Below, one piece after another: positions 1-64,000 of a stretch of 64,000 nt of DNA (positions are counted from its first letter, which is position 1; every line of letters begins with the position of its first letter). The DNA is taken from positions 496,001 through 560,000 of the forward strand of contig JASXSU010000002.1 in NCBI GenBank assembly GCA_030674875.1. Reading direction: 5' to 3'. The notes beneath the pieces were generated by a model. It searched no databases, was not told where the DNA came from, and saw only the letters and a program-made list of their open reading frames with translations. This DNA comes from Candidatus Endonucleibacter sp. (ex Gigantidas childressi) (GTDB taxonomy: Bacteria; Pseudomonadota; Gammaproteobacteria; Pseudomonadales; Endozoicomonadaceae). The position numbers and the translations under genes were made by a program.

Positions 1-1
1 A

Positions 2-1219
2 TCTATCTTTGCTAGATCTGGTTTTTTGCTTGGTATGGAATACCTATTGGAAAGAGATATAGCAAGTATTAATTGTCAAGATGTAAATGGTAATACAGCC
101 CTGGCCAATGCCTCGATAACAGGCCATACAGCGTGTGTTAAGCTATTATTAGCCAAAAAAGTCATGACTCATGCGAAGGATAACCACGGCGCCTCGCCAC
201 TTCATCATGCCTCATCCGGCAATGTAGAGTGCCTTCAAATGTTGATTGACGACGGCGCTAATGTCAATGAGAAAGATAACTTCGGCTGGACACCACTGCA
301 CAATGCTGCCTCTTCTGGCAACGCAGAGTGCATCATTGCGTTATTGGCTATACGAGGCATTAAGGTTAATGAGCAGGCTCATGGCTGGACTCCCTTGCAC
401 TATGCGGTCAATTGCAACAACGTAGAATGTGCCAGAGCGTTACTGAATGCAAAGGATATTCTAGTCAACAAGAAAAATAATAGAGGTAATACTGTTCTGC
501 ACCTTGCCGCCCAATATGACTATTCAGAGTGCCTTTCTTTGTTAACGAGTGTAAAGCATATTGATGTAAACCAGCAAAACAATGACGGCTGGACACCCAT
601 GGCCATTGCAATATCATCAAACTTTAAAGCGTCTTTTGAGATACTTCTCGCTGCCAATGGAATTCAGATCAATACGCGTGGTAACAGTGGCTGCTCGCCC
701 TTGCATTTTGCAGCCCAATTACCAGACACAGCGATAATCAATATGTTATTGGCCGAAGATCAAAGTCAGGTCAATATAAAGAGTGACTATGGCCTCACCC
801 CCCTACACATCGCCGCCGCATTTGGAAAGGTAGAGAATGTTAAGGTGTTATTGCAGATAGATGGTATTCAGATCAATATTCGTAATAATCATGGCTACAC
901 ACCCTTGATCTGCGCTGCGATCAATGGTCACTTAGCGTGTATGAAGACGCTACTAGCCACAAATAGCATTAAGGTGAATAAAGCATGCTTTGATGCTAAA
1001 GCAACAGCATTGATTTACGCCATAATAAATAAACATCAAGATTGTGCAAAGCATTTGATTAACGATCGGCGTATAAACTTGACTAAAAAGTCTAGAAGCT
1101 TGGGCACCCCTTTAATGCAAGCCAAAGCGCACAGCCTCACTGATATTATAGAGCTAATAGAAGACAAGGAACTCCTTAATACATTCATGGAATCATTCAA
1201 TAAAATATTGAAATTTTGA
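2..1219 (+). CDS. Ankyrin-repeat protein, 5' end outside window
   Basis: The frame is open to the left window edge, so the true start lies upstream; the first in-window start, a TTG at 26, is probably internal. About ten ankyrin repeats of roughly 33-35 residues fill the visible 400 residues, with recurring cores such as GWTPLHNAASSGNAEC, GWTPLHYAVNCNNVEC and GLTPLHIAAAFGKVEN, followed by LL and an I-x-VN turn. Ankyrin repeats are protein-binding scaffolds and are common in effectors of host-associated bacteria. No enzymatic domain or signal peptide is visible in this part. The repeats end about 30 residues before the stop. What it binds cannot be told from sequence. The repeat call is secure; an effector role is inference. 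Confidence 0.9.
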   Translation, partial: SIFARSGFLLGMEYLLERDIASINCQDVNGNTALANASITGHTACVKLLLAKKVMTHAKDNHGASPLHHASSGNVECLQMLIDDGANVNEKDNFGWTPLHNAASSGNAECIIALLAIRGIKVNEQAHGWTPLHYAVNCNNVECARALLNAKDILVNKKNNRGNTVLHLAAQYDYSECLSLLTSVKHIDVNQQNNDGWTPMAIAISSNFKASFEILLAANGIQINTRGNSGCSPLHFAAQLPDTAIINMLLAEDQSQVNIKSDYGLTPLHIAAAFGKVENVKVLLQIDGIQINIRNNHGYTPLICAAINGHLACMKTLLATNSIKVNKACFDAKATALIYAIINKHQDCAKHLINDRRINLTKKSRSLGTPLMQAKAHSLTDIIELIEDKELLNTFMESFNKILKF

Positions 1220-1386
1220 TGAAAAGCGGTCATTTGTTGGCAACAGGAAAAGCCAGAGAAAGCTGCTCTATACCCAAGGTGATCAAAAATATTTTATTTT
1301 GAGGCTGTTTTCTGCATTATTGGTTCATGCCAAAAATCATTCTGAACTCACAGCAAAAAACAGACTTATAGTTACCTCATAAGAAA

Positions 1387-1536
1387 ATGCGTAATGTCCG
1401 AAAGTGCACCATCATTAAGGCGGTATTGCTGAATTCGGAAGATTGGCCTGTGCTTACTATTTCTAAAGCTTTGAGAAATAGTGAATCGAGCATAAACCGT
1501 TACCTGAATTATTACCTGAAAAAGGAAAAGCCTTGA
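1387..1536 (+). pseudogene. IS630-type transposase N-terminal fragment
   Basis: A 49-codon frame starts at ATG 1387 and stops at TGA 1534. It reads like the helix-turn-helix start of IS630-family transposases (AVLLNSEDWPVLTISKALR, then SESSINRYLN). Nothing of the DDE catalytic domain follows, so it is a relic. The opposite-strand frame over 1372-1635 is a shadow of it. The family call is from memory of IS630 N-termini. Confidence 0.55.
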
Positions 1537-1621
1537 GAACCACATTGCCAGAAAAAAAGGTGTGCTTTTCATGGATATTTCACCAGACGCAGGCGACCTA
1601 AACAACCTCAGGGTGAATAAA

Positions 1622-1659
1622 AAAGCCTCTTGCATTGAGGTGACAACTATGCCAGCACA
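1622..1659 (+). mobile_element. Relic right end of an IS3-like element
   Basis: The stretch ends in tgacaactatgccagcaca, the reverse complement of the IS3-type left end seen at 40804 (tgtgccagcatagttgcc) and of the relics at 35422 and 60692. It ends in CA, as IS3-family ends do. The preceding gcctcttgcattgagg matches the right end near 31110. No transposase of this type remains next to it. Confidence 0.5.
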
Positions 1660-1683
1660 GGAGGCGATCGCATATATTAAATA

Positions 1684-1822
1684 GAGACCTTTGCACGAGC
1701 CGTAATTTTGTTAGTCGGTGAGGAAAACACGCACTAAAATAGATGATTTATGCTTGTAAATGATCGATTTAGTACGTTTTTAAAGAAGCCAGCTGGCAAA
1801 AGAACAATCGTGCAAAGGTCTC
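1684..1822. mobile_element. 139-bp IS5-like MITE with 5-bp target duplication
   Basis: It has perfect 15-bp terminal inverted repeats, gagacctttgcacga at the left and tcgtgcaaaggtctc at the right, and a perfect 5-bp direct repeat aaata at 1679-1683 and 1823-1827. The interior has no coding capacity but holds a large imperfect hairpin (about 1731-1780). The ends resemble IS5-family ends, so this is probably a non-autonomous derivative. Its right part recurs at about 6031-6125 because the breakpoint of the large tandem duplication lies inside this element, just left of the hairpin. Confidence 0.8.
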
Positions 1823-1900
1823 AAATAGTACTATTACACAGAATCATGTACAAATTAAAAATTATATTGGCTGTTAAATTGATTTTAAATAACCATAAAT

Positions 1901-1924
1901 AAAGGCACCTTAAAAGGTGCCTTT
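1901..1924. terminator. Hairpin terminator 3' of the 2099-4831 gene
   Basis: An 11-bp perfect stem aaaggcacctt/aaggtgccttt has a 2-nt loop and is flanked by A- and T-rich sequence, so it could stop transcription from both sides. It lies about 175 bp past the stop of the minus-strand coiled-coil gene. The same hairpin is in the duplicate at 6203. Confidence 0.65.
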
Positions 1925-2098
1925 AATTATGCCAGATTCCATTGAAGATGTGAGATTAACTTCTCTTGCTCACCTACATCACCATACTACTCGTACACTA
2001 ATGCGGCTACGCTCATTTGTCTCATACTCATACCTACAATGATAACTGGTATTTCCGCTTACTTATTAACTCCTATAGCTTATTACTTTTGATATATA

Positions 2099-4831
2099 TT
2101 ATAACAGACCTCTGTACTGTTCTGCCGTATCTGCCTTAAGTAAACTCTCGCTATCAGCAACTGGCGGCGTCAAGTCTTCTTGCAAGTGCAGACAAAGATT
2201 GCCCTTCTCGTTTAGAGCAGTATTTATACTTACTAGCCTTTTATCTAGATTATTCATTTGCTCATCTAATACGATGATATTATTATAAGCACAGTCAAGG
2301 ATATCCTCTGCTCCCTTTAACGTCATTTTACACGTTACAACAGCATTCTCCACAGCAGCCTCCATAATACTATAATTCGTCATTAAGTCATTACGTTCAC
2401 CATAGTAGTGCTGCATCTTTTCAGCATCCTCTAAAACAACTTCAGATAAATAATCATATTTTTCTTTTAGCTCTTCTAGCTCTTCTTGGTGCTTAGCAGG
2501 CATCTCGCGCTGTTCTTTCTGTGCTTTATTAAGTGCTAACTTGTACGATGATGTATTAGAATCATTAAGTTCTGCAAGAATAAGCTCTTTTTCGGTTGAT
2601 AGCTTTCCAAATTTTACATGAATACTTTCTCTTTCTTCTAGTAGTTTCAACAGATCAGCTTTCAATTCAGAGATTTTACGTTCGGTATCACTTATGTCTA
2701 TACCGCTATCATGCTCATGATAAAACGCCTTAGTTGTTTCAAACTTAGCAGCCTCAGGTGTCAACTTATCTATTTTCTGTGTATTTGCTGATTTGTTTTG
2801 AGCGTCAATTCCTTTCTGTCTAAACATGTTACGTAGGTCTGTTACATTACTCCTACTTACAGCCGGAGCCTTTGAAGGAAGAGGTTTATCTAAGTTGTCT
2901 GACACAACTAAACGCTCCCTCTTATGAATGGTACTTCTAACATGAAGAGGAAGAATACGCTCCTTCCTATTAATTTCTGCTTCAGACCCATCTATACCAT
3001 GAACAGGAAGACTATTCTTCTCAATCATATTAACTTTTTCTGCAAAGCTATCTACATCTTCTGCCTGAAGCGTCTCTAATACTGGAGACACGGTAACCTT
3101 GGAAAAAATGCTTTCCGTCGGATCCAGATGAACACCTATGGGCATGTCGCTTAGCTGAGAGACACTCTCAGCTACGATATTAACTTCATCTTCGCAAGCG
3201 AAAGTCTGTAAAGTGGGAACATTTTCAATAGTTTGAAGGATTTTATCATGCGTGGAAGTGATATCATCCGAAGAAACTATGGGCATGTCGCTTAGCTGAG
3301 AGAAACTCTCAGCTTCGATATTAACTTCATCTTCGCAAGCGAAAGTCTGTAAAGTGGGAACATTTTCAATAGTTTGAAGGATTTTATCATGCGTGGAAGT
3401 GATATCATCCGAAGAAACTATGGGCATGTCGCTTAGCTGAGAGAAACTCTCAGCTTCGATATTAACTTCATCTTCGCAAGCGAAAGTCTGTAAAGTGGGA
3501 ACATTTTCAATAGTTTGAAGGATCTTCTCATGCGTGGAAGTGATATCATCCGAAGAAACTATGGGCATGGCGTCTAGCGGAGAGGCAGCCTCAGCTACGA
3601 TATTAACTTCATCTTCGCAAGCGAAAGTCTGTAAAGTGGGAACATTTTCAATAGTTTGAAGGATCTTCTCATGCCAGGAAGTGATATCATCCGAAGAAAC
3701 TATGGGCATGGCGTCTAGCGAAGAGGCAGCCTCAGCTTCGAGAATATCATTTTCGGGAACGATAGCCTGAAAAGTGGCCGCATTTTGACTCATTTGCTTG
3801 CTATCAGGTATTAGCTCTTTTGTCGAATTAGAATTACGACGTCCTTGAATAGCCATCACCTCCAACAAACGATCTGATGTACCCTGAACTGATGTTGGTG
3901 ATTTCGATGAAATAGAGCCATCTTTTGTTTTTTCAACTTTCAGACTCTTCTTATTTAATTCTAAATTAAGCAAAAATGAGTCTGCATCCTTAGTTGTTTT
4001 TGTCATACAGACTTCCTTAGCTTCAATAGGATCTGCCTTTAACTTTATTGTCAATTCAACAGGATTTTTCTTTAATTTTGTTACTACTTGTTTCTGAGCA
4101 TTACTCGCATTAGTGTTAGCTTTCTGACCATGTTTTCCTTCGAATACTTCTTTCATGGCTATCCTAAACTCTTCATTGGTGCACTTGACTTTTTGGTCGT
4201 AGTATTTCTCTTCACGCCTCTTGTATAATTTTTCCATATTACTTTCTGAAACTTCATTTTTCAGCATCTCAATATCCGTAGCCGCATTCTTATAAGCAGC
4301 TAACAGAGGTCCAATATTTCTATTATAACGATCATTTTCTTTTTCAGTAAGCTCACTAGTTATTTTCCTCTGTAAAGCTACATCGTGATAACGCATTTCT
4401 TTAAAATCCTTCATTTCTTGAGATCCACTTACGAGTTTGGATAACTTAGTGTGATATTCACCACTTGTTCTACTACTAAATGAACCATGCTTTAAATCAA
4501 TCTCATGCATTATACGTTTATGCAAATCATTTTCAGCACTAATAAGACCAGTTTTTGGAGTACTTTTTAATGAAGTGCTAGCTACATCCATTGACGCACT
4601 GCAATAACGAGAATAAATAGCGGCCATTGCAGAAAGAGCCATCATTCCACTACCAACATATGGATTAAGTCTAGCGACTACAGTTCCCGCCGCAACAACG
4701 CCAACAGCACACCATTTAAAGCGAGTACTGAAACTCTCACTAGTTTTATCTGTGTTATTAGTAACTTTCCCATTATTCATCAAATTATTTAGGAAAGGGC
4801 TTCCAATCTTATTAATAATATTATTTAACAT
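2099..4831 (-). CDS. Large coiled-coil protein with membrane hairpin and 47-residue repeats (copy A)
   Basis: I do not recognise a family. The 910 residues start at ATG 4831, preceded by a ribosome site (gagga) with good spacing. Order: hydrophilic N-terminus; two hydrophobic stretches at about 38-77 separated by RLNP, a likely membrane hairpin; a charged helical region at about 105-330; four tandem 47-residue repeats at about 375-563, each with MPIVSSDDIT, ILQTIENVPTLQTFA and CEDEVNI; a long coiled coil at about 715-880. No classical signal peptide is present. A bilobed hydrophobic segment plus coiled coils recalls membrane-inserting effectors of intracellular bacteria, but this is inference. 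HDSGIDIS precedes the coiled coil. It is duplicated at 6449-8674, which has one repeat instead of four and a shorter C-terminus. Confidence 0.75.
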   Translation of the reverse strand: MLNNIINKIGSPFLNNLMNNGKVTNNTDKTSESFSTRFKWCAVGVVAAGTVVARLNPYVGSGMMALSAMAAIYSRYCSASMDVASTSLKSTPKTGLISAENDLHKRIMHEIDLKHGSFSSRTSGEYHTKLSKLVSGSQEMKDFKEMRYHDVALQRKITSELTEKENDRYNRNIGPLLAAYKNAATDIEMLKNEVSESNMEKLYKRREEKYYDQKVKCTNEEFRIAMKEVFEGKHGQKANTNASNAQKQVVTKLKKNPVELTIKLKADPIEAKEVCMTKTTKDADSFLLNLELNKKSLKVEKTKDGSISSKSPTSVQGTSDRLLEVMAIQGRRNSNSTKELIPDSKQMSQNAATFQAIVPENDILEAEAASSLDAMPIVSSDDITSWHEKILQTIENVPTLQTFACEDEVNIVAEAASPLDAMPIVSSDDITSTHEKILQTIENVPTLQTFACEDEVNIEAESFSQLSDMPIVSSDDITSTHDKILQTIENVPTLQTFACEDEVNIEAESFSQLSDMPIVSSDDITSTHDKILQTIENVPTLQTFACEDEVNIVAESVSQLSDMPIGVHLDPTESIFSKVTVSPVLETLQAEDVDSFAEKVNMIEKNSLPVHGIDGSEAEINRKERILPLHVRSTIHKRERLVVSDNLDKPLPSKAPAVSRSNVTDLRNMFRQKGIDAQNKSANTQKIDKLTPEAAKFETTKAFYHEHDSGIDISDTERKISELKADLLKLLEERESIHVKFGKLSTEKELILAELNDSNTSSYKLALNKAQKEQREMPAKHQEELEELKEKYDYLSEVVLEDAEKMQHYYGERNDLMTNYSIMEAAVENAVVTCKMTLKGAEDILDCAYNNIIVLDEQMNNLDKRLVSINTALNEKGNLCLHLQEDLTPPVADSESLLKADTAEQYRGLL
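3146..3709 (-). repeat. Four tandem 141-bp coding repeats
   Basis: The gggcatg landmark recurs at a constant 141-bp step (about 3140, 3281, 3422, 3563, 3704), giving four near-identical 47-codon units inside the coiled-coil gene. The two middle units are almost base-identical, showing recent expansion. The paralogue at 6449-8674 has a single unit at the matching place. Being a multiple of three, gain or loss of units keeps the frame. Confidence 0.95.
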
Positions 4832-5156
4832 AATCCATATCCTCAGGTTTATTTTTAATTGTGCTAAGAACTTACAATAATTTCTTATACGTTATATTAC
4901 ATAAGATCTTATTATTCATTATTAGTTCATCAACAGTAACAATCTATAACCAAATTGTTATTTCCTCTAACAAAAAACTGCTTTTATTGTCACACTCAAT
5001 ATGACATCTTATTTTTTAAGCATTAAATAATTGTCTCGTATTTAATTAGACATAATTTCAAACAATAGTTCAACAAGCTGTTCTGGTAACTAACGCATTT
5101 GTTAAATTATCTAACTAGATATACTTACTAATGGTGGTAATAGTAACTGCCTATAC

Positions 5157-5274
5157 TCACTCCCCTTGAAGGTGGCGGGGACTACTCTCACTCACCCCAA
5201 CCATCTATACTCATAGGCTCAATGGGTCCTCGCTCGATTGTCGCCCAACCACACATTCAAGGGCAACGGGTATA
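5157..5274. repeat. Degenerate short interspersed element (type B)
   Basis: The sequence from about actcactccccttgaagg to gggcaacgggtata has the layout of the short repeats scattered through the window: a tata-ccc like end, a core with atctatactcataggctc, and a closing ggtata. It directly abuts the better conserved 124-bp element at 5275, which seems to have inserted at its terminal TA. The pair is duplicated at 9002-9243. Confidence 0.5.
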
Positions 5275-5398
5275 TACCCGTTGCCTTTCAAGTTGCTACT
5301 TTGTTGGCTGCGTTCGCTCACCCCGATCACCTACTAATCGTAGGCTCACGGGGCTTCGCTTACTTGCTGCCTAGTAGAAATTTAAAATGCTTTGGGTA
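5275..5398. mobile_element. 124-bp TA-targeting MITE-like element (copy 1)
   Basis: It begins tacccgttgcctttcaa and ends atgctttgggta, forming imperfect inverted repeats of about 25 bp, with TA at both flanks. An open frame runs through (IPVAFQVATLLAAFAHPDH and onward). The short frame over 5238-5426 is only this element read through and is not a gene. Duplicated as copy 2 at 9120. Confidence 0.8.
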
Positions 5399-5480
5399 TA
5401 GTACCATTTCAATAAAGTGCAAATAGCTATATACTGAGTCTCTTCGCAGATCACAGCATTCCTAGCACTGCCAATCGTTT

Positions 5481-6062
5481 ATGAGACAAAAGAATATCGC
5501 ACACTCTCTGGCCTCCATGGTTCTCTTAGCCATATCAGCTCTGATAATTGGCTGTTCAAACCAAATTAAACCCAATGCTGATATTCTGCAATGGCGCAAA
5601 CAAACAGACTCAATACCTGAATCAGCAGATACACATCATACCAAAGTAGCCGTAAGCGCCTTTATAGAAGAGGTAGCACAGACAATTAAAGCATCATCAT
5701 TATTACTAGATACAGATCTATCCAAAGCAAAATCTATGCTTGAGCCAATAAACTTTGACAATTTAACTGATGAACTCAAAGAAGCGCTGGCTATACAACA
5801 AGCGCTCATTGCTGACAAGTCTGGACAAAGTGAGGAAGTATTTGAATGGCTAGACCGGCAAGTGATTTTTAATAGTCACAATACAGAAATCATTGCTCTT
5901 GCTCACACCCTACGAGCCAAAGCCTACAGCTACTTTACAGAATATCAGGCAGCTATGGATGAATGGCTTGGAGCCATTGTTTTGCTAACAAAGGAACAAC
6001 AGGCCTCTTATCAAAACGAATTTTGGAAAACACGCACTAAAATAGATGATTTATGCTTGTAA
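5481..6062 (+). pseudogene. lpoA: Truncated lpoA copy left by the tandem duplication
   Basis: The first 183 residues match intact LpoA (9326-11221) with only a few differences, including the lipoprotein signal and lipobox IIGC. After ...NEFWKT the frame runs ten residues into duplicated MITE sequence and stops. The substrate-binding-like C-terminal domain is missing, so it cannot do the full LpoA job of activating penicillin-binding protein PBP1a. A secreted lipoprotein of 193 residues could still be made; whether it is expressed is unknown. Confidence 0.9.
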
Positions 6063-6202
6063 ATGATCGATTTAGTACGTTTTAAATAAACCAGCTGGCA
6101 AAAGAACAATCGTGCAAAGGTCTCAAATAGTACTATTACACCGAATCATGTACAAATTAAAAATTATATTGGCTGTTAAATTGATTTTAAATAACCATAA
6201 AT

Positions 6203-6226
6203 AAAGGCACCTTAAAAGGTGCCTTT
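6203..6226. terminator. Hairpin terminator 3' of the 6449-8674 gene
   Basis: Same 11-bp stem and short loop as at 1901, followed by tatttatg on the plus strand. It lies about 220 bp past the stop of the second coiled-coil gene. Confidence 0.65.
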
Positions 6227-6448
6227 ATTTATGCCAGATTCCATTGAAGATGTGAGATTAACTTCTCTTGCTCACCTACATCACCATACTACTCGTACAC
6301 TAATGCGGCTACGCTCATTTGTCTCATACTCATACCTACAATGATAACTGGTATTTCCGCTTACTTATTAACTCCTATAGCTTATTACTTTTGATATATA
6401 TTATAACAGACCACTGTACTGTTCTGCCGTATATGCCTTAAGTAAACT

Positions 6449-8674
6449 CTAGCTATCAACAACTGACGTCAAGTCTTCTTGCAAGTGCAGACAAAGATTG
6501 CCCTTCTCGTCTAGAGCAGTATTTATACTTACTAGCCTTTTATCTAGATTATTCATTTGCTCATCTAATCCGATGATATCATTATAAGCATCGTCAAGGA
6601 TATCCTCTGCTCCCTTTAACGTCATTTTACACGTTACAACAGCACTCTCCACAGCAGCATCCATAATACTATAAGTCGTCATTAAGTCATTACGTTCATC
6701 ATGGTAGTCCTGCATCTTTTCAGCATCCTCTAAAACAACTTCAGATAAATCATCATATCTTTCTTTTAGCTCTTCTAGCTCTTCTTGGTGCTTAGTAAGC
6801 ATCTCGTGCTGTTCTTTCTGTGCTTTACTAAGTGCTAACTTGAACGATGATGTATTAGAATCATCAAGTTCTGCAATAATAAGCTCTTTTTCGGTTGATA
6901 GATTTCCAACTTTTACATGAATACTTTCTCTTTCTTCTAGTAGTTTCAACAGATCAGCTTTCAATTCAGAGATTTTACGTTCGGTATCACTCATGTCTAT
7001 ACCGCTATCATGCTCATGATAAAACGCCTTAGTTGTTTCAAACTTAGCAGCCTCAGGTGTCAACTTATCTATTTTCTGTGTATTTTCTGATTTGTTTTGA
7101 GCGTCAATTCCTTTCTGTCCAAACATGCCACGTAGGTTTGTTACATTACTCCTACTTACAGCCGGAGCCTTTGAAGGAAGATGATTATCTAAGTTGTCTG
7201 ACACAACTAAACGCTCCCTCTTATGAATGGTACTTCTAACATGAAGAGGAAGAATACGCTCCTTCCTATTAATTTCTGCTTCAGACCCATCTATACCATG
7301 AACAGGAAGACTATTCTTCTCAATCATATTAACTTTTTCTGCAAAGCTATCTACAGCTTCTGCCTGAAGCATCTCTAATACTGGAGACACGGTAACCTTG
7401 GAAAAAATGCTTTCCGTCGGATCCAGATGAACACCTATGGGCATGTCGCTTAGCTGAGAGACACTCTCAGCTACGATATTAACTTCATCTTCGCAAGCGA
7501 AAGTCTGTAAAGTGGGAACATTTTCAATAGTTTGAAGGATCTTCTCATGCCAGGAAGTGATATCATCCGAAGAAACTATGGGCATGGCGTCTAGCGAAGA
7601 GGCAGCCTCAGCTTCGAGAATATCATTTTCGGGAACGATAGCCTGAAAAGTGGCCGCATTTTGACTCATTTGCTTGCTATCAGGTATTAGCTCTTTTGTC
7701 GAATTAGAATTACGACGTCCTTGAATAGCCATCACCTCCAACAAACGATCTGATGTACCCTGAACTGATGTTGGTGATTTCGATGAAATAGAGCCATCTT
7801 TTGTTTTTTCAACTTTCAGACTCTTCTTATTTAATTCTAAATTAAGCAACAATGAGTCTGCATCCTTAGGATCTGCCTCTAACTTTCTTGTCAATTCAAC
7901 AGGATTTTTCTTTAATTTTGTTACTACTTGTTTCTGATCATTACTCGCATTAGTGTTAGCTTTCTGACCATGTTTCCCTTCGAATACTTCTTCCATGGCT
8001 ATCATAAACTCTCCATAGGTGCTCTTGGCTTTTTGGTCGTAGTATTTCTCTGCACGCCTCTTTTGTAATTTTTCCATATTACTTTCTGAAGCTCCATTTT
8101 TTTTCAGCATCTCCATCTCCGTAGACTCATTCTTATAAGCAGCTAACAGAGGTTCCATATTTCTATTATAACGATCATTTTCTTTTTCAATAAGATCACT
8201 AGTTATTTTCTTCTGTAAAGCTACATCGTTATGACGCATTTTTTCAAGATCCTTCATTTCTTGAGATCCAATTACGAGGCTTAATAACTTAGTGTGATAT
8301 TCATCACTTGTTCTACAACAAAATGAACCATGCTTTAAATCAATCTCATGCATTATACGTTTATGCAAATCATTTTCAACACAAATAAGACCAGTTTTTG
8401 GAGTACTTTTTAATGAAGTGCTAGCTACATCCATTGACGGACTGCAATAACGAGAATAAATAGCGGCCATTGCAGAAAGAGCCATCATTGCACCACCAGC
8501 ATATGGATTAAGTCTAGCGACTACAGATCCCGCCGCAACAACGCCAACAGCACACCATTTAAAGCGAGTACTGAAACTATCACTAGTTTTATCTGTGTTA
8601 TTAGTAACTTCCCCATTATTCATCAACTTATTTAGGAAAGGGCTTCCAATCTTATTAACAATATTATGTAACAT
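6449..8674 (-). CDS. Large coiled-coil protein with membrane hairpin (copy B)
   Basis: This 741-residue paralogue of the 2099-4831 product has the same layout: hydrophobic hairpin at about 38-77, charged helical part, one 47-residue repeat (MPIVSSDDITSWHEK), HDSGIDMS, then a coiled coil to near the C-terminus. The start at 8674 has a strong ribosome site, aaggag, 7 nt upstream. Relative to copy A it has three fewer repeats, a 12-residue deletion near residue 265, and an earlier stop that removes about 17 residues. Changes are mostly replacements in the coil (for example K to N, E to D), suggesting both copies are or were translated. Function unknown; an envelope or host-interaction role is inference. 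Confidence 0.75.
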   Translation of the reverse strand: MLHNIVNKIGSPFLNKLMNNGEVTNNTDKTSDSFSTRFKWCAVGVVAAGSVVARLNPYAGGAMMALSAMAAIYSRYCSPSMDVASTSLKSTPKTGLICVENDLHKRIMHEIDLKHGSFCCRTSDEYHTKLLSLVIGSQEMKDLEKMRHNDVALQKKITSDLIEKENDRYNRNMEPLLAAYKNESTEMEMLKKNGASESNMEKLQKRRAEKYYDQKAKSTYGEFMIAMEEVFEGKHGQKANTNASNDQKQVVTKLKKNPVELTRKLEADPKDADSLLLNLELNKKSLKVEKTKDGSISSKSPTSVQGTSDRLLEVMAIQGRRNSNSTKELIPDSKQMSQNAATFQAIVPENDILEAEAASSLDAMPIVSSDDITSWHEKILQTIENVPTLQTFACEDEVNIVAESVSQLSDMPIGVHLDPTESIFSKVTVSPVLEMLQAEAVDSFAEKVNMIEKNSLPVHGIDGSEAEINRKERILPLHVRSTIHKRERLVVSDNLDNHLPSKAPAVSRSNVTNLRGMFGQKGIDAQNKSENTQKIDKLTPEAAKFETTKAFYHEHDSGIDMSDTERKISELKADLLKLLEERESIHVKVGNLSTEKELIIAELDDSNTSSFKLALSKAQKEQHEMLTKHQEELEELKERYDDLSEVVLEDAEKMQDYHDERNDLMTTYSIMDAAVESAVVTCKMTLKGAEDILDDAYNDIIGLDEQMNNLDKRLVSINTALDEKGNLCLHLQEDLTSVVDS

Positions 8675-9001
8675 AATTCATCTCCTTAGGTTTATTTTTA
8701 ATTGTGCTAAGAACTTACAATAATTTCTTATCCGTTATATACATAAGATCTTATTATTCATTATTAGTTCAATCAACAGTAACAATCTATAACCAAATTG
8801 TTATTTCCTCTAACAAAAAACTGCTTTTATTGTCACACTCAATATGACATCTTATTTTTTTTAAGCATTAAATAATTGTCTCGTATTTAATTAGACATAA
8901 TTTCAAACAATAGTTCAACAAGCTGTTCTGGTAACTAACGCATTTGTTAAATTATCTAACTAGATATACTTACTAATGGTGGTAATAGTAACTGCCTATA
9001 C

Positions 9002-9119
9002 TCACTCCCCTTGAAGGTGGCGGGGACTACTCTCACTCACCCCAACCATCTATACTCATAGGCTCAATGGGTCCTCGCTCGATTGTCGCCCAACCACACA
9101 TTCAAGGGCAACGGGTATA
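9002..9119. repeat. Degenerate short interspersed element (type B), duplicate
   Basis: Near-identical copy of 5157-5274, carried along by the segmental duplication. It again abuts the 124-bp element on its right. Confidence 0.5.
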
Positions 9120-9243
9120 TACCCGTTGCCTTTCAAGTTGCTACTTTGTTGGCTGCGTTCGCTCACCCCGATCACCTACTAATCGTAGGCTCACGGGGCT
9201 TCGCTTACTTGCTGCCTAGTAGAAATTTAAAATGCTTTGGGTA
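9120..9243. mobile_element. 124-bp TA-targeting MITE-like element (copy 2)
   Basis: Same sequence and TA flanks as copy 1 at 5275. It ends 83 bp before the lpoA start, so lpoA must be transcribed from its right edge, from the short gap, or from further upstream. Confidence 0.8.
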
Positions 9244-9251
9244 TAGTACCA

Positions 9252-9280
9252 TTTCAATAAAGTGAAAATAGCTATATACT
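9252..9280 (+). promoter_or_regulatory. Possible sigma70 promoter for lpoA
   Basis: TTTCAA, 17 bp, then TATACT lies between the MITE and lpoA, giving a leader of roughly 40 nt. The -10 box is good and the -35 box weak (3 of 6). The same boxes precede the truncated lpoA copy (about 5409-5437). Confidence 0.4.
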
Positions 9281-9325
9281 GAGTTTCTTCGCAGATCACA
9301 GCATTCCGAGCACTGGCAATCGTTT

Positions 9326-11221
9326 ATGAGACAAAATAATATCGCACACTCTCTGGCCTCCATGGTTCTCTTAGCCATATCAGCTCTGATAATTGGCTGT
9401 TCAAACCAAATTAAACCCAATGCTGATATTCTGCAATTGCGCAAACAAACAGACTCAATACCTGAATCAGCAGATACACATCATACCAAAGTAGCCGTAA
9501 GCGCCTTTATAGAAGAGGTAGCACAGACAATTAAAGCATCATCATTATTACTAGATACAGATCTATCCAAAGCAAAATCTATGCTTGAGCCAATAAACTT
9601 TGACAATTTAACTGATGAACTCAAAGAAGCGCTGGCTATACAACAAGCGCTCATTGCTGACAAGTCTGGACAAAGTGAGGAAGTATTTGAATGGCTAGAC
9701 CGGCAAGTGATTTTTAATAGTCACAATACAGAAATCATTGCTCTTGCTCACACCCTACGAGCCAAAGCCTACAGCTACTTTACAGAATATCAGGCAGCTA
9801 TGGATGAATGGCTTGGAGCCATTGTTTTGCTAACAAAGGAACAACAGGCCCCTTATCAAAACGAATTTTGGAAAACTATGCTCCATATTCCCGAGTCACG
9901 CCTACACACTCTAATAAATCAAATACCTGAAAAAAACATTAAGGCTTGGCTGCAACTGGCAATCCTATATCAGCCAGAGCAATATCTTGAACAACAGCTT
10001 GCAGATTTTAAAAACTGGCAGCAAAAGTGGCCTGATCATCCTGGCAATGCATACCTACCCAGTGATTTTATAACCCTAGAATCTAGAAGCATAAAACCAA
10101 ATAAAATTGCAATACTACTCCCACTTTCCGGGAGCCTTACAAAAGCCGGGCGCTCGGTCAGGGATGGTATTATCGCTGCACGCTATGAAGACTTGAAAAA
10201 ACAAGTGGAAACCCCAGAGCTATTGATTTTTGATACCAACGGCAGGGATGTCCGTCAACTAGCAGAACAAGCCATTCAGCAAGGAGCACAGCTAATTATT
10301 GGACCTCTTGCCAAAAATGACGTAAGTCTCATTCAAACTCATATTGCAACACAAGTACCAGTGTTAGCTCTTAACTATACTGACAACAAAAGTATCGACC
10401 CATATTCTCAGATATATCAATTTGGGCTTTCCACTGAAGATGAAGCCCGCATGATTGCAAATCGAGCCATGCTTGATGGCCATAAGCGTGCGATCATGCT
10501 CACCCCTAATACCCCATGGGGGAAAAAAACCAACCACTCTTTTTCTCAAGCATGGAAAGAGATAGGTGGGACAATGGCAGCTCATAGCGAATTCGACAAT
10601 ACAACACAATTTAGCAAACTCTGCGGCCAGTTGCTTCATATTAACCAAAGCCATCAAAGAAAAAAGAAACTAGAGCGCCTATTCAAAGAACGCGTAAACT
10701 TTCACCCAAGAAGGCGCCAAGATGTTGATATGATATTCATTGCCGCTTCACCGGCTGAAGCACGACAAATCAAACCATCACTTTCTTACCAGTTTGCTGA
10801 TGATATCCCAGTCTATGCTACTTCAAGTGTGTTTTCCGGAAGAAAAGACCCCACTAAAGATCGAGATATTGACGGCATAAGAATACCAATTATGCCTTGG
10901 TTCATACCCAGTGAGGTGTCTGACATTAAGAGTGCCATAACTGACGCTTGGCCACATTCACAAGGAGAGTATGGTACACTGTACGCTTTAGGATCAGACG
11001 CCTACAAACTTCACCCCAAGCTTGAGCAGCTATTCCATCTTCAAGGAAGTCGCATTAGAGGACTAACAGGCTGGCTAAGCATCACTCAGGGCCGCAAAAT
11101 TATCAGACAATTAACATGGCAGATATTTAATAACGGTCGCCTCCGTCCACATCCGGTTAAATTGTACGAGAAAAATCAAGCTCATGCCTTGGACATTAAG
11201 AAAAATCAATCACCAGGGTGA
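9326..11221 (+). CDS. lpoA: LpoA/LppC, outer-membrane lipoprotein activator of PBP1a
   Basis: LpoA spans the periplasm from the outer membrane and stimulates the peptidoglycan synthase PBP1a. The 631 residues fit the family (E. coli about 680). The signal peptide ends in a lipobox, IIGC, with Cys at about 25. Residues 30-250 are a helical TPR-like domain. From about 255 (KIAILLPLSGSLTKAGRSV) a periplasmic-binding-protein fold follows, including LIIGPLAK and ALNYTDN. The gene leads the lpoA-yraN-diaA-dolP order known from enterics and overlaps yraN by 38 bp. A truncated copy lies at 5481-6062. Confidence 0.92.
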   Translation: MRQNNIAHSLASMVLLAISALIIGCSNQIKPNADILQLRKQTDSIPESADTHHTKVAVSAFIEEVAQTIKASSLLLDTDLSKAKSMLEPINFDNLTDELKEALAIQQALIADKSGQSEEVFEWLDRQVIFNSHNTEIIALAHTLRAKAYSYFTEYQAAMDEWLGAIVLLTKEQQAPYQNEFWKTMLHIPESRLHTLINQIPEKNIKAWLQLAILYQPEQYLEQQLADFKNWQQKWPDHPGNAYLPSDFITLESRSIKPNKIAILLPLSGSLTKAGRSVRDGIIAARYEDLKKQVETPELLIFDTNGRDVRQLAEQAIQQGAQLIIGPLAKNDVSLIQTHIATQVPVLALNYTDNKSIDPYSQIYQFGLSTEDEARMIANRAMLDGHKRAIMLTPNTPWGKKTNHSFSQAWKEIGGTMAAHSEFDNTTQFSKLCGQLLHINQSHQRKKKLERLFKERVNFHPRRRQDVDMIFIAASPAEARQIKPSLSYQFADDIPVYATSSVFSGRKDPTKDRDIDGIRIPIMPWFIPSEVSDIKSAITDAWPHSQGEYGTLYALGSDAYKLHPKLEQLFHLQGSRIRGLTGWLSITQGRKIIRQLTWQIFNNGRLRPHPVKLYEKNQAHALDIKKNQSPG

Positions 11222-11558
11222 AAAAGCAGAAAAGTCTGCCCTGCAGTATTTAAAAAAGCAAGGCCTTAAATTTTTAAGCAAGAACTTTGCATGCACTTAT
11301 GGCGAGCTCGATCTAATTATGCTTGACTCAGACACGCTGACCTTCATAGAAGTTCGTTTTCGCTCCAAGTCTCGCTTTGGCTCACCAGCAGAAAGCATCA
11401 CACAATCCAAAATGAAAAAAATAAGGATGGCAGCCAATATTTTTCTCCAGCATAACTCCCAACACAAACGCAGGTTTTGCCGCTTTGATGCAGTAACCAT
11501 TACACACGATGACGACAGCAACCAAAATCGATTACAGTGGACAAAGGGCGCATTTTAA
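11184..11558 (+). CDS. yraN: YraN, UPF0102 endonuclease-like protein
   Basis: This 124-residue protein matches the UPF0102 family, which has a restriction-endonuclease-like fold. Visible motifs are GEKAEKSALQYLKKQG near the N-terminus, GELDLIMLD and FIEVRFRS in the middle (the D and E-x-R positions of the nuclease core), and RRFCRFDAV near the end. The biological role is poorly defined; a DNA-processing role is proposed for relatives. The ATG at 11184 lies inside lpoA, so translation is probably coupled; an ATG further in would cut the conserved start. Confidence 0.9.
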   Translation: MPWTLRKINHQGEKAEKSALQYLKKQGLKFLSKNFACTYGELDLIMLDSDTLTFIEVRFRSKSRFGSPAESITQSKMKKIRMAANIFLQHNSQHKRRFCRFDAVTITHDDDSNQNRLQWTKGAF

Positions 11559-11572
11559 CAAGCATCAACTAG

Positions 11573-12190
<618 letters not shown>

Positions 12191-12202
12191 GGAGAACAAC
12201 CA

Positions 12203-12784
12203 ATGACAGGCATTATCAAGCTATTTTTAGTCTATTTTCTGGTTCACGTCAGTGGCTGTTCAACCATTATTGGCGGTTTCAGCGAAGAACCTATGGACAC
12301 AAACTCCCATGAAAGAAGCTGGGGTAACTGGATGAACGATCAAACCATAGAAACTATGGCAACGGTGAACATCCAAAAAATAGACCCTGACTTTAAAAAC
12401 AGTCGAGTCAAAGCTATTAGCTTTAATGGCACACTGCTTCTTATCGGACAAGTTTCAACAGCCTCTCTAAAAGCAATGGCCAGCAAAACAGTAAAAAAAA
12501 TACACCAAGTCAAACAAATTTACAATGAACTCAATATCGGGCCAACCATTACCTTCTTGACACAGAGTAACGACTCTTTACTTACAATGAAGGTTAAGGC
12601 TGAGTTTATTTCATCCGATGATCTTGTTGCTGACCGCATAGAAGTAAACACAGAAAATAGCACCGTCTACCTGATGGGGTTAGTAACCATTGAAGAAGCA
12701 CAAGCTGCGGTAGATATTGCTCGCAACGTTCATGGTGTTCACAAGGTGGTCAAAATTTTTGAGTACCCTCAAGACCAGCAGTAA
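12203..12784 (+). CDS. dolP: DolP/YraP, BON-domain outer-membrane lipoprotein
   Basis: A short signal peptide ends in lipobox VSGC (Cys about 19). Two BON domains follow at about 50-115 and 122-190 (for example RVKAISFNGTLLLIGQV and TVYLMGLVTIEEAQAAV). DolP sits at the inner face of the outer membrane and supports envelope integrity and BAM function. It starts 12 nt after diaA with a strong aaggag site, so it is co-transcribed. Length of 193 residues is normal. Confidence 0.88.
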   Translation: MTGIIKLFLVYFLVHVSGCSTIIGGFSEEPMDTNSHERSWGNWMNDQTIETMATVNIQKIDPDFKNSRVKAISFNGTLLLIGQVSTASLKAMASKTVKKIHQVKQIYNELNIGPTITFLTQSNDSLLTMKVKAEFISSDDLVADRIEVNTENSTVYLMGLVTIEEAQAAVDIARNVHGVHKVVKIFEYPQDQQ

Positions 12785-12802
12785 CTAAGCAGAGGATTAG
12801 CC

Positions 12803-12834
12803 TAACAACGTAGCAACTTGAAAGGCGACGGGTA
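12803..12834. mobile_element. 32-bp end fragment of the 124-bp MITE-like element
   Basis: Only the taacaacgtag...gacgggta end is left. It joins the IS30 transposase remnant at 12835 through a TA, so the element had inserted in that gene and both were cut by a later deletion reaching to 19 bp past dolP. The transposase frame runs into it (GKG then SIPVAFQVATLLG). Confidence 0.7.
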
Positions 12835-13465
12835 TAGAACCTTTACCCATCACGGTATCTACTTCCCAATGACCTAGTGTTTCACGCGTTTCTACTTCAG
12901 CTAATCGGTCTGCTATATTGCGCTTATTGGCAATCCTGCCTCGATTATCATAAGCCTTGTAGCGTTCACGTCTTCGCTTCTGAGCACAACGCAAGTACTT
13001 CCATAGTAAGCCGCCTTTCTTTTTATCATGCCAAATATATCGATAAATAGTTTCATGGCTAAAGCAAAGTACACCTATCCGTTTTAAGTAACCCGTAATC
13101 TGTTCAGGATTCCATTGTTTATGTAAGAGTTGCCTAATGATCACGTAATCCTTTTCTGTAAAATGTTGGTCTCTCCTTGAACGTCGACGTCGAGCTCTTG
13201 TCCTTTGCTGTGCCCTGAGGGGTCGATATGAGCCATCCTTATGCCAACAAGTATTGCGTTGGAATTCTCTATATATGGTACTTCGGTGTTTTCCGATAGC
13301 TGTGACAATATCCGTAAAACTTAATCCTTGCCATTTTAGCGCGACTATCATATATCTACCACCCTCGGTGAGCTGTTGATACTTCATAGGTTTTTACTTC
13401 GTGATTGGAGCAAAAAACTAAGGGTATCGCAGTTCATAGTTTTTATTAAACTGGGTGTCGCACTT
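12835..13465 (-). pseudogene. IS30 transposase (type 1), N-terminal part with its IS end
   Basis: About 184 residues of an IS30-family transposase start at 13387 (MKYQQLTEGGRYMIVALKW): the helix-turn-helix SFTDIVTAIGKHRSTIYREF, then HFTEKDYVIIRQLLHKQW and the first catalytic stretch GHWEVDTVMGKG. The rest of the catalytic domain is missing because the gene was invaded by the MITE fragment at 12803 and then deleted. The outer IS end with gtgtcgcactt closes at 13465. Other pieces of this IS type lie at 19560-19987 and 21752-22702. Confidence 0.88.
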
Positions 13466-13921
13466 AGCATATGAATTCGGCAAACATATAAAATCAACGT
13501 CATAGAATCGCTAACTTATGTGATCCGCAAGCAGATAAGACCCGTAAACTCTTTTCCAGCGATAGCTTCGCAAACAAAGCTACCTATCTTACAATCAAAG
13601 CCTCGTAGAAAAAATGACAGATACCAATAAGAAACTGGAAGGTTACAGTGAGCTAGCTTATGGCCGAATTTCCGGAGCTCCTAGTAGCGTAAATAATGCA
13701 ATTGCACATAATTATTTATAGACTCTCTTTCTTATTGACACAGCAAGGTTTTAAACGACTCTATATCTTTACCTACTACTCATATTTATCTGTGGGAGGG
13801 CGCTCTCTTGTTAGCTAATCACACCAACGATAAAGGGTATAAAGCCTGCTCCAACAGCAGCTTGCAATCTCTTGATTTTAAACATAAAAGACCTCTTTTA
13901 TTGCGAATAACTGAAAGATGG
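13466..13921. other. Intergenic region with a possible 35-codon ORF
   Basis: No recognisable gene. A short frame at 13614-13721 (+) encodes 35 residues starting MTDTNKKLEGYSELAYG, without a clear ribosome site or family. The frame at 13808-14119 overlaps the sspA promoter and start and is judged non-coding. In many relatives petABC lies upstream of sspA; nothing of it is visible here. Confidence 0.4.
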
Positions 13922-13950
13922 CTGACTATCACTGTAAAGTTTGTTATAAT
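13922..13950 (+). promoter_or_regulatory. Probable sigma70 promoter for sspA
   Basis: CTGACT, a 17-bp spacer and a perfect TATAAT lie about 100 bp before the chosen sspA start. Confidence 0.55.
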
Positions 13951-14057
13951 ACTCGCTATTTTATGGTGGCTTTTTCCCCTGCCAGTGTGCCGTGATCGGT
14001 GCCACGGTAAGGGAGGGTTGCTGGAATTTATCAATCTTTGCACGAAGGTGTTGCTTC

Positions 14058-14687
14058 ATGACCCTAGCTGCCAAAAAGTCATCCATGATCTTTTTTTCGG
14101 ATCCTGCAGATCATTATAGTCACAGGGTTCGTGTTGTGTTGGCGGAAAAAGGTGTTGCGGTTAGTGTGCAACATGTCAGCCCAGATAATTTACCTCAAGA
14201 GCTGTCTGACCTTAACCCATATAATACTTTGCCAACGCTTGTGGATAGAGACTTGGTTCTTTATGAGCCAAACGTAATGATGGAATATCTTGATGAGCGT
14301 TTTCCTCATCCTCCCCTATTACCTGTTTACCCAGTTAGTCGCGCTCAGAGCCGGCTAATGATCCATCGTATTCAGAAAGATTGGTGCGTGCTGGTTGATG
14401 CAATTGTTGACCCTAAGGTCAAAGGCACTCCAACCAATCGTGCTAGGAAGGTACTACGTGAAAGCTTACAGGCCGCAGAATGTATTTTTTCTGAAAAACC
14501 ATTTTTCATGAGTGATGAGCTTACTCTGGTAGATTGTTGTATTGTTCCTGTTCTCTGGCGTTTACCTTCCATCGGAGTTGAACTACCCAAGCACAGCAAG
14601 GCTATTGGTCAGTATGCCGAGCGAATGTTTGCACGCCCCCTTTTCCAAGCCAGCCTATCTGATATAGAGAGAGAAATGCGAGAATAG
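14058..14687 (+). CDS. sspA: SspA, stringent starvation protein A
   Basis: SspA is a glutathione-S-transferase-fold protein that binds RNA polymerase and helps survival under starvation and acid. It has an N-terminal thioredoxin-like domain ([20 protein letters not shown], then [18 protein letters not shown]) and a helical C-terminal domain ([20 protein letters not shown]). The start is set at ATG 14058 because an aaggtg site lies 7 nt upstream and it gives 209 residues, the family length; the earlier ATG at 13992 adds 22 unrelated residues. sspB follows as usual. Confidence 0.93.
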
Positions 14688-14876
14688 CTCACTTCTCTGG
14701 GTAACTGAAGGTGCTTGTGAGATTGTGTATCAGCCCTTATCATATGGCTGTTAACCTTGCTGGGCTTCACTTTTTATGTTGCCTTCAGTAATATCTAACG
14801 GGAGTTAGACTGCTAGCCATAGCTGCTTACCGCTCGCACTGTGGTATTTTTATTTTAATTTGTCTTGGAGAGCATT

Positions 14877-15311
14877 ATGAGTATGACCAGTAGTCGTCCG
14901 TACATTGCGAGAGCCCTGTATGAGTGGATTCTGGATAATAACTGTACTCCGTATATACTAGTTGATGCTAACTGTATAGATGTAGTTGTGCCCAATGAAT
15001 ATGTTAGTGATGGCCGGATTGTTTTAAATATATCCCCTGTTGCCATCAGAGGGCTTGATATTGGTCAAGATTTCCTCAGTTTCGACGGACGCTTTGATGG
15101 GCGAGCCTTGATGGTTTTTGTACCTTTTGAGGCGCTTTTAGCTATTTATACCAAAGAGAATGGTCAGGGGATGGTGTTTGAAGTTGGTGCGGAAACTATG
15201 GTTGAACAGCCCAGTAGCGATAAGCAGCCAGAAGATCGACGACTCAGATCACCTTCAGGTCCCTCTAAACCTAAAAAACAAGGTAGGCCATCGTTGAAGG
15301 TCGTTAAATAG
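14877..15311 (+). CDS. sspB: SspB, ClpXP adaptor
   Basis: SspB delivers ssrA-tagged peptides to ClpXP. The folded domain covers about residues 1-105 (SSRPYIARALYEWILDNN, NISPVAIRGL, FVPFEALLAIYTKENGQGM). The tail is flexible and ends in GRPSLKVVK, matching the conserved ClpX-binding tail. ATG 14877 is chosen over the upstream TTG because a ggag site lies just before it. It lies about 190 bp after sspA, so it may be co-transcribed or have its own promoter. Confidence 0.93.
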   Translation: MSMTSSRPYIARALYEWILDNNCTPYILVDANCIDVVVPNEYVSDGRIVLNISPVAIRGLDIGQDFLSFDGRFDGRALMVFVPFEALLAIYTKENGQGMVFEVGAETMVEQPSSDKQPEDRRLRSPSGPSKPKKQGRPSLKVVK

Positions 15312-15360
15312 TGTTTAGTGTTACTCATGCCTGCTGCTAACAAAGAAAGAAAAAGTATTT

Positions 15361-16302
15361 ATGTAAAGGACTGCCGAAAGGTATGCGAATGAAAAGAATG
15401 GAGGTGAAGCAGACTACAAAGCAAGTCGTTTTTTAGAATCTTTTGGTGATTGTGACCATTTTGCAGATCTAAAAAAATGGTTTGATCATTTTTTGCACAG
15501 CTGTTTTTGAGCACCCGTCTAAGCCTATCCAAGCCTAATCGAAACAGACTCTTGGCTGGACGGTAATACTTGTTCCGCGGCAATTGATTTGCATTCCCAT
15601 AACACCAGCGCCTACTAGCATGCGGAAAATTCTTGATCCTCAAGACCCTGCGGATTTCAAAAAACCGTATATACCCAAAGGATTTCAAGTTGATACTAGG
15701 CGGCAAGTAAGCGAACTCTCATGAGCCTACGAGTAGTAGGTGATCTGGGTAACGTAGCAAATTGAAAGGCGACGGGTATAGAACGAACTAACGATGAGGT
15801 AAACATAAAGCAATGGTACCTTTATGCTAACAACCTTTCCCTAAATAAAAGCGCATGCACAGAGCAGGTGAATGTACTCGACTGTATTGAAACAGACAAG
15901 AAAGGTAAAAGGCATACTTGGTGCTGGGTCACTGATCTTAAGTTAGACGAAACGACAGTAGAAGCCATAATGAAAGGAGGCCGTTGCCGATGGCACATTG
16001 AAAATCAAACGTTTAATACCCTGAAAAATCAAGGCTACAACCTAGAACACAATTACGGCCACGATGAGAAGAATTTAACCACCAATTTTGCCTATCTCAC
16101 AGTCCTCTCTTTTTTCTCGTGGACCAAATACAAGAACTCTGCGACCCCCAATTCCAGAAGACTCTGAAAGGTCGTTCGAAAGGAACTCGCATCGCTCTAT
16201 GGAAGTGGATACAAAATTATTTTCTGAGCTGGCTCATAAAAACTTGGGAAGGCTATTTTATACGATTATTAACGGAGCAGGAGAAGCCAAAATAATTCCT
16301 TT
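15361..16302 (+). pseudogene. Broken DDE transposase interrupted by a MITE
   Basis: The right part is clear: from 15781 a frame reads ERTNDEVNIKQWYLYANN, then RCRWHIENQTFNTLKNQGYN and LTTNFAYLTVL, typical of the end of an IS4-like DDE transposase domain. Near 16110, at a run of six T, the frame shifts and continues to 16302 as DQIQELCDPQFQKTLKGRS and onward. The left part (15361-15671) is degraded (a readable bit is SFGDCDHFADLKKWFDHF). The 107-bp element at 15672-15778 splits the gene. The exact IS family is not settled. Confidence 0.6.
15672..15778. mobile_element. TA-targeting MITE-like element (copy 3, shortened)
   Basis: Reverse orientation: tacccaaaggatttcaag at the left and gaaaggcgacgggta at the right, TA on both sides. 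It is 107 bp instead of 124 because the middle lost a piece (gtgagcgaacgcagcc is missing). It interrupts the transposase at 15361-16302. Confidence 0.75.
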
Positions 16303-16574
16303 TGATACATCATTGCTGTCCAGATTGTAGCTAATATTCAGGGGCATAATATGATTCATACAGTCTGGATTAATCAAGCGGGACAGGCAGATTACGTCTG
16401 TAATATATTGTATATTTTATTTAACTAAAAACGATATTAAGCGTATATCTTGCGGGAGTGGCTTATGCTGAGATCTCGTTTTAAAGAAATAGCTCATATT
16501 TTTTTAAATATTTCCTGCGTGACAAGTTATATGATGCTAGAATGAGCTAACTATTAACTGATCCGGCATATTAT

Positions 16575-18062
16575 ATGAATATCAACACATATAAATTTAT
16601 TTGGTATAACAAACTTTCACTCTTTGTTTTTTTGTTGGTTTATTTTCCAATAGCTGTTACCGCAAACCCTCTAACTTTCGCTGTTGTATCGCAAGTATAT
16701 GGCCAAGAAGTATATAGCGGCTTTGGAGATTTTATTTTTGGCATTAAATCCATAGAAAAACTACAAACCCAGTATCCTAACAGTGAAATCTCGTTCATTA
16801 TATATACTAGTTATGATCAGGAAAACAAGAAGAGTAATAAAAAATATGAAGTGTTTCGCAACATGAGCAAAATAAAGGATGTAAAAGTTGTCTTAGTAAA
16901 TACACGTGAAAGTCATATATCTGAGTATAAAGACGCTATTGAAACAGCAGAAACATTATTAGATTCAGCAGATATAATTATCCATACTCCAGCATACCTC
17001 TGCGAGCTTGTTGTTCATAATATGCAAAAATACAAGAGTAAACTCATATACTTTAAGGAATATAATACTAGCTACGGCATACCTAATGCAGTTCTGGATG
17101 AGTTCATGACAACGAAAGGTACGGAAGAAATGGTAACCTTAGGAACCGGACTAGTTAAAAAGGGAGTACCATCACAGGAAAAAAGAACACACGGCTGTTT
17201 TTTAATTACCAAAGAATTGCCATGCACTCAGTTTGATAGTGAGTTTCTAAAAACAAATATTACAATTCCAACTGAGAAAGAGCACTCAAAAGATACTTTT
17301 TATTTTACTCATGCGCGTTCTACTGCATACTTACCAAGCATCATTCTGTTCTGGCACTTTGTAGAATCATCGAGTACAGAGAACATTAACATAGTCACAC
17401 CAGTTTCTGATGAGTGTATGAACATAGCGCCAAATATCTTCACTCTCTCCATGAAGAGTGAAGCGGTGCCGATAAGGAAAATAATATTTATTAGAGAGGG
17501 ATATCCTGATGATATAGTTATCAGCAACAACACCCTTGATGATGATGTTTTTGGACGAACAATAACTGTTATGAGTCCAAAATCATATTCACAGAATGAT
17601 AATCTGAGGTTAAATAAATATGCCAAGGGTATTGTATCTACTGGCGACCATAGTATGACAGATGCTCTTGCTATGAAGCGGTTACCGATTCCAAGCCTGG
17701 CCTTTAAGGCAGTAAATGCTCGTGCATTGTACGGAGATATTGAGGAGTTTCTAAACCCTGATGGAGAGAAAGATAAAAGCAGCAATATGCTAGATCTATT
17801 TTCATCACTTTCTGGGGGGATATCTACAATAACTAACGCTCTTAGAGCCCTTGCTCGTGGCTACGAAATGGTGGAGGAAATGATGGAACTAAAAAAACAG
17901 ATTCACAATTATGCCCAGTTTGGTAGTGAAAAGTGGTTGCAATGTGAGAAGAGTTATATTGAATATGTCTTTTCAGACCGGCGTAATTTTCTAGAAGACA
18001 CCTTATTCCAACACATCGACGAAAAAATCAAAAAGCTACCTGCTAAGAAAGACTGTAAATAA
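16575..18062 (+). CDS. Secreted protein of unknown function, possibly glycosyltransferase-like
   Basis: The 495 residues begin with a signal peptide (LSLFVFLLVYFPIAVTANP, cut near residue 31). The mature part opens with VYSGFGDFIFGIKSIEKL and alternates beta strands with helices. Around residues 353-370 it has GIVSTGDHSMTDALAMKRLP, which resembles the donor-site region of some GT-B glycosyltransferases where G-D-x-S is followed by a helix and a K/R-P. The C-terminal 80 residues are helical and charged. No assignment is safe. It stands alone between IS remnants; an exported sugar transferase in a host-associated bacterium would fit an effector, but that is speculation. Confidence 0.7.
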   Translation: MNINTYKFIWYNKLSLFVFLLVYFPIAVTANPLTFAVVSQVYGQEVYSGFGDFIFGIKSIEKLQTQYPNSEISFIIYTSYDQENKKSNKKYEVFRNMSKIKDVKVVLVNTRESHISEYKDAIETAETLLDSADIIIHTPAYLCELVVHNMQKYKSKLIYFKEYNTSYGIPNAVLDEFMTTKGTEEMVTLGTGLVKKGVPSQEKRTHGCFLITKELPCTQFDSEFLKTNITIPTEKEHSKDTFYFTHARSTAYLPSIILFWHFVESSSTENINIVTPVSDECMNIAPNIFTLSMKSEAVPIRKIIFIREGYPDDIVISNNTLDDDVFGRTITVMSPKSYSQNDNLRLNKYAKGIVSTGDHSMTDALAMKRLPIPSLAFKAVNARALYGDIEEFLNPDGEKDKSSNMLDLFSSLSGGISTITNALRALARGYEMVEEMMELKKQIHNYAQFGSEKWLQCEKSYIEYVFSDRRNFLEDTLFQHIDEKIKKLPAKKDCK

Positions 18063-18110
18063 AATTGTGTAACTGCTCATTATCTATGACCTAGACCAAA
18101 GGTAAAAATA

Positions 18111-18740
18111 ATGAGTAATACAATGGGTCAAGATAAGCGTCAAGCACCGGCTAACGAGCTAACCAAAGATGCTACAACTCCCAAAGATCTCAGTACGCTG
18201 AGCGCCTTCCTTACTAAACTCACCTTTGAGGCAGCCTTGAAGGGTGAGATGAATCATCACTTAGGCTACGACAAAAACGACCAGATAGGCCATCATAGCT
18301 GTAATAGCCGGAACGGATACTCCTCTAAAACCCTGAATGGTGATCATGGGAAGATCGCCATTCAAACTCCTCGTGACCGCAACGCCAGCTTTGAACCCAC
18401 GCTAATCAAGAAGGAACAAACGCGGGTTACCGGTATGGATCAGCCGCAAAGGACATGAGCACCCGTGATATTGTCGCCGCTTTTCAAGATATGTACGGCG
18501 CTGACATCTCCGCATGACTCGTCTCTCAAGTCACCAATGCGATTATCGAGCAAGTGATTGAATGGCAAAATAGACCACTCGACAGCATCTACTCCATCGT
18601 CTATTTGGATTGTATTGTCTTAAAAATTCGTCCGGATAAACGGGTTATCCATAAAGCTATTTACCTCGCCTTGGCCGTTAATATTGAGGGTCATAAAGAG
18701 CTTTTGGGTATGTAGATTTCTGAAAATAAAGGGGCTAAAT
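18111..18740 (+). pseudogene. IS256-family transposase remnant
   Basis: The N-terminal part (STLSAFLTKLTFEAALKGEM, NHHLGYDKND, then NSRNGYSSKTL) is typical of IS256 Mutator-type transposases. A frameshift near 18450 moves to GMSTRDIVAAFQDMYGADIS. In-frame stops at ISA/LVS and after ELLGM follow, and the readable part ends near 18740 at GAKFWL. The C-terminal third is gone, replaced by an IS4 remnant on the other strand. Confidence 0.85.
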
Positions 18741-19460
18741 TCTGGCTTTTTGCTTCGATGTTCCACCACATTGTTGCTTTTAACCAGAGTTCTGCATGAC
18801 AGCTTGTTTTGACGTAACCAGTCTAACCATTCGTGGCCTATAAACTCACGATCTGTCAGAAGATTATCAATTCTTTTTATGGGAATGAGATTTAGTACAC
18901 GCTCCATTACCGCTATGCGTTCATCGGTATTGGAGCTTCCTCTTTTTTTTGTCAAGACACTCCCAAACAATGGGAATTGAGGCTCCTTGCCAAGCAATTG
19001 ATACCACCAGATAGTTGACGTTTTTAGAGCCATGCTTCCAGTTGGTTCTATCCATGCACAGGATAAAGCGATCCATTTCTAGGCAGCTCAGAATCAGCTC
19101 ACCTAGCTGCTCAAAACTGTAGTCATAGTCAGCGAAAAATCGCTTTATACCCAAAGCATTTCCAATTGCTAAGTAAGCAAAGCCCCGTGAGCCTACGAGT
19201 AGTAGGTGCTCTGGGTGAGCGAACGCAGCCAACAACGTAGCAATTTGAAAGGCGACGGGTATATACGGCGATAACCGGACTCGCTGCCTGCCTTCGTCTG
19301 AAACTCTTCGGCTACATAGTACAAGTTAGTGGAACGGCCACGCAGTAAGGCCATTACAAACTGTGGAATGAAGGTGATCCTAGCTTGATGCAGGGGTAGA
19401 TGAGCTTTAAGCTTCCTTGGCCAATGAACAGACGTCTTTCATGTTCAACAACCATAACCT
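18741..19460 (-). pseudogene. IS4-family transposase remnant split by a MITE
   Basis: Read from 19460 down: LPLHQARITFIPQFVMALL, FQTKAGSESGYRRI, then the MITE (19148-19261), then KRFFADYDYSFEQLGELIL, MDRTNWKHGSKNVN, a frameshift near 18950, then RIAVMERVLNLIPIKRI and LLTDREFIGHEWLDWL. D-R-T-N-W and T-D-R-E-F are the first and second DDE regions of IS4. The C-terminal part with the catalytic glutamate is missing. Confidence 0.85.
19148..19261. mobile_element. TA-targeting MITE-like element (copy 4)
   Basis: Reverse orientation, tacccaaagcatttcca to ggcgacgggta, 114 bp with about 10 bp lost in the tactaggcagca part. It sits in the IS4 transposase remnant. Its open frame joins the downstream part (GFAYLAIGNALGIKRFF) but not the upstream part. 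Confidence 0.8.
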
Positions 19461-19559
19461 ATCCTGGGGTAAAAGAACGTGCAGGTTACCTTGTATAAGA
19501 GTCACGTCGTACTAAATTACGCCTTAAAAATCAAGGTCTTCAGGTTTTTTGTCCCGTAC

Positions 19560-19987
19560 ATAGGGTCTAAACATTGCGTAGTCACACTGGTTGAGCGAAA
19601 AACTGGTTACACATTGATAGGCCAGTTAAACGATAGAACGACCAAGTCAACCAACAGGCGAACGATAAAATTAATGAGTAAAATGCCTGAGCAATTTAAT
19701 ACCATTACATCAGATAACGGCACCGAGTTTCACCAATATAAGAAAGCTGAAGAAGTGACTAATTATCCTTATTACTTTGCCAACCCACATCACTCATGGG
19801 AACGTGGCACGAATGAAAATACCAATGGTTTGATCAAACAATACTCAGCTCAGGGAACATCAATGGCAGGACTAACTCAGCAACTAGGTAATATCATCGC
19901 GGCCAAATTAAATACAAGACCAAGGAAGCGGTTACCTTATAAAACACCGGAGGAATGCTTTTATGAATAACTACTTGTGTCGCACTT
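19560..19987 (+). pseudogene. IS30 transposase (type 1), C-terminal part with right IS end
   Basis: It starts abruptly inside the catalytic domain at GSKHCVVTLVERKTGY and continues with TITSDNGTEFHQY, NPHHSWERGTNENTNGL and LNTRPRKRLPYKTPEE to the stop at 19970. These are the second catalytic aspartate and the glutamate of IS30. The right end, tgtcgcactt, closes at 19987. It complements the N-terminal fragment at 12835, but orientation and spacing rule out a simple split. Confidence 0.85.
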
Positions 19988-20004
19988 AAAACTTGATACT
20001 AAGA

Positions 20005-20065
20005 GGCTTACGGGGATTTGTTTGTCTTCTACTAGTTACTTAAAATGGTAACGGGAATATTCCTC
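20005..20065. repeat. Short interspersed element (type C)
   Basis: Reverse complement of the sequence at about 36337-36400 with few differences: both hold ggcttac(t)ggg, tttgtttgtcttctact and gttacttaaaatggtaacgg. It follows the IS30 end directly. No coding. Confidence 0.5.
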
Positions 20066-20082
20066 ATTTATTTTAGATTTAT

Positions 20083-20451
20083 TTAATAATCTTTAGAGTC
20101 CGGTGTGGATCTATAAAATGAGCTGGGTAGCACATTAATATTGAATCGTCGTCCTAACATAACAATTGCGGGAATAGTTAATGGTGCAAAAGGTAAAATG
20201 GCAAATACACCAATCCCCAACTCTTTTAACAGGTCTGCTAACTGCCTGTTGGCTAATGTTATTTCATCTTTGCTGGCAGTGCCTTGGGTTGTTTTTTTAT
20301 ATGTTTGTAGCATACTTTTGGTTTCTTTACATCTCAGGGCTAGAGCCAGCTTAATCTTCAATAAACTCCATTTTACGCGGCGATAATTGAGCTTACGAGT
20401 TATTCGTATCATGCGTATCGGGGACCGGAAAAAATGGAGGATAAATTTCAT
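20083..20451 (-). CDS. Small LETM1-like protein
   Basis: The 122 residues have a basic N-terminal half rich in aromatic and arginine residues, then LANRQLADLLKELGIGVFAI, then LPFAPLTIPAIVML and FNINVLPSSF. The last part matches the short bacterial relatives of the LETM1 ribosome-binding domain (hydrophobic P-x-PLT-P core, then VLPSSF). Mitochondrial LETM1 acts in ion exchange; the role of the bacterial form is unknown. It lies 33 bp downstream of dusC on the same strand, so co-transcription is likely. Confidence 0.65.
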   Translation of the reverse strand: MKFILHFFRSPIRMIRITRKLNYRRVKWSLLKIKLALALRCKETKSMLQTYKKTTQGTASKDEITLANRQLADLLKELGIGVFAILPFAPLTIPAIVMLGRRFNINVLPSSFYRSTPDSKDY

Positions 20452-20484
20452 TTATTTGTATCTCGAAAGGTCTCGTATGAAATA

Positions 20485-21501
20485 CTAGGCGGGGTTATGA
20501 TGATATCCTTCTGTCTCAGACGCAGTTAAGACTACTCTAGTAATGGCTTTTGAACAATTTAATAATTTTATTTTTTGAAATAGCTTAAGCGCAGGTGTAG
20601 AGCTTTTACTCATCATACTTAGCCATTGCTTAGAACGCCCTATAATATAGCGGTTGGTGTCTATAATGAAGTAGGGGTGTGAACCAGACTCTAGAGAATT
20701 GCTATGATCGGTAGCCATATTAATGAAGAGCCGAAGTATGGGTAACGTCTCTCTCCATATTTCTTGTGGTGATTTCTGCTCTTTGCTTGTTTTTATATGG
20801 CGTGCGAGTAACGGATTCCTAAGTAACCCTCGACCAATCATAATTCTTTCACAGCCTGATACCTGCTGAATGCGCCGTGCATCTTCAACGGTGAAAATAT
20901 CGCCGTTGGCGATAACTGGAATCTTTACGCAGTCATTAATACGAGCTATCCACTCCCAGTGGGCTGGTGGGCGATAACCATCAACCTTGGTTCTAGCATG
21001 TACTGTAATGGCATCAGCTCCGGCAGATTCTATGGCTTGGGCGTTATCCAGAGCTTTGGAGGTATCCTCATAACCTAAACGCATTTTAGCTGTAACTGGA
21101 ATGTGGTCTGGGGTTGCAGCTCTAACCGCTTTAACGATACGGTGTATCTGATCTGGTTCTTTTAGCAGCACCGCGCCCCCTCTGTGCTTGTTTACTGTTT
21201 TTGCGGGGCAGCCAAAGTTAATGTCAATGTTTTTGGCTCCGAGTAACGCAGCTTGTGTTGCACTTCGTGCCATCATTTCCGGGTTGCTGCCTAACAGCTG
21301 TACGGTAACTGGGGTTTTGTTAAGAGTGTTACATCCGTGGTGCAGCTCTGGGCACAGCCTATAAAAGGTGGAGGATGGTAGGGGGATATCTGTAACGCGA
21401 ACAAATTCAGTAACGCAGTGGTCAAGCCCACCGACTTCTGAAAGAAGTTCTCGCATTAGGTAATCAACAACCCCATCCATCGGGGCAAGTGTAATGTGCA
21501 T
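20485..21501 (-). CDS. dusC: tRNA-dihydrouridine(16) synthase
   Basis: FMN-dependent enzyme reducing uridine 16 in the tRNA D loop. The TIM-barrel starts with LAPMDGVVDYLMRELLSEVG. The catalytic cysteine lies in NINFGCPAKTVNKHRGGAV-type sequence (about residues 94-110, here IDINFGCPAKTV). KMRLGYED and VHARTKVDGYRPPAHW carry the usual phosphate and substrate residues, and PVIANGDIF and IMIGRGLLRNP close the barrel. FVRVTDIPLPSSTFYRLCPE near residue 35 and the C-terminal helical domain favour DusC over DusA/B. Length 338 is slightly above the usual 315. Confidence 0.9.
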   Translation of the reverse strand: MHITLAPMDGVVDYLMRELLSEVGGLDHCVTEFVRVTDIPLPSSTFYRLCPELHHGCNTLNKTPVTVQLLGSNPEMMARSATQAALLGAKNIDINFGCPAKTVNKHRGGAVLLKEPDQIHRIVKAVRAATPDHIPVTAKMRLGYEDTSKALDNAQAIESAGADAITVHARTKVDGYRPPAHWEWIARINDCVKIPVIANGDIFTVEDARRIQQVSGCERIMIGRGLLRNPLLARHIKTSKEQKSPQEIWRETLPILRLFINMATDHSNSLESGSHPYFIIDTNRYIIGRSKQWLSMMSKSSTPALKLFQKIKLLNCSKAITRVVLTASETEGYHHNPA

Positions 21502-21692
21502 ATTATAATTTATTGCCCAGATTTCATTTTATTTAAAAGAGAATGAATTATCACTGATAACCAATATTTTTGCCATTAAACAGCGATCTTACCCCCATGA
21601 ATTCTAGCAGGCATAGGTTTTTTGTCCATTAGCAGCTAAATAATAATCGATTTAACGTTTTCAGGAGTCATTTTTTATCAATTATCGTTGAG

Positions 21693-21745
21693 TGGGCGAT
21701 AAAAGAGTGAAGCCCCATGAGCCGACTATTAGTAGGGCCTAATTC
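21693..21745. repeat. Fragment of a short interspersed element
   Basis: gggcgataaaagagtgaagccccatgagccgac (in part) matches the core of the repeats at 24790 and 29436 (gcgaagccccatgagcctatgagtagtag). It lies between dusC and the IS30 copy; the rest of 21502-21751 shows no gene. Confidence 0.4.
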
Positions 21746-21751
21746 ATATAC

Positions 21752-22702
21752 AAGTGCGACACCCAATTTAATAAAAACCATGAACTGCGATGCCCTTAGT
21801 TTTTTGCTCCAATCACGAAGTAAAAACCTATGAAGTATCAACAGCTCACCGAGGGTGATAGATATATGATAGTCGCGCTAAAATGGCAAGGATTAAGTTT
21901 TACGGACATTGCCACAGCTATCGGAAAACACCGAAGTACCATATATCGAGAATTTCAACGCAATACTTGTTGGCATAAGTGTGGCTCATATCGACCCATC
22001 AGGGCACAGCAAGGGCAAGAGCTAGGCGTCGATGTTCAAAGAGAAACCAATATTTTACAGAAAAGGATTACGTGATCATTAGGCAACTCTTACATAAACA
22101 ATGGGGTCCTGAACAGATTACTGGTTACTTAAAACGGATAGGTGTACATTGCTTTAGCCATGAAACTATTTATCGATATATTTGGCGTGATAAAAAGAAA
22201 GGCGGCTTGCTATGGAAGCACTTGCGTTGCGCTCAAAAGCGAAGAGGTAAACGCTACAAGGCTTATGATAGTCGAGGCAGGATTGCCTAAGCGCAATATA
22301 GCAGACCGACCAGCTGAAGTAGAAACGCGTGAAACACTAGATCATTGGGAAGTAGACACCGTGATGGGTAAAGGGTCTAAACACCCGCCCTGATAATGGG
22401 TGAACACAGGGTTGCGTTAGCAGCTTAAGCAGTGACGCACTTGGAATTTGAATCCGCGAAAGTTGAAGAAGTGACTAATTGCCCTTATTACTTTGCCAAC
22501 CCACATCACTCATGGGAACGAGGTCCGAATTAAAACACCAATGGTTTGATCAGACAATACTTAGTTAGGGGAACATCAATGGCAGGACTAACTCAGCAAC
22601 GATGTAATATCATCGCGGCCAATTAAATACAAGACCAAGGAAGCGGTTAGCTTATAAAACACCGGAGGAATGCTTTTATGAATAACTACTTTTGTCGTAC
22701 TT
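21752..22702 (+). pseudogene. Degenerate IS30 element (type 1) with both ends
   Basis: Left end aagtgcgacaccca at 21752; right end gtcgtactt at about 22702. The transposase starts at 21830 (MKYQQLTEGDRYMIVALKW) but shifts frame near 22010 and 22290. The frames 21830-22075, 21979-22290 and 22142-22393 are three pieces of one gene. The centre of the catalytic domain is replaced at 22379-22458 by the end of the other IS30 type. The C-terminal part (CPYYFANPHHSWERG, GTSMAGLTQQ) has stops. It cannot make transposase. Confidence 0.85.
22379..22458 (+). mobile_element. IS30 type 2 end fragment nested in IS30 type 1
   Basis: acacccgccctgataatgg through ggaatttgaatccgcg matches the reverse complement of 24112-24187, the 3' end of the type 2 transposase plus its terminal repeat. 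It sits at the place where type 1 should read from GKGSKH toward EEVTN, so either a nested insertion with deletion or recombination between the two IS types happened. Confidence 0.7.
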
Positions 22703-22714
22703 CAAACCTGATAC

Positions 22715-22824
22715 TAAGCAGGATAGGTACGTTAAAAATCAGTCCGAAGCACTAAAATCAGTGTATAAAACAAATGATTTAATGTTCAACTCCTTAGAAA
22801 AGTAGTTGGTTATACTGAGGTCTC
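22715..22824 (+). mobile_element. 3' end remnant of an IS5-like element
   Basis: From aggataggtacgttaaaaa to ggttatactgaggtctc it matches the last ~110 bp of the IS5-like copies at 35601-36321 and 52454-53827. The transposase body is absent. Confidence 0.8.
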
Positions 22825-23081
22825 ATATAGTAAACTTGCAATAGTAGAGGTAGAAGAGAGAAAAAATAAATTTTAAACTACGCGCTGCGTTGGCGTAATG
22901 GAGGGGAGAGCCTTGATGACTATATAGAATTTACATAAAATCAGAATTATTAAATAGGTAGCTAATGCAGTAAATTAAGTTGTCTCACTTACGTGTGCTT
23001 CGCTTGTGGCGAAGATCACAAGACTTTTTTTACTACAACGGTATCCATTTTGCTAGGTTATGTTCTTATAGGAAAGAAAAT

Positions 23082-23489
23082 ATGTTTTTCACATTGCTGT
23101 TAGTCACATTCACACTTTCAATCGCCGTTTCCTTTGGCATTGTAAGGGCATTCGATAAAGCCATTGGGTTAATATTTAACCGTATAATTCAGGATCAAAT
23201 AAGTATTGTATGGCAACAGTATATTAGATTTGCGGCATATGTCGTTGGTATTTCAGGCGGTGTGAGGATTTACCAGTTAGAGCGTTATATCAGCGCTCCT
23301 TATAAAGATGCAGAAATCCTTGCCTTAAGCTCAGAACGTGCTGTTTTAGAGGTATACCGCACTATTATTGAAGCACTTCAAAGTTTAGCCTGGATGTATC
23401 TTATAGTTTTTATATTTGCACTAATAGCTTATGTTATAGTTAAAGGTTTTGAGTTGAAGCATAAAAAGGCTCGCAGTATCGATGAATAA
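23082..23489 (+). CDS. Conserved membrane protein of unknown function
   Basis: The 135 residues contain a first membrane helix at 2-22 (FFTLLLVTFTLSIAVSFG), a second hydrophobic stretch around 50-62 (FAAYVVGISGGVRIYQLE), and a third near 105-125 (SLAWMYLIVFIFALIAYVIV). ATG 23082 is chosen because aggaaag lies 7-12 nt upstream; the earlier in-frame start at 22980 adds 34 non-conserved residues. The pattern looks like a conserved gammaproteobacterial hypothetical, but I know no function. Neighbours are IS debris and an NTF2-like gene. Confidence 0.7.
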   Translation: MFFTLLLVTFTLSIAVSFGIVRAFDKAIGLIFNRIIQDQISIVWQQYIRFAAYVVGISGGVRIYQLERYISAPYKDAEILALSSERAVLEVYRTIIEALQSLAWMYLIVFIFALIAYVIVKGFELKHKKARSIDE

Positions 23490-23687
23490 GGGCTTTCACA
23501 GGAAAGTCAAGTAGCTTATTATCTTTCCTGGGATGTGTAAAAAGCTAATCTGCTCTTATTTATACCCGCTGCTATGTAGGTGAGAGTAAGCGATAAACGG
23601 GAAAGTCCCAGTGAAACTGAGTTGATTAGGTGATTTACGTCGTTAGGTCTAAATATTTTTTGATACGACAATTGAGGGTTGAAAAAA

Positions 23688-24065
23688 ATGAGCGTAGAAG
23701 AAAATACAATGGTTTTAGATGCAGTTAATATTGCTAGTAGGCAATGGAAAAATGCTTTTAATTCTGGTGATGCTGCAGGTTGTGCGGCTCAGTACGAAAA
23801 AACAGCCATTATGAATGCTAAGCCTTTTGGTACATATAAAGGAACGATTGAGATTCAGACTTTTTGGCAAAAACTCATCGACGATGGTTTTACGGATGTG
23901 GATTATATCGACCCCATAATAAAAGCTGTAAATGAAGAAAGTGCTTTATTGACCGCAAGTTGGAAAATGAACAATGCTCGTGGAGTAATCACTAAAGAGC
24001 TTTGGGTTCTTCAGTCTGATGGTACTGCAAAGTTACGCGAAGATGATTTCGAAGCCCAAGGATAA
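23688..24065 (+). CDS. NTF2-like (SnoaL/DUF4440-type) protein
   Basis: The 125 residues fit the cone-shaped NTF2 fold of small isomerases and binding proteins: an N-terminal helix WKNAFNSGDAAGCAAQYEK, the turn ITMN-like AIMNAKPFGTYKG, the helix FWQKLIDDGFTDV, then strands ending GVITKELWVLQSDG. The family binds small hydrophobic or polar ligands; no catalytic residue set is clear, so no reaction is assigned. Start at ATG 23688 follows gaggg with 9-nt spacing; an upstream TTG is unlikely. Confidence 0.7.
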   Translation: MSVEENTMVLDAVNIASRQWKNAFNSGDAAGCAAQYEKTAIMNAKPFGTYKGTIEIQTFWQKLIDDGFTDVDYIDPIIKAVNEESALLTASWKMNNARGVITKELWVLQSDGTAKLREDDFEAQG

Positions 24066-24111
24066 CAAGTAGTCCTAGCCGATTTTTAACTCATCGGTTA
24101 GATTTAAACAT

Positions 24112-25336
24112 CGCGGATTCAAATTCCAAGTGCATCGCAGCTTAAGCTGCTAACGCAGCCCTGTGTTCACCCATTATCAGAGCGGGTGTTTTGAAATTCA
24201 AATCTTTTCTTGGCCGAGAATTAAGCCGCATCAATGCTCGCTTCACCTCTATCGGACCGACCTTCTTGAAGTCTGTATTTTTTGGAAAACATTGTCGTAG
24301 CAATCCATTGGTGTTCTCATTTAACCCTCGCTCCCAAGAGCTGTGGGGGTGCACAAAGTAAACCTCCGCCGATAATGCTTGGCTGATTTTCTCATGGTAC
24401 GAAAACTCTTTCCCGTTGTCAGCAGTAATGGTGTGAACAATAACCTTAAATGGGTTGAGCAAGCTTATCATAGCTTTGGTAACATCTGCTGCGCTTTTGC
24501 TTTTTACCTGGGCTGATACCGTGTGCTTCGTGACCAGCTCGATTATAGTTACCAAAGCCCCGCTATACCCTTTGCCAATGACGGTATCAATCTCCCAGTC
24601 CGACACGCGATTTATCGTCAACTATCTCTGGGCTATCATATATGCTGACGCGGTTATTTATCTGGCCGCACGTTGACTTGCCGTTTCGTCGCTTGTCATA
24701 CTTCTTGCCCTAGGCCGACGAAGATGCATGTAAAGATCGCCGCCAGCCTGCTTATTCGCCCAAATATGTAGGTAGATGCTTTCATAGCTTACACCCAAAG
24801 CATTTCAAATTGCTACTAGGCAGCAAGTAAGCGAAGCCCCGTGAGCCTACGAATAGTAGGTGATCGGGGTGAGCGAACGCAGCCAACAACGTAGCAATTT
24901 GAAAGGCGACGGGTATAATCAGTCGTTCCTGATCATTCAGCAACCAACTTGGAATCTGCTCTGGACTCCACGCTACACACAGCTTTGATTCAAGCACCGT
25001 AATCATTTTTGGCGTCATTCTACTTGCCTGAGCCGACTCTGCACGCAGGCTATCTGTTCGGCCTTGTGATTGCCTATACCTATATCCACGCTCTCCAGTA
25101 TTCCTTGCCAACTCACGGCTCACCGTGGACTGGCTGGTGCCAATAATCTCCGATATCTCCCTTTGGCTGCAACCGCTTTTCTTTCATGCGGAAATATGGC
25201 ATCGTTGTTCGTAAGCCAGTTATTGGTAAGTTATCGTCATCACTTCATCTCTTGCCGGAGAAAAGGGTAGGAGCTTGCCTTCAGCTAGCCCTTTCTTCTA
25301 CCTAGTAAAGTGATGCACTTCAGATTTGAATCCGCC
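24112..25336 (-). pseudogene. IS30 element (type 2), transposase broken by MITE and frameshifts
   Basis: Ends: gcggattcaaattccaagtg at 24112 and its inverted partner cacttcagatttgaatccgc at about 25336. The transposase reads on the minus strand from about 25240 (YEQRC-type start, then a shift near 25170), VSRELARNTGERGYRYRQSQ, MTPKMITVLESKL, the MITE at 24790, ESIYLHIWANKQAGGDLYM, further shifts near 24660, then the catalytic part VSDWEIDTVIGKGYSGALV, TADNGKEFSYHE and HSSWERGLNENTNGLLRQ to 24142. All DDE residues can be seen but not in one frame. Confidence 0.88.
24790..24915. mobile_element. TA-targeting MITE-like element (copy 5)
   Basis: Reverse orientation, from ttacacccaaagcat to gaaaggcgacgggta. 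The IS30 type 2 fragment at 30050 gives the empty site (catagctaatccgtcg-type), so the insertion is visible base by base: 127 bp added, one more than 126, from an extra base in the left end. Confidence 0.85.
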
Positions 25337-25355
25337 CTTTATATGACGAAGAAGT

Positions 25356-25583
25356 ATGAGTATTAAATATAAAAACACGATGATGATTGCTGGCCTTCTA
25401 ATGCTGTTTTTAGGGGCCATCTTTATGTTGCTGGAGAATACTTTTTATCAATATATTGATGAAGATGGAGTGCTGCACGAGAGTTATTTTATGCCGTTGG
25501 GTTTTCTTAGTGTTTTTTTGGGGTTGGTTCTCTTGTTGGTTACTATCGTTAGACAATTGATGTTTAGGAAAAATAATCTTTAG
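25356..25583 (+). CDS. DUF3955 small membrane protein
   Basis: 75 residues with two membrane helices (about 9-28 and 46-67) separated by the short loop TFYQYIDEDGVLHESYFMPL, the signature of DUF3955. Function unknown. It starts 20 bp after the IS30 end, so its promoter may lie within or across the IS. Confidence 0.8.
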   Translation: MSIKYKNTMMIAGLLMLFLGAIFMLLENTFYQYIDEDGVLHESYFMPLGFLSVFLGLVLLLVTIVRQLMFRKNNL

Positions 25584-25663
25584 AGTTTATACCAGTTACC
25601 ATTGAAGGTGAGAGTAGTTAGCAACCTTCACCTTCAAGTGGGGTTGGGTACAGTCATGCTGAG

Positions 25664-26050
25664 TTACTGGGCGATGGCGCTACACTTTAGTGATTTTCCT
25701 TGCCAGCGAATAAACATCATGGATGCTATGTATAGAGTTATTATGCAAAAGGTAATTAACCATTCATAGAGTGCCCCTGGAGCGCTCCAAGTTGCAAGAA
25801 CACTGCTGATAAAATAAAAGCATAGAATAAAGCACAGCCATGCAGCGGATTTTGGCCTTTTTCTAAGTAATCCTGGCAAGGGAAGTAATAAGGGTATAAT
25901 CTGCAATATAGAGAATATTAGTTGTGGTTTTTCTGGTGAATTTAGCCACAAGATTTTGGTCAACAATAGTACAATAAGACTGCTATAAAGCCCAATACAT
26001 ACTTGGAATCCGTAATTGACTTTTTGGTTTAGAACTTTTATTGACGACAT
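25664..26050 (-). CDS. DUF2069 membrane protein
   Basis: 128 residues with four predicted membrane helices: VCIGLYSSLIVLLLTKILW, then FSILQIIPLLLPLPGLL, AWLCFILCFYFISSVLAT and WLITFCIITLYIASMMFI, ending in IRWQGK. LLLPLPGLLRKRPKSAAWL is the family mark. The start is ATG 26050, after a gggag site; the frame extends 21 further residues upstream, but these are poorly conserved. Function unknown; in many relatives the gene follows wrbA, which is not seen here. Confidence 0.8.
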   Translation of the reverse strand: MSSIKVLNQKVNYGFQVCIGLYSSLIVLLLTKILWLNSPEKPQLIFSILQIIPLLLPLPGLLRKRPKSAAWLCFILCFYFISSVLATWSAPGALYEWLITFCIITLYIASMMFIRWQGKSLKCSAIAQ

Positions 26051-26159
26051 GTTCGCAGGCTCCCAAGAGCCGATTCTGATGGTCAACCAAATAGGCTTGC
26101 CGGTGGCTAACAAAAATTGGTCGTTGGATTAATTACAAATATCTGACCAAGGTTTAAGC

Positions 26160-26760
26160 AATAAGTTATTTATACTCACCTCAATCATCTCACTCGCCTA
26201 CTATTCTTGGGTTTATGGGGATTTACTAGTTTGTCGCCTACCCGCACCTTCAATGGTAAAGGGTATATGCCCCAAAGAATCTGGTGTTGCTATGCGTCGG
26301 CAAGTGAGCAAGGCCACAGAAACTTAGAAGCGCTAAGAGACAATGGTGAGCTAGCTCTTGCCACAAGGTAGCAGCCTCAAAGGTGAAGAGTATATACCTG
26401 CTTCTGAATAAGAGAAAGACCTGAGAGCTTTTTAGCAGGGACGGCTGTGGTAAATTCTAATACCCGTAACAGGGTATCTTACATTTTTGGAGATTAATTG
26501 TAATAATCTTGTAAGCTGCATTGCAAATATTTTGAAGGTTTTATTATTTTGGTTTGATTCAATTATTCAAGAGACTCAGCGACATCTTGATTTAGCCAGA
26601 TGTGGTGCTTTCTTTGTGGGGTGTCATTCTTAGAGCCCCCCCCAGAGCCTAAAAGGTTGGAGGTTATGCGGCTCTCACTTATCCCTAGTTACGTGCTGCT
26701 TATGGGCTTATGGGGGCACTTGTTTGTCGCATACTCATACCTTTAATGATAATGAGTGTA
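26160..26760. repeat. Gene-free stretch with three degenerate interspersed repeats
   Basis: Between DUF2069 and metN no coding frame is convincing. About 26165-26265, 26266-26395 and 26690-26755 each have the tata-ccc, ctcac/agtagg, ggtata layout of the scattered repeats (for example accttcaatggtaaagggtata and ggtgaagagtatata). gtaacagggtatcttac near 26465 is an isolated match. I saw no MetJ box. Confidence 0.45.
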
Positions 26761-26878
26761 GACTACTTGCAACATCATCAAATTGCATTTATTGCTTAAA
26801 AATGCGTAAAATTAACGGGCTGGTAACCATGACTTATTAATAGGTCGGAAAGGGGCCGTGAGTTCCAGCGGAGTAAAT

Positions 26879-27910
26879 ATGATTGAGCTGAAGCAGTTAA
26901 GTAAGTTTTTTATTTCAGGCGGTGCTGAAGTGAGGGCACTTGATAATATTAATTTGGTCGTTCCTGAAGGTTCAGTATTTGGTGTTATTGGCTCCAGTGG
27001 CGCTGGTAAGAGCACTCTGATTCGTTGTGTCAATCTGTTGGAAAGACCGTCTTCTGGTTCGGTTCTCATTGATGGCAGTGATTTAACCAAGTTGTCAGAA
27101 AAAGCCTTGCGGAAAACCCGTTATAACATGGGTATGATTTTTCAGAATTTTAATCTTCTTTCTAGTCGTACTGTTTTTAGAAATATAGCCTTGCCGCTGG
27201 AGTTGGCTGGTTATACTAAAAATGATATTAATGCAGAGGTGATGTCTTTGCTGGAGTTGACGGGATTACAAGAAAAAAAGAACAGTTATCCTATGCAGCT
27301 TTCTGGTGGCCAAAAGCAGCGGGTGGCTATTGGTAGGGCGCTGGCTAGTAAGCCGCGAATTTTGTTGTGTGACGAAGTGACTTCAGCATTGGATCCGCAA
27401 ACAACTGCTTCTATTTTAACTTTGTTAAAAGATATTAATCGTCGGTTTAATATCACTATTCTGATGATTACCCACGAAATGGATGCTGTAAAATTAATCT
27501 GCGATCGAGTAGGAATCTTGAGTAATGGTAAGCTGATTGAGGAAAATAGCGTGGAAGCTTTTTTTATGAGCCCGAAAACAGAGCTGGCTAAGGAGTTTGT
27601 ACGCAGTGCAATTCATGAAAAGCCTGTTGCTGATATTCAAAGCCGTTTTCAGAAAAGTCCTGCGCCTAGTGCTCGCCCGGTGGTTAGAATTACCTTTGTT
27701 GGGCAGCCGGTGGTTGAGCCGTTGATTACCCAAGCGGCTAGAAATTATGATGTTGATTTTGTTATTTTACAGGCGGATATTGAAACCGTTGGCGGTAAAC
27801 CGATGGGCTTTCTGATGGTGGAAATTGTTGGTGACGAGTTGGCATCTGGGCAAGTGTTGGCATTCCTTCAAGAACATGCAAAAGTAGAGGTACTTGGTTA
27901 TGTCAACTGA
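26879..27910 (+). CDS. metN: Methionine ABC transporter ATP-binding protein
   Basis: Energises D/L-methionine uptake with MetI and MetQ at the inner membrane. Walker A is GSSGAGKST (38-46), Q-loop at MGMIFQNFNLL, signature LSGGQKQRV, Walker B ILLCDEVTSALDP, H-switch ITHEM. A C-terminal NIL ligand-sensing domain (from about 265, RPVVRITFVGQPVVEPLI) lets methionine inhibit transport from inside. ATG 26879 gives 343 residues, the exact family length, and has ggag upstream; the GTG at 26858 is less likely. It overlaps metI by 11 bp. Confidence 0.95.
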   Translation: MIELKQLSKFFISGGAEVRALDNINLVVPEGSVFGVIGSSGAGKSTLIRCVNLLERPSSGSVLIDGSDLTKLSEKALRKTRYNMGMIFQNFNLLSSRTVFRNIALPLELAGYTKNDINAEVMSLLELTGLQEKKNSYPMQLSGGQKQRVAIGRALASKPRILLCDEVTSALDPQTTASILTLLKDINRRFNITILMITHEMDAVKLICDRVGILSNGKLIEENSVEAFFMSPKTELAKEFVRSAIHEKPVADIQSRFQKSPAPSARPVVRITFVGQPVVEPLITQAARNYDVDFVILQADIETVGGKPMGFLMVEIVGDELASGQVLAFLQEHAKVEVLGYVN

Positions 27911-28556
27911 GGTTTGGGTGTTGTTACTTTTGTCACTTTGGGAGACCTGCTATATGGTGGCGATTTCTGGAGGTATGAGCTTCTTGCTGGGTATTCCGCT
28001 GGGTGTGCTGCTCTACACAACTAGGATGGGACGTATTGATGAGAACCTGCTTGTTAATTGGATGCTGGCAGGAATTATTAATGCTGGGCGGTCGGTACCA
28101 TTTATTATATTGATGGTGGCAATTATTCCCTTTACGCGACTGTTAATCGGATCCTCTATTGGTACGGTAGCAGCTATTGTACCGCTAACAGTGGCAGCAA
28201 TTCCTCTTGTCGCCCGCATTGTTGAAGGGGCCATAAACGAAGTGCCTGCAGGATTAGTTGAAGCTGCTCAGTCTATGGGCGCAAGCTCTTGGCAAATTAT
28301 CACTCGGGTGCTTTTGCCTGAAGCACGCCCGAGTTTGATTAATGGTATGACCATTACGTTGGTTACATTGGTTAGCTATTCGGCTATGGCTGGCGCTATT
28401 GGAGGTGGGGGCCTTGGTGACTTAGGTATTCGTTATGGTTATCAACGTTTTGATGGGGTGATTATGCTGGCTACAGTAGTTTTGCTGATTGTATTGGTGC
28501 AGCTGATTCAAATGGTTGGTGATCGTTTACAACACTACTACAATAAAAATTTGTAG
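27900..28556 (+). CDS. metI: Methionine ABC transporter permease
   Basis: Inner-membrane permease of the methionine importer; 218 residues, five membrane helices expected. The coupling loop EAAQSMGASSWQIITRV with ALLPEA-type end (VLLPEARPS) contacts MetN, and GRSVPFIILMVAIIPFTRLL and SAMAGAIGGGGLGDLGIRYG are typical of MetI. ATG 27900 overlaps the metN stop, so translation is coupled; TTG 27894 is an alternative. Confidence 0.95.
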   Translation: MSTEVWVLLLLSLWETCYMVAISGGMSFLLGIPLGVLLYTTRMGRIDENLLVNWMLAGIINAGRSVPFIILMVAIIPFTRLLIGSSIGTVAAIVPLTVAAIPLVARIVEGAINEVPAGLVEAAQSMGASSWQIITRVLLPEARPSLINGMTITLVTLVSYSAMAGAIGGGGLGDLGIRYGYQRFDGVIMLATVVLLIVLVQLIQMVGDRLQHYYNKNL

Positions 28557-28581
28557 CTGTCTGATGGGGAAGTAATGAGAA

Positions 28582-29409
28582 ATGAGAAATGTGAATTACT
28601 GGGTGATGTTTAAGGTCTTGACTGGATTGCCATTTTTGGTTTTAGCGTTATTTTTAAGCGGTTGTGGTGGCGCTAAGGATGACAATATGGCTTTAAAGGT
28701 GGGGGTTATGGCTGGGCCTGAAATGGATGTTATGAAAGTGGCGGTTGAAATATTAAGGCGTGATAAGGATATTGATGTTGAATTAGTTGAATTTTCAGAT
28801 TATGTGTTGCCCAATATCGCGCTATCAGATGGAAGTATTGATGTAAACGCCATTCAACATCGACCGTATTTGAATAGTTTCATACAGAGTAGAGGTATAA
28901 AATTGGCCGTCGTTGGTAAGGCTTTTCTATATCCAATGGGTGCCTATTCAAAGCGGATTAGTGATTTGGATAGCTTGAGGAAGGGAGCTAAAGTGGCTAT
29001 TCCTAATGACCCAAATAATGAGGGACGAGCTTTAATTTTGCTGCACAACAGAGGTCTGATTATCTTGAAAGATGCTAGCAATTTGCAAGCGACACCTTTG
29101 GATATTGTTGAGAACCCAAGAAGCTTGAAGTTCATTGAATTGGATGCTGCTCAGTTGCCAAGATCATTGGATGATGTGGATTTGGCATTCATAAATTCTA
29201 CTTATGCTGTTCCTGCAGGTTTACTTCCAGATCATGATGCGTTGATGATTGAGGGGAGAAACTCGGCTTATGTGAATATTCTGGTATCTCGGGAAGACAA
29301 TAAAAATGATCCTAGGGTGCAGGCATTGGTTAAATCCTATCAGACAGAGGCTGTGGAAATGGTTGCGGCTCGTTTGTTTAAAGGTGGGGCTGTGGCTGGT
29401 TGGAAATAG
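28582..29409 (+). CDS. metQ: Methionine-binding lipoprotein
   Basis: Periplasmic substrate-binding subunit, anchored as a lipoprotein: signal peptide with lipobox LSGC (Cys about 28). NlpA/MetQ fold: LKVGVMAGPEMDVMKVAVE, then LVEFSDYVLPNIALSDGSID, NAIQHRPYLNSF, AIPNDPNNEGRALILLH and INSTYAVPAGL. It follows metI by 25 bp in the same operon. It is 275 residues, as expected. Confidence 0.94.
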   Translation: MRNVNYWVMFKVLTGLPFLVLALFLSGCGGAKDDNMALKVGVMAGPEMDVMKVAVEILRRDKDIDVELVEFSDYVLPNIALSDGSIDVNAIQHRPYLNSFIQSRGIKLAVVGKAFLYPMGAYSKRISDLDSLRKGAKVAIPNDPNNEGRALILLHNRGLIILKDASNLQATPLDIVENPRSLKFIELDAAQLPRSLDDVDLAFINSTYAVPAGLLPDHDALMIEGRNSAYVNILVSREDNKNDPRVQALVKSYQTEAVEMVAARLFKGGAVAGWK

Positions 29410-29435
29410 GACATGATGGTGGTTATTCTAAGTTT

Positions 29436-29554
29436 TACACCATTGAAGCTGGGGTAGCCGATAAACGAGCGAAGCCCCATGAGCCTATGAGTAGTAGATG
29501 ATTGTGGTGAGTGAGAACAGTCAATAATCGCACATCAATGGTGATGGGGTATAT
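29436..29554. repeat. Short interspersed element (type B)
   Basis: Ends tacaccattgaagctgggg and caatggtgatggggtata are inverted repeats; the core gcgaagccccatgagcctat is shared with the 124-bp elements. It lies just after metQ. The divergence of the ends from the tacccgtcgcctttcaa type suggests an older subfamily. Confidence 0.55.
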
Positions 29555-29829
29555 CTCTTGATAGCGCTGACTACCATCATTCAAAGAAAGTGATCGAGCC
29601 ATCCGAAAACCTAAAAATAAAGAGATATTGTTTTTCGCCTTATAGCTTAAATCTGAAACTAGTTGAGTGGTTCTGGAAGGTAATTAATGAACATCTCAGA
29701 ATAATGAATACTAGTAACGGCAAATAAATTTATATAAAATGTCGCTTATTTTATTTATGAAACTTTATCAGAATTTGGTGCTTCGGTGATTTTCAGTATT
29801 AGTAATAATTCTGAGATTTGCATCTTGCA

Positions 29830-30036
29830 CTTTCTTAAGTATTTAATTTTAAATATGAAGTAAAAACAAGTTTTCAAAAGAACACGTCATATACTATACC
29901 GTTGAACAATCAAACATACTAATACTCAAGCATGGTAGAAATTATGACGTTGATCGTGGGTAAGCTGAAAATATAAAATTATTTTTTCCTGTTATATCGC
30001 CACTAGTGATAGTGCCTTCTTTATTTTTTAGTGCGT
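29830..30036 (+). pseudogene. 5' fragment of a paralogue of the 31296-33467 gene
   Basis: The run from about cttaagtatttaattttaaa to ttctttattttttagtgcgtc is collinear with 31183-31392, covering promoter, leader, start codon and signal-peptide region. Shared landmarks are ttatgacgttgat at the start and ttctttattttttag. Small indels shift the frame after MTLIV and give a stop. The rest is lost where an IS30 type 2 fragment begins at 30037. Confidence 0.75.
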
Positions 30037-30484
30037 CAAATATGTAGGTAGATGCTTTCATAGCTAATCCGTCGTTCCTGATCATTCAGCAACCAACTGA
30101 AATCTGCTCTGGGCTTCACTCTACACGCAGCTTTGATTCAATCACCTCGATCATTTTTGGCGTCATTCTTCTCGCCCGAGCCGACTCTGTACGCCGCCTA
30201 TCTGTTCGGCCTTGTGCTTCCCTATGCCTACATCCACGTTCGCCAGTATTCCTTGCCAACTCACGGCTCACCGTGGACTGGCTGGTGTCAATGATCTCCG
30301 CTATCTCCCTTTGGCTGCAACCGCTTTTCTTTAATGCGAAAATCTGGCATCGTTGTTCATAAGCCAGTTGTTGGTAAGTTATCGTCATCACTTCATCTCT
30401 TGCCGGAGAAAAGGGTAGAAGCTTACCTTCAGCTGGCCCTTTCTTCTACCTAGTCAAGTGATGCACTTCAGATTTGAATCCGCC
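30037..30484 (-). pseudogene. IS30 transposase (type 2), N-terminal fragment with IS end
   Basis: From 30391 it reads MTITYQQLAYEQRCQIFALK, the helix-turn-helix SQREIAEIIDTSQSTVSREL, and MTPKMIEVIESKLRVE, then a frameshift, and stops at tatgtaggtagatgctttcat. The terminal repeat gcggattcaaatctgaagtg lies at 30462-30484. It cuts the paralogue at 29830-30036 and preserves the empty site for MITE copy 5. Confidence 0.85.
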
Positions 30485-30700
30485 GAGTTAGCACACTATA
30501 GTGGCTAAGTGCTCCTAAGTTTCTGTAGCTTCGCGTAGCAACTCCAAAACCTTTGGGGATATACACATCTCCAAAGGCACTCTAAATTCTTTGAGAGCTC
30601 TTTGTCGGATCTTTTTAGAAAATACCATTACCTCTTCTCACGTCGTCCCTCCATGGTTAATTAGTATTAATGAATGATGGTGATAAGTCCCAGTTTTTCT
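30485..30700. other. Non-coding stretch with a degenerate repeat
   Basis: About 30487-30565 matches, in reverse, the repeat at 26266-26395 (ccccaaag, gttgcta, cagaaacttag). The rest is AT-rich with no gene seen. Confidence 0.35.
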
Positions 30701-30709
30701 TTCCTAACA

Positions 30710-31150
30710 CCATGCATCGCATCCCTATCGATCAGCCCGCCCGCAGCTAACTGAAGCGAAACGTCAGGTGATTATTGACGTCAGTAACAGTGATCGTTTC
30801 AATAGTCTTCACCCTCAGTCAAATTGTGCCCAGACTAGCGGATGAGGAGCAATATTTGGCGTCTGAAAGGGTATTTTACAGGTGTTGCCCCCCAAGGTGC
30901 CGGCATAGTGGTTCATCAAACGGGGTCAACTGAGTATGCACCAAAAATGATGAGTCTGAGGCAATCATGGATAATCGTCGAAAGGTTTACAAGCAAGCAA
31001 AATAGCGAACTCTTGAACACTGGGGTAAGAGGTTAAAAAGAAACTGGGATTTGACTCACGAGATCTCGCTTAACTCAGACAGATATTTATCGGATCAACT
31101 TAAGAAAGCCTCTTGAGTTGAGGCGACAACTATGTTGATAAACTACAGGC
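30710..31150 (+). pseudogene. IS3-family transposase (orfB) remnant with right IS end
   Basis: Readable bits in changing frames are LTEAKRQVIIDVSNSDRF-like sequence near 30750, VPRLADEEQYLASE near 30830, and MDNRRKVYKQAK near 30968 followed by a RNWDLTH-like end, the usual start and end of IS3 orfB with the catalytic middle deleted. The right end gaggcgacaactatgttg at about 31120 belongs to the same IS type as the relics at 1622 and 40804. The frame at 30842-31036 is not a gene. Confidence 0.65.
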
Positions 31151-31224
31151 TTAGTGACAACGTTGAAGCCTGCGTATTGAATTCTCTTAAGTATTTGATT
31201 TTAAATAAAAAGTAAAAATAAAAT

Positions 31225-31253
31225 TTGAAAAACAACACACAATGCACTATAAT
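31225..31253 (+). promoter_or_regulatory. Strong sigma70 promoter
   Basis: TTGAAA (31225-31230), a 17-bp spacer and a perfect TATAAT (31248-31253). It excludes the in-frame ATG at 31242 as start, since that codon would lie upstream of the transcript, and points to 31296. A weaker version precedes the fragment at 29830. Confidence 0.8.
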
Positions 31254-31295
31254 GCTGAACAATTAAAAATACTCATACTCAAACATGGTGCAATT

Positions 31296-33467
31296 ATGAC
31301 GTTGATAGTAGTTAAGATGAAAAATAGGAAAACGTTTTTTTCTATCATATCATCACTCATGGTGGTATTTTCTTTATTTTTTAGTTCGTTAAACTATGCT
31401 TGGGACTATAGAACAGAACAAAGAATCTTAATAGCAGTTGGTTTTCCATACGCTTCCGAAATGCAACAATTAATAAAAGACCTGAAACACATAAAAAGTA
31501 CAAGTAGTGACTTAAAATTTTTAAATAAAAATATAGAAACAATAAGGACTCTTGAAAAAAGTGAATCTATAGAAGCAAAGAGCTTTTTAGCTTTTATAAA
31601 TGCCCTTTATAAAGCAAAACAACAAGAAGCAGAACCACCTGCATTTATTAAACCTCTTTATGAAACTATTAAGGAAAAATTATCAACTATACGAGTTACA
31701 ATAAACAACATACCATCACAAGATAATGAGTGTGCTAAGAGCGCCCTTACGAGATTGGTTGATGCGATAGAAAAACAGCTTATATCTCCGTATGACTTTT
31801 GTGATCAAGAGCAAGATACGGTAAAAAAAATAGAGAATCTGAATCAGTTCGCAGAAGGCTTATCTTATCTTGTCGGCAGCGAACTTCCTTGCTATCCAGT
31901 ACGCGTTAAATTATCATATTACGCCACCCACAAAAGTAATGCAAGAGCGCAAGCAGAAGCGCATGCTGGAGTTTATCATCTTTTTATAGCAGCATACGAT
32001 ATTTTAGGAAAGGATTTACTCTCTCCAAAGTTTCAAGACAAGCAATATTGTGATGAGATAGAGAAATGGATAAGTTTTTGCTTAAATATAACAATAACAC
32101 AGGTTAGTACTGCAAGAACAGTTCCAGAAAACACTAACGAAGATGTATATAATGGTACTTCTCCATTATTTAAATACATACGCACAGACTTTTTAGACAA
32201 AGCTCTTTTGGCTACTGAACAATCTGTTGACGCAGAAGCTTACCTATTAAATAATAAATGGAAAACCATTTATCTGCATAATAAAGATTGTGATGATGTC
32301 TGTATAAGAAATGATGATGATGCAATCGATGTGATAAATCGTAGTGCATTACTTAAGTCTCAGTTTACATCTACCACAGAGCTAGTTGAATATTTAAAAA
32401 AAGATCCCGAGTCAAGTAATAGTGCCTTTAACGTAACTACTTTTCTACCTACGTTAAACGTAAATAGTCCACAATTAGATCAGACAATAAAGCATCAGGG
32501 AAATAGAGACTGTTCAACGAAAGATACCACTAAACCAACTCTAGACCAAACTGAATTGGCACAAAGCACTAATACGCCAAAGTACCTTAAGGTTTCCTGT
32601 GTTAAAAAGAAAACTTCACATTTTTTAAATTACGTAGATAAAAACAAGAACGTTATATCTATAGATGACATGAATCTTATTAGTGGTATACTGAAAAAAA
32701 TAGAAGAAAAAATGCTAGATAATCATGAAAAACATAAGGAAACTCGTGTATCATGCGATCAAATGAGTAGACTTAAGAAGGGCCTAGGTTTTTTACTAGG
32801 AAATCAGGTTTCTGAATGCCAATTACTCGACGCAGTAACCAACACGCTTTCATTGGAAGTGAAATGTGGCGAAGTCAGTGATAAAAGTAGTGTAGATTTA
32901 AATACTAAACCAATGGAATTGTCTGAAATTAGTTCAAACACGATATCCATTGCATATGCTGGAACATTGGTTTTTTTACTAGAAGCATACAAAATATTAA
33001 CAGATAATACCGAATCAGAAGACAGTATGAAGCATGCTGATGAAATACTGGAGTGGAAAAATGTATTTGAGAAAATTATTTCACAAGATAAACAAACTAT
33101 ACCTTTGCCAGCTATAGATAAGCCAGAAGGGTTACTAATTAAATTTTTTGATATAAAAGAATCCAGCGGTATCATTCCTAAACGGATCCTTGTTGATGTA
33201 GACTATGTGAGAAACAAAAGCTGGAAAGTGATTATTTGCTGCGATAAAAATAGAATTATATCAGATAGAATATGCATAAGATTCTCAGACCACGTGGCTC
33301 ATGGTTTAAACATTGTCGCTGTAATAGACACAGATGGCATAACGGAATACACAGTTGAAGAGGATGATGATATAATGGATGTTCTATCTATACGGGATTA
33401 TGAAATATACATTTATCAACCTAGCATCACTGCAGCCATCACTGAAAGCGCTAAGCACACAAAGTAA
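31296..33467 (+). CDS. Secreted, internally duplicated protein of unknown function
   Basis: 723 residues, no family recognised. A signal peptide ends near residue 36 (SLMVVFSLFFSSLNYA). The mature protein is built from two related halves. FAEGLSYLVGSELPC, AHAGVYHLFIAAYDIL and YCDEIEKWISF in half 1 correspond to LKKGLGFLLGNQVSEC, AYAGTLVFLLEAYKIL and HADEILEWKNVF in half 2. Each half closes with a strand-rich module (NNKWKTIYLHNKDC versus RNKSWKVIICCDKNR). A Ser/Thr/Gln-rich linker near 395-435 joins them. Start ATG 31296 sits 43 nt after the promoter -10 box and is conserved in the paralogue fragment; ATG 31317 is possible. Export and host-associated context suggest a role outside the cell; nothing more can be said. 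Confidence 0.8.
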   Translation: MTLIVVKMKNRKTFFSIISSLMVVFSLFFSSLNYAWDYRTEQRILIAVGFPYASEMQQLIKDLKHIKSTSSDLKFLNKNIETIRTLEKSESIEAKSFLAFINALYKAKQQEAEPPAFIKPLYETIKEKLSTIRVTINNIPSQDNECAKSALTRLVDAIEKQLISPYDFCDQEQDTVKKIENLNQFAEGLSYLVGSELPCYPVRVKLSYYATHKSNARAQAEAHAGVYHLFIAAYDILGKDLLSPKFQDKQYCDEIEKWISFCLNITITQVSTARTVPENTNEDVYNGTSPLFKYIRTDFLDKALLATEQSVDAEAYLLNNKWKTIYLHNKDCDDVCIRNDDDAIDVINRSALLKSQFTSTTELVEYLKKDPESSNSAFNVTTFLPTLNVNSPQLDQTIKHQGNRDCSTKDTTKPTLDQTELAQSTNTPKYLKVSCVKKKTSHFLNYVDKNKNVISIDDMNLISGILKKIEEKMLDNHEKHKETRVSCDQMSRLKKGLGFLLGNQVSECQLLDAVTNTLSLEVKCGEVSDKSSVDLNTKPMELSEISSNTISIAYAGTLVFLLEAYKILTDNTESEDSMKHADEILEWKNVFEKIISQDKQTIPLPAIDKPEGLLIKFFDIKESSGIIPKRILVDVDYVRNKSWKVIICCDKNRIISDRICIRFSDHVAHGLNIVAVIDTDGITEYTVEEDDDIMDVLSIRDYEIYIYQPSITAAITESAKHTK

Positions 33468-33473
33468 CACTAC

Positions 33474-33504
33474 AAAGAGAGCAAAATAAAGTGCTCTCTT
33501 TTTA
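33474..33504 (+). terminator. Rho-independent terminator
   Basis: Perfect 10-bp stem aaagagagca/tgctctcttt, 8-nt loop, followed by a T run; it starts 6 nt after the stop codon of the secreted protein. Confidence 0.85.
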
Positions 33505-34041
33505 ATTGCAAATCTAACCACTTGTGTACGAGATAAAATATTTAGCCCCCCCTTGAGTGTGGTGGGCTGTAGCCATCTTTGAAACGCTCTGTCTGATAGA
33601 TGAAGAGTTTCAAAGGCTTTCGACTTACGGGCCCCATCGTTAACCGCTTGTATACTATTGGACTTCGCTAGTTTGTCGCCTACCACCACCTCCAATAATA
33701 ACAGATATAGTTAAACTAGATGCATGTCAATATTTACCACTCACAATGATCAAGCCCATGGATACTAGATTACCAACCAGCTCGCTAGGTATCTTCCTTA
33801 TGTCTTCTATGGTGTCAGTAATTTTAGTGACATTTCTGTTAGAAATTGCAATTGCAACTCTGTCGCGCAAAGTAAGCTGCTGAGCTTTTTGGACACTTCT
33901 TTCAATTTCACGGTTCAGATAAATGGAATTACTTTTTCTAAACCTCCTGCAAGAAGACCTTTAATTCCCTTCAGGATAGATGTTGTAGAGATAGGTGGAT
34001 GTACGACTACGGGCTCTGCTAACTCAACAGTTATCTTAACC
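33505..34041. other. Non-coding region with repeat and possible gene relic
   Basis: 33540-33715 is a degenerate interspersed repeat (tttgtcgcctaccaccacc, cagatata end). Between 33730 and 34040 the minus strand has an interrupted readable run (EIERSVQKAQQLTLRDRVAI, IEDIRKIPSELVGNLVSMG), perhaps an old gene. The plus-strand frame at 33889-34077 is not convincing. Confidence 0.4.
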
Positions 34042-35258
34042 TTTTTACTCGTGTTGGATATTGTATTGCTGGAGTAGTTAATGTCAAAGATATGTTTGCC
34101 ATCTATTGCCTAGCCCTACCTTACCTCTCCCAAAACAATCCCACTTAAAACAGGATTAATCTTATGCACATCAAATTCATTAATTGCCTTTTTTCGACTA
34201 TTTTCACCCATTCGGGTAATTTCTTTAGGATTTTCAATAAAGTAAATCATTTTTTCTGCTAAAGCCATACTATCCCAAGGTTGAACAATAAAACCATTTA
34301 ATTCATCGATAACACAATCGCGACAACCTGGTACATCAGTCGTTATTATTGCTCTTCCTACAGACATTGCTTCTTGCGTAGACCTAGGGTAGCCTTCTCT
34401 ATAAGAGGGTAATACAAACACATCAGATTTAACCAAGAATTCATATACATTTGAAACATGTCCAAGGCAAGAAACAACGCCTTCTTCAACAACCAAGGCT
34501 AGTTCCTTAGAAGATAAAGCCGTTGGATTATCATAATCAAGCCCACCAAGCATTGTAAATTCCGCAGATGGGTAAATGGCTTTCACTTTTCGTGCCGCAT
34601 CAATATACTCAAACACCCCTTTTTCAGCTAGTAACCTCGCAACAAAAATAAATTTAATCGATTCAGATGGTACAACTTTAGAATGAGGATAGTCATTTAA
34701 ATTCAACCCGATTGGACCAACAACTTTAAATTTATTTTTGTTAAGAACACTGAATTGCAGTAAATCAACAGGCTCATTTTCGTTTAAAAATAAAACTTTA
34801 TCAGCAAACATATAACCTATAGAACAAAGACCTCCATGAATATATTGCAGAATACGCTTTTTTAAAGTTATTCCAAATTTATTAGGAGTGTATATACCCT
34901 AAACCTTCCAACATTGCTATGCGCCTAGGTACACTTGCTATTTTAGCTGCAATAGTTCCATAAATAGATGGTTTAATAAAAAAACTAAATGTGACATCAA
35001 CTTTTAATTCTTTTAGTTTTCTTGATAACAACCAAGTATCTTTAATATCTTTGAAAGGAGTAATTCCGGTCTTACTTAAAGAGTAATCAACTGCAATCGC
35101 CCCCATATCCTCTACTAAAGAACGAGTTAATTCAGAATAATCTATTGCAAATAAAAAAACATCATGACCTGCTAAAACAAGGTATTCAATAAAGTCTTTA
35201 CGGAAAATCATTAGTCCAGGGCTAGCATTTTGTGATATTAGTGCAACTTTCAAATTCA
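34042..35258. repeat. Dispersed 1.2-kb duplication, left copy
   Basis: Almost identical to 38865-40085: similarity begins near ctcgtgttggatattgt downstream of the glycosyltransferase gene and ends at its start codon. Differences are a few substitutions and one 2-bp indel. The copies are direct repeats about 4.8 kb apart and enclose the IS5 relic and mnmC. Confidence 0.92.
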
Positions 35259-35259
35259 T
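34116..35259 (-). pseudogene. GT4 glycosyltransferase, frameshifted copy
   Basis: Same protein as 38924-40111 but broken at about 34885 into an N-terminal piece (35259-34882, ending GLGYIHS) and a C-terminal piece that resumes at MFADKVLFLNEN (34811). The cause is visible: gtg(ta)3ccc here, gtg(ta)4ccc in the intact copy. A loss of one TA unit in a short repeat could revert by slippage. The start ATG overlaps the stop of an upstream relic by ATGA. Confidence 0.9.
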
Positions 35260-35421
35260 TTCCTTTTACTTGATTTTAAAGCGCTAAAGAGATACCTCTC
35301 CAGCCCAAAGGGAAACCATGAAAGGTCGTGTTCTATAAAAACTTGCTCGATATAATTAGTACTTCTATTATCCTTTTTTAATTTGCGACCCATGCTTTAT
35401 TTGAATACTCTCGGTACCACC
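35256..35421 (-). pseudogene. C-terminal relic of a gene upstream of the glycosyltransferase
   Basis: The minus strand reads SMGRKLKKDNRSTNYIEQV, then EHDLSWFPFGLERYLFSAL and a stop overlapping the glycosyltransferase start (ATGA), as in a tightly packed operon. A related tail, RRKLKKANKYTGYLKK then DFMIPPWS, ends the broken frame at 40105. The gene is cut at 35422 by an IS3-type end. Family unknown. Confidence 0.5.
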
Positions 35422-35442
35422 TGTGACAGCATAGTTGTCGCC
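35422..35442. mobile_element. IS3-like terminal repeat relic
   Basis: tgtgacagcatagttgtcgc matches the IS3-type left end at 40804. It runs into an inverted bit (aactatgttg), as if the two ends had been brought together by an internal deletion. Confidence 0.45.
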
Positions 35443-35600
35443 TAACTATGTTGCCAAATATCGCAAACACCTATAACGAATCAACCCAAAAAAAACGATT
35501 TACAAATCAACTACACTACTAAAATAATCCATTTCAATTAAAGACATGTAATACCCTAAATTCATATTTTAAATATTCTTTTTAAATATTCTTTTTAAAT

Positions 35601-36321
35601 GAGGCCTCAGCATAACTCAACAAAGACGATTATATTCTGGTAAAATATTGGCATGCAAAAACCCTTTATAACACAGCCCAAGCTCTTCGTTTCAGCCAGC
35701 GACCTAAATCATCCAATTCTTCGTAGTCTGGATGATACGGAAGCGCTGTTGGAATGGTCAGAGATTGAGAAGTCACTATCCTCAATATACGCCTCTAACA
35801 CCGGTCGCCCCAGTTATCCTCTGTTGACCTTATTTCGAGCCTTATTGCTTGGAACATGGTATCGTTTATCCGATGTACAATTGGCTCAGTGCTGGTATAG
35901 AGATCTTCTGTTCCGTAAATTTTGTCACCTTGAACTTGGTGGAGCAGTTCCCGAAGCCTCTACTTTGAGACGCTTTCGAACACGACTTGTCGAACACCGT
36001 CTGTGAGATCAATTATTGGCAGAGATTAATCGTCAACGGGCTTGCCAGAACTCGGTTCATGGGCCTTGCCAAAAATGCGACAATTTATGGGCTGGCCGCT
36101 ATTGCTGCGAACATTCGTAAAGATACTAAGTTTTTGGTACTCTCTGGTGTGTCAAAACCATGTTGTACCGGATAGGTACGTTAAAAATCAGTCCGAAGCA
36201 CTAAAATCAGTGTGTAAAACAAATGATTTGATGTTCAGCGCCTTAGAAAGCTTCGTAATGGCTGACAAAACTTGGAAAGTTCAATTACCGTGACCAAAGT
36301 CGTTGGTTATACTGAGGTCTC
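35601..36321 (+). pseudogene. IS5-like element with internal deletion
   Basis: Left end gaggcctcagcataactc, right end ggttatactgaggtctc. The transposase starts at 35653 (MQKPFITQPKLFVSASDLNH) and reads well to LVEHRL, where a stop occurs at 36004. After NRQ the sequence jumps to the end of the gene (ACQNSVHGPCQ in the wrong frame; true frame GLARTRFMGLAKNATIYG). Compared with 52454-53827 about 490 bp, including the catalytic core, are deleted. It preserves the empty site for MITE copy 6. Confidence 0.88.
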
Positions 36322-36336
36322 ATAAATATAAAATAA

Positions 36337-36455
36337 ATGCGGAATATTTCCGTTACCATGTTAAGTAACGAGTAGAAGACAAACAAATCCCAGTAAGCCT
36401 GCTAACAGTAGATGGTTGGGGTGAATAATAGCGGTAAACAATTAAGGGGGATGGG
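36337..36455. repeat. Short interspersed element (type C)
   Basis: gaatatttccgttaccatg at the left and the core agaagacaaacaaatccc match the reverse complement of 20005-20065. It ends near caattaagggggatggg, 45 bp before the mnmC start. No coding. Confidence 0.5.
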
Positions 36456-36499
36456 TGTATGCATTCCACAAGCCATTGCATAGCAAGCGAAAACAGTTC

Positions 36500-38506
36500 A
36501 TGCCCAAGGAAACAGCCTTAACACAACGCACGTCTTTCCCTCAAACTTCTTTGACCTGGGACGCTAATGGTCAGCCTATATCTTCTCGCTTTAATGATGT
36601 TTATTTTTCCAAAGTATCCGGCATTGATGAAACTAGATATGTTTTTCTTGAGCACAATATGCTTTCTGATAGATTTAGCCAATTATCCGTAGGGCAACAC
36701 AATAACAAATTCATTATCGGTGAAACAGGCTTTGGTACAGGTCTTAATTTTCTCTGTACATGGCAACTATTTGAACAAACAGCATCCAAAGAAAGCCAGC
36801 TTCACTTTTTTTCTACAGAAAAGTACCCACTACACGCCTCGGATTTAAGCAAGGCTTTATCCCTATGGCCGGAATTATCAGAATATGCTGACCAACTAAT
36901 TCAGAGCTACCTGCCTGCTAGTAATGGATTCCACCACATTTGTTTTTCTGAAGGACGAATTAGACTTACATTACTGGTTGGGGATGCGCTAAACACCCTA
37001 CCTTTGATAGATGCAAAAGTTGATGCTTGGTTTCTTGACGGCTTCGCCCCCTCTAAAAACCCAGACATGTGGCAACCAAAGTTGTTTAAGATAATGGCCG
37101 AAAAAAGTAATTTTCAGGCAACTTATGCCACATACACTGTCGCCAGAATAGTTAGAGATGGTCTTACGTCCGCTGGTTTTTCTGTGATAAAAACCCCAGG
37201 ATTTGGCTCCAAACGTGACATGATTCGTGGCTACCTCAGCACGCCTTTCACGCAACCCACGCATAAAGCACCATGGAATATTTATCCTATCCATCATGAC
37301 CTAGAAAAAACCGTCGCCGTTATTGGTGGAGGGTTGGCTGGTACAAGCTGCGCCCACTCTCTTGCTGAACGCGGTTGGCACGTAATCTTATTTGAGCAAA
37401 ATAAGCAATTGGCAAAAGAAGCGTCAGGAAACCCTCAGGGCATACTCTATGCAAAACTCTCGGCACACAATACATCATTAAGCCGCCTAATAACGCAAGG
37501 TTATTGCTATAGCCTTAATCTTATTAGACAGCTCGATAAAAAACACCCTGGAACCCGTCATGCCTGCGGAGTTATTCAACTTTGCACGTCAGAACACATC
37601 CGAAACCGCTATTTGCAGCTTGATCAACAATATCCACCAGAGTTCCTACAGTTTCTAGATAAGAAACAGTTATCGAATATTGCCGGAATTGATATTCTCC
37701 ATGATGGACTATTTTTTCCTGAATCAGGGTGGGTTAGCCCGCCACAAATTTGCCAACAACTAGTGCAGCATCAAGGTATAAAGGTTAAAACGGATACCAC
37801 AATTGATCAATTATGTTTTGAAGATAATCTGTGGCTTATGAAAAGCGCTGGTAAAATTATTTTCAAAACAAAAACGGTAGTTGTTGCTGGGGGAATATCA
37901 ACGCCACAGCTATCGCAACTAGCTTATATCCCCCTAAAAGGCATAAGAGGCCAAGTGACCAAAATAACAACCACAGAACAAAGTGCAAAGCTTCGCACAT
38001 GCATCTGCGGTGATGGTTATGTTGCACCAGCAACCCAAGGCTTTCACACTATAGGTGCCACTTTTGACTTTAGCTCTGATTCCAACACAGTCAGCTACAT
38101 AGATCATGAAAAAAATCTATCTATGCAAGCTAAATGGGTACCTTCCTTTTCTGAGTCTTCAGAAGGTACAAGCGCTACCATTGATGGCGGCAAGGCTGGT
38201 GTTCGTTCCACCACTCCAGACTACCTACCCATCGTAGGCCCAGTGGTGGACAGTAGACGTTTTTTAGAAGATTTTGCTAAACTGCGAACAAACAAAAAGC
38301 ATTCATTCCAACAAAAGCCTAATTACCTAAACGGACTTTATGTAACCGCCGGTCACAGCTCACGGGGCCTGATAACCTGCCCAATTTCTGGGGAGCTATT
38401 AGCCAGTATGATTAACGGCGACCCTGCTCCGCTACCCATTGATATTATTGACCAGCTAAACCCTGTTCGCTTTCTAGTGAAGAATTTGATCAAGAACAAG
38501 GTATAG
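36500..38506 (+). CDS. mnmC: Bifunctional tRNA mnm5s2U biosynthesis protein MnmC
   Basis: MnmC completes 5-methylaminomethyl-2-thiouridine at the wobble base. The N-terminal methyltransferase domain (about 1-250) has FIIGETGFGTGLNFL for SAM binding and DAWFLDGFAPSKNPDMW. The FAD-dependent oxidase domain starts near 270 with VAVIGGGLAGTSCAHSLAE and ends with YVTAGHSSRGLITCPISGE. 669 residues from ATG 36500 fits the family; the GTG at 36455 would add 15 residues from repeat-derived sequence and is less likely. It stands between the two copies of a glycosyltransferase gene. Confidence 0.93.
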   Translation: MPKETALTQRTSFPQTSLTWDANGQPISSRFNDVYFSKVSGIDETRYVFLEHNMLSDRFSQLSVGQHNNKFIIGETGFGTGLNFLCTWQLFEQTASKESQLHFFSTEKYPLHASDLSKALSLWPELSEYADQLIQSYLPASNGFHHICFSEGRIRLTLLVGDALNTLPLIDAKVDAWFLDGFAPSKNPDMWQPKLFKIMAEKSNFQATYATYTVARIVRDGLTSAGFSVIKTPGFGSKRDMIRGYLSTPFTQPTHKAPWNIYPIHHDLEKTVAVIGGGLAGTSCAHSLAERGWHVILFEQNKQLAKEASGNPQGILYAKLSAHNTSLSRLITQGYCYSLNLIRQLDKKHPGTRHACGVIQLCTSEHIRNRYLQLDQQYPPEFLQFLDKKQLSNIAGIDILHDGLFFPESGWVSPPQICQQLVQHQGIKVKTDTTIDQLCFEDNLWLMKSAGKIIFKTKTVVVAGGISTPQLSQLAYIPLKGIRGQVTKITTTEQSAKLRTCICGDGYVAPATQGFHTIGATFDFSSDSNTVSYIDHEKNLSMQAKWVPSFSESSEGTSATIDGGKAGVRSTTPDYLPIVGPVVDSRRFLEDFAKLRTNKKHSFQQKPNYLNGLYVTAGHSSRGLITCPISGELLASMINGDPAPLPIDIIDQLNPVRFLVKNLIKNKV

Positions 38507-38864
38507 GTAACAATGGCAAATAGTTTACTGATTGGTTTATCACACAGGGAAGAGCTGAACATCAACATATTTGCCCAACAGAACCCACACAATCTACCTT
38601 GAATTATGTGGATGTCTCATATTCACCATATTTTTTTATCTAAGGTTATCAAAATTGATACGGTTACATTTTTTTGTGCAAGAGTTGAGTCCAATTACTC
38701 TCTAATGTATTGCTCACCTTTATAAGCCACACGTAATACTAATATTTTAGCTGGCTTAATCATTTCAAAGTGTCCATCATTTTAGATAGCTGTTGAGGCC
38801 AATGAACTGTATTTAATCCAGAAATATCTTCTGCGCTTGTTTTGTAAATAACAATAAATTACGA
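38507..38864. other. Gene-free region after mnmC
   Basis: AT-rich, no frame of quality. A minus-strand run near 38690-38775 starts MIKPAKILVLRVAYKGEQY, then stops; it may be a relic but I recognise no family. The right edge is the start of the 1.2-kb duplication. Confidence 0.35.
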
Positions 38865-40085
38865 TCTTTTTGCTCGTGTTGGGTATTGTATTGCTGGAGT
38901 AGCTAATGTCAAAGATATGTTTGCTATCTATTGCCTAGCCCGATCTCTCCCAAAACAATATCACTTAAAACAGGATTAATCTTATGCACATCAAATTCAT
39001 TAATTGCCTTTTTTCGGCTATTTTCACCCATTCGGGTAATTTCTTTAGGATTTTCAATAAAGTAAATCATTTTTTCTGCTAAAGCCATACTATCCCAAGG
39101 TTGAACAATAAAACCATTTAATTCATCGATAACACAATCGCGACAACCTGGTACATCAGTCGTTATTATTGCTCTTCCTACAGACATTGCTTCTTGCGTA
39201 GACCTAGGGTAGCCTTCTCTATAAGAGGGTAATACAAAAACATCAGATTTAACCAAGAATTCATATACATTTGAAACATGTCCAAGGCAAGAAACAACGC
39301 CTTCTTCAACAACCAAGGCTAGTTCCTTAGAAGATAAAGCCGTTGGATTATCATAATCAAGCCCACCAAGCATTGTAAATTCCGCAGATGGGTGAATGGC
39401 TTTCACTTTTCGTGCCGCATCAATATACTCAAACACCCCTTTTTCAGCTAGTAACCTCGCAACAAAAATAAATTTAATCGATTCAGATGGTACAACTTTA
39501 GAATGAGGATAGTCATTTAAATTCAACCCGATTGGACCAACAACTTTAAATTTATTTTTGTTAAGAACACTGAATTGCAGTAAATCAACAGGATCATTTT
39601 CGTTTAAAAACAAAACTTTATCAGCAAACATATAACCTATAGAACAAAGACCTCCATGAATATATTGCAGAATACGCTTTTTTAAAGTTATTCCAAATTT
39701 ATTAGGAGTGTATATATACCCTAAACCTTCCAACATTGCTATGCGCCTAGGTACACTTGCTATTTTAGCTGCAATAGTTCCATAAATAGATGGTTTAATA
39801 AAAAAACTAAATGTGACATCAACTTTTAATTCTTTTAGTTTTCTTGATAACAACCAAGTATCTTTAATATCTTTGAAAGGAGTAATTCCGGTCTTACTTA
39901 AAGAGTAATCAACTGCAATCGCCCCCATATCCTCTACTAAAGAACGAGTTAATTCAGAATAATCTATTGCAAATAAAAAAACATCATGACCTGCTAAAAC
40001 GAGGTATTCAATAAAATCTTTACGGAAAATCATTAGTCCAGGGCTAGCATTTTGTGATATTAGTGCAACTTTCAAATTAACTTCC
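38865..40085. repeat. Dispersed 1.2-kb duplication, right copy
   Basis: Partner of 34042-35258. It contains the intact glycosyltransferase gene. At its right edge similarity stops at the start codon region (cttcctttttt here, tttccttttac there). Confidence 0.92.
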
Positions 40086-40111
40086 TTTTTTAACTCTTTG
40101 TTTTTTAGCAA
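38924..40111 (-). CDS. GT4-family glycosyltransferase, intact copy
   Basis: GT-B fold retaining transferase of the surface polysaccharide pathway, likely cytoplasmic at the inner membrane. N-terminal domain: KVALISQNASPGLMIFRKDF and FSFFIKPSIYGTIAAKIA; nucleotide-sugar domain: IKFIFVARLLAEKGVFEYID, GHVSNVYEFLVKSDVFVLP, then the donor-binding SYREGYPRSTQEAMSVGRA, like PglA- and WbpH-type enzymes. The sugar is unknown. The frame start at 40111 is a TTG; the TTG at 40075 after aaggaag matches the start region of the other copy better. Confidence 0.88.
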   Translation of the reverse strand: MLKNKELKKEVNLKVALISQNASPGLMIFRKDFIEYLVLAGHDVFLFAIDYSELTRSLVEDMGAIAVDYSLSKTGITPFKDIKDTWLLSRKLKELKVDVTFSFFIKPSIYGTIAAKIASVPRRIAMLEGLGYIYTPNKFGITLKKRILQYIHGGLCSIGYMFADKVLFLNENDPVDLLQFSVLNKNKFKVVGPIGLNLNDYPHSKVVPSESIKFIFVARLLAEKGVFEYIDAARKVKAIHPSAEFTMLGGLDYDNPTALSSKELALVVEEGVVSCLGHVSNVYEFLVKSDVFVLPSYREGYPRSTQEAMSVGRAIITTDVPGCRDCVIDELNGFIVQPWDSMALAEKMIYFIENPKEITRMGENSRKKAINEFDVHKINPVLSDIVLGEIGLGNR

Positions 40112-40725
40112 TCAAAGATATACTTGCATTGACTATTACTCCAAGGAGGAATCATGAAATCCAGATATATAAGGGCTTTCTTCAAATAGCCTGTATACTT
40201 ATTAGCCTTCTTTAACTTTCGCCTTATACTTACTTTGACGGCATTTTTCATAATAACCAACTTCTCTTTTTTTACTAGACCTAGCTTTTTATATCTAATT
40301 AACCCCTCATGGCTAACTTGTGTCGTTAGATCTGATAAAAAATCAGTTACTTTATATAAAAAATTTAATACCCCCCCTTGATATACACTATGAGCAGTAT
40401 TAACTAAGGTAAACTTAGTTATTAGCCGAACAACCCTAGTGAAAATATTTGCATGTACCATGTGACTATGAACTATATCAGGATTATAATTTCTAACTAT
40501 GCCATAAAAGTCAAACATTGACTTTTATGGCACTCTTCCCCTATTCATGCCCAATGAAGTAATCTGGACATCATTTTTAATAAACTCATACGATAATTTA
40601 CTTACAGCAATCATTGATATTACATGGCATTCATGACCTAACCTACGCATTTCAGAAGATAAATTAAGCAATTGAATATCAGCTCCACCATAATCTATAC
40701 CAGTAATAACAAACAAAATTCTCAC
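40105..40725 (-). pseudogene. GT4-family glycosyltransferase remnant with internal stop
   Basis: Two same-frame pieces: 40725-40525 (MRILFVITGIDYGGADIQLL, GMNRGRVP) and 40518-40105 (MFDFYGIVRNYNPDIVHSHM, FLSDLTTQVSHEGLIRYKKL, IMKNAV), split by one TAA. This is the N-terminal domain of a GT4 enzyme. After NAV the sequence switches to an unrelated tail (RRKLKKANKYTGYLKK) like the relic at 35256, so the donor-binding domain was lost in a fusion. The stop is part of a perfect 15-bp inverted repeat. Confidence 0.85.
40500..40532. repeat. Perfect 15-bp inverted repeat at the broken codon
   Basis: tgccataaaagtcaa, a 3-nt spacer, ttgacttttatggca. One arm matches the expected coding sequence (FDFYG); the other replaces it and brings the in-frame TAA. 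Confidence 0.9.
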
Positions 40726-40803
40726 TTAAACATCTCCATAGAAATCAAAAAACCTATTTTTCAACTAGGTGTTAAATCATATTAAATTTGTTATATTACC
40801 CCC

Positions 40804-40985
40804 TGTGCCAGCATAGTTGCCTACTTTTTGGATTTTCCCAACTTAAACAGGTATGGTCAGATAGTGATCAATGACACGCTATTCAGAAGAGTTCAAAGAG
40901 TCCATAGTTCAGCAAATTATACCACCCAATACTGTATCAGTCCTATATACGGGACAAAATACTGGAGCAACTATTACATCTATGA
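40804..40985 (+). pseudogene. IS3-family left end and orfA fragment
   Basis: Left end tgtgccagcatagttgcc at 40804. ATG 40871 opens MTRYSEEFKESIVQQIIPPN then NTVSVLYTGQNTGATITSM, the beginning of an IS3 orfA helix-turn-helix protein in degraded form. The remainder of the IS is missing. It lies between the broken glycosyltransferase and the polymerase gene. Confidence 0.7.
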
Positions 40986-41010
40986 TATTTAGTTATAATT
41001 GTCATTAGGG

Positions 41011-42045
41011 TCAAATACTTTTGCATAAAATATATTCTTCCTCCTTTTTCGAAAGTAAATATCCAATTAAAACTTGCCCAGGTATATAAAATAATGAACC
41101 ATAATGAAAAGTTGCAATCAAGCAAATCATTATAGGGATGTAATTACTTTTATGGCACTTACTTAAAATAAACATATTTATTGCAAAAAAACCATATCCT
41201 AAAACAATCTCCAACCAACCAAAGTCCTCACCATAGCCATAACCTCCTACTGACTGATCTAAATTCGACATTTTTCCGAAGGCGAACTCAAGTAATGAAT
41301 AATTTTCGAAACAAACCTCTACTTGTTTGATTTTAAAGTCAATTACAAATAAAGTATAATCCAAATTAACTCGAATCCCTAAAGAGTCAATAAAAGAAAT
41401 AAGCTCATTAGCAAACATAACAGTAAGAAAGACGAGAAATAAAAAATATTTCAAAATCTGTTTTTTATATTCAATTAATAAAGAAAGCACAAGCATCAAG
41501 ATACCAGTTCCAGACACTAGAACAAAAACATCGAAGATAAAAAACATTCTTTGAAATATACTTAAAACAAACATATTTGAGAGCATAATTAAAATAACTG
41601 CAGAAGCAGTACTCAATCCAGCAAAAGAATAAGGGCGCTGGTAATATCCTGGTTGAGAAAAATGATTTAGAGCTGAGGCATCGGGGAAATTAGGTAGATG
41701 CCTAGCATCGATTATAGTATTAATTAACACAGCTTCTATTAAGATAGTTACTAATAAAAACCAGAACAAAGAACTGAATTTTAATTTACACCCTGATTTA
41801 AAAAAAACATAAAAAAACATAAAACCAAAATACATTCGCATTACTTTACTAAGCAAAACAATATCTTGATGTTGGTAATATTTATAAATAGCTAAAACAA
41901 CTATCGTGAATATGAAAAGCCAATCATTTATTTTTAACTTTACATAAAAAAATCTATAAGTTAAAACCCAAACTACGTTACCAAAGGGATGAATAAATGC
42001 ATTAAAGAAACCCATACCAAGTAATATTTTATCCAGCACCCTCAC
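41011..42045 (-). CDS. Wzy-like O-antigen polymerase
   Basis: 344 residues with about nine to ten hydrophobic helices, including WLFIFTIVVLAIYKYY, FMFFYVFFKSG, FVLSIFQRMFFIFDVFVLV and FLFLVFLTVMFANELI, and a large loop near 215-265. Wzy proteins share topology rather than sequence, so the call rests on membrane layout, gene context and the presence of a Wzx-like flippase at 59130. It overlaps the upstream GT2 gene by 4 bp. Confidence 0.7.
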   Translation of the reverse strand: MRVLDKILLGMGFFNAFIHPFGNVVWVLTYRFFYVKLKINDWLFIFTIVVLAIYKYYQHQDIVLLSKVMRMYFGFMFFYVFFKSGCKLKFSSLFWFLLVTILIEAVLINTIIDARHLPNFPDASALNHFSQPGYYQRPYSFAGLSTASAVILIMLSNMFVLSIFQRMFFIFDVFVLVSGTGILMLVLSLLIEYKKQILKYFLFLVFLTVMFANELISFIDSLGIRVNLDYTLFVIDFKIKQVEVCFENYSLLEFAFGKMSNLDQSVGGYGYGEDFGWLEIVLGYGFFAINMFILSKCHKSNYIPIMICLIATFHYGSLFYIPGQVLIGYLLSKKEEEYILCKSI

Positions 42046-42971
42046 AAATTTTTCCTTATGTATTTTTTGTAGCTTTTTATAAAGAAAGCCGTAAAACGAG
42101 AGCCTAAGAAAGAAAGAAAATAAAGGAGTTTTAAACCTAAACTTAGACTGATATATGGCTTAATCAAACTCCTATCAACAACTTTCAAATAAAAACATTT
42201 CTCAACAAATGCAAAATACCCAATAATCATATCCATCTGTCTTATTGCATAACTTTCGCTTAACATTGGATGTTTTCTAATAAGTTTATTTCTTAAAGAG
42301 ACCCTTTCATTTAACCAATATTTTGAAGTGTGAGTCAAACTTGACACGTGTCTCCGCCATGAACACAGCTTTTTATGAACGTAACCAATATTCGTAACTT
42401 CTGATATCTGCAAGAAAAAATCATATTCTTCAACTAGAGAGAAGTCAGAATCAAATGCTATTGAGTTTTTTTCTGTCAAGCATTTACGAAACATAACACT
42501 AGGAATCATGACATTGTAACGCTTAATCCACTCTAAAAAAAGGTTGTTTTCTGCTTGTTTTTTACTGTAAAAATTTTTCAAAAACCTTCCGTTTTCGTCA
42601 ATAACTGTACCATTAGAGTATACCAAACCAAATGATTTATTATTTATTAAGTAATTTACACAAACTTCAATCCTTTCTGTAGTATATAAGTCATCACAAT
42701 CCAAAAACGAAATAAGTTCTCCATTCACTTTTGATACTGCCTGATTTCGTCCTTCCCCCAAACTAGTATGCTCTAGTGCATAAAAATACTTTATCCGATT
42801 ATCATCATACGATTTCACTATTTTAGCGCTATTATCCGTAGACTGATTATCCCAGAATATGATTTCCCAATTTTCATAAGTTTGTAAAAGAACGCTTTCA
42901 ATGGCCTCTTTTAAATATGTATCGCTATTATAACAATTCATAATAACCGAAACCAAAGGTTTATTTCCCAT
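42042..42971 (-). CDS. GT2-family glycosyltransferase
   Basis: GT-A fold inverting transferase: PLVSVIMNCYNSDTYLKEAI, ESVLLQTYENWEIIFWDNQS, GEGRNQAVSKVNGELISFLD with the metal-binding D-C-D-D, then VMIPSVMFRK and CSWRRHVSSLT. 309 residues. Likely adds one sugar of the repeat unit on the inner membrane. Overlaps its neighbours on both sides (4 and 11 bp), so it is translationally coupled. Confidence 0.9.
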   Translation of the reverse strand: MGNKPLVSVIMNCYNSDTYLKEAIESVLLQTYENWEIIFWDNQSTDNSAKIVKSYDDNRIKYFYALEHTSLGEGRNQAVSKVNGELISFLDCDDLYTTERIEVCVNYLINNKSFGLVYSNGTVIDENGRFLKNFYSKKQAENNLFLEWIKRYNVMIPSVMFRKCLTEKNSIAFDSDFSLVEEYDFFLQISEVTNIGYVHKKLCSWRRHVSSLTHTSKYWLNERVSLRNKLIRKHPMLSESYAIRQMDMIIGYFAFVEKCFYLKVVDRSLIKPYISLSLGLKLLYFLSFLGSRFTAFFIKSYKKYIRKNL

Positions 42972-44073
42972 AAAAATCTCTTATACTTTTTATAATAAAA
43001 TTTTGCTCTTCTTCTGTTAAATCATAGTGGCATGGCAAGGTTAAAATTTCTTTACTTATTTTTTCCACGATAGGTAGAGAAATAAAACCTTTATACTTTG
43101 TTAAAAGGTGATTAGGCTCATAATGAACTCCGCACTCAATACCACTCTCTATTAAATATTCACGTAGTTCATCTCTTTTTTTTACTTTAATTACAAAGAT
43201 ATGAGGCAGCACATCCACATAATCAAAATCTAAAAAACTAATGTGCTGAATATGTAGTAATTCTAATTGGTATGTTTTTGCTATACGCTGTCTTTTTATC
43301 TTAAAACTTTCAAGCCTTTCTAGCTGCACAATCCCAATTGCTGCCATAATATTACTCATGTGATAACGAAACCCTTGCTCTGTCACATCAAAGTTCCAGC
43401 TCCTATTTCCTTCAAATCTTTTTTCAGTATCTTTTTTTACTCCAAGTAGCCGAGCATCTTGTAATCGCTGTATTAACTCCTTATCTTTTGATAAAATGGC
43501 ACCGCCTTCTCCTGATGTTATATTTTTTATTCCATCAAAACTAAAGCAAATGATATCACCACGGACACCGATTAACTCACCATCTCTTTTTGAACCAAAA
43601 GCTTGCGCTGCATCTTCAATTACTCGTAAGCCAAATTCTTTAGCTAGCTTGTATACGCTATCCATTCCTTTTGAGTTACTTGCATAATGCACTGGCATAA
43701 TAGCTTTAGTTTTCTTTGTTATTTTTGAACGGGCATCACCCACATCTAAAAACAATCTGCTTTCATCCACATCGCATGAGATAGGCACGGCACCAGTTGC
43801 TGAAATAGCTTGGTAGGATGCGACATAAGTAAGCGATGGAACTAACACCTCATCTCCAGTTTTTATGTCTAAAGCGCTTAAAGATAAATGCAAAGCCGAT
43901 GTTCCAGTGTTGACGCAAACAACATCCATATCTGTTTTTAAATATTTTTTTATTTTTTTTTCAAAATCCTGTACTTCTTTTCCCATACCGAGAAGCTCAC
44001 TCTCAAGAACTTTTGCAACTGCTTTTTTTTCAGCTTCACCAATAGAGGACTTAGATAGTCTAACTTTAATCAT
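42961..44073 (-). CDS. DegT/DnrJ/EryC1 sugar aminotransferase
   Basis: PLP enzyme that aminates a nucleotide-linked keto-sugar. GTSALHLSLSALDI binds phosphate, VIEDAAQAFGSKRDG carries the PLP aspartate region, and the PLP lysine is in FSFDGIKNITSGEGGA. 370 residues is normal. Next to RfbF/RfbG and a cupin protein it may act on a CDP- or dTDP-4-keto-6-deoxy sugar; the substrate is inference. Overlaps the methyltransferase gene upstream by 8 bp. Confidence 0.9.
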   Translation of the reverse strand: MIKVRLSKSSIGEAEKKAVAKVLESELLGMGKEVQDFEKKIKKYLKTDMDVVCVNTGTSALHLSLSALDIKTGDEVLVPSLTYVASYQAISATGAVPISCDVDESRLFLDVGDARSKITKKTKAIMPVHYASNSKGMDSVYKLAKEFGLRVIEDAAQAFGSKRDGELIGVRGDIICFSFDGIKNITSGEGGAILSKDKELIQRLQDARLLGVKKDTEKRFEGNRSWNFDVTEQGFRYHMSNIMAAIGIVQLERLESFKIKRQRIAKTYQLELLHIQHISFLDFDYVDVLPHIFVIKVKKRDELREYLIESGIECGVHYEPNHLLTKYKGFISLPIVEKISKEILTLPCHYDLTEEEQNFIIKSIRDFYGK

Positions 44074-44779
44074 TTGTTACTTTTATCCAATATGTACCAT
44101 TCATCAATTTACCATACTCTATCTTCTTAAAGTTTACCTTAGTAAATATATTCATATGTTCTTCTATAGTTCTTTCGTAACCCCATAATTGTTGCCTAAG
44201 AAATCCAAATTTAGCCAAAATATTTTTAATATGGTATTTTATATTTGATTTGAAATCTGGCATATATATAGTTGCACCAACCAATAAAAATTCACTCACA
44301 GGGTATTCTTTTATATTATTGAGCATTTGCATATATGATTTATCATCAAAAATATAATCAACATAACTCATATATGCAAAATCAAATTTATGCTGCGAGG
44401 TTAATATATTAGGGAAGTATCCATTTAAAAGGTTAATCTTTTTATTGTTTTTCAACCATGCAGATACACTTAACGATGGTTCAATAGCCAATAACTTCCC
44501 ATCCCATTCCATTTTCGACAATTCATTTTCAATAAATCCACTACCACATCCAATTGATAAAACATTAGCTTTATATTTTATCAAATCATAAATAAAATCA
44601 GCTATCATTTTTTTATCTTCTTTCCATTTTAGAGGTAGTTGTTCATATGATTTAAATTTTTTAAAAAACCTATCGTAAAATTTACTATAAAACACCTCTC
44701 CAGCTTGTTGCCTAGAACTAATCTCTGTGAAACTACTAAATTCTATATCAAACCAATTTGTTTGCCAAAATTTCCTCAT
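44066..44779 (-). CDS. Class I SAM-dependent methyltransferase
   Basis: 237 residues. Motif I is NVLSIGCGSGFIENELSK, acidic loop at LLAIEPSLSV, motif II near FDFAYMSYVDYIFDD. It probably methylates a sugar precursor or an intermediate, given flanking sugar genes; acceptor unknown. The N-terminal 60 residues (MRKFWQTNWFDIEFSSF) have no match I recognise. Confidence 0.8.
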   Translation of the reverse strand: MRKFWQTNWFDIEFSSFTEISSRQQAGEVFYSKFYDRFFKKFKSYEQLPLKWKEDKKMIADFIYDLIKYKANVLSIGCGSGFIENELSKMEWDGKLLAIEPSLSVSAWLKNNKKINLLNGYFPNILTSQHKFDFAYMSYVDYIFDDKSYMQMLNNIKEYPVSEFLLVGATIYMPDFKSNIKYHIKNILAKFGFLRQQLWGYERTIEEHMNIFTKVNFKKIEYGKLMNGTYWIKVTND

Positions 44780-45195
44780 GGTGCTTTACTCCAATCATAT
44801 TTTATATCACCTAATTCAATATTTATAGCTTCCTTCGGATCGTGTTCAATTGACGCCATATTCAACAATATATTATTCTCGCCTACACCACGAAATGCCA
44901 CCCATAGACCGGCTCTTACAGTTAATCTTTGATAGTTTTTCTGTGATAGTGTGATATTAAAAAAAATATTATTTTTGCCATTGTAAGCTACAAATTCAAT
45001 TTCACCAACTGGTACAATTAAATTTAATGTCATTCTTGTGTGTTGCTTCCAGCCTTTTATATCATCTTTGTAAATAGTAGAAAAATAAGCTTCTCCAAAC
45101 CCATCAAATCCATCATCACTTTTTTTCATAACATGAAATATATTACCTTTGGGGTGATATATTTGTTTTAATGGCGTTAGAATTATTCCGTCCAT
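44776..45195 (-). CDS. RmlC-like cupin (dTDP-sugar 3,5-epimerase family)
   Basis: 139 residues with IYHPKGNIFHVMKKSDDGF, FGEAYFSTIYKDDIKGWKQH, then TLNLIVPVGEIEFVAYNG and VRAGLWVAFRGVGENNILLN, the pattern of RmlC-type cupins, in a short form. The H of the KGWKQH region is where the catalytic/metal-site histidine lies in relatives. It overlaps rfbG by 13 bp, so it likely epimerises the CDP-4-keto-6-deoxyglucose made next door. The exact reaction is inference. Confidence 0.78.
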   Translation of the reverse strand: MDGIILTPLKQIYHPKGNIFHVMKKSDDGFDGFGEAYFSTIYKDDIKGWKQHTRMTLNLIVPVGEIEFVAYNGKNNIFFNITLSQKNYQRLTVRAGLWVAFRGVGENNILLNMASIEHDPKEAINIELGDIKYDWSKAP

Positions 45196-46286
45196 ATAAG
45201 ACCTTTGTTTTTTGCCATATTTTCATATTCAACTATTTGTTCTAAAGTTTTATTTAAAATATTTTTATCTTTATTGCGATAGTATTCATAGTACCATTGG
45301 CTTGTAAATCTAATAGTATCTTGATATTCCATATTCGCTTGCCACTTCATAAAAAACAATGCTTTATCACAATTTAATTTTAGTAATCCTGCTTCATGAA
45401 ATGGTACATTATCTGTAACCGTAAAAGCATTATCTGCATTTTCAAAATGCCAATATTTACTCAAATCTTCAAGTAGTTGTTTTACAGTATGATTTTGTTC
45501 TGCTCTAGGACCAAAATTGAATGCTTCTCCATGTAAATCATCATCGATATAAAGTTCTGCTCCTAAGTTTAAATAACCACTTAAGGGCTCAAGTACATGT
45601 TGCCACGGCCTCGTTGCTTCTGGACTTCTAATTTCAACAGCTTCCCCCTTACTCCAAGCTTCCATACAATCTACAACAATACGATTTTCTGCCCAGTCTC
45701 CACCACCAATAACATTACCAGCTCTGCCAATGGCTAATTTTATATTACAACTTTCTTTTTTGAAAAATGAATGGTAATAAGATTTAACTATTAATTCAGC
45801 GGCCCCTTTGCTACTGCTATAAATGTCCTTCCCCCCCATTTTGTCATCTTCCTTGTAACCCCATACTTGCTCAACATTATCGTAAGCCTTATCACTTGTA
45901 ATAATAATCGCAGTACATTTATGATTAGATTGCTTTAAAGCTTCTAAAATATTAGCTGTCCCCATTACATTTGATGAAATTGTTTCAATAGGATCACTAT
46001 ATGACGTTGATACGATAGATTGTGCCGCAAGATGGAATACAAACTCTGGTTGTTCATTTTTTATGATCGAAACTATTTTAGAAAGATCTCGCACATCTTC
46101 TTCATAATGATCAATTTTCTCTACTAGATTCAACTTTTCAAACATTGAAGGTTTTGTTGGAATGTCTTTAGAAAGCCCAATAACATGCGCCCCCAGTTTA
46201 ACAAGCCACACACTCAGCCAACTGCCCTTAAAGCCTGTATTTCCTGTAACTAATACATTTTTATCTTTATATGTATTATTAAACAT
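45183..46286 (-). CDS. rfbG: CDP-glucose 4,6-dehydratase
   Basis: Extended SDR converting CDP-glucose to CDP-4-keto-6-deoxyglucose. NAD site VLVTGNTGFKGSWLSVWL, VFHLAAQSIVSTSYSDPIET, catalytic Y-x-x-x-K in DIYSSSKGAAELI, then RAGNVIGGGDWAENRIVVD and RPWQHVLEPLSGYLNL, all typical of RfbG. 367 residues, normal. It directly follows rfbF, its substrate supplier. Confidence 0.93.
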   Translation of the reverse strand: MFNNTYKDKNVLVTGNTGFKGSWLSVWLVKLGAHVIGLSKDIPTKPSMFEKLNLVEKIDHYEEDVRDLSKIVSIIKNEQPEFVFHLAAQSIVSTSYSDPIETISSNVMGTANILEALKQSNHKCTAIIITSDKAYDNVEQVWGYKEDDKMGGKDIYSSSKGAAELIVKSYYHSFFKKESCNIKLAIGRAGNVIGGGDWAENRIVVDCMEAWSKGEAVEIRSPEATRPWQHVLEPLSGYLNLGAELYIDDDLHGEAFNFGPRAEQNHTVKQLLEDLSKYWHFENADNAFTVTDNVPFHEAGLLKLNCDKALFFMKWQANMEYQDTIRFTSQWYYEYYRNKDKNILNKTLEQIVEYENMAKNKGLIWTE

Positions 46287-47065
46287 TATTTATTCCATAC
46301 ATTCCACAGTGCTTTATTATCATTCCAAAGCTCATTTAGCTTTTGTTTATCTCTCAAAGTATCCATTGGCATCCAGAAGTCATCATGCTTATAGGTAAAT
46401 ACCTCACCTTCCTTAGCAAGTTGCTTTAATGGTTCTTGTTCAAAAATAGTTCTATCTCCCTCTGTAATGTAATTAAAGGCTTCTGGCTGACAAACAAAAT
46501 ATCCTGCATTAATCCAACTTCCATCACCTTTTGGCTTCTCTTTAAATTCTTGTACTTTATTATCATTACTTATATCTAATGCCCCAAACCTTCCATCTGG
46601 CTGTGATGATGTCATTGTAATTATTTTACCATGTTTTTTATGAAACTTAATTAGTTCATTAATATCAATATTTGCAACGCCGTCACCATACGTTAACATA
46701 AAAGGCTCATTCCCAATAAATTTTTGCGCTCTTTTAATTCTCCCCCCTGTCATGCTATGAAGACCTGTATCAAGGAGTGTTACTTTCCAGGGTTCACTGG
46801 AGTTGTTATGAATTTCTAATTTTCCAGTTGACATATCTACCGTTACATCGCTTTGATGAAGAAAGTAGTTGGCAAAATACTCTTTTATACAATAGCCTTT
46901 ATAACCTAGTAAAATAACAAACTCATTAAAGCCATAATGCGAATAAGTTTTCATGATGTGCCACAAAATTGGTTTACCACCAATTTCAACCATTGGCTTT
47001 GGTCTTACTTCTGTTTCTTCACTCAAACGGGTTCCAAAACCACCTGCTAATAACAATACTTTCAT
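46286..47065 (-). CDS. rfbF: Glucose-1-phosphate cytidylyltransferase
   Basis: Makes CDP-glucose from glucose-1-phosphate and CTP. Nucleotide motif LLAGGFGTRLSEETE then RPKPMVEIGGKPILWHIMK, metal-site YGDGVANIDI, sugar site GSWINAGYFV. 259 residues. The stop and the rfbG start share one base, and the start overlaps the aminotransferase upstream by 4 bp, so the block is a single coupled operon. Confidence 0.95.
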   Translation of the reverse strand: MKVLLLAGGFGTRLSEETEVRPKPMVEIGGKPILWHIMKTYSHYGFNEFVILLGYKGYCIKEYFANYFLHQSDVTVDMSTGKLEIHNNSSEPWKVTLLDTGLHSMTGGRIKRAQKFIGNEPFMLTYGDGVANIDINELIKFHKKHGKIITMTSSQPDGRFGALDISNDNKVQEFKEKPKGDGSWINAGYFVCQPEAFNYITEGDRTIFEQEPLKQLAKEGEVFTYKHDDFWMPMDTLRDKQKLNELWNDNKALWNVWNK

Positions 47066-48366
47066 AAAGAATTTTCCTTAGTTAAAATATCACCTGATGT
47101 TTTAAGTTCACGTAATAATAACTCTAACCTTTCTTCTTTTATATTTCCATGAGTCGGTATATTAAATATATGGTCACAAACATACTCTGAAACTTTATTC
47201 TTCCCCACCATGTAACCTATTTCATCAAAGCGATCACTTTTTCCGGATGTGACTGTTTTAAACCATATCGAAAGATCTATTTTAGATTCAAATCTTTTTT
47301 CCCAATAGTCTCTGTTTTTGATAAGAAAACTATACCTTAAAAAAATATTTTGACTATCTTGCATATATCTGTCAGAATATATTTTTAGTACCCTATTAAA
47401 ATATACGGCTTTTTTTCTGCGGCTCTCTACATTTACCTGTAATTTTTCGACCTCTTCTATTCCTATTTTGGCAAAAACACTAGAGAGACGAGCTGGATAT
47501 GGATATTTTTTTATTTTATCTAGCTCATGAAACTGCTCATCTAAAAAGTAAGTCAAAAAATTCATCTTAGACAAACAACCATTAACAAACTTACCAATCC
47601 AATATATTTTCGGATGTAAAGTAATTGAATTAATTAAAAAAGTATTAGCTATTTTTAAAGTTATTTCAGTGGATAAGTATGGGATTTTTGAATAGAAATA
47701 ATTAAAGGCATCTTCATAGCAGGGGTTATTAACACTAACCACTCCACCTAGGCCTGTATTTATAACTTTACTTCTATCTGTGGAATAATAACCAAAATCA
47801 CCGATAGTTCCCGCAGATGAGCCTTCGATCTTAGCCCCTAGTGCCAATGCTGTATCTTCGATTAAAATCAAACCATATTTTTTAGCTATTTCTTTCAATT
47901 TTAAAATATTACACATTTGCCCAAATGTATGCTGCGCATATAGCACCTTAGTTTTTTCTGTGATTAGGTTTTCTACCTTAGACACATCAATATTAAAATC
48001 ATCCTTACTAATATCACAATAAACAGGAGTACCTTCTGCATAAAGGATTGCATTGGAAACCACAACACACGTATAAGAAGAGATAATTACTTCATCTCCT
48101 TTTTGGATCTGGATAACTTTTAAAATAGAGAAAAAACCCATTCGCCCATTTGCAAAAGTATAAATAGACCTTGAGTTCAATTCTTTTTCCAATATTTTTT
48201 TGTACAGAGTTTGTGATTTTCCTTTAATCAAATCCGTATTATCTTCTTTCAACGATAAATAGAAATTTTTAAGCCATTTAGGATCATTACTAATACTAAA
48301 AACATTCATTTTGAAGTGGGGATAAGAAGGAAGCATTGACCATATTTTCTTTATTATTGATTTCAT
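47062..48366 (-). CDS. DegT/DnrJ/EryC1-type aminotransferase, divergent
   Basis: PLP fold: FANGRMGFFSILKVIQI, EVIISSYTCVVVSNAILYAE, YAQHTFGQMCNI, ILIEDTALALGA and GDFGYYSTDRSKVINTGLGG with the PLP lysine. The N-terminal 40 residues and the long tail (434 in total, usual about 370-400) set it apart from the family member at 42961. It may act on a different sugar or be a catalytically altered relative. The gene lies first in the coupled block with rfbF. Confidence 0.85.
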   Translation of the reverse strand: MKSIIKKIWSMLPSYPHFKMNVFSISNDPKWLKNFYLSLKEDNTDLIKGKSQTLYKKILEKELNSRSIYTFANGRMGFFSILKVIQIQKGDEVIISSYTCVVVSNAILYAEGTPVYCDISKDDFNIDVSKVENLITEKTKVLYAQHTFGQMCNILKLKEIAKKYGLILIEDTALALGAKIEGSSAGTIGDFGYYSTDRSKVINTGLGGVVSVNNPCYEDAFNYFYSKIPYLSTEITLKIANTFLINSITLHPKIYWIGKFVNGCLSKMNFLTYFLDEQFHELDKIKKYPYPARLSSVFAKIGIEEVEKLQVNVESRRKKAVYFNRVLKIYSDRYMQDSQNIFLRYSFLIKNRDYWEKRFESKIDLSIWFKTVTSGKSDRFDEIGYMVGKNKVSEYVCDHIFNIPTHGNIKEERLELLLRELKTSGDILTKENSL

Positions 48367-48441
48367 AACTTTCTCATTTTCATATTAAAATAAAATCTCT
48401 TACAAAAAGAATTATTAGTCCATTCGACTTATTAATAAGAA

Positions 48442-49978
48442 TCAAAGTTCAAACATCTCTTTTATTTCATGTGGGGAGGGGTTATTAAATAAATTTTCCC
48501 GATATAGTTTCGCTATTTCAATTATTTGACCTTTATTTTCTTTTCTAAACTTAAGTAAGGTATTTATTTTTTCAGGCAACTCTTCACTGCTTAATGAAAT
48601 GCCCCACATTTTATCTTTCCCTAAAGGCATCATTGGATTAGATATTACACTATCCTTTTCACCAACTAGTATAACCGACACCCCCATGGCAATAGCTTCA
48701 ACAGCAGTCCCAGATGCTGAAGTAATAACTATTTGAGAATCTTTCAAATAATCATATAAATCTCCTGAAATTTTTCTCCAATTATTTTTTATTAAGTGAT
48801 TCATTGAAGCATAAGTTTAATGCTGGATGAGGCTTTATTAAAAAATCTTCAGTGCAAGTAGATTTTGAAACTAATCTTAATAAATTATAAGATTCCTTTT
48901 CAAAATAAGATAACAATACTAAACTTTTTAAATCATCGCCATTTGAATTGATTGGCTGATCAAACAAGTCAAGGTACCTTAATGAGACTCCAGGTTCATA
49001 CTTCAAACCACTGCATAGAATATTTTCTTTCCCATTAGTTAATATTTTGTTTGGTACTAAACCTAACTTTATTTCTTGCTCTGACACGCCCAAGTTGACC
49101 CAGATAGAATGACGTAAAAAAAACTGACAACCAATAATATTAACAACCCCAGAACCATCCCTCAACCCTCTATAAAAATTTTTATGGATAACTTGTGATT
49201 CATCCCAAGATAATACTTTGATTTTTGGGTGTAAATTTGATAATTTCTCCCCCATTAAACGCCTTGCATAGTTATGCCAAGTCGTAGCTAATGTATTAAC
49301 AAGCTCTTCTTGGATCAATTTATTTATATTACCAGAGTTATTTAAACTTTTGCATAAATTCAGAACTTTCCAAGGATAAACTAGAATAAATTTAATTATT
49401 TTTATAATTTCTGTTATTTGAAATAATTCAAAATCAGTAATATAATCAATATTAGTTGTTTGTATTTTTTTAAAAATAGAGTAAAATTTTAATGGATTAT
49501 GAGACCCATAAAATATTGGTGCATATATATAAGGAACGTTATTACGCTCAAGAATAGTATCTAACCCCCTAAGATAGTTCCGATCCCTAAAGTTGTTTTT
49601 CTTTATATTATCAACAACTGAAAAAATGTCGACAACAACTAGTTCTGTTTGGTTTTTTATTGACTTGGCATATCTATTATTTTTATATCCTGACAAATGA
49701 AATGCTGTTTTTTTAGCCAGCCATAAAAACACCAAAGCAAAGCTCTTGATATAATATAGTATTACTTTTTTTGCTACTGTAGATAATAAAACCTTTCCCT
49801 TAGCCTTTTCTCTTTTGTAAATTCGATTAAGTAAATTATTTATATATGGATTTCTACTTAGCAGAGGATTTGCCAATAAGTATTTATCTTTATAAGCATT
49901 ATTATTTATTTCATTCAAACTATTAGAAAATACCTCACAAGCATGTTTTTCTAAGTCTGTTTGGTATAGTTTATTCAT
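48442..49978 (-). pseudogene. GT-B-like surface polysaccharide protein, frameshifted
   Basis: Piece 1 (49978-48782) ends LIKPHPALNLCFNESLNKK and stop; piece 2 (48804-48442) starts NHLIKNNWRKISGDLYDYL and has QIVITSASGTAVEAIAMGVS. Together they form the C-terminal domain of a GT-B-like capsule or teichoic-type transferase (KPHP, then S-G-T-A-x-E). The frames overlap at a run of six A near 48788; with five A the reading becomes NKNNWRK and the gene is whole. This may be real decay, a phase-variable tract or a base-calling error. The sugar is unknown. Confidence 0.75.
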
Positions 49979-50292
49979 CCACTTCCTCTAAACTGAATTT
50001 AAAATATTTGAATATGTTGCTTTCTAAGTAATTAAAAAGATATCAAGTAAGATAATAATGCGAAAATTTATAATATAAAGCTGTAAGCTAAATGCTAAAA
50101 ATAGCAACCATTTGTTTTTTTTTATTTTAACATCACTCAATGAATAAACCATTCATAAATTCAGATGAGTATGGGTTTGTTATTAACGTCACATTAATAG
50201 TGTTATAAATATCATTTGGAGAACTATTTTATAGTATTTACGTAAATCTTAAAGATAGACTTGTTTTGTTCAAAATTTTAGTGTGATATTTG
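49979..50292. other. 314-bp intergenic gap inside the cluster
   Basis: Very AT-rich, no frame of note. It splits the minus-strand cluster into two blocks, so a promoter for the downstream block (48442-41011) may lie here; I could not define clear -35/-10 boxes. Confidence 0.4.
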
Positions 50293-50910
50293 CTATTCAA
50301 AATCCATATCCTTAAAACTATAAATATACGAGTACTGTTTAAGAATTATATTATTATATGCATAAAATTTTATTCCATTATCTTCTGCCGCATTTGCATC
50401 TGTTAATGCGTCACCTATCAAAATCGTTTCATTTTTTTTGTATTTATTTTGTTTCAATACCGATTCAACTAAAATTGACTTCGGGGTAGGACTTCCATTG
50501 ATAGATACAAAATATTGGCTAAGATAGAGCTCTTTACACAAAAACCTCAACTCTTTTTCTTCTGACCCTGAAACTATATGAAAATTAAAGTTATTGTATC
50601 TACGCTGTATATATCGTAAGCTGTCTTTTATTAAGTTCTCTTTTTTACAAAGCTTACTGATTACAATGCTTCCAAATTTTTCAGCTTGAAGCCGTACATC
50701 GCTTTCTGTCACCCCCTCCCCTAAAATACTCTCATAAAAATATTTTATTTTTTCAAATCTAGACACACCACCATTTTGCAAATGGTACTTATAGAGCCTA
50801 TCTGTTTTCTCCTTAGAGTGTTGATTAAATAACTCTACAAACCCCTCCCCTTTGATTTTCATACTATCTATAATAACACCATCAAAGTCCCATAAAATAT
50901 TCTTAATCAT
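50293..50910 (-). CDS. HAD-superfamily phosphatase
   Basis: 205 residues. Motif I NILWDFDGVIIDS (nucleophile D and acid D), helical cap, motif II at HIVSGSEE, motif III at KSIL and motif IV ILIGDALTDANAAEDNG. Likely dephosphorylates a sugar phosphate in the pathway. ATG 50910 is chosen because it overlaps the cyclase stop (8 bp) and starts at the conserved strand; the longer frame from 50955 is less likely. Confidence 0.85.
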   Translation of the reverse strand: MIKNILWDFDGVIIDSMKIKGEGFVELFNQHSKEKTDRLYKYHLQNGGVSRFEKIKYFYESILGEGVTESDVRLQAEKFGSIVISKLCKKENLIKDSLRYIQRRYNNFNFHIVSGSEEKELRFLCKELYLSQYFVSINGSPTPKSILVESVLKQNKYKKNETILIGDALTDANAAEDNGIKFYAYNNIILKQYSYIYSFKDMDFE

Positions 50911-51565
50911 CAACTCTACCAAACACTGTGCAGGGTAAACCATCACATTGTTCAATCCTTAACGGAGAAACAATAACTTGTTTTAAACTGACAGCTTCGC
51001 TAACCTCTCTTAAATCCATATCTTCTAGTAGTAAAATTGGGTGTTTAGGGTTTAAAAATCTTAGGTGTGCTTTTCGACCTAAAGATCTGTTTTGCAAGGA
51101 GGAAACAGAAATAGAATCAAACCCTATTATCCTAATTTTTTTAAACTTATTCGCTATAAAGTCATATACATCAGGATGAAACCCATAGTTTTCTTTCCAA
51201 TATTCATCTGAATCTCTTTTCATGCAACTCCCTGTTTTTATGATTATAATATCGTAACTATGATCATCAATCAATTTTAGTTTATTAGTTAACTTCTCAT
51301 TTATAATTAATTCATCTTGTTGAATCTCGATAATTAAAGGGGTTTCAAAAAACCAAAATCCAGCTTCATAATCTTCTATTGTTTGACCATCTTGGTAAAA
51401 GTGATAAGGCATGTCAATATGAGTTCCAACATGAACCGTAGTATTTATTACCGTATCATTAGCAATATCACCCCTAGATATACTGCTTTTCTTAACTTGC
51501 CCAAACCTATTACGATTGCCATACGTAGGAGTTAAATGATTTAATATGTAGGATAAGTATATCAT
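50903..51565 (-). CDS. Cyclase-family (kynurenine formamidase-like) hydrolase
   Basis: Metal-dependent hydrolase fold with the signature VHVGTHIDMPYHFYQDGQTI (H-x-G-T-H-x-D) near residue 50, then DIIIIKTGSC and IRIIGFDSISV. Family members hydrolyse amide or lactone-like bonds; in sugar clusters they may remove formyl groups, but that is inference. ATG 51565 is preferred (MIYLSYILNHLTPTYG matches the family start); the ATG at 51580 overlaps the epimerase gene. Confidence 0.82.
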   Translation of the reverse strand: MIYLSYILNHLTPTYGNRNRFGQVKKSSISRGDIANDTVINTTVHVGTHIDMPYHFYQDGQTIEDYEAGFWFFETPLIIEIQQDELIINEKLTNKLKLIDDHSYDIIIIKTGSCMKRDSDEYWKENYGFHPDVYDFIANKFKKIRIIGFDSISVSSLQNRSLGRKAHLRFLNPKHPILLLEDMDLREVSEAVSLKQVIVSPLRIEQCDGLPCTVFGRVDD

Positions 51566-51566
51566 A

Positions 51567-52451
51567 TTACAGTGCGTCATTATTGTAAATTTCTTGAATA
51601 CATTCTAAGATACCTTGACCTAAATCTATATAAGGATTTGCTACAAGCTTTTTTGCAACGGTAGGATTAAATGAATATGGTGTTATTTTATAGTGTCCCA
51701 CGTTATCTACACCAACCTGTTTAATATTTAGCTTGTTTTGCATGATTTCATTAATCATAGTTAACAAATCAATTCTTTTCAATTTCTCTATCCCTGTTAA
51801 TATAATGTTATCATTTTCGTATTGTGCATCCTCTATAATATCAACAGATAATCTGGCTGCATCTGCTGCGTGTATATACTCCCGCAAGTCCTCTCCATCA
51901 CCTTTATAATATAATTCACCAAATTTAAGCGCCTCAGATAAAAGGTTATAAATGTAATTATTATGACTAGCTCTTTCTCCATACAATGAGCCATATCTTA
52001 TAACAGTATATTTTAGTCCGTACCTTTTATAGTATTCTTCTGTAAGCTTTTCTCCGCTTTGCTTACTGATACCATAAAAAGAGCCTTCATTGCCCAAAGC
52101 ATAAGCACTACTGGCATATACAAAGCGCTCAATATTTTCATTTTTTCTACAAGATTCAAGTATATTTAAATTGCCGATTACATTTATATTCATAGTGCTT
52201 ATTGGGTCATGTATTGCATCATCAAGGTTAGCTATAGCCACAAAATTATAAACCACATTAGCGTTTTCAATAGTCACTTGAATATTTTCAATATCAAGCA
52301 CATTTATTTTTTTAAATTTTTGATCCTCTTTAATATATTGTGATTTTTTTATGTCGGCGATAGTCACATCATAATTCCTACGAGTCAACTCATCAGCAAC
52401 ATAAGAGCCTAAAAAACCACTACCTCCAAATATTATTACTTTTTTACTCAT
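51567..52451 (-). CDS. NAD-dependent sugar epimerase/dehydratase
   Basis: Extended SDR, 294 residues: VIIFGGSGFLGSYVADELTR for NAD, VYNFVAIANLDDAI, catalytic Y-x-x-x-K in FYGISKQSGEKLTEEY, then YTVIRYGSLYGERASHNNY. The frame as opened at 52466 would start inside the IS5-like end; the real start is MSKKVIIFGG at 52451, 2 bp from the IS edge. The IS therefore removed or displaced the native ribosome site and separates the gene from its operon partners. Substrate unknown. Confidence 0.88.
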   Translation of the reverse strand: MSKKVIIFGGSGFLGSYVADELTRRNYDVTIADIKKSQYIKEDQKFKKINVLDIENIQVTIENANVVYNFVAIANLDDAIHDPISTMNINVIGNLNILESCRKNENIERFVYASSAYALGNEGSFYGISKQSGEKLTEEYYKRYGLKYTVIRYGSLYGERASHNNYIYNLLSEALKFGELYYKGDGEDLREYIHAADAARLSVDIIEDAQYENDNIILTGIEKLKRIDLLTMINEIMQNKLNIKQVGVDNVGHYKITPYSFNPTVAKKLVANPYIDLGQGILECIQEIYNNDAL

Positions 52452-52453
52452 AT

Positions 52454-53827
52454 GAGACCTCAGCATAACTCAACAAAGACGATTATATTCTGGTAAAATA
52501 TTGGCATGCAAAAATCCTTCATAACACAGCCCAAACTCTTTGTTTCAGCCAGCGACCTAAATCATCCAATTCTTCGTAGTCTGAATGATACGGAAGCGCT
52601 GCTGGAGTGGTCAGAGATTGAGAAGTTACTATCCTCAATCTAAGCCTCTAACACCGGTCGCCCCAGTTATCCTCTGTTGACCTTGTTTCGAGCCTTATTG
52701 CTTGGAACATGGTATCGCTTATCCGATGTACAGTTGGCTCAGTGCTTGTATATACCCGTCGCCTTTCAAGTTGCTACGTTGTTGGCTGCGTTCGCTCACC
52801 CCGATCACCTACTACTCGTAGGCTCACGGGGCTTCGCTTACTTGCTGCCTAGTAGCAATTTGAAATGCTTTGGGTATAGAGATCTTCTGTTTTGTAAATT
52901 TTGTCACCTTGAACTTGGTGGAGCAGTTCCCGAAGCCTCCACCTTGGGACGATTTCGAACACGACTTGTCGAACACCGTCTGTGGGATCAATTATTGGCA
53001 GAGATTAATCGTCAACCTGAAGCCAAAAACATCATAATGAGCGAAGGTCGCATTAATATCATTGATGCTACACCGATAGAGGCAGCGCGATCAGGTTCGG
53101 GTCGCGATAAAAGCGGAAAACCGACAAAAGATCCTGAAGCTGGTTGGCACGTTAAGAATGACAATCGTGGTAACAAAAAAAGCACCTATGGTTTTTCCCT
53201 TCATACCGGTGTCGATGAAGATGGCTTTATTCATAGGCAAAGCATAACGCCTGGCAATGTTCATGATTCTCGGGAGCGTGATACCCTGCTACTGGGGGAT
53301 GAAACGGCACTGTATGCGGATTCCGCTTACAGCTCTGGGCAGACCCCGAGAGAAATTAGCGCAGCTAGGTATTAAAGATCAAGTTCAACGTAAGGGCTAC
53401 AGAGGAAAGCCTCTATCGAAAGAAGATAAAACTCGTAACAAAGAAATAGCCGTAACACGGGCGGGTGGTGAGCGTCCTTTTGCCACCTATAAAAGACACT
53501 ACGGGCTTGCCAGAACTCGGTTCATGGGCCTTGCCAAAAATGCGACGATTTATGGGCTGGCCGCTATTACTGCGAACATTCGTAAAGGTACTAAGTTGTT
53601 GGTGCTCTATGGTGTGTCAAAACCATGTTATACAGGATAGGTACGTCAAAAATCAGTCCGCAGCACTAAAATCAGTGTATAAAACAAATAATTTGATGTT
53701 CAACGCCTTAGAAAGCTACGTAATGGCTGACAAAACTTGGAAAGTTCAATTACCGTGACCAAAGTCGTTGGTTATACTGAGGTCTCATCAGAATATAATC
53801 GCCTTTGTTGAGTTATGCTGAGGTCTC
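52454..53827 (+). pseudogene. IS5-like element inserted in the polysaccharide operon
   Basis: Left end gagacctcagcataactc, flanked by atat on both sides as possible target duplication. The transposase begins at 52506 but has a stop at SSI/ASN (about 52642), the 124-bp MITE at 52753 (kept in frame), and a frameshift near 53340, so it is inactive; the DDE core INIIDATPIEAARSGSGRD and the end GGERPFATYKRHYG are readable. Two right ends follow each other: ggttatactgaggtctc (53787) and then an inverted copy of the left end, gttgagttatgctgaggtctc (53827). Confidence 0.88.
52753..52876. mobile_element. 124-bp TA-targeting MITE-like element (copy 6)
   Basis: tacccgtcgcctttcaagt to atttgaaatgctttgggta with a TA on each side. 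Against the empty site in the other IS5 copy (about 35893) exactly 126 bp were added: 124 plus a duplicated TA. The host frame stays open through it and continues correctly after it (LAQC-LY, 42 new residues, RDLLF). Confidence 0.92.
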
Positions 53828-54746
53828 ATATATTGAAATATCTTTTTAGATGGCTTATAGCACTCATCCCCATTGCTTCAACAGCCTCACCTGAGTTACC
53901 GCCGATATGGGGAGTGCATATTAAATTAGGCAAATTTATAAACTCTCTATCTGTAGGTGGCTCTTCTAAATAAGCATCAATTCCGGCTCCTGCTATTATA
54001 TTATTTTTCAATGCATACTTTAAGTCAACCTCGTTGATAATGCCGCCACGAGCAGTATTTAAAATATAAGCGGTATCTTTCATTGCTTTTAAAACATTTA
54101 TATCCACCATATTATTAGTTGTGCTATTGTGTGGAGTATGAATAGTAACAATGTCAGAATATTTATATATATCTTCTTTTGAAGCCTCATATAAATTGTT
54201 ATTCTTGTAATATTCATCTTGGCTTTGAATATCGTTTACAAAAATTTTACATCCGAAGGGCTTCAACAACCGTATAACTTCTTTTCCAATATACCCGACT
54301 CCAATAATACCAATAGTTTTACCGCTAAGCTCAAACCCACCTGATTTATTCCAAATACCATTTTTATGCTGGTTTGAGGTAACAAATAAATTCCTGCTTA
54401 ACATCATCATAAAACCAAGTGTCATTTCGGCAACAGATATTTTATTAACCCCTGCAGTCCAACCGATTTTGACTGCTCTTTTTTTGCATTCTTTTAAGTC
54501 GATATTGTTAAGACCAACACCATATTTAGAAATCATTTTAAGCTTTGGACAGGCATCTAATACTTCTGCGTTAATTGACTCTAATCCAACAATAATTGCA
54601 TCGGCATCTTTTATATGCTCGATTAGTTCATTGTGATGAAATCTTTTTTCAGATAAGTTTAGCTTGGTACCTGGGAAGAATTTATATATTTCTGTTTGTA
54701 ACTTCTTGTTTTTAGAAAAACTTGGTGATGTTACTATTACATTCAT
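53826..54746 (-). CDS. D-isomer-specific 2-hydroxyacid dehydrogenase
   Basis: NAD enzyme of the SerA/LdhA type: GIIGVGYIGKEVIRLLKPFG for NAD, catalytic R in LNTARGGIINE, E in AYLEEPPTD, H in TPHIGGNSGEAVE. 306 residues. The stop codon TGA is made by joining the last T of the gene to GA of the IS5-like end, so the IS may have clipped the tail. In this cluster it may make or use a 2-keto acid for an acidic sugar; that is inference. Confidence 0.88.
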   Translation of the reverse strand: MNVIVTSPSFSKNKKLQTEIYKFFPGTKLNLSEKRFHHNELIEHIKDADAIIVGLESINAEVLDACPKLKMISKYGVGLNNIDLKECKKRAVKIGWTAGVNKISVAEMTLGFMMMLSRNLFVTSNQHKNGIWNKSGGFELSGKTIGIIGVGYIGKEVIRLLKPFGCKIFVNDIQSQDEYYKNNNLYEASKEDIYKYSDIVTIHTPHNSTTNNMVDINVLKAMKDTAYILNTARGGIINEVDLKYALKNNIIAGAGIDAYLEEPPTDREFINLPNLICTPHIGGNSGEAVEAMGMSAISHLKRYFNI

Positions 54747-55460
54747 TTATTTAAACACACTCTCTTGTATTTTGTTAAATATCAATTTATTACCCTCTTC
54801 TGTATAATGAACACCATCATAGGTATAATTCAATTCTTTTATATCTATCAATATATTTCTTTCACTTAAATCAACTATCGTATTTATCAATTCATTTGTT
54901 TTATACAATTGAGTGAAAAATGAATTTGGCCTCCTTCTTTCCATCTTCATGTTTTTATCTACTATAGGTGTATTGATAAAGTAACATTTATCAAATTTAT
55001 GTGCTAAAACACTATTGATGTTTTCAAGATGTTCTTGTGAATATTGTATACTTTGTAATAGTTCGTATGTTTCATCATTTAATTTACACTTATCATATTT
55101 AACAATTGTACTCTTTACTTTGGAAAACTGCTCAATTTGAGATAATATATCATTAATATTATCTTGTTTTTTCGGTGTACAATCAACAAAACCTAAATTT
55201 GTAATAAGAATTTTAAATTTTAAATTTTTATTTAGTACTATAAAATTAACTAGCGTAGGAAATACTGTTAAATTTTTTGGCCTAGATATAATGAGATAGG
55301 TCGAATTATTTTTATCAAACTCCCGAATAAACGAATTAACTATACTTCTAGAATCAAAAAACAACAAGTAATCATATTCTAGTGCATTCGCGACACTTTT
55401 AATTATTTTATTTGCACTAGACGTATTTACTTCACCCACTCCAAATTCAAATTTCACCAA
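54747..55460 (-). CDS. SGNH/GDSL-like hydrolase-family protein, N-terminus atypical
   Basis: 237 residues. The end carries TYDGVHYTEEGNKLIFNKI, the D-x-x-H block of SGNH esterases; ILITNLGFVDCT may be the N block. An early GDS block is not obvious, though LLFFDSRSIVNSFI takes its place. SGNH proteins in such clusters add or remove acyl groups. It starts 14 bp within the methyltransferase gene and abuts the dehydrogenase. Confidence 0.65.
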   Translation of the reverse strand: MVKFEFGVGEVNTSSANKIIKSVANALEYDYLLFFDSRSIVNSFIREFDKNNSTYLIISRPKNLTVFPTLVNFIVLNKNLKFKILITNLGFVDCTPKKQDNINDILSQIEQFSKVKSTIVKYDKCKLNDETYELLQSIQYSQEHLENINSVLAHKFDKCYFINTPIVDKNMKMERRRPNSFFTQLYKTNELINTIVDLSERNILIDIKELNYTYDGVHYTEEGNKLIFNKIQESVFK

Positions 55461-56303
55461 TCCAAATACCTTTTAGAATAAGTTGAATTTTTTTTAAGAT
55501 AACACCATAAAAACCATCAAAATCAAACTTCCTCCATAAATATCGAGTCATACTAAAAGGAAATGTATTTGGGTACTGCGTATACTTATCTCGATAAATA
55601 ATTTCCCACCCTGAAAAGTTAAAAATAGTATCCCAGTCGTCTGGAGAAAGTTCAAATATATGTGTATTTTCAGCTTGAAAATTACCAGAACTCCCGTTGT
55701 TCACAAATTGACATGCAACCCTACTTTTATGAATATAAGGTATAGTAATAACAAAATACTCACATTTACTTTTCTCCGCCATAGTATGCAAGAAACTAAT
55801 CGGATCAAAAAGATGTTCTAGCATTTCATAAGATAAAAATATGTCTGCATTAAAGCCTTCTTTACTTAAATGTAATTCTTCTGCTTTACATAACAAAGCA
55901 TCCATCCCTTTGCTTTTGATTTTTTCAACAACCACTGGGTCTAAATTTATCGATAAGGTATTGATATTATTATTTTCTAACAAACTTTTAAATAAATCAA
56001 ATGAGTACCAGAAGAGTCTCCAATATCAACAATATTAACATCCATATTTTTATCTTCCCTACCAATTGTTAATAACTCCACAGCTTTTAGTGCAATTGAT
56101 ACTTGAAAAGAGTGTACTCCTCTAACTTTATTTACAAGGTATTGGTTTGTCATATCAGTTCTAAAGGTTGTGTACTGATGAGTTAAGTCAGGTACAATCT
56201 TAGAAAGCTTTATTTTCAAATCTTCTTCATGTCTACTTGCATTGCTTAAAGCTAGTGATTTAGTTAGTATTTTATATACTACTTCTTTTATAGCTTTTTT
56301 CAT
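55447..56303 (-). pseudogene. SAM-dependent methyltransferase, frameshifted
   Basis: Piece 1 begins MKKAIKEVVYKILTKSLALS at 56303 and reaches motif I (VDIGDSSGTHLIYLK); piece 2 goes on LLENNNINTLSINLDPVVVE, then ADIFLSYEMLEHLFDPISFL, the usual methyltransferase core. They join if one A is added in the tttaaaag run near 55985. As with 48442-49978, decay, a variable tract or a sequence error are all possible. The start overlaps (ATGA) the relic of a cytidylyltransferase at 56300. Confidence 0.8.
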
Positions 56304-56372
56304 ATATCCCTTACCCATCTATAACTTTCGAATAATTCATCTTTTTTCATCATTTCAACAACCTTATCTATT
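56300..56372 (-). pseudogene. C-terminal relic of a KdsB-like cytidylyltransferase
   Basis: The minus strand reads DKVVEMMKKDELFESYRW and ends at a TGA overlapping the next gene by ATGA. It parallels the tail of the intact KdsB-like protein at 57473 (DKVVEMMKNDELLSQGYL). So a second cytidylyltransferase once stood here. Upstream (to 56498) is a 43-codon frame starting MNLNHGVGDNSFSKENI of unknown origin. Confidence 0.7.
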
Positions 56373-56498
56373 ACTTACAATACCTTGAGAGTCAATTATG
56401 ATAAAATAATCCAACTCTACTAAATAATTATTGGAAAAATAAACTATATTTTCTTTAGAAAAAGAGTTATCACCCACCCCATGATTTAAATTCATAAA

Positions 56499-57476
56499 TT
56501 ATATCTTTTTACATACTATCATCATATGAGAACTTAATTTACTACTTGAAATAAACTTTTGCATTTCATTCTTTTCATTCTTATCAGAATATTCCAAAAA
56601 GTTTTTCCAAAACCTATCGCTAATTTTATCTATATTATTCCCCATAATATCTATATCTAACTCACCTGGAGTAGTCACCTCTAACGTTTCAAATCCTAAA
56701 GTGTTCAGTAAAAGAGTAACTGATTTGGGGTTAAAGAAATTAAGATGCATAGGAGGAGAGATAGACTTTGAATCTTCCCAAAGTGTTTGAATATCAACCC
56801 CCATACCGTTTAACGTCGTAAAAATAAACAAATCACCTTTATTCATAAGATTATATAATACTTTTAAGAATATTTTGGGATCATGTAAATGCTCAAAAAG
56901 CTCAAAACTTACAAATGATTTCTTCTCATCATTTAATTCATCTATAGTTATATCTTCCAAGAACTTTTCAATTACATTTAAATGTTTATCTCGACAAATT
57001 GAAGATAAATACTTTGAAGGCTCAATTATGCAATGATCTATATCTTTTAGTTTTAGAAACTCCTCCATAAATACGCCATAACCACCACCAATATCAAATA
57101 TCTTTTTAGTTTTTGGAGAATATTTGTCTATTTTTTCTTGTATAAATTGTGCCTTTGGCTTCCAAAGCATTTCTCTTCTATTTTGTTTTGTTGCTTTATA
57201 AAATGTAGTAGCCCAAAATTTTGATGAGTTAGAATCAGAGTAATAATTATTAAATGATTCTTTATCTGGTCTAAAAGAGACATATAAAGTTTTACATTTA
57301 CGGCATTCATCGAATTCAAAACCATTTTTATTAAATACAAAGGCTCCTTTTTCCCCACACGCAGGACATAATATTCTTTTATATTCTGATTCAGAAAAAT
57401 AAATTACTGCATCTTCTTTATTAAGTCTTAATAATTCATCAAATAGTTTTTCTGGTCGGATTTCCTCTTCTTTCAT
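56499..57476 (-). CDS. Methyltransferase with N-terminal zinc ribbon
   Basis: 325 residues. The zinc ribbon has CPACGEKG and CRKCKTLYV (about 38-62). Methyltransferase motif I is KKIFDIGGGYGVFMEEFLKL; post-I is HCIIEPSKYLSSICRD; motif II region FVSFELFEHLHDPKIFLKVL. Zinc-ribbon methyltransferases often act on nucleotide-sugars (TylF/NovP-like or C-methyltransferase groups). Overlaps the cytidylyltransferase by 4 bp. Confidence 0.85.
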   Translation of the reverse strand: MKEEEIRPEKLFDELLRLNKEDAVIYFSESEYKRILCPACGEKGAFVFNKNGFEFDECRKCKTLYVSFRPDKESFNNYYSDSNSSKFWATTFYKATKQNRREMLWKPKAQFIQEKIDKYSPKTKKIFDIGGGYGVFMEEFLKLKDIDHCIIEPSKYLSSICRDKHLNVIEKFLEDITIDELNDEKKSFVSFELFEHLHDPKIFLKVLYNLMNKGDLFIFTTLNGMGVDIQTLWEDSKSISPPMHLNFFNPKSVTLLLNTLGFETLEVTTPGELDIDIMGNNIDKISDRFWKNFLEYSDKNEKNEMQKFISSSKLSSHMMIVCKKI

Positions 57477-58243
57477 AAATATCCCTGACTTAACAACTCA
57501 TCATTCTTCATCATTTCAACAACCTTATCTAAATCTTCTGGCGTATCAACTGCTTTAGTTTCATACTCTGTATCAATCATTTTAACTTTCATTCCATTTT
57601 CAATTATTCTCATCATATCTACTGATTCTATTATCTCCAAAGGTGTTGCTTCCATCTCATTATATTTTAGTAGGAAGTCTCTCGTAAAAGGAATCACACA
57701 AACTTGTTTTTTCATAGGAACTTCTAAAACTCCTTTTTTTCTACTAGGAATTGGCTCTCTTGAAAAGTAAATTGCATTATTTTGTTTATCCATTACCACT
57801 TTTACTTCATTAGGATCTTCAAACTCTTTAAGTGTATGTAAATCGGCTACAAGATTTGTAATCACCATAGATTTGTCTTTAAGCATAGGTTTTACTGCTT
57901 CACCTATCATTTGAGGAAAAGTCAGTGGTTCATCACCTTGAACCATTACCATAATATCGACTTTTTTACCTTCTGATTGTTCAATTTTTAACATAGCTTC
58001 TGCACATCTATCAGAACATCTTTCGTGACAATCACTCGTCATAACAGCTTTGCCACCTATTGACATAATATAATCATATATTTCAGCATCACAAGTTGCT
58101 ATATAAACCTCATTTAATAACTTGCTCATCTTTACTCGTTTGTAAACATGTCCTATCATTGGCATACCTAATATATCTGCCATTGGCTTACGTGGAAATC
58201 TACTTGACCCCAATCTTGCTGGTATTATTGACACTATATTCAT
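57473..58243 (-). CDS. KdsB-like CMP-sugar (ulosonate) cytidylyltransferase
   Basis: SIIPARLGSSRFPRKPMADI, GMPMIGHVYKRVK, EVYIATCDAEIYDYI, MVMVQGDEPLTFPQMI and NAIYFSREPIPSRKK match the CMP-Kdo synthetase family. 256 residues. Activates a 2-keto-3-deoxy acid sugar with CTP. The core Kdo enzyme is normally encoded elsewhere with lpxK, so this copy in a polysaccharide cluster likely activates another acid. It follows the aldolase by one base. Confidence 0.87.
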   Translation of the reverse strand: MNIVSIIPARLGSSRFPRKPMADILGMPMIGHVYKRVKMSKLLNEVYIATCDAEIYDYIMSIGGKAVMTSDCHERCSDRCAEAMLKIEQSEGKKVDIMVMVQGDEPLTFPQMIGEAVKPMLKDKSMVITNLVADLHTLKEFEDPNEVKVVMDKQNNAIYFSREPIPSRKKGVLEVPMKKQVCVIPFTRDFLLKYNEMEATPLEIIESVDMMRIIENGMKVKMIDTEYETKAVDTPEDLDKVVEMMKNDELLSQGYL

Positions 58244-58244
58244 G

Positions 58245-59009
58245 TTATTTTAATTCTTCTTTTAATTTATTCATTCCACTTATAGCTGCATCTCTCATAA
58301 AAAAATAATCTATTCCGTAAGCTAAAAAAGTACAACCTTGCTCTATTTTTTCTATCAATTTACTAGGCTCTGTATCAACAATATGAAAGCCAGATGGTAC
58401 ATTGTTTTCTTTACATCGTTCTAGTACTTTTTGAACTGCACATTTGACATCTTCTCTATCAAAGTCACCAGGGTAGCCAATAGAACCAGACAGGTCATAC
58501 GGCCCAATGATAGTTGCATCTATACCATCAACTTGTAGTATCTCATCTATATTATTTACTGCATTTATATGCTCTATTTGTGCAATAATGACCATTTCTT
58601 CATCTACCCACTTCTTATACTCCTCAAATTTTGTTCCATATTTTGAAGCTCTATATAATCCTACCCCTCTTTTTCCTACTGGTGGATACTTTGCATAGTT
58701 TACAGCTAACTCGGCGTCATGTTTAGAGCATACCATTGGCACTATGATACCATCCGCCCCCATATCTAACGTTTGCTTAATAATCACTTCGTCATTTTTA
58801 TTAACTCGTACCAACGCTTTCATCTTATTAGCTTGAATTGTTGCAATTAATAATTTTGCTGTTTCTAGATTAATAGATGTGTGTTCCAAATCAACTACAA
58901 GCCATTCAAAACCCGCAAGTGCCATAACTTCGACACTCATAGTGCTATTCATCATTATCCAACTACCAATAGTTAATTCATTATTTTTCAGCTTTCTTTT
59001 TAGTGACAC
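58245..59009 (-). CDS. HpcH/HpaI-family class II aldolase
   Basis: Metal-dependent pyruvate aldolase, 254 residues: NNELTIGSWIMMNSTMSVEV, FEWLVVDLEHTSINLETAKL, MGADGIIVPMVCSKHDAELA, VGLYRASKYGTKFEEY and DATIIGPYDLSGSIGYPGD. The E of DLEHT region and the D of GPYDLS lie at metal-site positions in the family. It catalyses reversible aldol addition of pyruvate to an aldehyde, giving a 2-keto-3-deoxy acid. Immediate coupling to a KdsB-like gene suggests it makes the acid that is then CMP-activated. Confidence 0.88.
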   Translation of the reverse strand: MSLKRKLKNNELTIGSWIMMNSTMSVEVMALAGFEWLVVDLEHTSINLETAKLLIATIQANKMKALVRVNKNDEVIIKQTLDMGADGIIVPMVCSKHDAELAVNYAKYPPVGKRGVGLYRASKYGTKFEEYKKWVDEEMVIIAQIEHINAVNNIDEILQVDGIDATIIGPYDLSGSIGYPGDFDREDVKCAVQKVLERCKENNVPSGFHIVDTEPSKLIEKIEQGCTFLAYGIDYFFMRDAAISGMNKLKEELK

Positions 59010-59129
59010 TTATAACTTCCTTAAAAGGCATTTAGTTCGAATAGGTAAAGGCTGTCTAGGTGGTAGCCTGAAACGAACTGCATTTGTTAATATCTAAATA
59101 ATTATTTTGTGAATTGCAAAGCTAAGGTG

Positions 59130-60635
59130 TTACGGTGAGAATATTAGTTTCAGTCTCAATTTTATAGTAGTCCTTTTCATATTCAATAGTTGCTTAGAAA
59201 ATAAATACAACACCCCTAACAATAAAATAATATAAATCAATCCAGCTAGTACAAACAATATATAAAAGTTTAAATCTAATTGATTCACAATATAATATGC
59301 AAAGTAACCAAGCCCTAACATTGTTCCTAAAATATATACTTGGTAAAACCAATCAAATTTCCACCCTTTAATTTTTGATATTACGAACATTCCAATATTT
59401 ACTGATAGCCACTGCATTCCAACCATTTTTAAAGCCAACCCTTCAGCACCAAGTGATAACCCTGATATGAATCCACTCTGATCTGAAAGTAATAAATAAG
59501 AAATAGCAACACTTAAAAACATTATTATAATGCTTATTTTCACATGGGCTTTAATTTCTTCTATAGCGTAGAACATTGTTCCATTTATTTGCCCAAGAGA
59601 TTGATGAACTGGATACAATAGCATGATTGAAAATGGTACTGCTGCTGATTCATATCCATCGCCCAATAAAACGGAAATAATATCTTTAGCCCAAGGCAAT
59701 AAAAACCCACATAAAATAGCACTTAAAGTATAAAACGTCCTTGTTGCTGTTTTGTATAATAGATAAACTTTTTGTTTATCATTCTCATTTTCAGCAGCCC
59801 CAATCTCTTTCCAGAAAACCCTTATTATTGATGTTGTAAATATCAAGCTAACAGCAGCTATTTTTGAGCTAACTGCAAAATATGCTTGATCTTCCGCTCC
59901 AGAGTAATGCTGCAACATCCATACATCAAAAAATTGATAACCAAAACCAACCCAAGAGTACAGAACAAGTGGCCCACAATAAATTCTGAAACGCTTAAAA
60001 ATAGAAAATAAATTATCTTTTATATTCGCGTCTACTACCTTACTAGCTTCAAATATAAGCGCCTTAAATATAATCAAAGCCAGTATGTATTGAGTGATTA
60101 TTAGAGACAATACAAAAACTACATTTAAATTATGTGTCTGATAAAGAAAAAAAACAGCCAGAAAATTACATATTCCAATACCCAAATTTAATTTCTGGAT
60201 GCTAACTGTGTCTCTAGATGATTCTGATAATTGAGACAGTAAGTTCCAAACTGCTTGCTGAAAAAAAACCGCAATAAATGCTAAGGTAATATAGCCTCTA
60301 CTTTCCCCCACAAATAATGTATGCAGGAGTTTTTCTGGAATAATAAAATAAAGAAATATAACGCTTACAATAAACTGCAGAGCAATCCACAAAAAATAAG
60401 AAAAATAAAATTCTTTAGACTGTTTGCTTTTAGATATAAAGGTGAAAAATGCGCTAGATGTTCCCATATCAAGCAGAGACGTGAAAGATAAAAAGGTAGC
60501 AAGCAAAAAACTAAACCGCCCATAATCTTCAGCACCCAAGCCTCTAGCCAATAACATTCCAACCAAAAAACCCAGAAATGCTTTAACAATGTTGGTACCT
60601 AAAGTTATAGCAAAGCGCTTTTTAATATTGTTCAT
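59130..60635 (-). CDS. Wzx-like polysaccharide flippase
   Basis: 501 residues with about 12-14 membrane helices, starting MNNIKKRFAITLGTNIVKAF and GFLVGMLLARGLGAEDYGRF, the classic N-terminus of MATE-type lipid-linked oligosaccharide flippases. Moves the undecaprenyl-linked repeat unit across the inner membrane for the Wzy-like polymerase. An IS3-type relic lies 57 bp upstream. Confidence 0.9.
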   Translation of the reverse strand: MNNIKKRFAITLGTNIVKAFLGFLVGMLLARGLGAEDYGRFSFLLATFLSFTSLLDMGTSSAFFTFISKSKQSKEFYFSYFLWIALQFIVSVIFLYFIIPEKLLHTLFVGESRGYITLAFIAVFFQQAVWNLLSQLSESSRDTVSIQKLNLGIGICNFLAVFFLYQTHNLNVVFVLSLIITQYILALIIFKALIFEASKVVDANIKDNLFSIFKRFRIYCGPLVLYSWVGFGYQFFDVWMLQHYSGAEDQAYFAVSSKIAAVSLIFTTSIIRVFWKEIGAAENENDKQKVYLLYKTATRTFYTLSAILCGFLLPWAKDIISVLLGDGYESAAVPFSIMLLYPVHQSLGQINGTMFYAIEEIKAHVKISIIIMFLSVAISYLLLSDQSGFISGLSLGAEGLALKMVGMQWLSVNIGMFVISKIKGWKFDWFYQVYILGTMLGLGYFAYYIVNQLDLNFYILFVLAGLIYIILLLGVLYLFSKQLLNMKRTTIKLRLKLIFSP

Positions 60636-60691
60636 TTAAAAACTCATGTTTTATTACGCCTTTTACCAAACTATACGTATCTATATCCCCC

Positions 60692-60908
60692 TGTGCCAGC
60701 ATAGCAGGGAAAACGCATGAAACCACTTGCTACCACTGATCTAAAATGAAATGAAATGACCTCGAAGCATTTTGTAATCTGCTGAAAACCCTAATTTCCA
60801 CAATAATCGATGCACTTGGAATTGATTTAAGAACAGGATGGGGTCTGAGGCCGGTGATAGCGCTGGGTTTCATGCTTTTTACCTGAGGCGACACTATGTT
60901 GACGAACA
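60692..60908. mobile_element. 217-bp IS3-like deletion derivative
   Basis: Left end tgtgccagcatag, right end gaggcgacactatgttgacg, the same ends as the IS3-type relics at 1622, 31120 and 40804, with no transposase between them. It starts 57 bp before the flippase gene and ends 5 bp after the stop of the gene before it, filling nearly the whole gap. Confidence 0.6.
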
Positions 60909-60912
60909 CTAC

Positions 60913-62667
60913 TTATTCATCCAGCAATTGCTGTAATTTGTTGTGCCACTTAATAATAGGATTATCGCCAATATTTGCAAATTGGGCACAAAAGTCATTT
61001 TTTGCTTGCTGTACTTCGCTTTGAATCCACCATTTCATTGGATCTTGATATATTTCTTCTACTTTATCTGCTAATAATTTGGCATCATAATACAAAATAC
61101 CTGCCTCATGTAATTTATCAAAATAAGGTTGCGCATGGTCATTTAATTCCCAGTGGTTTTTATCCCAAAAAAGCAATGTAGGAAAATTATTAGCAAAAGT
61201 TTCTAAATAAGTAGTGGCATTATAAGTAGCTATACACAAACGACATTCTGACAACCTTTTAAGGAACTTTTTATTTAAATTCTCATCACTATCAATTTCA
61301 TTTTCAAAACCATTATCGATTAATCTATTTTCAATATTCCAGCCATGTTCATGTAAATAAATTCGTAACTTTATGTTGTTTTTAGACTTATCTAAAAGCG
61401 ATATAAAATCCAATTGATTTTGAATATAATTTAATATTTGTCCAGCAATTGGCATACTCAATAAAGAATAAGAATATCTTGGCAAACTCATTAACGGCAT
61501 CAAAATATCGCCATTAGAATTATATTTTATTGCGCGTAACAATTTAATTGCAGGCATTGGATGAACTTTATCTATACCATTTTTCCAACCCCAAGAAAAA
61601 TACTTGTCACTTATAGCGATTTCATGTTTTTGATTTGAGGCAAACAACCCAGTTCCATAATGTCCCCCATGTTGAGTAACTATTAATTTTGCACCTTCAT
61701 CCACTCTGCCAGCCATCCAAATTTTAAAATCATCAAATGATGCATAACCAACGGCCGTAACGATTAACTCAGCCCTAGATGAATACTTTTTAAGTGCTAT
61801 TTTTTGTAATTCTTTATAATTTTCCAGATAAGAATAAGGAATTTGAATTTTAATTATTTTTTGCAAAACCACTTCAAACTTATCTGAATTACCACTATAA
61901 ATACAAAAATCATCTCTTATGTTTTTATTGTAATTACTAGTTAAAGATATTCTGTCTAAATAATCAAGTGCTGGAACTTGCCCTAGGGATAATTGGAGCT
62001 TGATAAGAGCTTTTTTTTCAATATAACTAGCAAAAAATGTAATTTTATTTAACCTATTCATTTTTATACTTACTTTAATAATAATTTTCTTAACATTATT
62101 AATGAAACCTTTCTTGTTCTTATTAGAAAAAACATTGACGTGATTAATATTTAAACTTCCAACTTTTTTTATACTACAGCTTTTGTTTTCAATAAGCATT
62201 GTATAAATAAAATGATTCCAGTCATCATTAGAATGCAAATACTCAAAATCCTGCATATCTCTTGCAATTGTATTTTCTATCTCTGAATTTAAAACATAAG
62301 TTTCATCGATTTTATGCTCTGCAAATGCCTTTTCTATTGTCGTATGTCTGTCATATAAAACTTCAATAAACCTTCTAAGCCAAAAACCAATGACAATACG
62401 CCAATATCTTAATGAGTGCTGTTCTTGATGGATTTTATTAAGTTCTTTTGATAGAATCTTTAAATATTTTTCATATAAAGTATCAATGTAAAGAGTATCT
62501 TTATAGAGTTTTTTTCTATCATCCCAATGATAACCAACAGTTTTTGAATTAAATTTTTGCCAAAGCTTTTTTTCATTATAAATTTTACACCATTCACCTA
62601 GGAACAAAACCTTGTCATTAATACCTTTAGGGAACGATTCTTTTAATGCGGTTGTTACTAATATCAT
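60913..62667 (-). CDS. LIC12162-family transferase
   Basis: 584 residues. The N-terminus TTALKESFPKG, VLFLGEWCKIYNEKKLW, VGYHWDDRKKLYKD, LNKIHQEQHSLRYWRIVIGF and EVLYDRHTTIE are the marks of the LIC12162 transferases; the C-terminal part (YLHEHGWNIENRL, CRLCIATYNATTYLETFANN, LLFWDKNHWELND) is GT-B-like. Such proteins occur in LPS and flagellar glycan clusters, often with CMP-activated acids. ATG 62667 is one base after the SDR stop; the frame from 62694 starts inside that gene. Confidence 0.88.
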   Translation of the reverse strand: MILVTTALKESFPKGINDKVLFLGEWCKIYNEKKLWQKFNSKTVGYHWDDRKKLYKDTLYIDTLYEKYLKILSKELNKIHQEQHSLRYWRIVIGFWLRRFIEVLYDRHTTIEKAFAEHKIDETYVLNSEIENTIARDMQDFEYLHSNDDWNHFIYTMLIENKSCSIKKVGSLNINHVNVFSNKNKKGFINNVKKIIIKVSIKMNRLNKITFFASYIEKKALIKLQLSLGQVPALDYLDRISLTSNYNKNIRDDFCIYSGNSDKFEVVLQKIIKIQIPYSYLENYKELQKIALKKYSSRAELIVTAVGYASFDDFKIWMAGRVDEGAKLIVTQHGGHYGTGLFASNQKHEIAISDKYFSWGWKNGIDKVHPMPAIKLLRAIKYNSNGDILMPLMSLPRYSYSLLSMPIAGQILNYIQNQLDFISLLDKSKNNIKLRIYLHEHGWNIENRLIDNGFENEIDSDENLNKKFLKRLSECRLCIATYNATTYLETFANNFPTLLFWDKNHWELNDHAQPYFDKLHEAGILYYDAKLLADKVEEIYQDPMKWWIQSEVQQAKNDFCAQFANIGDNPIIKWHNKLQQLLDE

Positions 62668-62668
62668 G

Positions 62669-63496
62669 CTACCAGACACTCCTACCACCATCAACAGGGA
62701 TTATTGCACCATTTAGATAACTAGATGCATCAGATAGCATCCATAATAATGCACCTTGATACTCATCAGCATTTGCCATTCTTCCCATTGGAATTCTTGC
62801 ATTGATTTCTTTTAAAAACCCCTCTGACTGTCCATTTTCTACCCCGCCAGGACACATAGCATTGCAACGCACATTTTTATCAGCCCAATAAGTCGCCAAA
62901 TATCTTGTAAGTCCAATTAACCCTGTTTTTACAACTGAATATGTAACTGGCTTAACATTTTGCTTACTATCTTCAATATTTTTTTTTGCATACAATCTTT
63001 GATCTGGAGCTATTAATCCTAAGTCTGATGAAATATTGACAATTGATCCACCATTAGGGTTTTGTGAAATTAACAAACCATAATGCTTTGCACACAAAAA
63101 TGAACCAGTCAAGCCAACAGCAATATCATCACTCCAAATGTTTAAAGGGAAGTTTTCTAATCTGGAAAAACTAGTGTCTTTGCTATCTTCTACTTTTGGA
63201 TTATTTGCCGCATTATTAACAAGACCATCAATTTTGCCAAATTTATCTATTAATAATTTAACATTGCCTTTTATCATTTCTTCATTAGTGATGTCTATTG
63301 CAAAACCAATTGAGTTAACTTTGAATTTTCCATTTAATTCATTGGCAAAGCTATCAATCACTTGTTGTGATAAATCCAACAAAATTGGAGTCCCGCCATA
63401 ACATGCCACAGCCTCAGCATGCTTTCTGCCTAAAAGACCTGTAGCACCAGTAATAACAATAATTTTACCATCTAATCTAAATAATTTTTCTAACAC
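62669..63496 (-). CDS. SDR oxidoreductase, PtmA-like
   Basis: Classical SDR: IIVITGATGLLGRKHAEAVA for NAD(P), VNNAANNP, S in IVNISSDLGLIAPDQ, catalytic Y-x-x-x-K in TYSVVKTGLIGLTRYLA, then NAMCPGGVENGQ and NGAIIPVDGGRS. 275 residues. The layout, including a long loop before the tyrosine, resembles PtmA-type dehydrogenases of flagellin and LPS acidic-sugar clusters. Directly abuts the next SDR gene. Confidence 0.87.
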   Translation of the reverse strand: MLEKLFRLDGKIIVITGATGLLGRKHAEAVACYGGTPILLDLSQQVIDSFANELNGKFKVNSIGFAIDITNEEMIKGNVKLLIDKFGKIDGLVNNAANNPKVEDSKDTSFSRLENFPLNIWSDDIAVGLTGSFLCAKHYGLLISQNPNGGSIVNISSDLGLIAPDQRLYAKKNIEDSKQNVKPVTYSVVKTGLIGLTRYLATYWADKNVRCNAMCPGGVENGQSEGFLKEINARIPMGRMANADEYQGALLWMLSDASSYLNGAIIPVDGGRSVW

Positions 63497-64000
63497 TAAA
63501 GAACCCCTACGGTTTGACCACCATCAATCACTAAAGTACTACCCGTAATAAAGCTTGCTCTCTCTGAACATAAAAATACGGCAGAATCTGCAATTTCTTG
63601 CGGTGTTGCAAAGCGATTCATTGGTACAGTGGTTTTAATAATTTCATCTATTCTTTCTTTATTCTGTTGCATTTTCTCATCCCAAGAGCCACCATCGAAA
63701 TATACATTACCAGGAGCAATAACATTCACACGTACAGTTGGTGCCAATTTTCTTGCCATATTTTTTGCTAGTGCAATAATAGCTGATTTTGCCGTGGAAT
63801 AATCAGTTGGTGCACCAAATGCCTCTAACCCCGTAATAGATGAGACAAATAGAAGACAGCCTTTTGATTTTTGCAGCATTGGTAAGAATACTCTAGCAGT
63901 CTGTAGGGCAGATTCAAAATTACTGTCCCACGTTTTTCTCCATCTTTCATCATTAGGCAAGGCATCTGGTACACTTCTTCCATCACCAACATTTACCACT
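63496..64000 (-). CDS. SDR oxidoreductase, 5' end outside window
   Basis: Partial classical SDR, C-terminal 167 residues: N-N-type loop VNVGDGRSV, LLFVSSITGLEAFGAP, catalytic Y-x-x-x-K in DYSTAKSAIIALAKNMA, VRVNVIAPGNVYFDGGSWD, then SFITGSTLVIDGGQTV. The NAD-binding N-terminus lies beyond the right edge. A second SDR next to the PtmA-like one suggests two redox steps on the same sugar. Confidence 0.88.
   Translation of the reverse strand, partial: VVNVGDGRSVPDALPNDERWRKTWDSNFESALQTARVFLPMLQKSKGCLLFVSSITGLEAFGAPTDYSTAKSAIIALAKNMARKLAPTVRVNVIAPGNVYFDGGSWDEKMQQNKERIDEIIKTTVPMNRFATPQEIADSAVFLCSERASFITGSTLVIDGGQTVGVL

Follow-up and report, generated by a model that had tools for sequence, protein, structure and literature searches.

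By its sequence, the 124-bp element that recurs in the 64,000-nucleotide stretch of Candidatus Endonucleibacter DNA analysed here (the window) is an ERIC (RU-1/IRU) miniature transposon. ERIC is a long-known miniature transposon, and its present abundance was very probably reached by a limited number of primary insertions, after which insertion sequences (IS) would have amplified it as a passenger, the in-frame character of some copies being a by-product. The gain of 126 bp that keeps a host frame would follow from the length of the element in this lineage and from the usual codon position of TA dinucleotides; it may have let some fusions stay open, while appearing neither necessary for amplification nor detectably selected. 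Residence inside other transposons would offer a non-autonomous element a second route to abundance, and the case is also a warning that frame-keeping in a few copies can arise from element length and TA position.

Copies in the window

The initial annotation listed six copies and one fragment, and all of these were found (Table 1), although two of the six are internally deleted and a further weak piece can be added. The two empty sites that it gave, one in IS5-like and one in IS30-like DNA, are both real. The reading frame across the copy at 52753 extends for 243 codons, and the frame at host site B stops 7 bases past the element.

Table 1. Copies of ERIC and related features in the 64-kb window
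Feature	Position	Strand	Remarks
ERIC copy, full length, 124 bp	52753..52876	+	in frame in IS5-like transposase gene, host site A; BLAST query
ERIC copy	24792..24915	-	in IS30-like transposase gene, host site B
ERIC copy	5275..5398	+	adjoins older ERIC-like element; 96% identity
ERIC copy	9120..9243	+	duplicate of the copy at 5275 within duplicated stretch; 96% identity
ERIC copy, internal deletion, 107 bp	15672..15778	-	
ERIC copy, internal deletion, 114 bp	19148..19261	-	in IS4-like transposase gene, closed frame, host site D
ERIC end fragment	12799..12834	-	beside IS30-like gene; flank sequence assigns it to host site C as one half
Weak ERIC piece, 44 bases	29468-29511		absent from the initial annotation
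IS5-like copy with empty target site at ~35898	35820..35979	+	empty counterpart of site A
IS30-like fragment with empty target site at ~30065	30037..30143	-	empty counterpart of host site B
Older ERIC-like element, 121 bp	5154..5274	+	adjoins copy at 5275; second copy at 8999-9119

A direct duplication occupies positions 1722-9876 of the window, where 4027-6031 pairs with 7867-9876 (96.7%) and 1722-3357 with 6025-7653 (95.7%), ERIC copies included. Given that the copies at 5275 and 9120 both lie within the first of these pairs, they probably represent a single insertion. The older, diverged ERIC-like element accounts for 11 BLAST rows of the sampled DNA, five being near full length. A second palindrome family was missed by a regular expression and found by BLAST. 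No Rfam family matched the window at its gathering score.

Structure and identity of the element

Sequence was sampled in 80 stretches round the best cores together with the window (587,980 of 3,679,278 bases), and since the sample was picked round the best-conserved cores, old, diverged copies are under-represented in it. BLAST gave 191 rows in this sample, and the 131 that span query positions 1-3 to 122-124 make up the full-length set. A 22-base core, with at most two mismatches, matched the genome 247 times and its reversed control not once, and the predicted RNA fold is a long hairpin (-54.5 kcal/mol, z-score -6.89), which together place the element far beyond chance.

The element had been described from the window as a 124-bp MITE that adds 126 bp and carries one open frame, with inverted ends of about 25 bp and TA on both sides, and this description carried over to the larger sample. 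TA is present at both ends of 124 of the 131 full-length copies, 107 have a length of exactly 124 bp, and the core with its duplicated TA accounts for the 126 bp gained per insertion. One of the six frames of the consensus is open, encoding 42 residues; it is the frame named in the initial annotation and is intact in 108 of the 131. The inverted ends are imperfect, agreeing at 19 of 24 bases.

The features that mark ERIC were found here: homology over the whole element, a TA duplication with inverted ends, and a long hairpin. The 16 of 131 copies whose flanks are unique look intergenic, and many of the others lie within IS genes. The best match to a Klebsiella plasmid ERIC is 73.6% over 124 bases, the full element (E 8e-9), and ERIC matches occur in 53 records of Klebsiella and other enterobacterial plasmids; the best match in E. 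coli is 72.9% over 128 bases (E 1e-7), and under the limit applied 3300 of 5426 E. coli genomes have a match. To judge from the accessible parts of the literature, the likeness to enterobacterial ERIC runs from the sequence (∼73%), TA duplication and hairpin to the length class, the 42-codon frame and the gene fusions. With both TA, however, an ERIC copy of E. coli measures 127 bases against 128 here; its core of 123 rather than 124 would add 125 bp, not 126, and thus the frame is kept here. The host lineage differs as well.

In the accessible text of Delihas, the reverse complement of ERIC/RU-1 is given a 42-residue frame, such frames are described as fused in frame to genes, and no repeat element is placed within the conserved domains of superfamily proteins (Delihas 2007; PMC2759123); the 42-residue frame and in-frame ERIC fusions have thus been in print since 2007. 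Unlike the copies of that account, as far as its available part goes, most copies read here lie in IS DNA, inside transposase domains. The ISfinder name given for ERIC is MITEEc1 (PMC6267812). An effect of ERIC on mRNA stability has been reported for Yersinia.

The RUP of Streptococcus pneumoniae is presumably unrelated to ERIC in sequence. It is described, in the part of the source available, as a small TA element tied to IS630, and differs from the element here in having stops in all six frames (PMC2229807). The MITEPlu5 of Photorhabdus is reported to have hundreds of ERIC-like copies and termini like those of CCC-type IS630 (ISPlu3, ISPlu8, ISPlu19), and in the accessible text its authors term its frames pseudocoding (PMC6267812). 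Hundreds of copies and CCC-type IS630-like termini are shared with the element here; the typical MITEPlu5 length given there is 123 bp, and the host is another.

Amplification within insertion sequences

The 131 full-length copies reduce to few junction types. Groups of 15, 12, 8, 7, 7, 6, 6 and 5 copies have both junctions in common, in transposase genes, and each large group occupies one exact insertion site inside an IS5-, IS30-, IS4- or IS630-like gene. Repeated DNA flanks 102 copies on both sides and 13 on one, and 16 have unique flanks. Pfam domains in the hosts are DDE_Tnp_1 and DUF772 (IS5-like), DDE_3 (IS630-like), rve or HTH_38 (IS30-like) and DDE_Tnp_1 (IS4-like); Pfam had no match for the short host fragments at sites B and D, and the labels IS30 and IS4 are based on sequence motifs and on overlap with better-covered copies. 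In one rve-domain (IS30-like) transposase (L120, ERIC at 2464-2587), the frame ends in a 14-residue tail from the ERIC reverse strand. The two IS630 copies that match the whole 291-residue query without interruption (L143 and L128) both have an in-frame ERIC, a number (n = 2) too small to judge.

The divergence of ERIC inside a group is about that of its flanks, and certain ERIC bases are diagnostic of some groups. For the IS5-like host, a whole-genome search (62 rows; 40 of 69 candidates scored) found, among the matches listed, at least 20 places interrupted precisely at the site, the gap being filled, and at least nine that are unbroken, with further half sites on the left (at least seven) and right (at least four). 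In the sampled DNA, 25 of 41 left-half anchors of this host adjoin ERIC, two of the 41 being the same place. The left IS end is visible in 14 of the 15 sampled IS5-like copies, with flanks that differ except in one mutually similar pair; for the IS630 host it is present in six of seven ERIC-bearing copies, before six different flanks. Given that the same exact site is filled in many IS copies, and that those whose ends were examined stand at different chromosomal places, we infer that ERIC-bearing IS transposed.

One observation counts against amplification of ERIC as a passenger of these IS. In a tree of the IS5-like host, built with unrelated sequence beyond broken IS ends masked, ERIC-bearing and empty copies are intermingled, and a single insertion without recombination would not give such mixing. 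There is reason to think that recombination has occurred: in at least eight copies the left flank belongs to one host site and the right flank to a different one, and five of these mixtures involve a single IS30 type. Homologous recombination between copies, following amplification, could have joined IS halves at ERIC in this way, and some of the chimeric junctions may come from assembly error; the assembly has only 12 contigs. It might then be supposed that gene conversion between dispersed ERIC and IS copies, and not IS transposition, spread the insertion, as both the chimeric junctions and the mixed tree would allow. Conversion alone, however, makes no new IS positions, and in the filled copies the left IS end is complete and the location varies, so that we regard this alternative as unlikely, although conversion and IS transposition may both be at work.

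A variant in which the 42-residue in-frame insert leaves some IS transposases working, such that in-frame hosts copy themselves together with ERIC and IS transposition is the main route to hundreds of copies, seems to us quite unlikely. Four sites in which the frame is closed (D, E, F and H) are represented by groups of 7, 7, 6 and 6 copies; these were amplified too, and amplification thus does not require an open frame. It is very unlikely that ERIC prefers particular IS sites and hit the same ones repeatedly: its TA target and the reported presence of the pneumococcal RUP in IS elements (PMC2229807) would permit this, but the same TA is filled in 15 IS5-like copies, the ERIC variants track the host group with a divergence like that of the flanks, and one copied insertion is simpler.

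ERIC was also seen in arrays. Five tandem copies with common TA ends lie at 2530-3146 of one sampled stretch (L071), and in another (L122, G000:C3:450000-467200) six ERIC cores stand ∼2.3-2.5 kb apart, several with the same junctions, in a repeated array carrying ERIC.

A candidate transposase

No autonomous partner had been seen in the window, a statement that now needs amending, as the IS630 of this genome and that of the relative G022 share termini with ERIC, albeit with a co-occurrence at about the chance level. The IS630 of this genome ends in TATACCCAAGTG. In G022, three IS630 copies are ∼99% identical over 1.1 kb, with ends TATACCCAAGTGAATTC and TATACCCGTGACCATTG; the right end of ERIC agrees with TATACCCAAGTGAATTC at 18 of 24 bases and its left end with TATACCCGTGACCATTG at 19 of 24. 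Terminal matches to ERIC amount to 15-19 of 24 for the IS630 of G000 and G022 against 3-8 of 24 for other IS630 of G004 and G007, the G007 ends being 1-2 bases out of register. Shared termini of this sort are the mark of a MITE of CCC-type IS630, and they suggest that a CCC-type IS630 transposase mobilised ERIC in trans. Among 37 genomes, ERIC occurs in 13, this IS630 in seven and both in three, about as expected by chance, and no DDE_3 match was found in G017 and G008, where ERIC is present; the partner is thus proposed from the ends alone. It may have been lost in some genomes. A terminal link between ERIC and IS630 has been in print for Photorhabdus since 2018, as the available part of that paper has it (PMC6267812), and the near-identical G022 copies make a test of the ERIC transposase feasible.

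Reading frame and selection

In coding frames, the T of TA falls at codon position 3 in 51% of cases, at position 2 in 35% and at position 1 in 14%, and thus 25.5% of insertions are expected to use the open frame, which requires forward orientation and T at position 3. Among the 11 resolved transposase host sites, five are open (A, B, C, G and M), four forward and closed (D, H, F and J) and two reverse and closed (E and K). The initial annotation had looked to an excess of frame-keeping insertions for support, and the five of 11 open sites match the expectation from TA position (P = 0.12). Five of the nine forward insertions are open (P = 0.52), nine of the 11 sites are forward (P = 0.065), and the nine-site count before sites M and K were added gave four open (P = 0.18). 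Ten sites were read directly and J by hand. Next to site J one base is changed, and site K and its empty counterpart differ by a single base. Hand reading of sequences later contributed D, E, F, H, J, K and M, and the count leaves aside sites I, L and N and groups (12,11), (9,15) and (9,16), whose host frame is unsettled, together with one-sided or recombinant junctions.

Automatic scoring of the flanks without the element placed 16 of the 131 copies within genes, all 16 in the open frame and drawn from four host sites and two recombinants. Taken alone, these sites (four of four open, P = 0.004) count against the absence of selection. The hexamer-score gene calling used in this step misses several transposases, and it was supplemented by reading empty sites.

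The fusions themselves are real. In-frame fusions were read directly at five transposase sites, one IS5-like, two IS30-like, one IS630-like and one IS4-like, and this much of the proposed in-frame insertion stands; its other part, a device for inserting into genes in the manner of the Rickettsia palindromic elements (RPE), finds no support. Of 57 frames that run across an element and reach 100 codons or more, 54 use the open frame and none the reverse strand.

A Ka/Ks test of the 42 residues had also been suggested, and no codon constraint peculiar to in-frame hosts was seen. Against the group consensus, nonsynonymous and synonymous changes (N/S) in the ERIC frame number 68/49 for open and 33/27 for closed hosts (P = 0.75); the frame is broken in five of 40 and five of 26, respectively (P = 0.50). 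These N/S values lie below the neutral expectation of ∼2.4 in open and closed hosts alike, shared mutations being counted more than once, and the low N/S is thus not frame-specific; hairpin constraint or conversion could be its cause. Measured against host flanks, shared mutations in the in-frame hosts have an N/S of 43/28 and single ones 279/104, and the lower value for shared mutations is a hint of function during spread. The hint is not confirmed by the tree of the IS5-like host, where N/S does not differ between internal (114/69) and terminal (333/166) branches, nonsense changes included (P = 0.24). Selection on the 42-residue frame went undetected by the group consensus, by the flank comparison and by this tree.

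RPE are small and palindromic, with a frame that can fuse in frame with genes, and sit in many ordinary genes according to the accessible part of a review (PMC10969869), whereas the resolved in-frame cases here are in IS transposase genes. Neither in-frame insertion in many ordinary genes nor a frame kept by selection, the marks of that class, was found here. Selected in-frame insertion into proteins, with the 42-residue peptide kept as protein sequence, is therefore highly improbable: one open frame in six, the added 126 bp, the near-exclusive use of that frame in long spanning frames and the five directly read fusions speak for it, and against it stand the closed-frame groups of six to seven copies, the similar N/S and frame-breaking in open and closed hosts, the absence of unique-flank copies from genes (0 of 16), the E. 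coli length that would shift the frame, and copies in relatives whose usual length is 124 bp, with others of 120, 123, 128 and ∼140.

Ordinary genes and relatives

The initial annotation held that frame-keeping would be a coincidence if copies lay only in intergenic or dead IS DNA. In the sample this is largely the case: the resolved in-gene copies lie in multi-copy, mostly decayed IS, and scoring placed the 16 unique-flank copies of the 131 beside or between coding frames, with no sign of any within a gene. Three of these were read in detail and are all outside genes; the gene just before one of them is presumably a phosphoglycerate mutase, named from its sequence.

A literature search under Endozoicomonas with the name ERIC, and in broader terms, found no report of ERIC in this lineage, and thus a known kind of element, in hundreds of copies, is placed in a lineage without an earlier report found. 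A 2501-base piece of an Endozoicomonas contig is 100% identical to the relative G017, which belongs to the family of the window genome, presumably Endozoicomonadaceae. Within this family 13 of 37 genomes contain ERIC, in a patchy pattern, and the two other genomes of the window's genus lack it. Among 25 near-full-length copies in relatives, long frames seldom span the element; they do so at four loci (L015, L016, L017 and L032). Outside the family, an annotated hypothetical protein of E. coli runs into an ERIC element (L174, 750-1070).
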